A DNA stretch of 64,000 nt, taken from contig NC_068570.1 in NCBI RefSeq assembly GCF_025698545.1, forward strand, positions 310,001 to 374,000, given 5' to 3'. This document shows positions 1 through 64,000 of the stretch, piece by piece; positions within the stretch are counted from its first letter, which is position 1; each line of letters opens with the position of its first letter. Below the pieces are notes generated by a model. It saw only the letters and a program-made list of their open reading frames with translations. It was not told where the DNA came from and searched no databases. Source of the stretch: Gossypium raimondii. Taxonomy: Eukaryota; Streptophyta; Magnoliopsida; Malvales; Malvaceae. The translations under genes were made by a program, and so were the position numbers.

Positions 1-560
1 CTAACGGTTCGAATTCGAAAAAAGGGAAGAAATCAACGGCCCTAAAGAAAGGTCAAAGTTGGCGGGAAAGTGGGAACAACGGGTATTAAGCGGGGGATTA
101 GGGGCGATTGGGGGTTTAAGCAAGAAGGTGAAAACGGAACCCTAATTCAAAGGAATTGAGAAGTGAATTTATGGTGTTTTTTTCAAGGAGGAAAAAAAGG
201 GGATTTGATTGCTTGTCGAGGGTTCCCAAGAATAGGGATACCTTTTTCTAATTAAATTTAATAAAAGGGGAAATGAATTATGGAGAGAGAAAGAGTGTAA
301 TTGATTAGATTTTGTTTCTCTTTTCTTTTTTTTCAAGTTTTGAACTTTGAAAATGAGAGTGGTTGTCCTTAGGGTTTTTCTTTTTTTGCTTTACGAGGAA
401 TCAGAAGGGTTCCTATGACTGCAAGTGCAAATCTAACGTTCCATTTTATTATTTATTATCCTTTTTAATCAATTTTCCGCCAGCCGAGACCCACTGAAGG
501 TGAGCCTGGATTGGGCGTCCCCAATTTAATTTTAATATGCTGCTGTCTGTTATTTACATT
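1..560 (-). promoter_or_regulatory. Promoter and 5' leader of a leftward gene cut by the window edge
   Basis: Read on the minus strand, this stretch resembles a plant housekeeping promoter and 5' UTR. A telo-box (AAACCCTAA, complement of 369-377) is followed by pyrimidine-rich tracts (CTCTTTCTCTCTCC type, near 283-300), and GC content rises towards position 1. No ATG occurs on the minus strand in the first 300 bases, so the start codon would lie outside the window. Telo-boxes are known from promoters of translation and proliferation genes. The product cannot be inferred. Confidence 0.4.
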
Positions 561-618
561 ACCCAAAAGCTTTCTTCACTCTCTTCTACAATTTTCTTTT
601 TCAATCTCCAATACTATC

Positions 619-5842
<5,224 letters not shown>

Positions 5843-7070
5843 TTGCTTGCTTGAGTTTCGAGTGTTTTAGTGGAGGACCAATTGTACTGCTATACAATTT
5901 ATTTCAGTAAAAAAATAAAGGGATTAATACTCAATTTATCTCAAACTATAACCATTTTAGCATTTTAGTACTTTTCTTTGGTCCCCCAAACTAGGGTGGA
6001 AATGAGCTGAGCCAAGTCCGAATAATAGCAAATTTGCAATTTGACTCTTAATTCGAGCTCGATAGAATATTAATTTTTCTTGTGACTATCATGTTTTACA
6101 TGGTTTAAGATAATGATTCGATTTAGAGAATAATTTGTGTTTTTTTATCATGTTTACATTATGTCTTACTTAGTGTTTTATTTTATATAGATTTTGATAA
6201 TAAAAATATCATATAAGTCCTTATATCAGGTCTTAGATTGCATTTTATCTCCTCTATTCAAAGAATGAATAAATTAGTCCTTGTATGTTAGATCAACTAG
6301 CAAATTGATCCTTTTGTTAAAAATTTCATCAAATTCTGTTATTAAAAACTAGTATGGATGACAAAATAACCAAAAGTGACACGTGGTGTGCCACATGTAC
6401 TTTATGATAACGTATAAGAATCAATTTTTAACAAAAGAACCAATTTACTCTTTCATCTAATAAAGAAGGACTAATTTGCTCTTTTTTTAATATATGGGGT
6501 AAAATGCAAACTGACTTCTAGTATAAGAGCCTTCATGATACTTTTAACTCAAGTAATTCTTTTGTATCATTTTCAATTTGTGATATTATTTTGGTGTTAT
6601 ATTTTTTCTTTTTTGTAATTTTAAAAAATTATATAAAATTTAAAAATACAAAAAGTATTTTAAAATTGATTTGGCATAACTTCAGTGTCACATATTATCA
6701 CACTTTAACATAATCCAAATTTAGGGACTAAATTAGAAAAATCTGTCAAAATTTGAGACTAATGTTGACAAAAAAGTTTATGAACCAAAATTGAAAAATA
6801 TTACCAAGTCCAGGGACTTAAATGTTATAAAGTTACCCAAATAGAGATGAGTTCAGCCCAATAGAAAAATGAGCCTTGTTAAAGGAAATGCTCTATGATC
6901 TCTCCACTTATTTCAGTGATTTGAGGTTGTCCTTGTTTCGCTACAATTTTTTTTTTTTATTTTCCACCTTCAATTATAGCTCTCTCCGGATTAGAATTTG
7001 TACAAAAAAAAAAAAAAGCTTAACATTTTCAGATCCAACTCATTACTCTCTTCAAAGGACCAAAAAGAAG
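5843..7070. promoter_or_regulatory. Shared divergent promoter region DSE1 / VHA-c
   Basis: These 1228 bases separate the start codons of two divergent genes. A family A MITE (6200-6550) and a degenerate foldback piece (6650-6835) take up the middle. The last 200 bases before VHA-c contain pyrimidine tracts and a poly-A run (7003-7017) and probably form its 5' UTR. No clear TATA box was assigned on either side. Confidence 0.5.
6200..6550. mobile_element. Foldback MITE, family A copy 2
   Basis: Both arms are recognisable, from 'ggtcttagattgcattttat' near 6230 to 'aaaatgcaaactgacttc' near 6505, with the core 'gacacgtggtgtgcc' near 6380. It lies in the DSE1/VHA-c intergenic region. Confidence 0.75.
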
Positions 7071-10003
7071 ATGGCTTCAACATTCAGCGGCGATGAAACT
7101 GCTCCTTTCTTCGGCTTCTTGGGTGCTGCTGCTGCCCTCGTTTTCTCTTGTAAGCAAAAAAAAAAAAAAAGAATAATCAAATGACCTTTCTATGATTTTG
7201 GGAGTTTGGGTTTTGATCCAATGTTTCACAGGTATGGGAGCAGCTTATGGTACAGCGAAAAGTGGTGTTGGTGTAGCATCAATGGGTGTAATGAGACCGG
7301 AGCTGGTGATGAAATCGATCGTCCCGGTGGTAATGGCTGGTGTGCTGGGTATTTATGGTTTAATCATCGCTGTTATAATCAGTACTGGGATTAACCCAAA
7401 GGCTAAATCGTATTACCTTTTCGATGGGTATGCTCATTTATCTTCTGGTTTAGCTTGTGGACTTGCTGGTCTTTCTGCTGGTATGGCTATTGGAATTGTA
7501 GGTGATGCTGGTGTTAGGTACTTGCTTTTTTTGAATCTTTGATTAAATGATTCAGTTTATGTTTTAGTTGGTTTATGGTTTATGGTCGTATCAGTTTTGT
7601 TGCATTATTTTTATGTAGAATGTTGGTATTATTATATCTAGGGCCTTGATGTTTTTGTGTGGATGATCATAAGTTGAGCTTTTTTGTATTTATATTACCT
7701 TCGTTAACCCCCTAAATTGAAGTAGGGTCTGGTTTAGGCCTTGAACTCAATTTATCCCCTTAAATTAGTGCTATATGTTTTTTTTAGGGAGAGGGGGGGG
7801 TTCAAATTATGGTTTTGGTCTCTCTACCATTCTCAAAGTTGTGATTTAGTCCTTGTATGTTAATTTTGGCATAACTTGATACCTCTATTTTTATAACGTC
7901 ATTAGTTACTCAAAAAATTTATTTACCATGGATGATCACAAGTAGAGCTTTTTCTATTTATATTACCTTTGTTAACCCTGCAAATTAATTGGTTTTTGCT
8001 TAGATGCAGCTTTGGAGAAATTGAAGTGGGGTCTGGTTTAGGCCTTGAACTGAATTTATCCCCTTAAAACTAGTGCTGTGTTATTTTTTTTGGTCAAATT
8101 ATGGTTTTGGTGCATCTACCATGCTCAAATTTGGGATTTATCCTTGTTGGTTAATTTTGGCATACCTTGATCCCTCTATTTTTATAATTAGTTAGTCAAA
8201 ATTAAAAACAGTAACTATTTTCAATTAAAATATTGACTAGGTTTTTTCTCAAAAAGCCCTTTTCTAATTCATCATTTTGACACTATTTCTTTCATGTGTC
8301 AGCAATTTAATTATTTGGACTAAATAATGGCATTATAAAAGTAAAGAGACCAAATTATGTGAAATAAAGTACATGTGCTAAATCTGATATTTGAGTAGAG
8401 GGACCAAACCCATAATTTGATCCTTATTTTTCGTTTTGTTTAAGTTGAATTGATTAGTACCGTTGTTGATGATTTTTTTATTTTTTATTTTGCATTATTT
8501 TTGCAAGTATTATCACTCTTGAACTCTTGTCTTATTGTGTAATTTGTAAAGCTAATGCAGAAATTGAGATGCTGTAATGGTCCTTATGATTGTTGAGAAA
8601 GAAAAATGAAGCGTAATTTAATCATTATTCTCGTTATATATCCCTTAAGCTAGTGCTATATGTTATTTTTCATTTTGTTTAAGTTGATATTCATTAGTTC
8701 TGGTATTGAGGATTTGTTGCTTATTTTTGCAAGTAGTGTTACTTTGAAACTAATCTTTATGACTGTTGTTGATGATGATATTCGTTAAACTAGTGCTATA
8801 TTTCATTTTGTTTCATATCCCTTAAACTAATCTATACTTTTGTTTTGTAATACCTTAAACTGGTGCTATATTTCATTTGTTTAAGATGATATTCATTATG
8901 ACCGTTGTTGATTATTTGTTGCTTTATTGTTGCAAATAGTATAACTTTGAAACTCATCTTATCATGGAATTGGATTTTGTAGAGCTAATGCACAAATTGA
9001 GTTGCTGTTAGGGTACTTAAGAATTACTATTTGTTTAGGACTAAAAGATGAATGTATTTTAAGAATTATTATTGTTTTCTATCCCTTAAACTAGTACTAT
9101 ATCACTCTTGGGTTTGTATGCTAATAGTCATTTCGTTTAAGTTTATATTCATTACCACTATCGTTGCTTTACTTTTGTAATCGATATCATTTTGAAACTC
9201 CTATCTTATCGTGTAATTGGGTTTTGAAGAGCTAATGCACATTGAGTTGCTGTTAGGGTACTTATGAATTATGATTGTTCGAGAAGGAAAGATGAACGTA
9301 TTATAAGAATTTTTATCTTATCTATCTGTTAAACAAGTGCTATAATTCATTTTGTTTAAGATGATATTCGTTATGACCGTTGTTGATGATTTGTTGCTTT
9401 ACTGTTGCAAATAGTATAACTTTGAAACTCGTCCTATCGTGTAATTGGATTTTGTAGAGCTAATGCACAAATTGAAATGCTGTTAGGGTACTCGTGAATT
9501 ATGATTGTTTGAGAAGGAGCAATGTGTAGTTTAAGAATTATTATTGCTTTCTATCCCTTAAACTAGTGCTATATCACTGTCGGGTTTGCATGCTAATAGT
9601 CATTTTCTTTAAGTCGATATTCATTACTACTATCGTTGCTTTACTTTTGCAATCTGTATTAACTTCGAAACTCCTATCATATTGTGTAATTGGATTTTTT
9701 TTGGAGAAGGAAAGATGAATTTATTTTAAAATTTATTATTGTTTCATATCCCTTAAACCAGTGCTATATCACCGTCGGGTTTGTATGCTACTATTCATAT
9801 TGTTGTTTGTTAATTGTTACTACTACCATACTTTGAAACTCGTCTTATTATTTAAAATTGGATTTTGCAGAGCTAACGCACAACAGCCAAAGCTTTTTGT
9901 TGGGATGATCCTCATTCTTATCTTTGCCGAGGCATTGGCACTATATGGCTTGATCGTCGGCATTATTCTCTCATCCAGAGCTGGTCAGTCACGAGCCGAG
10001 TGA
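7071..10003 (+). CDS. VHA-c: V-type H+-ATPase 16-kDa proteolipid subunit c
   Basis: Subunit c forms the proton-carrying membrane ring of the vacuolar/endomembrane V-ATPase. Three exons, 7071-7149, 7232-7517 and 9871-10003, join in frame to 498 nt, or 165 residues, the usual length for plant VHA-c. The protein starts [20 protein letters not shown] and ends in SRAGQSRAE. Four hydrophobic helices lie at roughly residues 11-33, 55-77, 92-115 and 130-155. The proton-binding glutamate is E142, in the helix-4 context [11 protein letters not shown]. Intron 1 is 82 bases. Intron 2 is 2.35 kb and unusual: it holds a MITE and a tandem array of degenerate copies of the exon-3 acceptor region, described separately. 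The start was chosen because it gives the conserved N-terminus. Confidence 0.97.
7637..8090 (+). repeat. Direct duplication inside VHA-c intron 2 (about 290-bp unit)
   Basis: The phrase running from 'gatgatcataagttgagc' (near 7662), through 'ggtctggtttaggccttgaac', to 'ccccttaaattagtgct' is repeated from about 7932, where it reads 'gatgatcacaagtagagc'. Part of the flanking MITE arm ('caaattatggttttggt') is carried along. The unit resembles the more extensive array downstream in the same intron. Confidence 0.75.
8092..8423. mobile_element. Foldback MITE in VHA-c intron 2
   Basis: The element begins GGTCAAATTATGGTTTTGGT and ends with the near-perfect inverse ACCAAACCCATAATTTGATCC (332 bp). A truncated arm of the same element occurs at about 7800-7915 within the upstream duplicate. 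No coding potential is visible. Confidence 0.75.
8480..9870 (+). repeat. Tandem array of exon-3 acceptor-like units in VHA-c intron 2
   Basis: About five to six degenerate units, spaced roughly 230-250 bases in the 3' part, share two landmarks. One is 'cccttaaactagtgctat' (near 8641, 9079, 9553 and 9747). The other is a polypyrimidine/AG acceptor followed by 'agctaatgcacaaattga' (near 8981, 9230 and 9456, with a degenerate form near 8555). The genuine exon 3 begins with the matching 'agctaacgcacaa' at 9871. The intron therefore seems to have grown by duplicating the 3' splice site together with the first bases of exon 3. Confidence 0.8.
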
Positions 10004-12656
10004 TAGAGAAGGCCTAATTACTCAGTGTGACTCTCATATCACTGGCCGTGGTTTACCGAAAGAATTTGTTCCATATATTATTTTGTTTTGCTGGTTAGAA
10101 GTATATAATATAAGTTTTGCTCATAAAAGTATTTGTCTACAGCCTTTGAGATTTTCTGCAGATTGAAAAAATTCAAAGGGGCTGATGATTATAGATTAGA
10201 GATATATAAATTAGATGGTCCAATAAAAATTGTAGTTTTGTTTTTATTAAATTATGTACTTGGGGATCCAATTTGGAACCTTGTAGACTTGGTGCTTGCA
10301 TTAGTTCTTCATTTGCTGGTGTTATCTTTTCATTGTTTCTTAGATGCTGGAGTTTGGATTGTATATTAAATCTTGGTTGGTAAAGTTGTTTATCTACTTA
10401 ATTCTTAATCGGTTCATTTCAATTCGATTACTTGTCTAACTTGAGCTTTTAAACTAGTCGACTTAGATTTTTAAGAAATAACTTGGGGCTCCACTATGGT
10501 GTTGGGTTACTGTTTTGTGGTGACTCCGCCATAGTTGACTCCTCCGACAATGTGAAAGGGGGTGGTGGTTCGAACATTGAGAAGCCTCTCTATGCTGGTC
10601 GTTGGCTTCTTCTTGCCGGGCACCACTCTCTGTATATGCTTTTTATGCTTTTTATGTTTTTCTTTGGTTGTATATGCTTTTGGTATGGTCTTGAAGGGGC
10701 TGGTGGCTAAGTGCTGTTTTGGGATGAAGCCAGAATATTACTTTAGGGAGTTAAAAATTAATTATAAATTATTGGGAGGTCAATTTATATTAATACGTAA
10801 TTTCATAAAAATTTAAAAGAATTAAATGACAAATCTACTATCTGGGGAAGCCCAAGTCCACTGATTGCTGACCCCTATGCCTTCGTCCCTGTGCTGTCAA
10901 TGGCTTCTCATTGTTGGGGTTGATTGTGTTAGTACCCCTTTCGGCTTTTGGTATGCTACTTGAGTTGTTTTGGCGACCCTTCATGCTTTTGTCACAAGTT
11001 TCGGTTCCAATCTTCAAACAACAGCAAGGAAGGATCGACGTATTAAGGGGAACCATGTTCAAACTAATGGCTGACGCCCACTCGGGCTTTGATCTATCCC
11101 ATGCTGTCATGGCTGAAACCGAAAGCCTGTTGACAAAAACCTCTTTCAGCCCTTGGGGCTACACTGTTTATGAACTCGTATTTCATTTAATAAGAAATTC
11201 GATATCCCTTAATCAAAATTTTGTTCCCAATTTAAGAATCCTGAGTATTACCACAAATCTGATTATATATAACACATAATCAAAACGGTTTCATTGTTAG
11301 AGAAGCCTCATTGGGTAAATACAACTGCCATTGCCTTTTCTAACTTTATTATCACATTGAATGTTGGGTAGTGGGTAAAAGGTAAAAAAGTGTGTACATG
11401 ATATGTTATAGGGCCACCTTTTGACAGTGACAATTCAACCAAGAGAACAAGTAAAAATTAAAAAAGTGAGTAAAAAGTAAGTCACAGAGGTGCAGAGTAC
11501 AGCAGGCTACACACTGCACATGCTAGTTAATAGCTTATCCTTCTTGTATTATTGATTGAGTTCTTGGGACTTGATTGAAGGGGACCTACTATCTTATTTA
11601 CAACACCCATTTTCACTCTCTTGGTAATTTTATTTTGGTCAACTTCTGCTATAAATTTATGTATTTGTACTTTTGGTTTGATTATTTTTAGTTTTGTATG
11701 TTTTTATTTTAAAATTTTAGTGGTTAAATTCATGAATTAATCATTTTTAAATTTCAATTATTGAAAAATCTTATTAATTTAAATTTCAAATTAATCTAAT
11801 TAGATTGTTAAAACAAACAGGTAAAAATATTATGAAAGGTTTTATTCTTAGAATGAGAATCAAATTTTATTATTTGTACATTATATTAAAAAGCTGTTAA
11901 AATTTTCATCCAATTTTATTATTAAAATGAGGTACACATTCTATCAACCAATTTAGTTTTTAACAGTAAAATTGATGGTTTAATGTATAAGAATTAATTT
12001 ACTCATTTTTTGAGTAAAAAAAGACAATATGCAATTTGACTCTTAATACAAAAGCTTCCACGATACTTTTACTGCAATTTAAACTATCAAATTTAAACTT
12101 GAACTCGAAAATGATATGTTGATACTTTTTTTATGAGCCTAGATGCAAATAAATATAAATAGTTCAGATTAATGAGCAAGCTAGCCAAAATAAGAGAAAT
12201 ATATCGAAGGCTTAGTAACTTATACACATAATGGGATAAACCTCAAAAGTCTCGTAAGGGACTTTCGTATTTTCTCAAAGTTTTTACGAGTTTTTTTTTT
12301 CAGCTCAAGTAATTAATATAAAATGAATAAAGAATCCAACAACTCTAATTTTTCGAAGAGATGCTTATGCTCAAAAGTCAAAATTAAGTATATACCTAAA
12401 TAACACCGAGTAAGAAACATAAAATTTTTTAATCTAACGTATAAAAATTTAAACTCAAATAAACAACTCGAAATAATATGAAGTTGAGGTAAAACTTAAA
12501 TGATTCGAACAACTTGAGTGGATTAAAATTTTGAGAATGACTACTAAGGTAAGGTTAGAAGAAGGGAAAGTGTTAGAAGTGATGAGGGATTTGAATGGTG
12601 GGGTTAGTTTGGTACCATAACTCTCGAACTCCCAACCTGTAAGTCTATTACACAAT
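10004..12656. other. Intergenic region downstream of VHA-c
   Basis: The first 100-400 bases presumably contain the VHA-c 3' UTR. Open frames at 10483-10816 and 10911-11279 have no recognisable domain, and I do not support them as genes. A degenerate family A MITE lies at about 11826-12072. No RNA gene is visible. Confidence 0.5.
11826..12072. mobile_element. Foldback MITE, family A copy 3 (degenerate)
   Basis: The right arm is clear ('gcaatttgactcttaata' near 12029, then 'cacgatacttttactgc'). The left arm is eroded. It is shorter and more diverged than the other copies. Confidence 0.55.
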
Positions 12657-12666
12657 TGTTCCCGTC

Positions 12667-13949
12667 GGGTTTTTTACCTAATTAGGATAGAAAAAGAAAA
12701 TTTATTGAAATAGTATGTCAGAAAAAAAATTTACCAAAATAGGTTACTTTTTCATTGGAGTCTATTTGGTAGGCGTCAATGAATAAAATAATAATATTTT
12801 TTTTGATTAAAATATAATTTATACTTTTCCGGGTTAGTATATAACCCGTATAATACATAGTATTGGCGCATATCTGGAAGGCGCCAATGGTGGTGCCTAT
12901 TTAGGAGGCGCCAATGGTGGTGCCTATTTGGGAGGCGCCAATGGTGAACAAAATATTGTGAATTTTTCCCAAATTACTAACAAATTAATTATAAAATAAT
13001 TACAATATTCATACAAAAATTACAATATTACAATATATCCCACATTATAATATTCATACAAAATTACAATATTACAATATTCATACAAAAAATTGCAATA
13101 TTCATACAAAATTATAATATTACAATATTCATACAACATTACAATATTCATAAAAAATTATAATATTCATACAAAATTACAATATTACAATATTCATACA
13201 AAAAATTACAATATTCATACAAAATTACAAAATTACAATATTCATACAAAATTATAATATTACAATATTCATTCAAAAAAATAATATTCATACAAAATTA
13301 CAAAATTACAATATTCATACAAAAAATTGCAATATTCATACAAAACTATAATATTACAATATTCATACAAAAATTTATAATATTCATACAAAATTACAAT
13401 ATTCATACAAAAATTACTAATCCAAAACTATAAATACAAATTTAATTATAAAATAATTACAATATTCATACAACATTACAATATTTATAAAAAATTATAA
13501 TATTCATACAAAAATTTAAAATATTCATACAAAATTCTAATCTAAACTATAAACACTAAATATAGATAATTTATAATTAATAATTAATAATTAATAAAAA
13601 ATTCACAATATTTTCTAAAATATATCCTAAAAATTCACAAACTATAAACCTTTTAAATTATAAACAAAATTATTTATTAAAAAATACATTACCATTGGCG
13701 CTCTCCATCAGGCTCCTTCATTGGCGCCTACTTGAGAGGCGCCACCCGACCGACCCGTATTTTGACCGTATTTTTTCAAAAAATATTAAAAAATATAAAA
13801 TTATATTTTATAAAAAAATTTTATTATTATTTTATTCATTGGCGCCTACCAAATAGACTCCAATGAAAAAGTAACCTATTTTGGTAATTTTTTTTCTGAC
13901 ATCCTATTTCAGTATTTTTTTTTTTCTATCCTATTTGGGTAAAAAACCC
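12667..13949. mobile_element. Mutator-like non-autonomous element with long TIRs
   Basis: The element is 1283 bp. Its termini form inverted repeats of about 140 bp, starting GGGTTTTTTACC at the left and ending GGTAAAAAACCC at the right, with few mismatches between the arms. It is flanked by the exact 10-bp direct repeat TGTTCCCGTC (12657-12666 and 13950-13959). Long TIRs with a 9-11-bp target duplication are the hallmark of Mutator-like elements. The interior holds GGCGCC-rich short repeats (12880-12945 and 13695-13745) and an AT-rich minisatellite. No transposase is encoded. Confidence 0.88.
12966..13560. repeat. AT-rich minisatellite inside the Mutator-like element
   Basis: Short units of the form 'acaatattcatacaaaatt' and variants (acaatattac, aaaaattgc) are repeated dozens of times over about 590 bases. 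The array is confined to the interior of the TIR element and has probably expanded by replication slippage. Confidence 0.9.
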
Positions 13950-13984
13950 TGTTCCCGTCATTACAGTACAATTTACACTGTTCC

Positions 13985-14310
13985 GGTGGGACCCAATACG
14001 TCATCAGAAGTTGCCCACGTGCCAGTCAAACAGAACAATAAGAATCCGACGTGGCATTAAAAATCTAAAACTATTTTGAGCGAAATAATTTTGTCTGAAA
14101 AACGTCAAAATTCCGACAATTTCAGGCAACTTATTCTGTCCTGACGCCAACTTCGCCTTTTCCCAATAACTCATTTAACGGCTACTTTCTCCTCTCCTCT
14201 CCCATCCCTTTTTCTTTTTTCTTTGCCTTGCCACGTGGCCTTTTCAGGTTAGACGTTATATACTTTTGGCGGGAGGTTACCTGCTGGGTCCTCAAACGGC
14301 GCCGTTTCGT
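13985..14310 (+). promoter_or_regulatory. Orphan promoter-like motif cluster downstream of the LRR kinase
   Basis: In about 300 bases I see two CACGTG G-boxes (14016-14021 and 14232-14237, the second in the palindrome GCCACGTGGC), ACGTGGC-type motifs near 14050, a TATA-like TTATATA at 14256-14262, an E2F-type TTTTGGCGGG at 14264-14273, and the palindrome AACGGCGCCGTT at 14295-14306. No protein-coding gene follows on the plus strand. Transcription from here would run antisense into the LRR kinase. This is an inference from motifs only. Confidence 0.35.
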
Positions 14311-14643
14311 CACCTTTACTTAATTGCCAACTTATATTAAAAATGTGTATTCAATCGACAAAATAAACACATTATTTTCAAATAAATCGATTAAAATTTG
14401 TAACTTTAAATTACATTTGATGATCCGGGTCCAGGTATTTATTGTCTTAAATATGGTCCAAATTTAAGTTACACTAGTCTTGTTATTTTTAAAACTTTAT
14501 TTTCTTGTAATTCACGAAAATTGAAAAAAAAGGGAAATTCAACTAATCTAACCAGAAATTCTCCAATTTAATACAACACAATGATGAAGAATGACTTTTT
14601 TTAGCCAAGTCATTCTATTGTTAAAAAGCTAAAAATAAAAATT

Positions 14644-17600
14644 TCAAGCTGGTGAGTGTAGAGAGGTCGGATCAGCTGAAGATGGAACTTCTGCTCCAAC
14701 CCTACACCCTTCCAACATAAAAACAATATCAGCCATGGCTGGTCTATCAAGTGGTTCAGGTGCAGTACAAAGGAGTCCAACTTTAACGCCTAACAAGAAC
14801 TCTTCCCACTCACTTGATTCAGGGTCCAACTCCAGCAACCCTGGCTCCAGCAACTCTGAGATTTGTCCTTTTTCCAATTGTTTTTTCACCCATTTCACAA
14901 TATCTTCTTCATCTTGGCTAAACATCACTGGTTTTCTTCCCGTGAGTATTTCGAGCAATACGATCCCAAAGCTATAAACATCGGCTTCTTTAGATGGTCG
15001 TCCCGTTAGAGCTGCTTCCGGTGCTACGTAGCCTAAAGAACCAACCGCGGTTGATGATGTTGAAGCTTCCGTTGGGGTTGCCATTATGAGTTTCTCGAGT
15101 CCAAACTCGGATAAATGAGCTTCGAAATCGGCGTCAAAGAGGACGTTTTGCGGCTTAATGTCACCGTGAAGTATCGACAACGAGTGCAAAAACGATAGGC
15201 CACGAGCGATGCCGAGGGCAATAAGATGAAGCATTGGCCAATTCAACATATGTCCATCTTGGTGAGATGCTTCTTGGAGGAGTGTAGCTAAGTTTCCATT
15301 AGGCATGTAGTCATAAACAAGGAGTCGTAAATCAGGCGGTCCGGCATAGTATCCTCGGAGAACCGTTATGTTCCGATGCTTTACCTTACCTAACATTTCA
15401 GCTTCCTTTTTAAAATTAGCTTCATCGATCGTTCCATCAACAAGACGACGGATCGATAACACCATCCCGTCTTGAAACGTAGCCTTGAAAACAAGTCCGT
15501 ATCGTCCCCTACTCAACACATTTTCCTCATCGAATTGCCTCGTCGCTTCTAACGTTTCCGCTAATGTTATCTTGTTATTGAACATAACTAGTTTCGGACC
15601 ACCATTTTCACCACTTCCACGACTTCGATCTGCTCCCGAACTAGCACTACCCGTACTCCGCTTCTTCTCTCCGGTCATCCACCTCTTCCACCACCGTAGA
15701 AGACTGTAAATGTAACCGCAACAAAACATGACAAATAGCCCAATACCACCAACGACCATAGCAATCAACAAAATCAGCTTCCTCTGTTTCTTTTTTCTCA
15801 CATTTTTACAGCCATTATTCAATGGCTTACCACATAAATTTTCATTCATTGAAAATATAGAACTATCATTGAATAAAGAACCTAATCCACTTGGAATCTC
15901 ACCTTCAAGATTATTTCTAGATAAATTCAAGTACTTCAAATTAGACATGTTTGAAAATGAATCTGGTATGTTACCTGTAAGACGATTTCCATCTAAAAGT
16001 AAAGTAATCATCAAAGAACAATTGGATATTTCTTCTGGGATTTCACCATTTAACTTGTTAGAACCCAAATCAAGCTCTTTTAAACGAGACAACCGAGAGA
16101 AATCCGCCGTTACATTGCCGATCAATCGATTCGAACGAAGCTGAATCACTTGAAGCTGAGAACAATTACCAAGCTCCGACGGGACCAAACCGGAAATTCG
16201 ATTATACGACAGTGAAAGCACCATTAATGAATGAAGAAATCCAAAAGTTTCTGGAATTTGACCTGTGAACACATTACAGCTGAGATTCAAGTATTGCAAA
16301 CCAACCAAGCTGCTAAAACCTTCGGGGATATCACCGGATAATTTGTTTTCGTTTAAAGCAACGATCTGCAAATTTGGTAACCCGAAAAGCTCAATAGGTA
16401 ATTCACCGGAAAGTTGCTGCTTACTTAAATCAAGGGATGTTAATTTCATTAAAGACCCAATATTCCCAGGAATTTTCCCGGAAAATCCACAAGCACTTAA
16501 GTTTAAAACCACCAAGCTTGATAAATCGGAAACCCCATTCGGAATTTGGCCAGAAAATTTGTTGTGACTAAGGTTTAAAATGGATAAATTACCCAACCGG
16601 AGTATATCTTCCGGTACAGTTCCGGTCAAGTTATTTCCACTCAAGTTCAACGTTCCGAGTCCTGAAATGTTACCAAACCCGACAGGAATTGAACCTGAGA
16701 ACAAATTTCCGGCCAAAGATAGGCTTTTTAACGTCTTTATTTGGGTTAAAAAGACCGGTAAGTTGCCGGAGAACCGGTTTCCTTCAAAATCAACGACCTT
16801 TAACGAACGGCATTGTAGGAGTTGACTCGGAACTGAACCGCTTAGCGAGTTGTTGGCTACTCTAAGCTCTTGTAAGTTTAAAAGGTTGCCAATTTCGACC
16901 GGTAATGAACCGGTGAAGAAGTTTCCAGAAATATCTAATATTTTTAACGTGGTCAAACTGGTCAACCAAGATGGAAAACCGCCATGGATGTGATTCTCGT
17001 GAAGGTCCAAAACCTCCATAGCCGGCGCCGCAAAGCAACTTCCATTATTTCGTGGCTTAATGACTCCAGTGAACTCATTGAATCCAAGCTCCACGATCTT
17101 CAACGACACCGTTTTATTCCCCGACGGTTTACAGAAAACGGTTTCCGGTACCGGACCGGAAAGTCCGTTACGAGATAGAGCAAGCACTTGAAGATTCGGA
17201 ACGGCGACGATGCTTCCCGGAAGTAGCCCTTTAAGCATATTGTCTTCAACGCTTAAATGTATCAACGAATAACAGTTCGCTATAGCCGACGGTAAAGTTC
17301 CGTACAACTGATTCGAGTCGAGCCAGAGGTATTGTAAATGTTGGAAGTTACCAATACTCGCCGGAACTTCACCGGAAAAGCGGTTGTATGAGAAGTTGAT
17401 GAGTCGTAGTTGAGAATCAGCCGAGAAATTCGACGGCATTTCACCGGAGAAATCGTTTGAAGATAAATCGACGTAGCGGAGAGACGGTTGAATAACGGCG
17501 GCGATCTTACCGGAGAGATAATTATGAGCCACATTAAGGATTTGTAAATTCGTGAGGTTAAAAACAGAAGCGGGGAGGTTACCGGTGAACGAGTTGTACT

Positions 17601-18000
17601 GGAAGTAAACGGCGCGTAAAAGAGTGCACTGAGAGAGCGCGTCGGGGATAGAGCCGTTAAAGTTGTTAGAATGAAGACTGAGTTTCCTTAGCTCACGTAA
17701 CTCGCATAACCGATCAGTAAGTCGACCACCGAGTTGAAGTCGAGGTAAGCGTAGCTCGAAGACACGGCGGTTGTAACAAACAACACCTCGCCAGTCACAG
17801 GGAGCCGACGGCGTGGACTCATCCCAACCATCGAGAACGCCGAAAGGGTCACTGAAAACGCTCCGTTTGAATGACGTCAGGGCTTGGATCTCTGATAAAG
17901 TGACGGTGCTGTGATGCTGAGCGGAACAAAATGGGATGACGAGGTTGAAGGTGAAGAGGGTAAGGAAGAAGAAGATGATTGCATTAGCCGTTATTTCCAT
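14644..18000 (-). CDS. MUS: LRR receptor-like (pseudo)kinase, MUSTACHES/At4g36180 type
   Basis: A single uninterrupted ORF of 1118 residues. A signal peptide (about 1-28) is followed by the LRR N-terminal cap (PSAPCDWRGVVC), about 25 leucine-rich repeats of the plant extracellular type, a transmembrane helix (about 741-763), a basic juxtamembrane stretch and a C-terminal kinase-like domain (about 815-1095). Collinear segments such as FNNKITLAETLEATRQFDEE and LEPGLLELDPESSEWEEFLL match my recollection of Arabidopsis At1g75640 (MUS) and At4g36180. MUS acts in guard-cell wall and pore symmetry. Three catalytic signatures deviate: the beta-3 lysine is R851 (LSIRRL), HRD is HGD (945-947), and DFG is EFG (E965). 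The domain is probably a weak or inactive kinase. The exact paralogue (MUS rather than MUS-LIKE) is moderately supported by the SEFGL motif. Confidence 0.95.
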   Translation of the reverse strand: MEITANAIIFFFLTLFTFNLVIPFCSAQHHSTVTLSEIQALTSFKRSVFSDPFGVLDGWDESTPSAPCDWRGVVCYNRRVFELRLPRLQLGGRLTDRLCELRELRKLSLHSNNFNGSIPDALSQCTLLRAVYFQYNSFTGNLPASVFNLTNLQILNVAHNYLSGKIAAVIQPSLRYVDLSSNDFSGEMPSNFSADSQLRLINFSYNRFSGEVPASIGNFQHLQYLWLDSNQLYGTLPSAIANCYSLIHLSVEDNMLKGLLPGSIVAVPNLQVLALSRNGLSGPVPETVFCKPSGNKTVSLKIVELGFNEFTGVIKPRNNGSCFAAPAMEVLDLHENHIHGGFPSWLTSLTTLKILDISGNFFTGSLPVEIGNLLNLQELRVANNSLSGSVPSQLLQCRSLKVVDFEGNRFSGNLPVFLTQIKTLKSLSLAGNLFSGSIPVGFGNISGLGTLNLSGNNLTGTVPEDILRLGNLSILNLSHNKFSGQIPNGVSDLSSLVVLNLSACGFSGKIPGNIGSLMKLTSLDLSKQQLSGELPIELFGLPNLQIVALNENKLSGDIPEGFSSLVGLQYLNLSCNVFTGQIPETFGFLHSLMVLSLSYNRISGLVPSELGNCSQLQVIQLRSNRLIGNVTADFSRLSRLKELDLGSNKLNGEIPEEISNCSLMITLLLDGNRLTGNIPDSFSNMSNLKYLNLSRNNLEGEIPSGLGSLFNDSSIFSMNENLCGKPLNNGCKNVRKKKQRKLILLIAMVVGGIGLFVMFCCGYIYSLLRWWKRWMTGEKKRSTGSASSGADRSRGSGENGGPKLVMFNNKITLAETLEATRQFDEENVLSRGRYGLVFKATFQDGMVLSIRRLVDGTIDEANFKKEAEMLGKVKHRNITVLRGYYAGPPDLRLLVYDYMPNGNLATLLQEASHQDGHMLNWPMLHLIALGIARGLSFLHSLSILHGDIKPQNVLFDADFEAHLSEFGLEKLIMATPTEASTSSTAVGSLGYVAPEAALTGRPSKEADVYSFGIVLLEILTGRKPVMFSQDEEDIVKWVKKQLEKGQISELLEPGLLELDPESSEWEEFLLGVKVGLLCTAPEPLDRPAMADIVFMLEGCRVGAEVPSSADPTSLHSPA

Positions 18001-19847
18001 AGAGAAACAAAAAAGAAAAAGAAACAGAGTTTGGGTATGGGATTATGGGGAAGTGGGAGAGCTTTAGAAAGGTGGGAATGGTGGAAGTACAGAGGGAGCG
18101 TGTGCTACCACTCAGTGACTGTAAAGATTGGAACTTGATGGAAACGACGCCATACGTTGCACAACAAAGGTGACTTCTTTCTTTTTATTTATTTTCCATT
18201 TTTCCACACTTTTTTAAAACCCACTGCTTACATCCATTTAATTATTATTTAATTTTATTTTTTATTATTAATTACCTACAGTAAAAAATTAAAGCACCCA
18301 AAATCGCACCAATGGTTAAACAAATCAAATTATCGTTTTTAATTTGATTGGTTGGTTGATTTAATTAAATAAAAGCATAAAAACTTAAAAATAAAAATAA
18401 TCGATTTAACCGATTCAAGCAATTCATAAATCAATCAATCTAACCATTCACTTTAAATTAATATTTCGATTTATTCTCGATTTAACTAGTTCAATCCATC
18501 GCTTCAATTTAATTATAGACTTTTCTTTAAAGGCACTAATTTCTAATTCTTTATATTCCTAAAAGAGGAGGCAAAATGAAAAGGGCTTCTTTTAGCATTT
18601 AAAACACTTTTAATTGCTATAAACATAAATTATATACTTAGAAGAAAAAAAGTCAAAAGTTGATTTTAGTCCATATTGTACTGCATTTGAAGGTTTGGAT
18701 TAAGGTATAATATTAGAAATAAATGAATAATAAAAGAGTAAATTATTTATAAATTTTATTTTGAATCACTTAATTATGAAATATTACAATATGATCACTT
18801 AACTATTTAACTATTTCTTTTTTTGGTCACCGATCGTTAAATTATTAATAAAAATTAACTGGGCAACTTTTTAAGTTGGTATAATAATAACTTTGACCCT
18901 TAACATTTATATATTGTGTCAATTGAGTCTTAGTTCTAAACAAAATTTAACCCTTAATATTTACACATTGTATAATTTGGTATTTTTGCAATCTTGTTTT
19001 TTTCTTTTGTGACGTTGAGGTTAATTTTAAAAATGGTAAAAGAATGAGAAAAACTAAGAATTATTATCTTGAATTTTGGGGTGTTTTCATTTTAGTATAT
19101 TTTGATAAAATTTAGCCGATAAAATTGTTTTTTAGCTTTTTAGGTAAAAGGGTTACAAAGAAAATAAAGCGCAAAGAAGACCAAATCACACAATGTATAA
19201 ATGTTGATGGTTAAAGTTGCTATTATATCAATTTCAAAGTTATCATTGTCATCAATCATTTAACAATTGGTGACAAAAAAATCAAAATCAAATAGTTGAG
19301 TGACCATTTTATAATTTTTATAGTTAAAAATCAAAAAATTACCAATAGTTGGGTAACTACCAATTTATCATAATAAAATTGTTCTCGATTATGGTACATA
19401 AAACTAAAATATCAAATTGAATATAGGTATGAAACAAAAACTACTACACGAACATTGAAACGTGCTAGATTTATATTTTCAAATATTTTTTATCGGTGAT
19501 TTTCAATATCTGAAAGATATAATGATCTCAATTAAATATAAAGTCGAATTGGAGTAATACTTCATATAGAAAATAAACTCTTTCAATATTATTATTATTT
19601 TCATTGAAATCCCAAACTAATTAAAAAATCAAACTCCTCATCCCTCCACACAACAAAATTGATTTGTTTTAAAATTAATTTGCTTTTGGTCCCTGTTTTC
19701 AGGTCCCTGGGTCTTAAAATCTGCAAAAATCAAAGTTTGACAATGCAGAAAACACGCAGCCAATCATTATCATAAAGAATATTATTAATGCATGTTTTAA
19801 GATAAGATGCTTCCTTCATTCATTGTTAATTTATCAAAAAGAACCAT
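18001..19847. other. Upstream region of the LRR kinase, with foldback repeat E
   Basis: The first 170 bases upstream of the LRR kinase start codon are purine-rich on the plus strand (pyrimidine-rich in the gene's orientation), as expected of a 5' UTR. A palindromic AT-rich element occupies about 18735-19375. The remainder is AT-rich with no gene. Confidence 0.5.
18735..19375. mobile_element. Foldback element, family E copy 1
   Basis: The left arm ('cacttaattatgaaatatta', then 'ggtcaccgatcg') is mirrored by a right arm ('tagttgagtgaccattttat' and 'gttgggtaactaccaattta'). The middle carries 'aacatttatattgtgtcaatt'-type phrases in inverted order. A partial relative lies at about 36864-37230. 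Confidence 0.6.
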
Positions 19848-19854
19848 TTAATTA

Positions 19855-20261
19855 AGGGTAAATTAAAAAAAATAGTCATACGTTTTAATCACTTACGTTA
19901 TCGTTTTGTTACGAAGTGGTCACTCTATCGTTAAACTCCGTTACCTCCCTAACGGCAGTCCTACGTGGCGGTCTAAATCGGTTTTAAATGCCAACTTAGA
20001 TGTCTAATTTGTTGGGATGAAAATATGTTTTTAATTAAATAAATATAAATTGGGCTGTCACGTAGGACATCCAAGTTGGCATTTAAAACCCATTTGGACT
20101 GCCACGTAAGACTGCCGTTAGGGAGGTAACGGAGTTTAACGATAGAGTGACCACTTCGTAACAAAACCATAACGTAAGTGGCTAAAATGTAATATTTCAA
20201 ATATAAATGACTAAAATATAATCCGAGACAAACAAAAGTGACTATTTTTATAGTTTACCCT
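19855..20261. mobile_element. Long-TIR MITE (407 bp)
   Basis: The termini AGGGTAAATTA and TAGTTTACCCT begin arms of about 150 bp that are near-perfect inverses. For example 'actccgttacctccctaacg' (19935-19954) pairs with 'cgttagggaggtaacggagt' (20116-20135). The flanks carry ttaatta on both sides (19848-19854 and 20262-20268), a possible 7-bp target duplication. It would form a strong hairpin if transcribed. Confidence 0.85.
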
Positions 20262-20269
20262 TTAATTAA

Positions 20270-21193
20270 TAATTAGCTAACTTAAGTTGATTTCCGAACT
20301 TCAAAAATGTTTTAATCGTGTTCTTAAAGTGTCAATCAAGTTATTCCGCTTTTAGTAATTAATTTAGAAGTTAAATATTAACTCAAATCTAATATGGAGT
20401 ATAAATATGTACTGACCGTAAGAATAGTTTAGATTTGACATATTAAAAAATAATTTTCTTAACACGTTAGATTCAAGTTATGCATATAATAAACACAAAT
20501 GTTTCTAAAATTTGACCTATATTTGTAAAAAATAGCAAACACAAAGACACAAATTAAATATATGTATATATTATTTCTCAAAAAAAAGTACATATATTCA
20601 ATAATGGCAGACTGCATTATTGGCCTGTGTTGTGAAAGAAATTGTGATAATTTGAATTGAGCCCAACTCTATCTTTTTAATTTATAATTTTTTATAAAAT
20701 TAAACATTTTAAAATAATAAAAATACCTTAAAATTTTTATACATTTCTTTTTCAAAAATTAAAACACAAAATTAATGTACAAGATTTTGAAAATTTATAA
20801 AATAATGTAAAAAATTAAATTATCATATTTTAAAAAAAATCGAACCCAACCGAATTATGGGATAAATTGGGATGAAAAATGTGTGACTACCCATATGCTT
20901 TTTCCGAGGGCTTTCCGTTGGGAGATGACCCACTTCTTTGCTTCAAAGGTGCCCACCTTTCTTCCAAACGTGGCTCGGCCTGAGGGCCCATTTTTAGAAT
21001 TTGTTTTTTTTCTTAAACCACCTTTTTCTTTTATATATTTCAGTAATATTTTAATCTCGAATCATTTTGAGTTTAGATTATTTTTGGCTTTTAAGATAGT
21101 CCGAGTATTTTTTTAGTGAAGAGAAATAAAAACAGTTTGATTACATTAAATCAAGCCAGACAAAAGCATTATCTATTTTATTAAAATATAAAA
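20270..21193. other. AT-rich intergenic DNA
   Basis: About 900 bases, mostly AT-rich. A GC-richer island at 20880-21000 has no recognisable protein or RNA. I see no supported feature. Confidence 0.5.
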
Positions 21194-21194
21194 C

Positions 21195-23200
21195 CGTTGA
21201 ATTGGTTTGTATCTAAATCTATTTTTCTACTCGTTAATGGATGTCAATTCATCGTACTAATTGTTAAACCATTGGTTTGAGTTTGCTAGCGAACTCAAGA
21301 AAACCTTAATGAAAAATCCAACCTGATTTGCTCTAAAACTTGATTTAAGAGGGGAAAAAAACTGCTCTACAACAGGAGAAAACATCCGATCAGTTTGACT
21401 AGCTCGGTTATAAAAAAACCAGTATAATCAATCGACCCCATACATTAGCTGACCGATTGGTTGGTTCGACACCAAGTTCAATTATTGCAGTAACTTCTCT
21501 TTAACATACCAAGACCCTGTGTCACAGGCCTAGACACCTTTGGATGGCTTGCTCACAAGCATACCGTGACACCTGCACCTGCCTGAGACGGCATAAAACA
21601 ATATGAACATATTGATACATATATATATCATCCAGTTCAGTTTCAAGTTTGAGGAGGATATAATTCCCATAGTGCAACAGTCGTGTCTTCCGATGTGGAG
21701 GCCATTAGCTTGCGGTTGGTCGAATACGACACAGAGTTACACAGCAAGGGTAGATAATTTCATTTTCGACTTTAGTACAACATGATACAATAACATGGAA
21801 TAATTAATGCGAGTGAAGAATAGCATGATACATGCGGAGTTATAAATACGGGAGTTATAGCCCGTCAGATCATGAACACATTGAATGAGGTCACAGCAGA
21901 TGGATTAAAAGAACAAATAAAATGTCCGAATTTTAGCCTCGTAAATCTTTCATCATACCCTAGCGTGGTGATATTTCAGAATTGCCAGAGGATTTCCTTT
22001 GCGATAATTGTATATTCGAACTCTGCAGCCATGAGTGAAGTTAAAAAAGCAAGTTAATAGCAACCCTTTGCAGATAATCTGAGATCGAACTACATGGTTT
22101 CCCCTAGAGCAACTAAAATTGCAAATTAAATCGAGTAATCGAGATTCACTTTGAGGATGAACGCCTGAAGAGCATCCGAAATATAGATGATTCAGGAATT
22201 TAAAAAGAGGATGCAAGGTGGATACAAACCTATGGTCCCAGCCAGCAGTTGCAGCAATTTTAGAATCAGGCCGAGTTGCAGTGCTCGATATGCCTGGCCT
22301 TTCCAGACTAATTTCTTTCTTAACAACGCAAGAACCCTACATGAAGAATAACATGATAAGACGCATAAGAGAAAATAGCGTGATTTATGCTTTATGCTCT
22401 GTGAAGCCAGAACTATGGTTAAGCAAAGGACTCTACCGGCCCTTTTATCGTATTAAAGGATTCAAAGGAATCCACTTTTTGTTTGCCTCTATCATGATGG
22501 AGACTAAGATTAATGCGAAAAAACATGCTCGCAAAGCTAGCACTATGGTTCATCCAATGTCACTCTTTGACATTACTGGATCCGCAAAAGCATTCAAATG
22601 CAAATAATCGTAAATAAACACCATAGGATCAATTTGGCTAACGATTTTGAACAAAAATGCATTGGTCATAACTAAAAGAAGGCTGCTAGAGGGGTTGCGA
22701 TATATCTTGTTAGCAACCAGTTCATAGGGGGGTTTCAACGAGAATTACCGTGGGATAATCTAAATTGTAAAGTACAATCTTGTCATCTGCTGCCCCGGAG
22801 ATACCTCCATTGCATGATCCATCAATGCATAAACTTAGAACTGTGTAGAGAATAAGAATAAAACATATTTTATGAAGAAAAAGAAATTAGTGAAGGAAGA
22901 ATAAGATGAAGCCTAATACATGAGGAGTCTCCCATATTCTGGGTGGCACACCTGGCTCTGAATGGAACTTCACAGAAGTTAGAGGAACCCCAGGATACAG
23001 TATATCCCACCAAAGAATCGAACCATCTTCATAACTAGCAAATAAATCAAGTAAATCCCTAAGTGAGAATATCTTAGATAACTACTCCAAAAGTCGCCAC
23101 CATATCAAAAGTCAAAACCTCTAACTCAACCCTTTTTTGGAACACTAATTCCACAATTTGAAGAGCATGAATCTAAAAACAATAATTCTTTTATTTTATT
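21195..23200 (-). pseudogene. Truncated DSE1 copy (exons 9-13 only)
   Basis: Direct duplicate of 619-2665, retaining introns and covering only the C-terminal third of DSE1. Exons 1-8 and any promoter are absent. The acceptor before the last exon is destroyed: the minus strand reads TTGCTGTGTAAC where the parent reads TTGCAGTGTAAC (substitution at 21743). Other changes include Thr to Arg at the end of exon 12, Phe to Val in exon 11 and Arg to Leu in exon 9. The stretch encoding [20 protein letters not shown] is still intact at about 21964-22027. Low divergence suggests a recent event. It cannot make a normal DSE1 protein. Confidence 0.92.
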
Positions 23201-24681
23201 TAAAAAACTTACAAACATGTCTCTTTATCGGAAGTCATTTTAACTAGTCAATCAGCAAATTGATTGAAAATCCGAGATAAAACATAGGAGAAAACTTAGT
23301 GGAAAACATTTCCAATCAGTAGACCACCCAGTTAGGTGGGTAGTTTCATCTCCTAGTATAAATGGCTATCCTATCAATTAGTTTATTTTCATTTCTACTG
23401 ATAAAAGAACAGGAAAGAAAATGACCTGGATTGAGAAAATTTCGAATAAAATCTCAGGCATCAACTATGGCACCATTTGAATCACGGCACACCATCACAA
23501 TACCTGCCATGGGATTATCCCAGAGATGCATCACAATTAATTTTAATGATTCTCTCTTCGGCTCTTTTTGTCAACTATTAGCGTTGCTTATTCATCAACT
23601 ACTCGGATTTAAATCATTCGTTGCTTTAGTAAGATTATTATCATTTGTGTTTAACACTCGGATTCATGTAGTTTTTAGTTCAATGATTTTTAATTACGTT
23701 TTATTTATGTTCAAGTTTGAAAAGTTCAAGTTAATGAATCATATAGAGTTGGATATAGGTTTAGATTAATCAAAGTAAAATTTTGAATTCGGATCAAAAT
23801 TAATAGATGACCGAAATGACACAGTGATGGAGAATCAATATAATCATATAATAATATTCACCAACTCTTGATTTATATAATGTTTAATTCACTATCCAAA
23901 TTTATTATTTTATTCATTACAATATAAAAAAGATAATTTAAGTACCAAAAGAAATTTAACTACGATTTTAAATAAGTCTTAGCAATCACTTGTAGAAATT
24001 TTCAAAAGAAATTTTGATTAAAGCACCGGTCTTTATATGAAAAAAAAAGAATTTATGAGATTATTTAATATTAAATTTTATTAGTAAAAATCGTATATCT
24101 TAATGAATTAAATTATAATAGATTTTTCACAACAATTGAATTTATAAAATGGAAGCGTCACATTGGCATAGATTATAATATCTCTTCCCCACACTGATTT
24201 CTATTTTAAGATTCAAACCCTGCCAATAGGATATGGTTGATAATTTTTTGGTACATGATCAAACGTCACGTACCTCTGTTCTAACTCAACATCAACACTA
24301 ATTTATTAAGTAAATTCAACTATCTCAAGATTTTAAAATTACCTCAATAGAATTAAGCATGTTGTGATTAATCAAATAAAAACTCCATTCCATTATTACA
24401 TTCTTTGGCAATTCACACATAAAATACAACAATAAGAATTTATAGTAAAAAATAAAATACAACAAATTGAATCTATTACTAAAAAGTCTGGTCAATGTGC
24501 AGCTCCCAATTTAGAAATTGAGATGATTTCATTTCACCACCACCCTGCAAAGTATATATATATATATCAATCTATATAGTGTATGTGTCACAATCCGCCC
24601 ATGAGCAAGGTCTCGTTAAGCCTGCAGGTGACCGGAGCTAAAGTTTTATCCGTAATATGTTGTGCTGCTCTCTACCTTCTT
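23201..24681. other. Intergenic DNA between the DSE1 copy and the kinesin gene
   Basis: AT-rich sequence with a short (TA)n run near 24557-24568. The open frame at 23431-23769 has no recognisable homology. The last 100 bases probably include the kinesin 3' UTR. Confidence 0.45.
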
Positions 24682-27600
24682 CTATAACAGAGGAGGAATG
24701 ACATTTTTCCAGCTGCTGGATCTTCGGGTTACGGATCGGGGCAAGATACTGAGTCCAACTACTTCCTTGGGTGCTTGACTTGGTTCCACAAGACCCAATA
24801 ACTTGGCTACCAGAGCTGCACTTTCCTTCACATGTCCCATGTCTTGTGTGTTTGTCCATAAACGGCGGGCTAACTGTGAGCTCCTCTGCTTTGTGTTCAA
24901 CCCAATTCCCCACTTCTTGTATAGTTCCTCTCTCTGTTTTTTCGAGAACTTCTTCTGTATTTGCTTGTATAACATTCTTCTCTCACGCATCAAATCCTTT
25001 GCACTGTCACCATTAAACCAATTACTTTATATTCAATCAGGTCTAAAAGGTTGTTTCCATATTTCAAGTCAGAATTTTTTTAGGAATTGAAATTAATTAT
25101 ATACTTTTACGAGAGCTAAAATGTAATTTTACCCTATATTGACTTATATCTTTATGGTTTTCAAAAGGACTAAATTAAAATTCTAGCATTTTTAGGAGAG
25201 AAAACTATAATTTTATCATAACTTAATATTTTATAAATTTAAGGGTTTAAAGAAGCAATTTCTCATTAGGGTGCCCCGGACCCTGCAGCACCCCTCCCTT
25301 GGCCCCTAGTGCATAATCTAGACATATGAATTGGGTATGGTTTGTTCTAAGTTAAAGTTGTTTTCGGTTGGAATTTGATGTTATTATTTTTAGTTAGGTA
25401 ATTATAGGTTCTCTTTATTTTGAATTTGAGTTATTTAAGATATTTGTTTAAATTATTTTGAGCTTAGATATTATTTTAATATATTTTATGTCCATTTTAT
25501 GGTCTAAGTTATGAAGTTTAGTTATCTGTTTTAACAATGTTGTTTTCAAGGTTTGACACGGTTTTATTTTTGGAGTGCAATATACATTATAATTGCAGCT
25601 AACACTTTTTGGTTAAGTTTGAATTAATTTGAATTTGAGCTGACTGATTCAAATCATTGAATTCAATTAAATCAAGTCGATCGAATTTGAATTTGAGTTA
25701 ATAAAGACGAATTTCAGATTCATACAAGAGTTTGACAAGTTTAAATAAGGCTAAATGTGCATTGTTATGTTCAACTAAGAGAATCGTAAATTATAAATGT
25801 CAAGTTGACTTTTTAAAATTAGATAAATTTGAGTTCGTGTTGATTAGGATGAATTTTTAAGTTCGAACAAGTGTATGATAAATATGGCCAAATGTGCGGG
25901 GTTATGTTCAATTAAGGGAATCTTAAATCATAATTTATGATTCAACTAAACTAAATAGAATTTGAGTAGGAATTAATTCAATTGAATTTTTTGAGTTAGA
26001 GTTTTTGGTTTAAGTAGAGATAAATGTGCATTACACTACTTGTATGTAAGAGAATCTTAGAAATTTTACCTTGAAGCAGCTGTGTCAATTGGACTATCTT
26101 TCCAACCATTTCTTCCCAATGAAGACATTGAGTTCTTCAAAAAAGACAATCTTCTGAGCTCTACCTCCATATACACAGAATCAGAAGGATCACCTTTGAA
26201 AAGCAAGATGAAATAGGTTCTGTGGATTAATGGTACGTTGCATTTATCCCAAAGCTCGATTATCGTTCTCTGCAGATTCTCGAATTCTTCAGGCCAACTC
26301 GAGTGCAGTTTCGTAGAATGGTTAGTTTCCTGTGAGTTCTCAGTCTTGGTTTCAGGTACCTACCATCAAACATATGTTAGTAGCTAAACAACAAAGCATT
26401 GCAGCATGTATTCATTTTGAAGTAGAAAAAAATGGAGAAAAGGAAGGAAATATTCATCACCAAATTCTTATCAATTTGCTTTTCTTGACATGTTTTTGTG
26501 TCACTACCACCTTCGGAAAAATCAATGGAGAAGGAAGTTCTTCTCTTGGAACCACTAGCAAATGATTTCCATGGTCGAGGAGGAAAATTGACTTCACTAC
26601 AGGTTTCTTCCACATCAATATCTTTTACACTTTGTTCTTCAGTGGAACCACTAGTAATAGAAGCTTGAGAGTTACATCTAGACATCTTTGCATTTCTGTT
26701 ATCGTCTTTCGAGTTAGAAAGCTTTTGAGAAAGGGTTTTAGCTCTTTCGATGAAGTCCTTTTCAGCTTCTGTGAAAGTGGGTACGGTTTCATTCTGTTGT
26801 GATTTCTCGAACCTAGGTGAAGATGGCATTGTCGTGACGATCGCCTTACAGCTTCTGCTCCTACTCATGCTACTAGCGGAGCTAGCTGCATCTAATAAAG
26901 CAGGTGAATCCCCCATAATGTGATACCTAACAAGGAACTTAATGGTCTTTTGTAGTTCCTGTACTTTTTGTTTCAATGCCTCACAAGTTTCATCTTTATT
27001 AACATGACTTGATCGTAAATCTTCTACATTTTCCTTTGGATTACTGGACAAGTCATCACCTTCCTGCTTTTCGATACTCGGTTCTGTCTCGGTTAGGGAT
27101 ACTTTTCCTTGCTCTTCCTCAGGATCAGCTGATAAATTATCAGCTTCGATTTCCTTGATAACAGCATCCTTCGTGGCCGGTTTTCTATCTTCCACATGAT
27201 CGGTCCATAACTCATTGGTTTCAACGGTTGGTTTCCCTTCATTGTTCTCAGGATTCAAAGAGGCAACTTTTTCTTTTTCATTCATCTCAATACTCGAATC
27301 TTCGAATTCAATGCATCGAACTTCCTTGCAGTTATCTTCGAACTTTTCATCTATTTTTTGAGCAACCTTGTCCCAACCCTTGCTTGGATCAGGCTCAACG
27401 AACTTCGTAGTGATGCCATCGAGATGACATTCCTCTTCAGAGTTCTCTGGATGCCCATCATATTGGTTGTTGTTGTTGGTTATAGGCACACTAGGTGTAA
27501 CAATATCCTTATGATTGCTGTAATCAACCGTACATGGAACATTGGTCACTTCTGACGAATTCGATGAATATTCTCCACTCTTTAGCATTTGAACTTCTCT

Positions 27601-29716
27601 AACCGACAGAAGCAAATTCTCAACTCGAGATTGAGCTAGATCACGTTGTCGAGTCAATTCTTCAATCTCTTTGGCCATCTGTAGATTCTCAAACAGAGAA
27701 AAAGCAAGGTTTAACATGTGTAAATCGTGTATGTTATGACATGTTCTTATTTTCCTGCGTTGAACATACAAGTTCCTGCAATCACCTGCTCAATGAGTAG
27801 CTCTTTTTCTCTTAGCAAGCTAGCAGTATCACGTTTGACTGGAGCTGATCCCAAGCTCTTCATTTCATTCTCCAGTTTAGCCAATTCTCTTTGCAATTGC
27901 TTTACTAATGCCTTATCTGACATAACTAAATTGACCTGTGCATTAGTTGTTACCTCTTTAGCACAACTCGCAAATGAGAGAGTGTTTCTCGATTGCTCGA
28001 CATGACTGCGGTCGGGACTCATAGTGCAAATGATGGCTGTTCTGGCATTGCCTCCTAAGGCATTCTGGAGTATGCGTGTTAGCTTAGAGTCTCTGTAAGG
28101 TACATGGCTATTTCTTCCCTTGCTGCAAAATATAGTGCCTTGTAAAATGGTCATAAACAATATTATGCTGTGTATATGAGTTAAAGATGCCAAAATTGAA
28201 GAAAAAAAGAAAGCTGTTCAACCTTAGTTTGCGAATCACAGTTCCGAGAGTTAATAAACTCCGATTTATGTGGCAGCCTTCTTTCAATCTTGTACCAGCA
28301 GATAAGGTCTGAGAGGCACGCTCACTTCCAGCTAAATCAACAAAGTTCTGTATAAGAAACCCCAAGTTAAATTTCATTACTTATTCAACTTACAACACAA
28401 CTGCCTTAGTGTTTTAAGAAGGTAATTGTATTATACCACGGAAGCTGAAAGAATGCTTGAATTTTCGGCTCCGGCATATTCACGAGCTGAGCTTTCAATC
28501 GTCTGCAAATAACATCATTAAATGTAGCTGTAAGGCTAGCACAACATTGATAAAGAAGGTTTATAGTCAAGTACAGGATGCCTACCAGCCGTAAAATCTG
28601 ATGCGATCTCGAGCTAGTTTCGTTCAAAGCGGTCTCTCCTATCTGCCTTTGAGCTGTGCAAACATGTATGCCAAAATGCATATAAAAATGCCATCCAGTG
28701 AAACAAAAGAAAATGAGACAAGATCAATGGTGTTTTAGAAACACTTCACCTTCACATATAGAAAGGAGCTCCTCAAGATGGTCCTTGTCTCTTAGAGTCT
28801 CCTCGGCTAGTCTCTCCACAACGGTTCCCCTCTGTGAATGGAAAAAAACGGTATCAGTATTGGTAAGGTAATGCTCATGCGGAAAGGCGACCGGAAAGGT
28901 TAAAGAAGGGAAAAAGAAATTTGACCTCTGGATCATCTAGGAGTCTGAGTGGGGTACTATCCAAGCTAAGGAGATCTCTCACAGCTTCATTATAAATCTC
29001 CATGGCAGAGAATTTCACCACAAATTCTCTTTCTTTATGCTAAGATATTGATCAGAACAAAAATGTTATTTTCCTACATTATAGTAAGAAAAAAAGTGAT
29101 CCCAAAGTTTATCATTTTACCTTTTCAATGTAATCATATATATCTGCTACTGCATATTCAGTGATTCCCCTCATTGTATATGTCTTTCCACTACTTGTTT
29201 GCCCATATGCAAATATGCTTGCTGAAGGTAAAAAAAAGAAAAAACCCATCACTAAAAACATCCATTTTATTAAATAGTTATACATACCATGAAATAGAAA
29301 CAAAGATTACTTACAATTGATGCCATTTAGTACTGAAAGTGCAATGTGTTTAGCTCCTTCATCATATACTTGTTTCGTAGGGCAGTCACAGTCATATACT
29401 CTGTCTATTCACAATAAAATTGAGAAGATTACCATGATTAGAAGACAATCTCAATTCCAAATATTGTTTCACAATGAAAAGACAAGCAAATTATGTTTAC
29501 TATGTTAACAAAATGGATAAAAAAACAGGGGAAATGCGTACCAAATGTGTAAGCGGCAGGGAACATAGAGCGTTCAGGCAAGCTATTCTTGAAAATAATG
29601 GTGTCATTGTTAATGCATTCCCAATCAGATTTTCTCTCTTTATCGTTCAATGGCCTTATTCTAACAGAAACGAAAATTTTCTCTCCTGGCCCTTGAAATT
29701 CTGAATCTTCAATCAT
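24682..29716 (-). CDS. Kinesin-7 family motor protein (KIN-7, NACK-type C-terminus)
   Basis: Plus-end microtubule motor. Plant kinesin-7/NACK proteins act in the phragmoplast and in mitosis. Twelve exons join in frame: 29542-29716, 29315-29404, 29121-29221, 28926-29039, 28750-28831, 28586-28653, 28437-28502, 28223-28347, 27786-28122, 26461-27678, 26070-26359 and 24682-25003. They total 2988 nt, or 995 residues. The motor domain (about 14-330) has the P-loop GQTSSGKT (95-102), switch I NETSSRSH (198-205) and switch II DLAGSE (236-241). A coiled-coil neck ([15 protein letters not shown]) and a long acidic/serine-rich stalk follow in exon 10. Exons 11-12 encode the DUF3490/NACK C-terminal domain ([31 protein letters not shown]). 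The ATG at 29716 was chosen as the first ATG before the motor core. An in-frame ATG at 29767 would add 17 basic residues. Resembles Arabidopsis At4g38950-type kinesins. Confidence 0.95.
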
Positions 29717-29824
29717 TGTTCCCAGTTTCTCTCTTATCCTAACCCTTTTTTTTTTGTTCTTTTTCACAAAAATATAATCAAATTTTCAATGCCATCTAAA
29801 CCTGCCTAAAAAGATCCTTCAAAC

Positions 29825-31000
29825 GCACTGTATCCTCGAAGCCTTTTTCGCTGTAGTTTAAAAAATGGAATCTCGAGACGAATTACAAATACTTGTATGT
29901 TCCATTCAACCTACCAAATTAAAAAAAAAAAAAAGAGAAAACGTAAGAATTAATGTTAAATGAGAAACAATTTCAAAATTCGAACATCAAAAAAGAAATT
30001 AATGCGATTTAAACAATCCTCTTACCTTGGAGCTTCTTCAATTCAAGCAACAAAAAGCGAGGAGAAATCACCCCAGAACCAGAATTCGCGTTGTTTCCTC
30101 TTCTTCTAAGCCTTTGCTGTACTTCAAAACATGAAATCTCGAGTCAAATTTCAAATACTTGTATGTTCCATTGATCTACGTAAGAATTATACATTTACGT
30201 TAATTCGAAATGAGAAACAATTTCAAAAATTCGAAACAAAATTAATGCGATTCAAACAATCCTCACACCTTCTAGCTTCTATTCAAGCATACAAAAGCAA
30301 AGAGAAATCACCTTAGAACCAGAAATCGCGTCGTTTCCTCTGCTTCGAAGCCTTCTTTTTCGGGCCTTCTAGCTTCTATTCAAGCATACAAAAGCAAAGA
30401 GAAATCATCTTAGAACCAGAAATCGCATCGTTTCCTCTGCTTCGAAGCCTTATTTTTCTCGGGGCTGCACTTCAGAAACATGAAATCTCGAGTCAAATTT
30501 TCAAATACTTGTATATTCCATTGGTCCTACCAATTTCCAAATCAAAACGTATAAATTATACATCTACATTAATGCCGAACGAGAAACAATATCAAAAGTT
30601 CAAATATAAAATAAATAAATAAAACGAAGAAATCAATGCAATTCAAACAAATCCTCTCAACTTCAAGCTTCAATTCAAACGAAGCGCTTCGAACTTTCAA
30701 TTCATCAAACTGAAAAAATGAAAATAGAAATCACCTTAGAACAAGAAATCGCGTTGTTTCCTCTGCTTCGAAGCCTTCTTTTTCGCGGGGCTGCATTCCA
30801 GAAGCATGAAATCTCAAGTCAAAATTTCAATTACTTACATGTTCTCCATTGATGCTTCCAATTTCCAAATCAAAACGTAAGAACTATACATCTACATTAA
30901 TGCTAAACGAGAAACCATTTCAAAAATTCAAACATAATCAAACAGATCCTCTCACCTTCGAGCTTCAATTCAAACGAAGCGCTTCGAGCTTTCAATTCAG
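29825..31000 (-). repeat. Tandem repeats in the kinesin 5' leader
   Basis: Four to five imperfect units of about 100-350 bases share blocks such as 'cctctgcttcgaagcctt', 'catgaaatctcgagtcaaat' and 'agaaatcaccttagaaccag' (starting near 29835, 30095, 30330, 30425 and 30750). On the minus, transcribed strand the last block reads CTGGTTCTAAG|GTGATTTC, a good splice donor. It is present at about 30306 and 30730, with the core eroded in the units at about 30066 and 30402. The units therefore look like multiplied copies of a 5' UTR exon end. Confidence 0.8.
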
Positions 31001-31254
31001 AAAAATGAAAAAAACTGAAAAGAGAATGAGACTTCAATTAAAAAGAAGAAAACATTTGTAGTGAGTAAAAATGATCCAAGAAAACAAACGTAGCGAGAAA
31101 CCGCTAAAAATGGATGAATCAAAAGCGAAAAAAAGAAACAAAATTAACTAAACTTTATCTCTATGTGACTCTAACAGTGCGTTACGAAGAAGAAGAGAAA
31201 GAGAGTTGAAGAAGAAGAAGAAGGCGGCAATGGCAAATGCCAAGGCAAATTTGC

Positions 31255-31330
31255 AATGGCCGTTGGTTTCTTCGCTTCGGCCTCTCTTTCTGACTTGGAA
31301 CCGTACCGACCTTTCAAATATAACCGCTAA
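31255..31330 (-). promoter_or_regulatory. Kinesin-7 core promoter with MSA-like element
   Basis: The minus strand reads AACCAACGGCCA at about 31256-31268. It contains the AACGG core of the mitosis-specific activator (MSA) element bound by three-repeat MYBs, with a good match to the flanking consensus. A TATA-like GTTATATTT lies about 50 bases upstream (around 31317-31325). MSA elements drive G2/M expression of known kinesin-7/NACK genes. The transcription start is inferred to be near 31290, giving a 5' leader of about 1.5 kb that must contain at least one intron. Confidence 0.4.
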
Positions 31331-31697
31331 ACTCTTAACTAAAATAGGAACATTGGCGAAATTACCTTTTTGACCCGCATAGTCTTTGTTTTGAACACTG
31401 TCGCCATCATCCCATTTTTATCTCATTGTCGATCTAATCCGTAGTTTTATTTAGGTAAAAGGAACCGTTATTTTTAGAACCGGAATAATGGTCGAATTGG
31501 TTAAATCACTGATTCGATAAAAAAAATATTAAAACTTTAATATTTTCTTTTTAAAATTTGATTTAACTGTTTTTTAAGTTGATTCAATTGGTGTATACTA
31601 GTTCATGATCCAACTAGTTCAATACTATCTCCAGCCAAGACGAGTATCCTAGCCGATTCTTGGTCTATCTAGTCGACCCAGTTCAAACATCATTGAA

Positions 31698-32170
31698 AAA
31701 AACCTCAATACTCTCTATTAATTTTGATATTGAGTAAATTGGTCTCTCTAAAAAAATTAGAGCAATTTAATCTCTTTTAATTTCAAAAATAAGTAACTAA
31801 GGATAATTAATTACAACCGTTAATGTTTTTTGTCAACTATACATATTTTTCATTGGCATAATAATAAATTTAGCTCTCCAACTCTATGTATTTTGTCAAT
31901 TGGACTTGATTTAACAAATTTAATTTGCAACATTTACACATTCTGTCAGTTTTGTTCCGATTTACCAAATTTAGCCCACAAGTGAGGGTAAATTTATTAT
32001 TATACCAATCAAAATTACATGCTATTGATGGAAAACATTGACGTGGTGGTTAATTGTCCTTATTTGCTCACTCTTGAAATTGATAGATATTTAATTGCTT
32101 CAAGTTTTTTTAGAGTGACCAGTTTGCTCGATATCGAAATTGAGAAGGACCAAAGAAGTGTTTTTACCTT
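31698..32170. mobile_element. Foldback element, family B copy 1
   Basis: Left arm 'gatattgagtaaattggtct ... ggataattaattacaacc' is mirrored by right arm 'ggttaattgtcc ... gctcgatatcgaaattgaga'. The middle has 'caacatttacacattctgtc'. Copies also occur at 33835-34292 and, split by another insertion, at 50910-53230. Confidence 0.75.
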
Positions 32171-32180
32171 TTATTTTTTT

Positions 32181-32486
32181 GTTAAAATATGTTTTAGGTC
32201 CCTGTACTCTTTGTACATTTGAAAATTCTACTTTTATTTTCAAGAATTTAATCCATTTACTTTTTAAATTTTAAAGTTTATTCTATTCAGGTTTGTTGTT
32301 GTAACATTTTGAAATTAAAATTTAGTAACCATGTAACAAAAAATAGCGTTCTTATGATCTTGAATTTAACGATTAACAATTGGGCTTACATTTTAAATTC
32401 AAAAGGTAGAGGACTAAATTCCTTGAAAAAAAGTAGGACTAAATTTCAAATGTAAAAAGAGTATTGGACTTAGAACATATTTTAAC
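32181..32486. mobile_element. Foldback MITE G (306 bp)
   Basis: Begins GTTAAAATATGTTTTAGGTCC and ends with the imperfect inverse GGACTTAGAACATATTTTAAC. The inner arms also match ('ctttgtacatttgaaa' against 'tttcaaatgtaaaaag'). A half copy is visible at about 37250-37372. Confidence 0.7.
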
Positions 32487-33834
32487 CTGTTATTTTTATT
32501 GGTTTAATTGTGATTTTCTTCTATTATTTTAAATTTTGATATTTTAATGATGTCTCTATTTTTATAATAACATTAGTGAGTTCACATTGATGACACTACT
32601 AATTTTTGTTATTAAAATAAAAATATATATTTTAAATGTTCTTAATCGTAAATTTAAATTTATTCTTTATTAAATGTAATCAATGTGATTTCTACAAAAA
32701 CCTAAGTGCGTGATTGATTAATTTAACAGTAGCAACTAGCTGAATTTGCTAATAACAACTACAAAATCATTAAAAGGTAACTTAAGTTGTCCCATATCAA
32801 CATTAATGGAGTTAGTATGTGATACATTAAGTAAATCATGACAAAAAAAAAAGTGAATGTTGTCCAAAAAAAAATGTTCACCTTATGACTTGGCTATTAT
32901 AGATCATAATTTGAACTCAAAAACTTGAGTCTTTATTGAGAAGATAATTGTTGGATTATAAATTTGATAGAGCTTTTTAAGGGTTGTGATGATTGCAATC
33001 AGCAATTGAATCGATAATTGAAATATATTTACATAAGTTCAAACATAGAAAGATATTTTAAATCAAAACAAATTTAAAGACAACCTACACATGCTTGGGA
33101 GGAAGAAACTTGACTTTGAGTATTGGCAATGGAATATTAAGTTTTGAGTGAATTTAGACATAGTAATATTCTCTTCCAATGAATATTGTTTGTCAAAGCT
33201 GTAAAGATTAGAGTAGACCTTGAAAATCAAGTACAACTTTGGATGATTAAGGATGATGAAAGTTGTAATGGTTTATAGTTATTGTAAAGAGAAAGTTATA
33301 GAGAAAATTTAAGAATGTTTAAGTTACAATGAAAGGGGATTACAAAATAAGTAGGAGTGAACATACTGAAAGTAATAAGTAGTGGAAACGAGGGAAATTA
33401 TGTAAACACGTTAGTGAATAATGGGGGGAGAGAGAGAAGATACAAAGATGGTGGACATGGTGGAGATTACTCGGAAGTTACACTCACCAAACATTTTGAT
33501 AACTAGAGAGCTACTTGCACGGCATTGTTTGTTCAACCAAAAGGGTAAGCATTTGTGTGTTTCAAAAAAAATGTGAAGAAGCGGACTCCTTAACAATGTT
33601 TGAATTTGGATCTAGAAGTTATGCTCTTCAAGATATCCTTACTATTGAACAATAATAATCTTATCAACTTTCCAAGGTTATCTCTACAATCTTAAAGCGC
33701 TGATTTTTGGTGCAAAAACACTAATTAATAACTAAAAATGATAAGTTAATGACATGTCATAAAAAATTTATAACTAAATTTATTTTATTTTTAAAATTAT
33801 AATTAACAATGGCATATAAAAGTTATGACAAAAT

Positions 33835-34292
33835 GGTAAAAGAAAATTCTTTAGTTCCTCTCAATTTCAATATTGAATAAATTGGTTCCTTTAAAAAAAT
33901 CAAAACAATTTAATCCTTATCAATTTGAAAGTTAGCAACTAAGAACAATTAATTACAGCATAGATGTTTGTCGTCAATTGTACACATTTTAATGGTATAA
34001 TAACAAATTTAGCCCTAAAAGTTTACTCATTCTATCAATTTGATATTGATTTAACAAATTTAGCGAGCAACATTTATACATGAGGTCAACGTTGACGTAG
34101 AATATATAAACACCAAGGGATAAATTTATTATTATACCAATCGCAATTATATACAATTGAGAGAAAATATTAATGTCATGATTAATTGTCCTCAAATTTT
34201 CAATTTTAAAATTGATGGAAATTAAATTGCTCTAATTTTTTAATAGATCAATTTACTCGATATCAAAATTGAGACATCAAGTGTTTTTACCT
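33835..34292. mobile_element. Foldback element, family B copy 2
   Basis: Same arms as copy 1, here 'caatattgaataaattggtt' near 33871 and 'caatttactcgatatcaaaa' near 34250. Both arms are complete. Confidence 0.7.
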
Positions 34293-34456
34293 AACAAAAT
34301 ATTAACTTGCAATATTTAGCACATGCAAAAACGATGACTACAATCATCTATTGGGCATGATAAGAGGGAAAATCAATATAACTCGAGCATTGCTATTGTT
34401 TCCTCTGAGGCTGACACGATACAAACTCTTAACTTCCACAAATTATATACATACGG

Positions 34457-34895
34457 GTTAAATTAATATTTAGGACCTACACTTGACAACTTTTTCTACA
34501 TTAGGGCTTGAACTTTTTTATGATCTAAGTTAGACCCTAAACTTGATAATTGTTCCTACATTAAGGCTTGAACTAGGCAATTGTTCTCACATTAGGCGTG
34601 AACTTTTTTTTTATCCACTCTGAACTTGGCATTTGTTCCAATATTGGGGGAAAAACTTGGCAATTGTTCTCAAGTTGGAGTCTAAACTCTAGGTCTTTCA
34701 AGGACTAACTTGGACAAAAAAATTTCAAGCCCCAATATAGGAATAATTGTCAAGTTCAAGGCCTAACTTAAATAAAAAAAAGTTTAATCCCCAATGTGAA
34801 AACAATTATCAAGTTAAGGGCCTTTAAACAAAAAAAGCTCAGACCCTAATATGGGAAAATTTGTCAAATTTCGACCCTAAAAAGTGATTTAACCC
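34457..34895. mobile_element. Foldback element, family D copy 1
   Basis: Ends GGGTTAAAT and ATTTAACCC. The interior has several short direct and inverted copies of 'cctacattagggcttgaac' and 'cttgacaattgttcc'. A full relative is at 36032-36492 and a fragment at about 35560-35805. Confidence 0.65.
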
Positions 34896-35024
34896 TATAC
34901 ATGTATATACACATTACCATTGAAATGAAAAATATGACATACATTTTAAAAAGGATATTGAACTCTTATTAGATGAAATCAAAGGTTGCAATTCATAAGG
35001 GCCAAAGCAAGACATAAGATAAGC

Positions 35025-35315
35025 ATGTCTAGGTTAAGTGAGAGGTCAGTGATGCATATCTTTATTGTGACAATGATGGTTATTATAATGACATCGATGA
35101 TCACCATAATAGCAACTGATGAATCATCGCCATTGTCACCATCTTCATCAGCAACATCTATTTCCTTCAATGAGATCAAAAACAAGGAGTTGCAAGGGAA
35201 AGCAGGTGTAGAGGAATATGAAAAACCTAATTATTTTGTTGAGGATTATGGTGTTTGGAACCCTACACCTAGATCAGGTGGTGCATATGCATCTCCAGTT
35301 CCCCATGCTGCTTAA
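35025..35315 (+). CDS. Putative secreted signalling-peptide precursor with C-terminal DYG motif
   Basis: A 96-residue ORF starting at the ATG in 'aagcATGTCT'. The codon opening the frame further upstream is TTG and was not used. The N-terminus is basic, followed by a strongly hydrophobic stretch (HIFIVTMMVIIMTSMITIIA, about residues 11-30) fitting a signal peptide, then a Ser/acidic spacer. The last 25 residues are distinctive: acidic residues precede D74-Y75-G76, followed by VWNPTPRSGGAYASPVPHAA. An acidic-Asp-Tyr start plus Pro/Gly-rich tail is the layout of tyrosine-sulfated plant peptides (PSY, CIF, RGF and TWS1 families), but I cannot assign it to a known one. Both sides are flanked by family D repeats, yet the ORF itself is not repeat-like. 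Confidence 0.6.
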   Translation: MSRLSERSVMHIFIVTMMVIIMTSMITIIATDESSPLSPSSSATSISFNEIKNKELQGKAGVEEYEKPNYFVEDYGVWNPTPRSGGAYASPVPHAA

Positions 35316-36031
35316 TTTTCAGGTTTCTGCATCATATTTCTCCTTCATATATACAGATGTATTATTGTAATTCTTTATACGTCTACTGTCTTCCACAAAT
35401 TGCATAATAATCAATGTCGTATATGTGATAAAAGGTTTTTTCTATGTGTATGCAACGTTTAATATGGATTGCCTTACCTTTATCTTGAATATATACGCAC
35501 TTAAATGTTGGAATTTGTGTTGATAGAACTTGAATCACAAGTTCAAACTTTTCAAAAATGTTTGGAGCCCCAAATTCATAATTGTTTCTGCATTAGGATT
35601 TGAATTTTTTTTTGTTTTGTTTAAGTCAATCTTTGAATTTGGCAATTGTTCTTACAATAGGGCATTAATTAGACAATTATTCCTGCATTAGGACTCAACG
35701 CAGGAACGTAGGAACAACTGCTAAATTCATAGGCTAATTTAGGTAAAACAATAGTTTAAATCTTAATGTAGGAACAATTACTAAGTTCAAATCTCAAATA
35801 ATGCATTAACACTTAAGTTTTTCACATCATTGAATGCTATTTTTTTTAATACATATGTCCAATATAGATATCAAATAATAATAAAATAGTATATTTATAT
35901 TATTACTTTACTGATTGAATTGGTGTCACATTGTGATTTTCATAAAATCTATTAGATAATAAGAAATTATGAATGGATGAAAGAGTTCTAAAATTAAAAC
36001 AAAAGAAAATAATTTCCTCTTAAATTTGTAA

Positions 36032-36492
36032 TGGGTTAAATTATTTTTTGGACTTAAACTTGACAATTATTCTTATATTGAGGTCTGAATTTATTTTTGC
36101 TCTTAAGTTAGACTCTAAACTTGCCAATTGCTCCTACATTGGGGCTTGAACTATTTTTTTGGTATAAGTTAGGCCTTGAAATTAGCAACTGTTATCATAT
36201 TGGAGCCTAATTTTTTCCAAGTTAGTCCTTGATATTCCCTTAAAACCCTAAAGTTTAGGCCTCAATGAAGGAATAATTGCCAAGTTCAGACCTCAATGTG
36301 AGAACAATTGCTAAGTTCAGGTCCCAATATAAGAACAATTACCAAGTTCAAATATTAACTTGGACAAAAAAGGAGTTCAAGCTCTAATGTGAGAACAATT
36401 ATCGTATTCAATGGCTAATTTGAAAAAAAAAATTCAAGCCCCAATTAAGAATTGTTGTCAAATTCAGTCCTAAATAATGATTTAACCCATTC
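36032..36492. mobile_element. Foldback element, family D copy 2
   Basis: Starts GGGTTAAATTATTTTTTGGAC and ends AAATAATGATTTAACCC, with multiple internal 'caattgttctcacattgggg'-like units in both orientations. Confidence 0.65.
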
Positions 36493-36863
36493 ATAATTTA
36501 GTCCTTCAATAAAAGTTGTAATCCACAGAAAATAGAAGTGTAATGGTCCTCAATAAGTCCAAAACTAGCTTTGGCCCAATCCATCGTTAGACCTAACTAT
36601 ACAGCCTGCTGGGGTATGTGCAGAGCAGAGATGGTGGCACATATGACAGGGATCTGCTTTAAATTAGCTAAGGTAGGTTATGATGTGGGTGGTCGGCACA
36701 AAGATGAAACCTTTTGGCCCGATATTGACCAACAACAACAACTTTTGTCGTTTTACTAGCACGTTCAAAACGATGGAATCAAGAGGACTATAATTAATGT
36801 AAAGATGGACATAAACGTTGTGCCATGAAAAGCAAAGCACATATAACATCGAATTGATATAAG

Positions 36864-37230
36864 AAACGGTAAATTATATTAATGGTCACTTAATTATTAT
36901 TATTTTTTTAGTCACTAAATTATGAAAAATTATAAAATGGTTATTTAATTTTTTAATTTTATCTTTTTAGTCATTAACAGGCTACCGGTGGTAGTTTTTA
37001 ACCCTCAATATCAACACATTGTGAAATTTGATATTTTACTTTTGTTTTGTGATATTGAGGATTAATTTTAAAAGAATGAGAAAAGATAAAAATTATTATA
37101 GTGGATTTTGGGTGTTTCCAGTTTTTGGAAATTTTCAATCAAATATAATTGATTTTTTAGCTTTTTAGGTAAAAGGTCACCAAAAAAAGTAAAATTGCAA
37201 AAAGACCAAATTACAAGATAAATTTAACAA
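36864..37230. mobile_element. Foldback element, family E, partial copy
   Basis: The left arm ('ggtcacttaattattattat', then 'atggttatttaattttttaa') and centre ('ttaaccctcaatatcaacac') match the family E element near 18735. The right arm is missing and is replaced by a half copy of element G. Confidence 0.5.
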
Positions 37231-37455
37231 AGTAAATTTAACAGTGTTAATAGTTGGACCTAAATTTTCAAATATGAAAAGCAAAACGATTAAATTCCTA
37301 AAAATAAAAGCACATTGACTAAATTCCAAATTTGTGAGGCGTATAAAGACTTATAGCATATTTTAACCTATATATTCATAGGTTAATCATAAAAGTTTCG
37401 TTTAATTCATCTATTAAAAGATTTCAAGTTGATTAATATTAATAACAAAAACAAG

Positions 37456-37740
37456 GTAAAAGCATCATAAAGGTACTTATACTAAGAGTTAAATTGCATT
37501 TTACCGTTTTTACTAAAAAAAATGACAAATTAGTTTCTATAAGTTAGATAAAAAAATGGTCATTTGTTAAAACTCTATCCATTTTTTTGTTAAAAGTTGG
37601 TTCCTATACGTAAGCATAAGGCACACATGGCACGCTACGTGTAATTGTTTAGTTATTGAGTCAGCCAGGCCAATTCTTAGTTGTAGAAATTAATAAAGAG
37701 ACAAATGTAATATAACTTCTAATACAGCGACTTCTAATCC
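37456..37740. mobile_element. Foldback MITE, family A copy 4
   Basis: Left arm 'actaagagttaaattgcatt' near 37480 and centre 'ggcacgctacgtgtaattg' are clear. The right arm is shortened ('taacttctaatacagcgact'). Confidence 0.65.
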
Positions 37741-38129
37741 ATTTTTTTAGTCTTTAGGGGGTATGCTTGTACCCACCATGACCCTGCAATTTGGTTCAAG
37801 ACAAAAAACCAGACCATCCCTTTTTGTATACCCCTCCTTTCTTTATCTTGATCACAATCATGGTCACCTTTCCTCTTCTTTTGTTGTACCCTCTTACAAA
37901 GGTTAGTCTCTCCCGACCAAAAGGGCTTTTGATTGATTGTTCCTTTGATTGTCCTGTTGGCACTTCAACAGTTTTTCAGACAATGATAAATCATCAACTA
38001 AGATTAAGCAAAAACAAAACAAAAGGAGAATTTTTTTCATTGATATTTACAAAGTAGTGAGAAGAATACAAAATGAAAAACATCAAAGCAAGGAAAATTA
38101 CAAGCAAAAATAAGAACTTGAAGTTCCTT

Positions 38130-39576
38130 TTAAAAAGGCCTAGATCTCTTAGTTACAACGGTAGGAGGAGGATTGATTTGTGGGACTGTAAAAGCATCAT
38201 TTGTCCATCTCTTGTTACCTTTCATGGTTGTTTCTTTTAACCCAATTGGTCCTTCCATTTGAGGAAGATGATAAAGAGATTGTGAAGGATCAGAAAATGG
38301 CAACATTCCATCATCATTCTATCAAAAAGAACGAAAGAAAAATAGTAAAGTAACCCAAGTCATAAACTATCAATAAGTTACGTTTCGATAACTTAATTTC
38401 AAAAAGTTACAAAATAATTATTAAATTATTCAAAATATTTCAGCTAAATCATGCTGAATTGTTAAAATTGCTACTATATAACCTTTTCTATTTCACCACT
38501 TGTATCAATCGGAAGCTCCCCTTCCTTTTTTCTTTTACAATTTGTTTTTTTATAAAATAATTTTCAACGTAATGACTTTATGAATTAAAATATAAACAAC
38601 TTTCTTCTTTAATCTCGACATTGCTATCAGATCAACTTAAATTTAAGATATATTCTTTTACTCATCGATAAATGTTAATTTACCGGACAAATCGTTAAAT
38701 CATCGCTTGTAGCTTGTTAGTCAAATTATTGACAACCCAGTAACATAAAATTCTTTTTTTAATTTTTTAATAATTATTTTATAACTTTTAAAATTAAATC
38801 ACCAAAAATTTAACTGAATAAAAATTAATCACTTTGTGGTGTAGTTTACACCAAAGAAAATAAACCCATTGTTCAGATCCCAATAAAAATAAATCAATCA
38901 AAAAGATCAAACGGTGGAGAATGAATGCAAACCTTACAGAAACCAATGGGAGATAGAGATGGAGATGAATCAAGTAAATCTTCAACATGCCAACCAGGGA
39001 GCATCTCAATTAAGTACTCAGATATACTACTTGTTGAACCATCAACTTCATTTGACGATGGATTGAAATCTGGTGGTGAAATGGAGGAGATGGGGTTGTT
39101 AACTTTGAATTCAGGGACTGAATCACCACCGTTGGATGATGATGATGTTGTATTATAAGTAGCTGATCTTGATGAAAGTTTAACACCTGTAAGAAGGAAC
39201 CTGTTATGTCTTTGTGTATGTTCATTAGCTGAGTGAATAGGGACATCGCAATCCCTACATAAGATCGCCCTGTCTTGTTGACAAAACAAGAAAGCTCGTT
39301 TCTCCTAAAAAAAAACCCAACAATAGAAACATTAAATTCTAACACGAAATTTTCAAGACAGTGATGAAATTGTTTAAAAATCACCTGACAGATATCACAA
39401 AGAGGGACTTGTTTAGAAGAAGAACAAGGATGGAGAAGGGTAAAACGTTGGTGTTTAGAAGCAAGCTTGTTGGCATGGTGGACACGATGGTCACAGGCGT
39501 CACAAAGGGCGGCTTCGTCGGCGGTGCAGAAGACAGTGGCCTCCTCTTTGTAACACACGTCGCACTGAATCTTCAT
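38130..39576 (-). CDS. Double B-box zinc-finger protein (BBX20/21-like)
   Basis: Three exons, 39385-39576, 38933-39304 and 38130-38318, join in frame to 753 nt, or 250 residues. Two B-box zinc fingers are present. The first starts MKIQCDVCYKEEATVFCTAD with paired Cys/His ligands (residues about 5-47). The second is split by intron 1 (PLCDICQ|EKRAFLFCQQDRAI, about residues 57-107). There is no CCT domain. The conserved tail motif SISEYLIEMLPGWHVEDLLD and the basic-Pro end are typical of the BBX18-25 group, which act as HY5-associated regulators of photomorphogenesis and brassinosteroid responses. The ATG at 39576 gives the canonical MKIQC start. Intron 2 contains a MITE fragment. Confidence 0.93.
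38360..38730. mobile_element. Family C MITE fragment in the B-box gene intron 2
   Basis: Shares 'actatcaataagttacgttt', 'ttcaaaaagttacaaaataat' and an interior 'gacattgctatcagatcaac', then 'tactcatcgataaatgttaa', with the copies at about 39823, 45573 and 63409. One terminal arm is missing. Confidence 0.65.
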
Positions 39577-39822
39577 TTTTTTGGGGTGCTGATACAAGAG
39601 GGGGTTATAAGGTTACATATTCAGAGAGTACTTAAAAATGGGGTGACTTTGATATAGTTGGTTTGGGGGGGGGGGGTATTTGGGAATTGGGGTTCGATGT
39701 TCGGATTGAGAGAGACACGGAAATATGGGTAGGTTTGCCTTCATCTTGAATGGTGATTTTCGTTTTGTTTTTTTAATTTTTGGGTTAATTGCATTAAAGG
39801 TCTCCGAAACTCAAATTTTAAA

Positions 39823-40351
39823 GGGTAACTATACCTAAGGTCACTAGACGATTAGTAAGTTTATTTTTTGGTCATCGAACTTCAAAAAGTTACACAATGG
39901 TCATTAAATTATTTGAAAGTTTTCATATAAGTCATTGAACTATTTGTTTTTAATAAAATGTCCAACTAGTGAGCTCCAAACGACAATTCAATGATCGATA
40001 TGGTGGATTAGTACTTATCGACGAGTAGAAGAACATACCTTAGATCCAATGCGATTTGACAGTTAGTGTCAGAGATTAGGAGAAAAAAACTATTAGGATT
40101 TTAGTTCGTAAATTCGTGGCATTTAAAGTTATTTCATGAAAAAAAACTGAACTGTAAAAAAAAAAGATGAATGAGAGCTTTTGATTAATGCAAGCGGTAT
40201 GAACAGAGAATACCATACAACAACGATTTTAACAGCCTAGAGACTTAATGAAAACTTACAAGTAGTTCATTGACCATGTTTTAACGTTTTAAAGTTCAAT
40301 AACTAAAACGTTAACTTACTGATAGTTTAGTGATCTTGGGTGTAATTTATG
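39823..40351. mobile_element. TIR MITE, family C copy upstream of the B-box gene
   Basis: Starts GGGTAACTATACCTAAGGTCAC and ends GATCTTGGGTGTAATTTATGC. The arms of about 120 bp pair through 'aaagttacacaatggtcatt' and its inverse 'gaccatgttttaacgtttt'. The interior is unique to the family ('gtgtcagagattaggagaaa'). It begins about 250 bp upstream of the B-box start codon, so it may affect its promoter. Confidence 0.8.
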
Positions 40352-42103
40352 CAATTTTAAATTTGTCTCTAAACTTCAAACGTTTTAATTGAATCATCAA
40401 AAGATTAGTATCAATTTGGTTCTTCCGTCAGTCTAGTCGTTAATTTAGGAGTTAAATGCAATATTGTTGGAACTAGACTAGATTGGCCAGTTGCACTAAG
40501 AACCGATTGGTTAGATTGGTCTAGACAAAGAGATTACACTTACCTTCGAACAACTTGCTAAGAACCTTTAAAAAAAAAATTGGAACAAAAAATTGATAGT
40601 TGAACTAGTTTATAATTTTTTTTTTTTAAAAATTTTTATTTGTTTATTTGATTATGGTTAGGTTGACGGTCAAACCGGTTAAACCAATAATTTGTGGCAT
40701 TATAAGTTCAACCCATGCTAATTTAGAACTAACATGGAGCACATCTAAAATGCATGGATTAAATTGTAAACACTTGTATACTTATTATATATACATCTTG
40801 GAATAAATGTGTTAAAAAGAACTAACAATGTCAACAAACTTTATAAAGGCTTTTTCTTTTCTTTTTTCATGTCGTAGTTAAACTATCCATATGGTGGATA
40901 TGTGTGTACTTATAATTTAATTCACGCATGCTCAACACTAAATCTGAGTTGACATTTAACACCCAAACTAATGATTAACTTGATAGACGAACTTAATTGC
41001 CTAAATTCCATAATGTATGAATAACAGTCCGTTCAATTCAACGAATGGAGTTGATTTTTTCGTTTTTCCTTTACTAAAAAAGACTGCAGCAATAGAATTA
41101 GACAGTATGTAATGATTATCTTATGGGATCTCATCAGCAATTTTAATAGGGAACAACACAGGTTCTAAGCGGAAATTCTTTCATTAGACCCGTCAAAATG
41201 TGGGGAGAAAAATTCGCTTTTCTTAAAATCTGTTTAATGATCATTCGCCATTTCAATCCTAATATTTTGGATATGGTTCATTCTAATTTTAAATTTATTT
41301 TTCATTTCAATTTAGGGTGAAATTAGATTAGATCATTTTAAATTATTTCATCGTATCATTTTGAGTACAAATAATTTTGAATCATGGCAATTTCGAGTTT
41401 AGTGTATGTATATGCAAGTTTAAATGAATTCGGATAGTTGAGTTTTATAATTAAATCAATTTGAATTTAAATTAATCTCATTGAATTTTCAAATTCAAAT
41501 AAAATTAACAACTCTAATGGTCCAAGATAAAATAAATCTATTTCTAATGGTAAAAAATTACTATGAATTCTCATCAAATCTTACACTACATTATATTCTT
41601 AGAGAAAATTCGAGCTCCAATTTGAGGCAGGGGCAAATATAAAGGATGCTCTAGCCTCCTAAAAATAGATAATTGCAGTTTTACTCCCTTATAAATTATT
41701 AAATTATAAATTTATGAACCTTTAAAAAATGAAAAAAATTGTTTAGTCCTTTTAAAAATGTTGGATGAAACCATATTTGAACTTTTAAAAAATTCATAAT
41801 TCAATTTTCATCCTCTTAAATTTTTTCTAAACTTACTTTTATTTAAAGATAATATTATTAAGAATACTAAAAAAAATAATTTTGATTGCAGAAAATAGAC
41901 GAAAGAAGAGTCTGGATTGTTCATGTGATCAGTTGGCCTCCTCATGAAGAAATTGTCAGCTAATGGGCTGCCACTCCACTCCAGCGAGTAGTTGCTCTTT
42001 GCAATTTTTTTAATCAATACACAATTATATTGTTTGTATATTAAATATAATAACAATCGATAATTTATTTTTTATTTTAATATATAAAATATATCAGTTA
42101 GAA

Positions 42104-42141
<38 letters not shown>
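42104..42141. repeat. (ATT)n microsatellite
   Basis: About a dozen consecutive ATT triplets, directly visible. Confidence 0.95.
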
Positions 42142-42777
42142 GACTTTAAAGGGTAAATATTGGAGTATTCATCAAGAATATCTTTTATTACTTTGCATAA
42201 ATTATAAGTTTAGTCAGAATATCTTTTTAGTTTTAAAATTTTAGCGATGACTCAAATTGCAACAATTAAATTCATTTGGTAAAATCCTGCAATTAGTTGT
42301 GTACTATGCATAAAATTGTAAATTTAGCCTATGTTTTTAATATAATCATTCTTAGTCTTTATATTTTTGAATTCGACACAAAGCGATAACTAAATCCATT
42401 AATTGACTTTTCAATAAGTAGTATGTAGAAATAACAAGTCGATACGACATTACACTTATGATAATATATTTCTTTGCATAAGATTTTGAAAATAATGGAA
42501 CTTAATGAATTTAATAATCAACACTTAATCGAACTAAAATTTCAAAATTGAAAAAAATACATAAATTAAAATGATCAAATTAAAGTATAAAAATTAAATC
42601 TATAATTTACGAAAAATAAAATAAAATCTAACCATTTATTTACATTAGAGAAGATATTTTCTCTACCTCTCTCTTTGAAAAAGGGATAAATAAGCAAACC
42701 TCCCACGTGCCTCCATTATTGGAAATGGTTTCAACTTTTCACATTCTCATTAATTTTATTATTTTGAAAGACCAAAA

Positions 42778-43108
42778 TCGTTATAAAAATATTTTAAATT
42801 ACATTTTGTTTCCTGTATTAAAATGGATAAAATAATATATGTACATTAAATTAAAGAGCAATTTAGTTATTTTTATAAAAAAATTATTCATTTCCACTAT
42901 TAAAATTTGATATGACTGGCAGAATAACTAAATAATGACACGTGACGTACCACACGTGTCACATTTTGACTTACAAAGACCCATTTTTAGTTGTAAAATA
43001 TTTTTAACAGAACAATCAATTTACTCTTTAATCTAATATATAAAAATTAATTTATTCATTTTTTAAATCGAAGAGACAAAACACAATTAAACTCTTAATG
43101 TTTTTATC
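42778..43108. mobile_element. Foldback MITE, family A copy 5
   Basis: The centre 'gacacgtgacgtaccacacg' (near 42938) and both arms are recognisable. The outermost ends are eroded. Confidence 0.65.
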
Positions 43109-45572
43109 ACCAAAAATCATTGTCTACTTCTAACATCAATCTCAAATTCAATATCCAAAACTACTATTTAGATTGAATGTTGGAGATTCTGAAATTATAC
43201 TATATTTCTTAAATTAATTTTGCTATAGGTAGAGGGAGGATAGGTACAAAACTTTCAAAAATAAGGTATATGGGGGTTGATGATGCCATGCCTCAAACAT
43301 GCTCAAATTTTAAAGTCATATTTATCAAAAGCTTAAACAAGTTTTAGTATTAAGGATATAAGGGTTGAGTTGTAGCATGTAGGATAACATGCAATATATA
43401 TGTATATCAATAAATAATTATGAGCTTGACAATTCAACATAAATAATTATGCATGATTTTTGTAATGGTATAAGTTATATGGTATTTTATTGGTTTAAAT
43501 TTTTTCTATAACTCATTTTTATATGTAGGGATGAAGCTAAATTTTCTTTTTAAATTTTATTATTCTTTGTTTAAAAAATATTATATATTCTTTTCAATTA
43601 TATATTATTCTTTAAAGTATTATTAGATGAAGTAATTTTTTTATATGTTTATTTTATGATTCATGTTCAAAGTTTATATTTATTCCTCTCAATAATATCA
43701 TCTCAGGTTTGAACATATATTCTCTTTTTAGGATCGTGTAATGTGTCTTATCATTACACTCAACCACTTGTTGGTAGATGAAGTAAAAGTGTTCGTCGAG
43801 AGACCCCAAAATAATCAGTCTTATAAGATATTTATCTAAGCATATTTGGGTCAAGTTCGAGTTTTGGAATCATCATTGTTGGAAAGGTTTTACTTAAATA
43901 TCATTTTCAGTTCGAAGAGGACTAATCTCAGATCGTAAAATGAATGAAAACACTCATGATTATACTAAAAAAAGGAAGAATATTCTAAAAATTAGTTAAA
44001 TAAAATAATGGGATAGGAGTGTGCATATGTATGGGGAACAAAGGATCTTTGGTAGCAGTAAAGACTCACAGGTGTGTGATCCTCAATTATTTGTTTCAAG
44101 GTTAATAATGAACATACTAATACATAGGATGCGTTAGATAAGGGATTTACTACCCATTTGCCCCCCATAAATGATGGGTTTTCTACCGATAATGGGGTTC
44201 CCCACTACACACCCATTTGTGTCTTCCAAGAGCTTTTTTGGTTATAAATTAGCAAAATAGCAAGTTTAGTCCATAATATTTACTTATTTTGTTAATTTAG
44301 TCCTAATTTTTTGAATTCACTTTGGTTTTCAGCTTTCAAATTTTAAACAAATTGCTTTGTTTTGGATGGGCTGTTAAAATTTTAATAGTACTGACTTAGC
44401 AGTCCGTGTGATATTTTATATGTACTTTATTATTGGCATGAATAATTTTATTATTATTATTTTAATTTTATGAAGAAAATATGGATTGCTATATAAGTTT
44501 CGTGTTAATGCCATTAAAAGTTTCATAGTCCAATCAAAATTTTCATTTAAAAAAACCGACTTATATTTTGAAGGTTGAGGATCAAAGTGATAAAAAATTA
44601 GGATCAAACTAGCAAAAGATTAAATATTTGAGGCTAAATTTATCATTATGTCTCGTAAATTTAACATCTTTAAGTGCAATCGTTCCTTTTTTCAATAGAA
44701 ATATAATTAAATTTCTCAATTCTTCTATATACATAATCAACATTAATTTTAAGAATCAATAACAATCGGGAGCAATGATGGTAGGTATATTACGTTTTCA
44801 CGGAGAGGATTAAAATTCAAACTTTAAAATTGACATTATTGAGAAGTTTAACCACGAGCCCCAAATTAAATAATTTTCATTAAACTCCATTTTTTTAAAA
44901 AATTTCATCAAATCCCCTCAAAACTTAATATCACACTCTGCGACAGTGAAAAAACTTAAAGAAAACAAAGACTGAATTAAATAATTGAGCAGCTAAAATG
45001 TCTAAATTACATCTTTAAAAGACATTGCCAACATTCTTGTTGCATCTAATGTAGAATCACAATAAAGCTTTGGAAAAGTCCAAATCTCTAAGCCAGAAGT
45101 GTGTAAATATGGGTTAGGTAAGCTTTTATTGCATCGATGAAGCTAAGCTTGAGGGTGTTTTAAGTTGGCACAGTGAGTAGAGATCCCACGCCAGATCTAA
45201 GCCAAACCCACTTTTTGATGATGATGGTGAAGTGTTGGACCACTCACACAACCTTCAAAAAAGTTTAACCATAAATGATGATTGTGACTGAAAAAAGATT
45301 TGGAAAAGAATGTTATATGTATTCTAAATCGTAAATTCTAAACTTTAAAAGCACGTATATATATGAGAATGATATGATTTAGTCAACTACCTCTTTCCTT
45401 CAAGCAAATGCTTGAAGATGACAATTTTCGAGGGATGTTGATCCACTATTTGAAATGGTTTCATAGTGTGGGATAGGGGTTGACATATTTTTTTATTAGA
45501 GGCTTTCAAAGGGTATAGGGCAGATGGAGTTGGTTTTGAATTGGATTAATATGGTTCAGAATTTCTTTTAGG

Positions 45573-46123
45573 GTAAATTACATTTAAGGTCATCAAATTA
45601 TCAGTAAGTTTACGTTGGAGATACTTAACTTCAAAAAATTACAAAATAGTTATTGAACTATTCGAAAATTTTCATTTAAGTCACTGAATTATTTGAAATT
45701 TTTTATTTAAATCATTGGGTTGTTAATTTTTTTAACAAAAAGCCTAACTAGTGAGTTTCAAGCAATGATGTAGTTGATCAATACTATTGACGAGTAGAAT
45801 AATGTATCTTAGATCCAAGTCGATTTGATGGTCAATATCGGATATCAGAGAAGAAAGTTGTTTAGATTTTGGTTTGTAGATTCATGACCCACAAAGTTGT
45901 TTTATGAAAAAAAAAACTAAATTGTAGAAGAGAAGGGGAAGGAGAGCTTTTGTTTGGTGCAGGCGGTATGACCAAAGAAGGCTATACATAAGTGGTTTTA
46001 ACAACCCAGTGAATTAAATGAAAACTTTCGAATAGTTCAATGACCATTTTGTAACCTTTTGAAGTTAAATAACTAAAACGTAAACTTACTAATAATTTAA
46101 TGATTTTGGCTGTAGTTTACCCT
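45573..46123. mobile_element. TIR MITE, family C, full copy (551 bp)
   Basis: Begins GGGTAAATTACATTTAAGGTC and ends GATTTTGGCTGTAGTTTACCC, with 'ttta' on both flanks. The arms (about 130 bp) and interior ('gtcaatatcggatatcagag') match the copy at 39823-40351. It is the best-preserved member in the window. Confidence 0.85.
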
Positions 46124-47692
46124 TTAGTATTATTATTTTGGTTTAGGTCAAATTTTAGTTATGGATCAAGCAAAGAATTTTACGTTGAGGGTCAAAATAA
46201 ATTTTAAAAAATTGAGTGGCCAAAGTTCAAAAATTTGAGTTAAAATGGTTCAAAAATTTTACCCAAGCCTTGGCCCATATAAAAAGCAGATATTAAATTT
46301 TACCCAAAATCTATTTTTTAAGCAAATCTTCGAACCTAAATGAGTGACCCGAAGTATGAGCAGGTCTATAATAGAGCTCAAATATCCAATCCAACTTTAA
46401 TCTATACTCTAGACACTGTAAATGTTGGGCTAAAAACTAAAGTTGAATTTGAAGAAACAAAAGAACTCCTTGCTGGCCAATATGATGGCCCAATTATCAG
46501 ATATATATAGCATTAACATTATGCAGTCAGACTTCATTACTGATGAATATTGTACTAATATATTATAGTTGAATCTTTAGTACGCTGGTAGTGTATTTTT
46601 TAATTTCACAAGTAGTGTTACAAAGCATCCGTCTCTTTTTATAAATATATATATATATATTTAATGATTTACTATAATATCTTTATAAGACACTTATCAA
46701 CCTCTTGATCCTGGAGTTTAAAAACTCCAGTGACAATATACCAAACATTTTCTCGTATATTTTGACAACTAAGACTTATTTAAGTTGAGCGTTAAGTATG
46801 GTCACTAACTTCCATGATCATTGATCTACATGTATTCGAATTTTATCCCTTCTCACCCTTCTCCCCTTTAAAAAAAATCATTGCCTCGTAAATATAAGCA
46901 ATGTTAATTTAATAAACCTGTTTGTTTCGTAGAGTGTACTTATATCTAAAAAAGAAAGAATAAAAGTTTACAAAAAAAATTGAAAGTTATCTCCACTAAT
47001 TACTTGCATATTTCTCCAATTCTCAATCCTATAAAAATTTGAGCGTAATTGAGGTACTCTAATTATATTTAATTTTATGCAAACATTATTATAATAGTTA
47101 CCGAGCATATCACATATATATAATTACAAATAATTACACCCAAATTTAAAACCGATTTTTTAACGCTCTAAATAAATAATTTATTCAATGTTTTGAACCT
47201 TAAGTAACAAGTTGGTCATTATCGACTTTTCCTTTTCAATAACTTTAAAATTTAAATAACTCAACTTTAAAATTTAGGGATAAATATTAAAACTATAAAA
47301 GAATTTTGATTCAATAAAATTGAAATATCATACAGGAACTTTAATTTTTATGATTTTATACATGAAATTTTGATTTGATTCGGTTTTCACGAATCACTAA
47401 CAATATTATTGAATTAACACCATTTTATGTTGATATTTTGCATGTACAAGCAATTACATTAACCCAATATGAAAATAAGCGTATATATTCAATTCTTTAA
47501 ATGTGTACAATTGAATCAAAATCAAAGTTTCATATATACATATGAACCACAATTCAAGTTTCATGTGTATAATTGCACCAAAACAAAGTTTATGTATCAA
47601 ATTGCACATTGGGCCAAAGTTAATGTATAAATTTGATATTATCCCTAAAATTTATCGAACACTTAAAAAAAGTGTTTCCTAATCCCTTCTTT
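46124..47692. other. Gene-free AT-rich region
   Basis: No supported gene. A short (TA)n run lies near 46645-46660. The stretch at 46180-46360 resembles a generic low-complexity plant repeat ('aaaattttacccaagcc'). Nothing else is assignable. Confidence 0.5.
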
Positions 47693-47994
47693 TTTGGTAA
47701 ACTACACCAGCGTCATTTTAAAATAGAATTTATTCTATTCTGGTAACTTTAATTTTTTTTCTCAATGTAATCACTCTAGTTAAGATAATTGTTTGAACTA
47801 GTCACTGCCATTAAAAATTCCGTTAATCCAGTAACTGATTGTCGACGTGACACTTTAGCCAATTAAATAACGGCATGTAACACCTTTTTTTTTTTTTTAC
47901 TTTTGACTAAAGCTTGGAGACCTCTCTGTAGCTATTCCAAAATACCATTTTTTCTCTTCTTTTTGTACCTACGCCCTACACTAGATATGTGGCA

Positions 47995-48029
<35 letters not shown>

Positions 48030-48711
48030 CATTATTCTTTATTTTGATCTTTGTCATACCTTTATATATATTTATCGAAGAAAAAAAGCGATCAGGTTTG
48101 AAGATCATATCTAGAATTACGTATTTTCTATTTAATTGATAATTTTAATTTTAAAATATCTCATGTGAATCAATTTTGTGGATTTTAAGTTTCGACGTTT
48201 ACTTTTCAATGCATTTACAGTTTGGATTCTTTGATTAAATGGCTTTTTTCTGTTTGGTTGCCAAGAAAATAAGGAGAAAAAGAGAGAGGAGAATATCAAT
48301 ATATTTGTCACATCAAGAACCTTATTTTTAAGAATCCATTTGCCTATTGTCGTCTGCTTTAATAGTGAAATCAACATTTGAGAGTTTGTTTGCAAATGCG
48401 AGACTAATAATATGTTTCTCCATTTTTGAAGGTACAAAAGAGAAGAGAAAGAAAAAAAGAAGTACGTTTTAAAATAATTATAGAGAGGTTATCAAACTTT
48501 AATTAAAAGTTAAATGATGTTACGTGTCATCATTCAATTCAATTGACTAAAGTGTCACATTAGTAATTCGTAAGTGGATTAACAGAAATTTTAACAGTAG
48601 TAACTAGTTCGAAAAATTATCTTAATTAGAGTGACTAAATTAAGGAAAAAAATTAGAATAACCAAAATAGACAAACTCTATTTTAGAGTGATCTTGAGTG
48701 TAATTTACCCC
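47693..48711. mobile_element. TIR element F (about 1.0 kb)
   Basis: The left arm starts GGTAAACTACACCAGCGTCA and the right arm ends GATCTTGAGTGTAATTTACC. About 180 bases pair, including 'ttctattctggtaacttt' with its inverse near 48650 and 'gacgtgacactttagcc' with 'gactaaagtgtcacatta'. The interior contains a (TA)n tract (about 47998-48027) and no transposase. Confidence 0.7.
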
Positions 48712-50491
48712 TTTTTTTTATAAAAGGTAAACACTAAAAATTATGCATAAATCAAACTCAAAACTGATATAATTAAATATGTTACAATAAAATATTCTGA
48801 CAGTTCAATAATTAACCCATTTAAAAAAATTTTGATGAATTATAAGGAGAGGGTAAATTTTTAATAGCAACGTAATTAGCGTGACTCGAATTCAGACCAC
48901 ATTTGAGACGGTGAACACCTTAATCATCAAGTCAACACGGGTTAACCCATTCAAAATTTTTAATGACTCATTAGTGTGGCAGTTCTATGCATTTAATCTT
49001 CCATTTTAAGATTCTCTTGTATGGTGATTAATTATTGCATTTAAGGCTATCCATGGTAATGGTTTTATTACTTGAGGCAAAGGGTAAACATTGCCAAAAA
49101 CTCAGTCCCTGCCAAGCGAGAAAACTGCTGATACATTTGCATTTCTCATGTGAATTGGTCTACCAATACCCTAGCAAGCTTTGACATTTCACATAGTTGT
49201 TTTAGACTTGCTTAATAACTATTAAACCATGGGAAATTTTATTTAATAAATTTAAAAAAAAATTACAAAAATTATATATAGTTTTGGTTTAAATGATGAA
49301 TTTGAGATAGCGAATATTGTGATGTCTTGGGTTTAAATCTTATAATTCTCGTTATGTATATGTATTTTTTTAGATTTATTAAAATATAAAAAGACATAAA
49401 TTCCCTCAACATAATATGTGTTGCTTTGTAAAAGGAATAAACTTTTGGTGATTTTACAATTGAGTTGAGATTCGGTTGATAAATGACACCAATTCAATCA
49501 AAAGCTTTATATAGTAGTAAATAACACAACTCAGAGTCCAAGGTGAAGTCGGAAAACTATTTTAGAGGCACAAATGAATAATAAAATTTAGAAAGAATCA
49601 AAGTGTATTTTTATCATTATATTAGCTTGTGACTTCATAAGCGTTAAAGGAATTATATAGATAAATTTCCATTTTAGGGGGCCAAGGTTACTACCAGCCC
49701 TATATTTTTCGCACATATCATAGTCAATATTTAAAGTATTTCAATTAAATTTAAAGTTTGAGCCAAATCTAACTCTTAATAAATTAATTCTCTTAATATT
49801 GTTGATTCCATTTACAAAACTCCAACCTAAAATCGCGCATACAACCATTAGTAGCTTTTTCGCATGTAACCCCAATATTTGATCCATTAATTTGGGTAGA
49901 AGTGTTCCCCTCGTTCTCAAAGTCACAATTAAATTAATAAATTATATCTGTGTGGTAATTTAAATGGATCGATGGTAGATTGAATTGCATAAAAACAAAT
50001 AACTCTTTCCAATGTACAACTTTCATGTGCATTGCTCTTATTGCTGGCACATTGCATTAAAGACCCTTCTTAAGTTTTATTTCTCATTAATTTTATAAGA
50101 TTGATTTCTTTTCTTTCATAAATGTGTCTTACCATTAGTAGTGGTATTTTAGTGCTTTTTAATTTATCTGTTTTTTATTTGAGGAGAAAGAATCCAAAGT
50201 TGAGTAATGAAAACCATACCCAATCATTTATGGACTACTCATATGTTTTAACTATTAAATTATTTACCTTGCATTTTAAGCATGGACTTCTTACTAAATT
50301 TATTAAATTAAATTCTAATTTAATTAATATCGTTGTTATTGTAACAATAAGAATATAATTTTGACACGCATAAGCATATTTTTCCTATTATTTAAGAGCT
50401 AATGAAAAATTATGAATGAATAATTAATTACCAATCAACCAATGAACACTACGTTTTGGCAATGTTTGCCTTAATAAAAACATTACCATGG
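48712..50491. other. Gene-free AT-rich region
   Basis: About 1.8 kb with no recognisable gene or strong repeat. The frames at 49741-49926 and 50122-50358 show no domains. Confidence 0.5.
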
Positions 50492-50499
50492 AATTGGAT

Positions 50500-50819
50500 T
50501 AGAGGTGATCATGGGCCGGGTCGGGTCCGGCCCAAATAAAATTTTTAGCCTGATTTCTAGGCCTAGGCTTGGTCCGACCCGGCCCATATTAAATATATAT
50601 AAATATATATGATTAAAAATAAAAAATATTTAATATATAATTCGGGTCGGGCCGGGCCCAAACCAAAAAAGTTTTACTCGAGGCCCGACCCGTTTTCTAA
50701 ACGGGCCTTATTTTTTTTGCCTAAACTCATATTTCGGGCCTATATTTTTACCCGAACCCTCTCATTTTTTGGACGGGCCGTCGGGCTAAGCCGGGTAGCC
50801 CAACCCATGATCACCTCTA
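50500..50819. mobile_element. hAT-type MITE
   Basis: The 320-bp element has termini TAGAGGTGATCATGGG and CCCATGATCACCTCTA. The subterminal sequence is rich in GGGCCGGGTCGGG and CCCGACCC. The flanks aattggat and aattgaac match at 6 of 8 positions, fitting a decayed 8-bp target duplication. TAGRGGTG ends and 8-bp duplications are typical of hAT MITEs, and this GGGCCGGGT type is common in plants. Confidence 0.85.
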
Positions 50820-51129
50820 AATTGAACCGGTAAATGCAAACATTAATCACCATACAAAAGAATCTTAAAAGGAAATTAAATGCATAGAATAGTCCCACTA
50901 ACGAGTAATTTAAAATTCCGATAAAAGCACTTCTTCCATTGTAAATTGGTCTCTTTTAAAAAAAATTGAAATAATTTAACTTATGTAAATTTTAAAAGTG
51001 AATACTTAAGAAAATTAATGACAATATTAATATTTTTCGTCAATTGTACATAATTTTGATTTGTATAATAAAAAATTTAGACGTTAATGTTTATATATTC
51101 TGTGAAAATGTTGATAGACTGTGTAGACT

Positions 51130-52900
51130 GTAACAGCCCGATTTTAGTTAAATCGAAACAGTGGTTTCAGAACCACAAATCCAAGGTCAAAAAATTATTT
51201 TAATATTATTTTTGGTATTTACAGCATGTGATTATATATGTGTGAAAGTTTCGTAAAGAAATTTTAATATTTGAATGCTTAATTTGGTAAAAAGGACTAA
51301 ATCGTATAAAGCATAAGAGTTGTATTCTATTAGCTAAAGGTATTAAATAGCTATAGAAATTTAGTGTGGAAGTCCTTATTTGGTAATTAGCCCATTAAAG
51401 AGATAGTGGAATATGATGGTTTGGCATTTTGTGTAATAAATAATGTTTATAAAGGTTAATTATGTAAATTGGTTAAAATGACAAAACAAATAAAACAAAA
51501 AGGCAAAGTTATCATCTTTAACCATTATTCAACCGAAAATTGAAAGAGAAAGAAGCCATGGAAGCTTGAACTTTAGGCCAACCCCATTTTGCTTGCATGC
51601 GAGTATCATTTGTCCAGTTTTTTTTATAATTTTTATGTTTTTGAGATCGTTGCTTCGTGTTCTAGTTACCCATACCCTAATTTTTGAATTGGTGGATGAA
51701 TTTGTGAGTTTCCATTGATGATAGATTGATGTTTTTGAATGTTGATGATGGAAAATGAATAATTGTTGATAGATTAATATGTTTTGTAAAGTGATTTTTG
51801 ACAAAAATGTCAAATAAGGATTAAATTGTGAAATATGAAAATTGAGTGGTTGAAATGTGAAATAAATGAAAGTTTTGGGCTGCTAGGGGCACTATAGTAA
51901 TTCGGCTAAGCTTGGGTTATATTGAATTGTGTGAATTTTGTATATTTGTGAAATAGGGACTAAATTTAATAAATATGAAACTTTAGGGGTTAAAGTGTAA
52001 AAATGTCCAAATAGGTATTTTTGGATGAAATTGAATGAGTAGGTGATTAAATGAGTTAAATTTGAATTCATATAGATCAGGAAAGAAAGAAATCGGATTT
52101 AGATCGGGGGAAATCGAAAGTTGACGAGTAGTTGATCCGGTCTGTTCGTTTACGTACGAGGTAAGTTCATAAGTAAATAAATGTTTTTGAATTCAAATGT
52201 ATATGTTTTATATATTGCCGAATTGATTTATATGTAGATATATATATATATTGCCGAATTGATTTGTATATGTATATATATTGCCAAATTGATTTAAGAT
52301 CCCGTATAAGACTATATTTGAGATATGACATCGGCATCGATTTGAGATCCTGTATAAGACCATGTCTGGAATATGGCATCGGCATCGATTTGAGATCTCG
52401 TATAAGACCATGTCTAGGATATGACATCGGCATCGTTTTGAGATCTCGTATAAGACCATATCTGGGATATGACATCGACATTGATTTGAGATTTCGTATA
52501 AGACCATATCTGGGATATGAGATCGATGTGAGACTTCGTGTAAGACCATAGCTGGGCTATGGGCATCGATATGAGATTTCCATGTAAGACCATGTCTAGG
52601 ACATGACATTTGTACGATACATTATGTACGAGTTTTCCCGAGTATCCTTAGTATTCCAAGTGGTTCAACGGGTAATCCAAAGATTATGTTAAAGAAAAGA
52701 CAAGGTATGATCATGTTGAAAGGATACAGGTATGTACGAAAAATTCATGAGTAATGAACTCGATGTATATTGAACATTTGGCAAGAATGTAAATGAGTAA
52801 GTCATATTTATGAGAATGATCTTGTGATGACCTTGTGATTATAGGTCTATGCTTATGAGGTATAAATATATGGTAAATTTTATTGATGATTGTGTGAGGC
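51130..52900 (+). mobile_element. LTR-like insertion (probable solo LTR)
   Basis: The insert in the family B element begins TGTAACAGCCCGATTTTAG. It carries retrotransposon-LTR-like features: a TG start, no coding capacity, 'gatccggtctgttcgtttac' near 52135 and an internal tandem repeat. I recall similar TGTAACAGCCC sequences as abundant in cotton. The right boundary and a 5-bp target duplication could not be fixed, so the end is approximate. Confidence 0.5.
52287..52610. repeat. 48-bp minisatellite inside the LTR-like insertion
   Basis: About six units of the type 'gatttgagatctcgtataag' followed by 'accatgtctgggatatgaca' and 'tcggcatc'. The period of 48 is a multiple of three, so several reading frames stay open on both strands and mimic repetitive proteins. 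These are not genes. Confidence 0.9.
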
Positions 52901-53230
52901 TTTTAGGCCAAATTAAATTGAGACATGATATGTATAGATATTGCGGGCTAAATTTGTTAAATCAAGACCAAACTAATAGAACGTGTAAATGTTTTGAGGT
53001 GAATTTATTAAATCAATACCAAATTGACATAATGTGTAAACTTTGAAGGCTAGAATTGTTATTATACCAATAAAAATATGTACAATTGACGAAAAATATT
53101 ATCATTATGATTAATTGTCCTTAGTTACTTACTTTCAAAATTAACATGGATGAATTGCTCTAAATTTTTTAGAGTGACCAATTTTCTCAATATCAAAATT
53201 GAGAAGGGTCAAAGAGGTCTTTTACTAAAA

Positions 53231-55031
53231 AACTATACATTAACTTTGGTCAAATGTGCAATGATGTATATAAATTTTTTACAATTTTATACATGATTTT
53301 TATTCAATTTTCACAAATCAATAACATTATTATCAATATAAAACTATTTCACATGTATACATATTGCATATACATATAATTATATTTATCTAATATAAAT
53401 ATGTATAGTTGACTAAAACTCAAGTTTATATATATATACACATTTGAATTACAATTAAAATTTCTTATATATAATTTTACCAAGTTATAATTCATATATA
53501 AATTACACATTAAATCAACATTCACATATATATATATATATAAGTTTAAGATTTATCATACACGTCATACCCCAATCAATATTTTCGTGCTATTTCCATA
53601 TATAATTATTTGATTGCGCTATTTCCCCATTTTTTATTGTTTTAAAAACTCAAATTTAATATCAATAAATAAACCTATTGAAATTTTAAAATAATAGAAT
53701 TTAAATATTGTAAAAAAGTATTTATAGATATCTACCCCATTTGTACTTTTCGAGCAAAAGCATCAAAAGCCACATGGTGGAAATACTATAATATTACCGC
53801 AAATTTCTGCAATAATAAGCTGAGTTATTGCTTTTCAACTTCCCAAAGCAATGGTTGAGACCTCAAAATGCATACCCAATCTTGAAAACAGCGCAATTCC
53901 CATGGCCTTTTACTCCACAACTCGTATTGCATTTTGTAAAAATAAATAAATTACTAAAGAATTTCATTTATTTTATTGTTGAAATATGAAGTGTATGACA
54001 AAATAATCAGAAAGTTACATGTGACATGTAATGTGTATATTTTTCTGATGTATTTGACCAAATTTTAATGGTATAAATTGATAAAATTTTTAATAAAATT
54101 ACCTATTTGCTCTTTATTCTTACCTATATAAATTAATTTATCATTTTTAAATAAAGCGGACAAAATGTAAATATATTTCTAATACAATGGTCTTTATGAT
54201 ACTTCTACCAATACGCTTCAAATCACCTTTAATTTTCTATTTTTATCTAAATGAATTTAGTCATTTTAATTTTGGATTTTAAAATTGTAATTTTAATTAA
54301 TAATGATTTTAAAATTCTTTTGTTGAATTCGAGTTGTTTATAATGTTATTTTTTGGGTTAAATTCTAGAAAATAAAAACAAGAAGAATTTATTGAGAATA
54401 AAAAGGAGGAGAAGGCTTGAGTGACGATTCAAGGGTGGCATGCAGAGGGCTGTGAGCTGGGTGGTGTGGTGTCTTTGATCTAGGTATTTTAGGTGAAAGG
54501 AGCCAAATGAGAAGAAAAGGAAGGAACCTATTCCTCTAGGCTAGAGCGAAGTATTTATAAGTGTAAGTGAACTTCTCTTAATTTGGGATTTTAATATGTC
54601 CCATCATGATCGAATTTAGGTGAGCGACAATGGATAGAGATAGATAACGTGAGATCCATGTGCATGTGAATCTTGCAAGAAAAGGTCTAACACTTGTGAC
54701 TGACGAGGTAAGCTAAAAAAGTTCATTTGTGTCCAGTATATGTGCTTCATTTTCATTATATCATCTATACTCAGGATTGATGACTAGTTTTTTTTTTTTT
54801 TATTAATGTGGTTTCTAGTGATGGATCCTATGTTCTATGCTTTAATTTGATTTAGAAGTTGGATTCAACTCTGATTTAAATTTGGTTAACTAAGTTGAAT
54901 ATAATTAGCATGAAAAAAATGTAAATCAGCATACTAAAGTACAAAACTGTGTTTCTAAAATTTCTATTGTAAACCATTGATAAGAAGAACAATGCCAATT
55001 GCCAACTATAATACAAATGTTAGTCGATCTC
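53231..55031. other. Gene-free region downstream of the secreted LRR gene
   Basis: AT-rich sequence with a degenerate family A MITE (53925-54215). The GC-richer stretch at 54400-54700 has no recognisable protein. The last part is expected to hold the LRR gene's 3' UTR. Confidence 0.5.
53925..54215. mobile_element. Foldback MITE, family A copy 6 (degenerate)
   Basis: Starts near 'gtattgcattttgtaaaa' and ends 'atttctaatacaatggtctt'. The centre is 'gttacatgtgacatgtaatg'. Ends are eroded. Confidence 0.55.
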
Positions 55032-56291
55032 TTAAGGAATTGTAGGACCGAAGCTCTTACAATCCACCGCCGATTTCTGATCCCTGCCGCGGCAGAAGAA
55101 GAAGGCATCAGGGCACCGATACAAGCAATTATCTGCCAGGCTGACGTCAGCAGAACCCGGTTTAAGACCCAACAACGGCCCCGGAATCGGTCCGACCAAG
55201 TAATTCCCACCGAGCAACAGCCTCTCGAAAGACGACGTATTGTCATTCCCGGCAACAGCAGCTTTCACGGCGTACTGAGCCGGTATCATCCCCGTGAACT
55301 CATTACGTTCCAAAGACAAAGCCGTCAGCTTCGGCATCGACGCCATGAAAGTCGGCAACAAACCTCGAAGCTTATTGTAGCTTAAATCGAGAGCTATCAA
55401 GTTGCTGTTTAAAGTTATGTCGACCGCCGGTACTTGTAATGACGAGAACTCGTTGTAAGAAAGCGTGAGTTGTTCCAAGGACGGATGCCGGAACAAAACT
55501 GACGGTACGGTGCCGGCAAACATGTTGTGACTGAGATCCAAGACTTGTAAGAACCTGACCTTATCGATGTCATGGGGAATATTTCCATTTAATTTATTGT
55601 TCCTCATCGAAAGCTCAACAAGCGATAATGGCAACGTCGACGGAACTCCACCGGAGATATTATTATCACTTACATCGATAAAGTAAAGATTTTTAAGTGA
55701 ACCCAAATCGGGAAACTCGCCGGAGATGCAATTCCGTTGGATCTCGAGTCGTTTCAGCTTTGTTAAGTTGTTGAAACTTGAAGGAATAGCTCCATGGAGA
55801 CGATTGTTATCTAAGTAAAGTTCTTCAAGCTGATGAAGTGAGCCAAGAACGGAAGGTATTTCGCCGGCGAATGAGTTGCCAGACAAACCGAGTCGACGCA
55901 AACGAGTTAAATTCGAGAACTCGTTCGGAACCAACCCGGAAAACGAATTATCTGATATATCCAACGTGTTCAAATAACGAAGATGGTCCCATGGAACTGA
56001 AGTGAGTGAACCAGAGTAACCAACAGGATCAATGGTGATTTCAGTGACTCGGACCAAACCTGAAATGACTCTGTCACACCTGAGTCCGCAAGTGAAATGA
56101 TCGGTGAAGATGTTATCACATGGGTCTATGGTGAAATCCCATGAACTTAAACAAGATCCGGGTGTAATGGAACGAGGGTCGACGCCATTTTTGAGAGCAT
56201 TGAGTGCTTTTATATCAGCTGGATGTGTTTTGGAATTTGCAGAAAAGAACAGCTTTGTGAATATGAACATGAAAACAATAGGTTTAAACAT
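55032..56291 (-). CDS. Secreted leucine-rich-repeat protein without kinase domain
   Basis: An intronless 419-residue ORF. A signal peptide (about 1-20, hydrophobic FMFIFTKLFFSA) is followed by a Cys-containing LRR N-terminal region (DIKALNALKNGV, then DPCDNIFTDHFTCGLRCD), about ten plant-type LRRs (for example LYLDNNRLHGAIPSSFNNLT), and a Cys-rich C-terminal cap (CLYRCPDAFFFCRGRDQ). There is no transmembrane helix, GPI-like tail or kinase, so the product is probably apoplastic or wall-associated. Plants have a family of such LRR proteins, with roles mostly unknown. It resembles LRR-RLP ectodomains more than polygalacturonase inhibitors. The start at 56291 is the only ATG before the signal peptide. 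The purine-rich 5' flank and (TATG)n sequence near 56380 are probably promoter. Confidence 0.92.
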   Translation of the reverse strand: MFKPIVFMFIFTKLFFSANSKTHPADIKALNALKNGVDPRSITPGSCLSSWDFTIDPCDNIFTDHFTCGLRCDRVISGLVRVTEITIDPVGYSGSLTSVPWDHLRYLNTLDISDNSFSGLVPNEFSNLTRLRRLGLSGNSFAGEIPSVLGSLHQLEELYLDNNRLHGAIPSSFNNLTKLKRLEIQRNCISGEFPDLGSLKNLYFIDVSDNNISGGVPSTLPLSLVELSMRNNKLNGNIPHDIDKVRFLQVLDLSHNMFAGTVPSVLFRHPSLEQLTLSYNEFSSLQVPAVDITLNSNLIALDLSYNKLRGLLPTFMASMPKLTALSLERNEFTGMIPAQYAVKAAVAGNDNTSSFERLLLGGNYLVGPIPGPLLGLKPGSADVSLADNCLYRCPDAFFFCRGRDQKSAVDCKSFGPTIP

Positions 56292-57181
56292 CTTTTTTTG
56301 GATCTGAGGTTGAAGAAGGGAAACTGGGAAAAATGGAGAGGTTTTGATTGTACCGTACGGCTATTGTCTGTGTGTATATATATGTATATATGTGTAAATA
56401 TTATATTGTATGAACAATCTTCTTCAAGATTCGAAAGTAACGGTTGATACTGAGTGTATCAGTATATACTAAATATATTATTTTGGTGAATCTCATGTCA
56501 TGTGCACGCCTGAGTTTACGATTTGTGATTTGAACATGGTAAGATCTTGTAGGGTCTCACACTTAGGGGATTGGTTCTGGTTAGGGTCAATATGAATACA
56601 ATTAATTTTATTCCGGTTAATTTGAGTTTTAAAGTTTTTTTATTTTGTTGATAAGTAGAATCAATTAGGAGGTTGAAATGATGGAGATGACGACGGTTCA
56701 TCTTGGTTTAGGGTGCAGAGTCTTAGTACATGGGGGTGGTGAAGAGAGTTTAGAGTGAGAATCATTGGGGAAGAAGGTTCTAAATGTTTGGATGACTCAA
56801 TGATCTTGTGAGTGGGTTTATATATGGGAGACAAATCTTGAGGTTACTTATGGTAGAGTCACAATCTGTCTCTTTTTAGTAGCGGTAAGGTGACATTTTA
56901 GGTGATCAATGAGCTCAAGGTTCTATGAGTTTGTCACTTCACTGCTCGATGCTTGAGATTCGCTTAGTGTGAAGTTCATCTAACGAGGACACGTGTATAG
57001 CATGAAGTTCACCTTTTAGGGACACGTGTAGGGGACTCATGGAGGTAGTATAACAGTTATATTTTGACTTCAGATCATTTCTAATTTAATTAATTGTACT
57101 CTAGTCATTGTAAATCCTCTTTGTTCATAAAGCACAGAGCTTTAACAAAGGGCTCACAAGCTTACCCTTTTTTCAGCCACG
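56292..57181. other. Intergenic region between the LRR gene and the FHA remnant
   Basis: The first 150 bases should contain the LRR gene promoter and 5' UTR. 56660-57010 is GC-richer with two near copies of 'ggacacgtgta' (56989 and 57019, each following 'gtgaagttca' or 'atgaagttca'), a short direct duplication. No gene is recognised. Confidence 0.45.
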
Positions 57182-57599
57182 CTATTCAAATACTGCTTCA
57201 CACGTCTGGTTGGTCTCGAAGATCAACGAGATTCCCCTTATCTGCAAAATCATCGTTAACAGCTCAACAATTGTTGACGAACTCGAAAAAAAAAGGTCTG
57301 CAGCATCAAAATATGCATGTCACAATGTTCGATACATGTTACCGCATATATTTACGAAAGGAAGATGAAAATAGTACCTGAATCAAACATCCAGAATTTA
57401 GACTTGGGCTATGCCCAGGAGCTACTTCACTGTTTATCGATATCGAACATTTGCCGAGGTTTTTAAGATGGAAAGATCCATCTTCTTCCATGTTGATTAT
57501 TGCCTATTACATGTTAATAGGCAAAACATTCAAATGATATATAGCTATTTATAGGAATAATGACTTGACTATACATGCATATGTACATACACACATAAG

Positions 57600-57965
57600 T
57601 ATCACGAAAATTCTTGTATTAGGAGTCAGATTGTATTTTGCTCTCTCTTCTAAAAAAAATGTGTAAATTAGTCTTTGTACGTTACTATAAGAGTAAATTG
57701 ATCTTTTCTTTTAAAAATTTCATTCATATTATACTATTAAAAATTAACGTGACTAATGGAATAATCAGACGGTAATAGATGACGTGCCATTTGTACCTGA
57801 CATACAAAAACCAGTTTTTAAATGTGGAAATAAATGAAATTTTTAACAAAAAGCCCCGTTTGTTCTTTAATCTAAGGTACATAAATTAATTTACCCATTT
57901 TTTAAATAAAAAGAACAAAATATAATCTGACTCCTAATATAAGAGTCTCTATGGTAATTTTACTA
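57600..57965. mobile_element. Foldback MITE, family A copy 7 (intron of FHA remnant)
   Basis: Both arms are complete, from 'ttaggagtcagattgtattt' to 'aatataatctgactcctaat'. It is followed directly by a (TA)n tract. Confidence 0.8.
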
Positions 57966-57967
57966 TA

Positions 57968-58013
<46 letters not shown>
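57966..58013. repeat. (TA)n microsatellite
   Basis: About 23 consecutive TA dinucleotides next to the family A MITE, a likely length-variable locus. Confidence 0.95.
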
Positions 58014-58187
58014 ACATGGCAAATCTTACGTGCTGCCTTGACACATTGTTAGCACATCCTTGTCTTCCTAAGTCAATGTCAACAATGAAATTTTCTTTTG
58101 TTCTACCAAGTAAAATCTACACAATCAAAAAGCTTAAAGTATTAAAGAAAATTTAATCCATCAAAATTATAATATGCAAAATTACAA

Positions 58188-58525
58188 TGCTTTTATATTA
58201 GGAGTTGGATTACATTTTGTCTCTTTTATTTAAAAATAAGTAAATTAGTTCATGTACATTAGCTTTAAGAGCAAACTGGTCTTTTTGTTAAAAATTTCAT
58301 CCATTTCTACTATTAAAAATTGGTTCTTATACGTCACCATAAAGTATATGTGAATTAAGTCATGTCAGTTTTTAACAATAGATTTAGATGAAATTTTTAA
58401 CAAAAATGTCCAATTTCCTCTTTGATCTGACATACAAAGATTAATTTGCCCATATTTTGAGTAAAGAGAAAAAAATACAATTTGACTTCTAATATAGGAA
58501 CCTCCATAATAGTTTTACCCTATAA
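58188..58525. mobile_element. Foldback MITE, family A copy 8 (intron of FHA remnant)
   Basis: Arms 'ttaggagttggattacattt' near 58199 and 'caatttgacttctaatatag' near 58479. It lies between the 58030-58116 and 58759-58944 exons, only about 170 bases from copy 7 across one exon and the TA tract. Confidence 0.8.
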
Positions 58526-59849
58526 TATCTCATATTTGCTCAGACTGTTCATTTTTAATGAAGTACCTATGTTCGGCACACGGATATAGGTATATAAGCT
58601 CCAAATATCATCCAAATACATGAAAAAACTTAGAAAAGACTAATCATACCCGTTTCATATACATTTCCGCATTATAACATGGCAGTGTTTAGAAAATAGC
58701 ATTCATATTGGAAAAGGCAGCATTAATGAGAATGGTAATTGGTACAAGGATAGAATACCTGATGCTTCTTAATATAATAATGATTGGAATGACGGTCGTA
58801 TAAAATAGCAAAGGCTCCATTGGATGCAATGGCCCTTTGCATGTAAGAATTGGGACCCTGCTCTCTCCTTATAGTTGCTCTTTTACTATCTTCGTGCTGA
58901 TATCTAGCGACTGCACGGAGAGAAGGAAATATTGGATTCTTCATCTACAAGTCAACATTTGAGATTAAAGCAAAGATCGAATTTATGTGAATTTATATTA
59001 CTTTCCCAGTCACATAAATCTTGGTCATCTGGATCCAAGTCCATATCAGGGATCTGTTAAAAAACACATGAATAAAATTAGGATCAAATAATGATGACAA
59101 TAATTAAAGTGACATGATCAGTAATAGTTGATGGCATACCAATACCATTGCCTCGACATCTGAGAAATAAGGAACATCTTCATCACTTTCAATAAGTAAC
59201 TCTTCTGCTTCTGGTGGTGGATGATCAACAATCGTGCGTAAAGCATCCACTTCTTGTTTAATTGGAGAAGGATTCACCTGTGGCAAACTGTTGTGGCTAT
59301 TGGATGAACCATTGGATACAAAACTATCACCTTCAGGGGGCTACAGCCGCTACACACGGCAAATCCTCACGATCTTTTACGTGTGCAAATAAAGGATATT
59401 GTCGGGTTTTTCATGTCCAGTTAAGGAAACTGCCATTGTTTTGTAGCTGTTTGGAGAAGATAACATCTTCATTGCATGGAATTTCTCGGTCTTCACTGTT
59501 TAAAGTGCAAGGCTCATCCAAATTGCAAGACCCCGCAACTTCATATGATTCTCCAGGGCCTGAATCTTGAGTTTCAATTGTTATTGTTTCGGTCATCTGA
59601 TCTTGATAACTGTTATTTGGTGAACTTGCCAAAAGTGAACTCAAACCATCAAAGAAAGACTTATGATCAATCACATCTTTTATATCAACATCCAAGAAAA
59701 AAGGTTCATCATTCATAAGTGCATGGGTTATTTCCATCAAATAACCTTCCATATCAGCTGTTGCTTAACCATACCTGATATACTGTAAATTTAATTTAAT
59801 TTTGGTTTAGGTGTAAGAAGCACCATGGCGTGTAAGGTGTCTAATAGAA

Positions 59850-60125
59850 AATCTCAATTGATAGAATCAAAAGCTTTCCTTCACTATCTCTTGTGATAGT
59901 AGCACATTATCTATGATGCTCCTACCTTCTTGTAAAGGAACACTGGCTGTCACTTATGTGCAAAAAGCAGTAAGTTTTGCAATCTATTGGCAATTACCTT
60001 GGTAATACATTTGTTAACCACGGAGCAAGACGAATTGGTCTATAGTTTGTTATTCTCATTGGGACAAGTACCACAATAGTTAAGTTGAATGCATGGAGAA
60101 GCTTACCGGTTTGAAAGAAATGGCT
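59850..60125 (-). pseudogene. LINE (non-LTR retrotransposon) reverse-transcriptase fragment
   Basis: Minus-strand translation in shifting frames gives pieces of a plant LINE reverse transcriptase: NYRPIR (about 60030-60047), then KVIANRLQNLL, then GRSIIDNVLLSQEIV (about 59878-59922). The order and spacing match the conserved RT blocks that read NYRPISL, ANRL and GR.I.DN.L in intact elements. At least two frameshifts and a stop are present. It lies about 100 bases beyond the truncated 5' end of the FHA remnant, in the same orientation. Confidence 0.75.
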
Positions 60126-60715
60126 CATAGTGGCAATTATATATTCTTTAATTAATATTTTCTTGATGAATTTTATAATCTTCCATAATTATTTGCTCGA
60201 AAGGGCTAAATTGAATGGCATAATAATATTATTATATCAGCTACCAACCCAATAAAATTTATATAATTATACCACTTGAAGGGCCTAATAGTTTTAAATA
60301 TTGGAGGATTATACTATAAATATTATTAAAAACAAAATAAGTACCAACGAATCTTTTAAGTGTATTAAAATTTATATAATTATAAATGATCAAAATATCA
60401 AATTTACAAGACTTTATTTCTGCAAATATAACTCGTAGCTAGATTCCATTAGGCAACATTGGACCTATCGCTAAAGGCCCAATTTCTTCAAAGTTCTTCC
60501 ATTTTAAACTTGATTTTGCCCAAACATGCCCAAAACTTCTATTGGGAACAAATTTCGGACTCCAACTTGAACCCGCCTATTTACCTATTTCCTTTGTCTA
60601 AATAATTCGTTTCACTTTTTAATAAAAAAAATTAAATATAATTTTATGTTTTTATAACTAAAATCAAATAATAATATTTTAAAATTATTTCATTTAAATT
60701 CATTTTTTTAAATTG
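60126..60715. other. AT-rich intergenic DNA
   Basis: No gene or clear repeat is visible. Confidence 0.5.
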
Positions 60716-61435
60716 ATCCAAAAAATTGATTAATTAAAAAAATGACCTAGACGTAAAATCTTATATGAAAATGACCCGTTTCATACCGTGCACACCGGTG
60801 CCGCCATTCTCATTGGCAGCACCACTCTGTCATCATTGAGCAATCATTAGATTTAAATATATATTTTTTGGGTGTCGCCAGATAAATTGGTGGCAATATT
60901 AGACTGAAGTGTAATTATCTAAAACATTCAGGAACCTGATGAAGTAATTACCCTTTTTAGATTGGCTGAAAAAAGGGTGTCACCTGATGGTATGGTGACA
61001 CCAAATTAAATGCTTTTCAAATTTTTGGTCTACTTGTATGTTAAATTTGTCCCTTTTTAAATTAAATTTAAATAACACATAAAAATATAAGAATAACAAA
61101 AATAAACTCTTCTTGTTTTTTTTTTAAATAAACTTAAAAAATATATAAAATTTTTATTTAAATTACCCAAATATATCCCTAAAACTTTTTCTTAAGTTTA
61201 CTCAAAAAGGAAATTACTTCATCAAGTCCCTGAACGTTTTACATAATCACACTCCAATCCAGTACCATCAATTTATCTGACGACACCCAAAAAATTATTT
61301 TCTAAAAAGCTAATGATTGCTCAGTGATGACGAGGTGGTGGGAATGGCGACACCGATGTGCACCAGAAAAAATGGGTCATTTACGTACATAATTTTTAAG
61401 TTGAATCATTTTAATAATTAATCGAAAAATTTATG
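60716..61435. mobile_element. Long-TIR element (about 720 bp)
   Basis: The outer arms, about 230 bp each, are inverse copies. For example 'gagcaatcattag' (60839-60851) pairs with 'ctaatgattgctc' (61309-61321), and 'gatgaagtaattaccc' (60938) pairs with 'ggaaattacttcatc' (61210). The 240-bp centre holds a second palindrome ('ggtgtcacc' and 'ggtgacacc' near 60978-61000). No transposase is present. The exact ends and target duplication could not be set. Confidence 0.75.
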
Positions 61436-63408
61436 TTACTTCTAAAAAAACTATTAAATTCTGATCAAACCTAACCAACTCGAGATAAGTTTATGAGCCC
61501 CAATTACCCTACAATAATTTGAGTGTTGCTTTAAAGGAATCATGGTAGTAGTATCAACCTTTTCAAAAAATGGAAAATGAAAAAAAAAAAAAAGGAATAA
61601 TTTGAGTGTTTCGGGAGAAATACGGAAATTTTTGTTGTTCCTCTTTTCTTTTATGAGGATCCCTTGTTAATAGCTAAAGAGGGCTTTTAGGTTTGTGTGA
61701 AAAAAAAAAGTTAGTTCTTTCGAGACAATTATATTGTGTAAAATCACTACTTGTAAATTAGTTTTTTTTTTCGGTTAAAAATTCATTCATTTTTATTGTT
61801 AAAAAGTAGTTACCATACGTCAACATGAGTACATATGATACAACACGTGTAAATAATTGATTATTTCGTCAGTCATGTTAATTTTTAACCAGAGAAATGG
61901 ATGAAAATTTTGACAATAGTTATTTTCTTTTGATCTATCGTATAGAGACTAATTTATTTATTTTTTTGAGTAAAAGAAATCAAATGTAATCTAACTCCTA
62001 ATATAGAAATTTCCATGATACTTTTACCAACAAAATCCAGAAATAAAACATTGAATATTTTGTAAATTTTTAATGATATAAGCGAAGTTAAAATAATATT
62101 TTTTTTACTACACCCTTATTGAGGAGAAGTTGAGCATGTCAAATGGTAGCATTATCACCTATAAAAGTTTTATAATTTTTAGAGCATAGGGTTTGAATCC
62201 ATCATGTGCAATCAAATTTGGTTTGTTTTGTTAGGCATTCGTTAAAGGATTTTCACTTTGTGAATTTGTAAAAATAAAATTTAAATCGAGGGCAATATTA
62301 AATATGTAAAAGAATTTATTAACTCTTAATAAAAAACACTTCATCGACTTTATTTGGCAAAATCAACTAACCCTTAACAAGTTTAAAGGCATTTATTTCT
62401 CCTTCCTAATTCTATTTGTGAAGTCTTGAAAATTTTTAAGTTGATGTATCAAAATTATCTTCTTAAAAAGGGAGAAAACCTAATGCACCCCTATGGATAA
62501 ATCATCTCAATCATGTCCATCACATGCAAAAAGCCCAGTGGGTCCACTCTAACCCTATCCCTCATCCCCCATGTCTCTCTTTCTCTTTGTTTACAAAGGC
62601 CGAAGTGGGGGACCATGGCATATTAATCTGAAGTTTACCAAGTCTCCCCTACGGCCCAAAATGATAGAATTGTACGTCTTTTGTGAAACTACATTTTAAA
62701 TTATCAATAGACAATATTATAATATGTTCTTTTTCGGATAAGTATATATGTATTTAGTGAAAAAAAAATTACATCAATTGAGAAGGAATTTCACTAGCTA
62801 TATCTTGATGAAAAAACTCCAAGACCTCACTCCAAGGTACATAAAAAATTTGTAGACTTGATTTCTAAACTAGACATAAGCTAAATTTTTTACCTTTGCC
62901 ACATGCCGGATTCACCGGTGCCCTTTAGATTGCATAGTTCTTTGGACCCTTCTAAACATTGTGACACATGAATCTTCCATCCCTTTATCGATTAAAGCCT
63001 TAATCACTTCTAAAATATATTAAATTAAATCAATAAACTTCAATTATTAATAAATTAAGTCGCTTATGTTAATCTTATTAAATATTAACTTAAATTCATA
63101 CATGACTTAATTTTAGAGTCTCACTAAAGACAAATTTTAAAAAATTTTGTGGACAAAACCATATGCTTTCTTTTTAAAAATGAATCTTATAATGCAAATA
63201 TGACCCTAAGCATGTTAAGTTGGGTTTTTTTTAAATTTTAAATTTACAAGTTACAACTATATTAATGGTTACTGTTAGAATAAATTATTATAAGTACTGA
63301 ACTGAATAATTCATTTAACTTAAGATAACTCGCACACATGATTTAAAAAAATGAGACTCAAGCATGAGTGATCAAGATTTGAAGGCCTCAAATGATATGG
63401 TTTCTTTT
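61436..63408. other. Gene-free region
   Basis: Contains a family A MITE (61725-62030). 62480-62670 is GC-richer unique sequence with pyrimidine tracts ('catgtctctctttctctttg'), possibly regulatory, but no adjoining gene is seen. The rest is AT-rich filler. Confidence 0.5.
61725..62030. mobile_element. Foldback MITE, family A copy 9
   Basis: The right arm is complete ('aatctaactcctaatataga'). The left arm lacks its outermost part. The centre reads 'gatacaacacgtgtaaataa'. Confidence 0.65.
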
Positions 63409-63735
63409 GGGTAAATTACACTCATGATCAATAAACTATTAGTAAATTTATGTTGTGTTCACTCAACTTCAAAAGGTTACAAAATTGTTACTAAACTATT
63501 TGAAAGTTTTCATTTAAGTTACTGAGCTGATTAAATCATTGTTGTATGGCCTCCTATATTCACATCGCCTGCACCAATCGAAAGCATTCATTCTCATTCC
63601 CCTTCTTTTCTACAATTTAGTTTCTTTCCTAATATCTAACATTGACCATCAGATCAATTTAGATATAAAAGCTTTCTTTTTTTTATCGATGAGTACTGAT
63701 TCATCATACTGATCACTCAAGTTTAATCGAGGATG
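63409..63735. mobile_element. Family C MITE, one-armed copy
   Basis: Begins GGGTAAATTACACTCATGATC, with the arm continuing 'caaaaggttacaaaattgtt'. The interior ('cattgaccatcagatcaatt') is inverted relative to the copies at 39823 and 45573 and matches the B-box intron copy. The far arm is absent. Confidence 0.65.
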
Positions 63736-63879
63736 TAATAAGAAATTTAAGTTGAGAGTAGGTGCTATTGATAAAGGCTATAAATCTATATTACATCCCC
63801 ACCCATTGCACTTTAAAAATCTTCACCTAAATTGGACCAAGTGTCTCCTCCGGCCATCCTTTTTGGTTGAGCTTGGGCG

Positions 63880-64000
63880 GCTTTTGTTAGGGCTATATAT
63901 ATGCATATATAGGGTAGGGCTCAGCTCTGATTTATTCTAACTGAAGGAGAGACAGACACCTTTCTCTATATCTGAGAGGACCCCTACATGTGTGAGGTTC
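63880..64000 (+). promoter_or_regulatory. Possible promoter or 5' leader at the right edge
   Basis: A TATA-rich stretch (GCTATATATATGCATATATAG, 63891-63911) is followed by GC-richer sequence with a short stem-like 'gggtagggctcagctctg'. This could be a plus-strand core promoter with a transcript leaving the window. No start codon context or product is visible, so this is weak. Confidence 0.25.

Follow-up and report, generated by a model that had tools for sequence, protein, structure and literature searches.

In CIF peptides the tyrosine of an Asp-Tyr (DY) motif is sulfated and two prolines are hydroxylated; the peptides act via GSO1 and GSO2 (PMC11534595; PMC13082318; PMC11756074; PMC11891196). 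Their precursors are about 80-100 amino acids long, with the peptide located at or near the C-terminus (PMC11534595; PMC13082318), and loss of the sulfate lowers the affinity of CIF peptides for GSO1/SGN3 about 100- to 1000-fold (PMC13074997). Among the Arabidopsis members, the peptide table of PMC11534595 gives CIF3 (AT5G04030) as DYGSWSPTPKIPRRSPAPIPH and CIF4 (AT1G28375) as DYGFWNPSPVYGGGFPYPGPVPH. Both are extended at the C-terminus, and in CIF4 the site cleaved by SBT5.4 follows the histidine of PVPH (PMC13082318). At the other end of the peptide, the CIF4 cut is listed between Gly and Asp (PMC11756074), and SBT1.8 cuts the related peptide TWS1 at a Glu-Asp junction (PMC13082318). As described for Arabidopsis, CIF3 and CIF4 originate in the tapetum; once the pollen protease SBT5.4 has cut them, they signal to the middle layer and drive pollen-wall deposition (PMC13082318; PMC11891196). 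CIF homologues were reported in 29 of the 33 plant species covered by one survey, whose section 2.1 does not name cotton (PMC11855783).

Here we present a locus of this kind in Gossypium raimondii, located in a stretch of 64,000 nucleotides (the window). With a probability of roughly 0.92, its open reading frame (ORF) encodes a CASPARIAN STRIP INTEGRITY FACTOR prepropeptide of the CIF3/CIF4 subgroup, which would be processed in the CIF manner and signal through GSO1/2. By sequence, the assignment is based on a full-length peptide block, its C-terminal position and the finding that the genome also contains related CIF blocks and a GSO1-like gene.

The open reading frame and its parts

The coding sequence is a single ORF on the forward strand (35025..35315), running from an ATG at 35025 through 96 codons to a stop codon that ends at 35315. 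Its main parts agree with the preliminary description of the locus, which had pointed out a 96-residue ORF with a basic-hydrophobic N-terminus, a Ser/acidic middle and a C-terminal block that starts with Asp-Tyr-Gly after acidic residues and ends in ASPVPHAA. The N-terminus begins with Arg and His and is then hydrophobic to about residue 30, with 15-residue Kyte-Doolittle means of 1.99-2.26 in windows within residues 7-30. Residues 1-30 (35025..35114) form a putative signal peptide, as judged from hydropathy and a hand rule calling for small residues at positions -3 and -1; the rule permits a candidate cut after Ala30 (MITIIA/TDESS) and other cut sites too. The pro-region (residues 31-73, 35115..35243) is Ser-rich, then acidic, and closes with Glu73. 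It is followed by the predicted mature peptide DYGVWNPTPRSGGAYASPVPH (residues 74-94, 35244..35306), as delimited by alignment with Arabidopsis CIF1-4, TWS1 and four further peptides encoded in this genome, so that the C-terminus of the protein reads E-DYGVWNPTPRSGGAYASPVPH-AA. The two last residues, an Ala-Ala extension past the conserved histidine (35307..35312), lie beyond the point corresponding to the CIF4 cut site given in PMC13082318. Tyr75 is a candidate for sulfation, and Pro80 and Pro82 are candidates for hydroxylation. A short precursor of 96 amino acids with its peptide block at residues 74-94 fits the CIF3/CIF4 subgroup in size and in C-terminal placement.

The length of the ORF is weak evidence for a gene: when the surrounding 2.5 kb were randomised by a first-order Markov model, 23 of 500 sequences still contained an ATG ORF of at least 96 amino acids, as did 18 of 100 when 9 kb were treated in this way. 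What exceeds chance is the C-terminal block and not the ORF length. The former figure is what could be said for an ORF that arose by chance and codes for no function; chance, however, offers no explanation for a full-length match to CIF4 and CIF3 located where a CIF precursor carries its peptide, and we regard such an origin as scarcely conceivable. Short, fast-changing precursors are easily missed: the family is a known one, yet the full ORF had no match in the Pfam scan or in a sequence search of the PDB (phmmer). The Arabidopsis CIF4 peptide itself gave a single weak and irrelevant match against the PDB (E 4.1).

Likeness to CIF3 and CIF4

The block was compared with 27 Arabidopsis peptides taken from the table of PMC11534595, from which the PSK peptides were excluded. 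The peptide DYGVWNPTPRSGGAYASPVPH aligns end to end with CIF4 (67% identity) and with CIF3 (48%). Local alignment scores of the C-terminal block were 77 for CIF4, 66 for CIF3, 33 for CIF1, 29 for CIF2 and 23 for TWS1. When each peptide was shuffled 2000 times, no shuffle scored as high as the real CIF4 or CIF3, whether the first three residues were fixed or free. The likeness to CIF1, CIF2 and TWS1 is weak, since shuffles with a fixed start often reached their scores (74, 153 and 432 of 2000, respectively). Translation of the window in six frames gave 9730 segment-query pairs, of which the two best both came from the ORF; the next pair scored 41.

A set of ten peptides, made up of the window peptide, Arabidopsis CIF1-4, TWS1 and the four further peptides of this genome, was also aligned. 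D1, Y2, P7 and P9 are invariant in all ten, corresponding to the DY sulfation motif and two conserved prolines. In this comparison the window peptide groups with CIF4 and next with CIF3, ahead of the CIF1/2 and TWS1 groups. It has the form DYGxWxPxP ... P[V/I]PH of CIF3 and CIF4 rather than a PPFKLIPN end, and the window protein has a tail beyond the histidine, with Ala-Ala after His94.

With Arabidopsis CIF4, the window protein shares a precursor of similar size (96 and 102 amino acids), the C-terminal block, a DYGxWNPxP start, a Gly-rich centre and PVPH followed by an extension. The two differ in that the centre of the window peptide is two residues shorter and in that its tail is Ala-Ala, whereas the residues past the histidine of CIF4 start with Gly-Ser-Leu. 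Compared with CIF3, both peptides have 21 residues at equal spacing, with D1, Y2, G3, W5, P7, P9, P18, P20 and H21 identical, but the centre is Gly-rich (SGGA) in the window peptide and basic (IPRR) in CIF3. The DYG start, P7 and P9 are also shared with CIF1, CIF2 and two CIF1/2-type blocks of the same genome (L007 and L008), all of which end in PPFKLIPN and not in SPVPH. TWS1 and two TWS1-type blocks of the genome (L010 and L011) share the DY start, PxP and a terminal histidine with a C-terminal extension; their end is KASIKPGPIEH and their tail longer.

An Asp-Tyr start is common to several families of sulfated peptides, with GLV9 as the sole exception in the table of PMC11534595, and the ORF might on this ground belong to the PSY or RGF/GLV peptides or to a new DY-peptide family, its likeness to CIF being due to convergence. 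The 22 non-CIF peptides compared, however, score at most 22, against 77 for CIF4 and 66 for CIF3, and the PSY and RGF features, as they appear in the peptide table of PMC11534595, are missing in the window peptide. For PSY, the feature derived from the nine PSY peptides of that table is Ala/Pro-Asn/Asp-x-x-His-x-Pro after the DY start; the window peptide lacks it, and the best PSY score was 22. RGF/GLV peptides have 13-16 residues and an HN or NN end in the same table, whereas the window peptide ends with VPH-AA; the best RGF/GLV score was again 22. Membership of another family, known or new, is very improbable.

The ORF is most likely a new member of the known CIF family, as its sequence suggests, and not the first of a new hormone family. 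The preliminary description had proposed an undescribed precursor of a family that it did not recognise. This finds no support: the block is of the CIF3/CIF4 type, on the scores for CIF4 and CIF3 and on its being the sole match of both peptides in the genome. The same description had stated that CIF peptides begin with DYG and placed the molecule in the right class, but did not match the block to CIF. Its proposal that the precursor is secreted and tyrosine-sulfated, and that the ligand begins with Asp-Tyr-Gly, finds backing at the level of sequence and homology. What is new here is the peptide sequence, the Ala-Ala tail and a genome in which no other CIF3/4-type gene was found. In the literature searched, VPHAA was the one of five letter strings of the window peptide to occur, in 4 unrelated papers, and DYGVW occurred in one paper, on bacterial sterol-binding domains; two reviews contain CIF3, CIF4 and Gossypium together.

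Searches of the genome

When the 750.8-Mb genome was searched with CIF4, a single match was obtained, the window block, over positions 1-23 of 23 (67%, E 0.476). The CIF3 query likewise had one match, the same block, over positions 1-21 of 21 (48%, E 6.59). Neither E value is significant alone; the weight of these searches lies in a sole match that falls on a place named beforehand. Short-peptide queries can detect family members, since the TWS1 query recovered two TWS1-type blocks of the genome (E 3e-4 each). A scrambled CIF4 had no match in the genome, and the empty result of such a search shows little alone.

The DYGxWxPxP motif alone is no evidence, because its degenerate DNA pattern matched 3 places genome-wide against 75 for the reversed control. 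The three were the window gene and two places that are not CIF genes: one (L006) is a short frame lacking P[VI]PH, and the other (L004) sits within a 131-residue ORF that we take to be a piece of a 4-alpha-glucanotransferase. A second match of the full-length query (L002; E 6.69, 30%) contains two TAG stops and was treated as noise. Three peptide queries, one full-length query and the strict pattern thus revealed no other CIF3/4-type block in this genome; a diverged or intron-split copy could escape them.

The repeat-rich setting reported for the locus is borne out, as foldback repeats lie on both sides of the gene, the downstream one dispersed. Neither repeat belongs to the gene. The upstream MITE-like element (34474..34823) has direct copies from 34474 and an inverted arm reaching 34823. 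The downstream one (36021..36500) was recognised by its foldback and its genome matches, of which there were at least 100 on many contigs, with both strands and overlapping pieces counted and the best 40 of 566 candidates being scored. Among the matches listed, the longer ones from other parts of the genome show about 68-79% identity, which suggests an old family. The region 34880-35520 between them matches itself alone in the 750.8-Mb genome (E up to 0.001; simple repeats and very common words skipped).

A gene surrounded by dispersed repeats might be a silent or dispensable CIF3/CIF4-type copy, its frame intact and the gene unused. Against this stand the unbroken frame with its hydrophobic N-terminal region, intact block and stop, and the result of the three peptide queries: as no second CIF3/4-type block was found, the gene is not an obvious spare copy. 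We therefore consider a silent copy distinctly unlikely.

Related peptide and receptor genes

The PPFKLIPN pattern had 2 matches in the genome and none for its control. The CIF1/2-type blocks are DYGRYDPTPALVKPPFKLIPN on C3 (L007) and DYGKYDPSPALAKPPFKLIPN on C13 (L008); the TWS1-type blocks L010 and L011 lie on C6 and C5. The frames of all four break shortly upstream, whereas the window ORF is continuous. An intron seems to precede each of the CIF1/2- and TWS1-type blocks, with the mature peptide as if on its own exon, and this difference from the continuous window ORF was counted against the CIF3/CIF4 explanation.

A receptor was sought with a fragment of GSO1 (164 residues, as printed in its alignment to PDB 6s6q). 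That entry combines GSO1 as chain A with CIF2 as chain C. The fragment gave at least 117 LRR matches at E 1e-20 or better, the best 150 of 2815 candidates being scored. The best of those listed is located on C12, 74% identical and in an open frame of 1177 residues; the second, on C3, is 57% identical. None of the at least 117 matches listed, from the best 150 of 2815 candidates, falls in the window. The window does encode an LRR receptor kinase by Pfam (14644-18000), whose two top PDB matches are FLS2 and GSO1. Many LRR kinases would be expected to match in this way. This, together with the lack of a window match among the GSO1-fragment matches listed, led us not to take this kinase as a linked receptor.

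Proposed processing and function

By analogy with known CIF biology, the precursor would enter the secretory pathway, where the tyrosylprotein sulfotransferase TPST would sulfate Tyr75; Pro80 and Pro82 would be hydroxylated. Subtilases would presumably cut at the Glu73-Asp74 bond, a Glu-Asp junction like the one that SBT1.8 uses on TWS1, and also after His94, which would strip the Ala-Ala. Receptor kinases of the GSO1/GSO2 type could then bind the resulting peptide of 21 residues, with the anther as the most likely site, and this binding would coordinate the tapetum and pollen-wall formation.

We propose, tentatively and as somewhat less probable than the contrary, that in this plant one gene does the work divided between CIF3 and CIF4 in Arabidopsis, that losing the ORF at 35025-35315 would disturb the pollen wall and that the Ala-Ala tail would provide a minimal test of whether activation needs trimming after the histidine. 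If it is the sole CIF3/4-type gene of the plant, it makes a clean target for the study of male fertility.

Other features of the window

Other neighbours identified by Pfam are an ATP synthase subunit C-type proteolipid (7192-7542), a DUF3490 protein (24682-24990) and a B-box zinc finger (39010-39576). The ORFs at 26377-29716 look kinesin-like, although the two of them that were scanned were without a Pfam match. The gene order of the window seems to resemble that of the Arabidopsis blocks near At1g75540-75640 and At4g38920-39070. We know of no CIF gene in either block, and for this reason the CIF gene of the window may be non-syntenic with Arabidopsis.

Overlapping ORFs of repeat sequence with MPMSYPRHGLIRDLKS-type units occupy both strands at 52167-52609, a pattern that points to a short tandem array more than to a gene. 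Two ORFs of 105 amino acids on the forward strand (1755-2072 and 22290-22607), about 20.5 kb apart, have translations differing by one residue, which suggests a repeated element or a local duplication.
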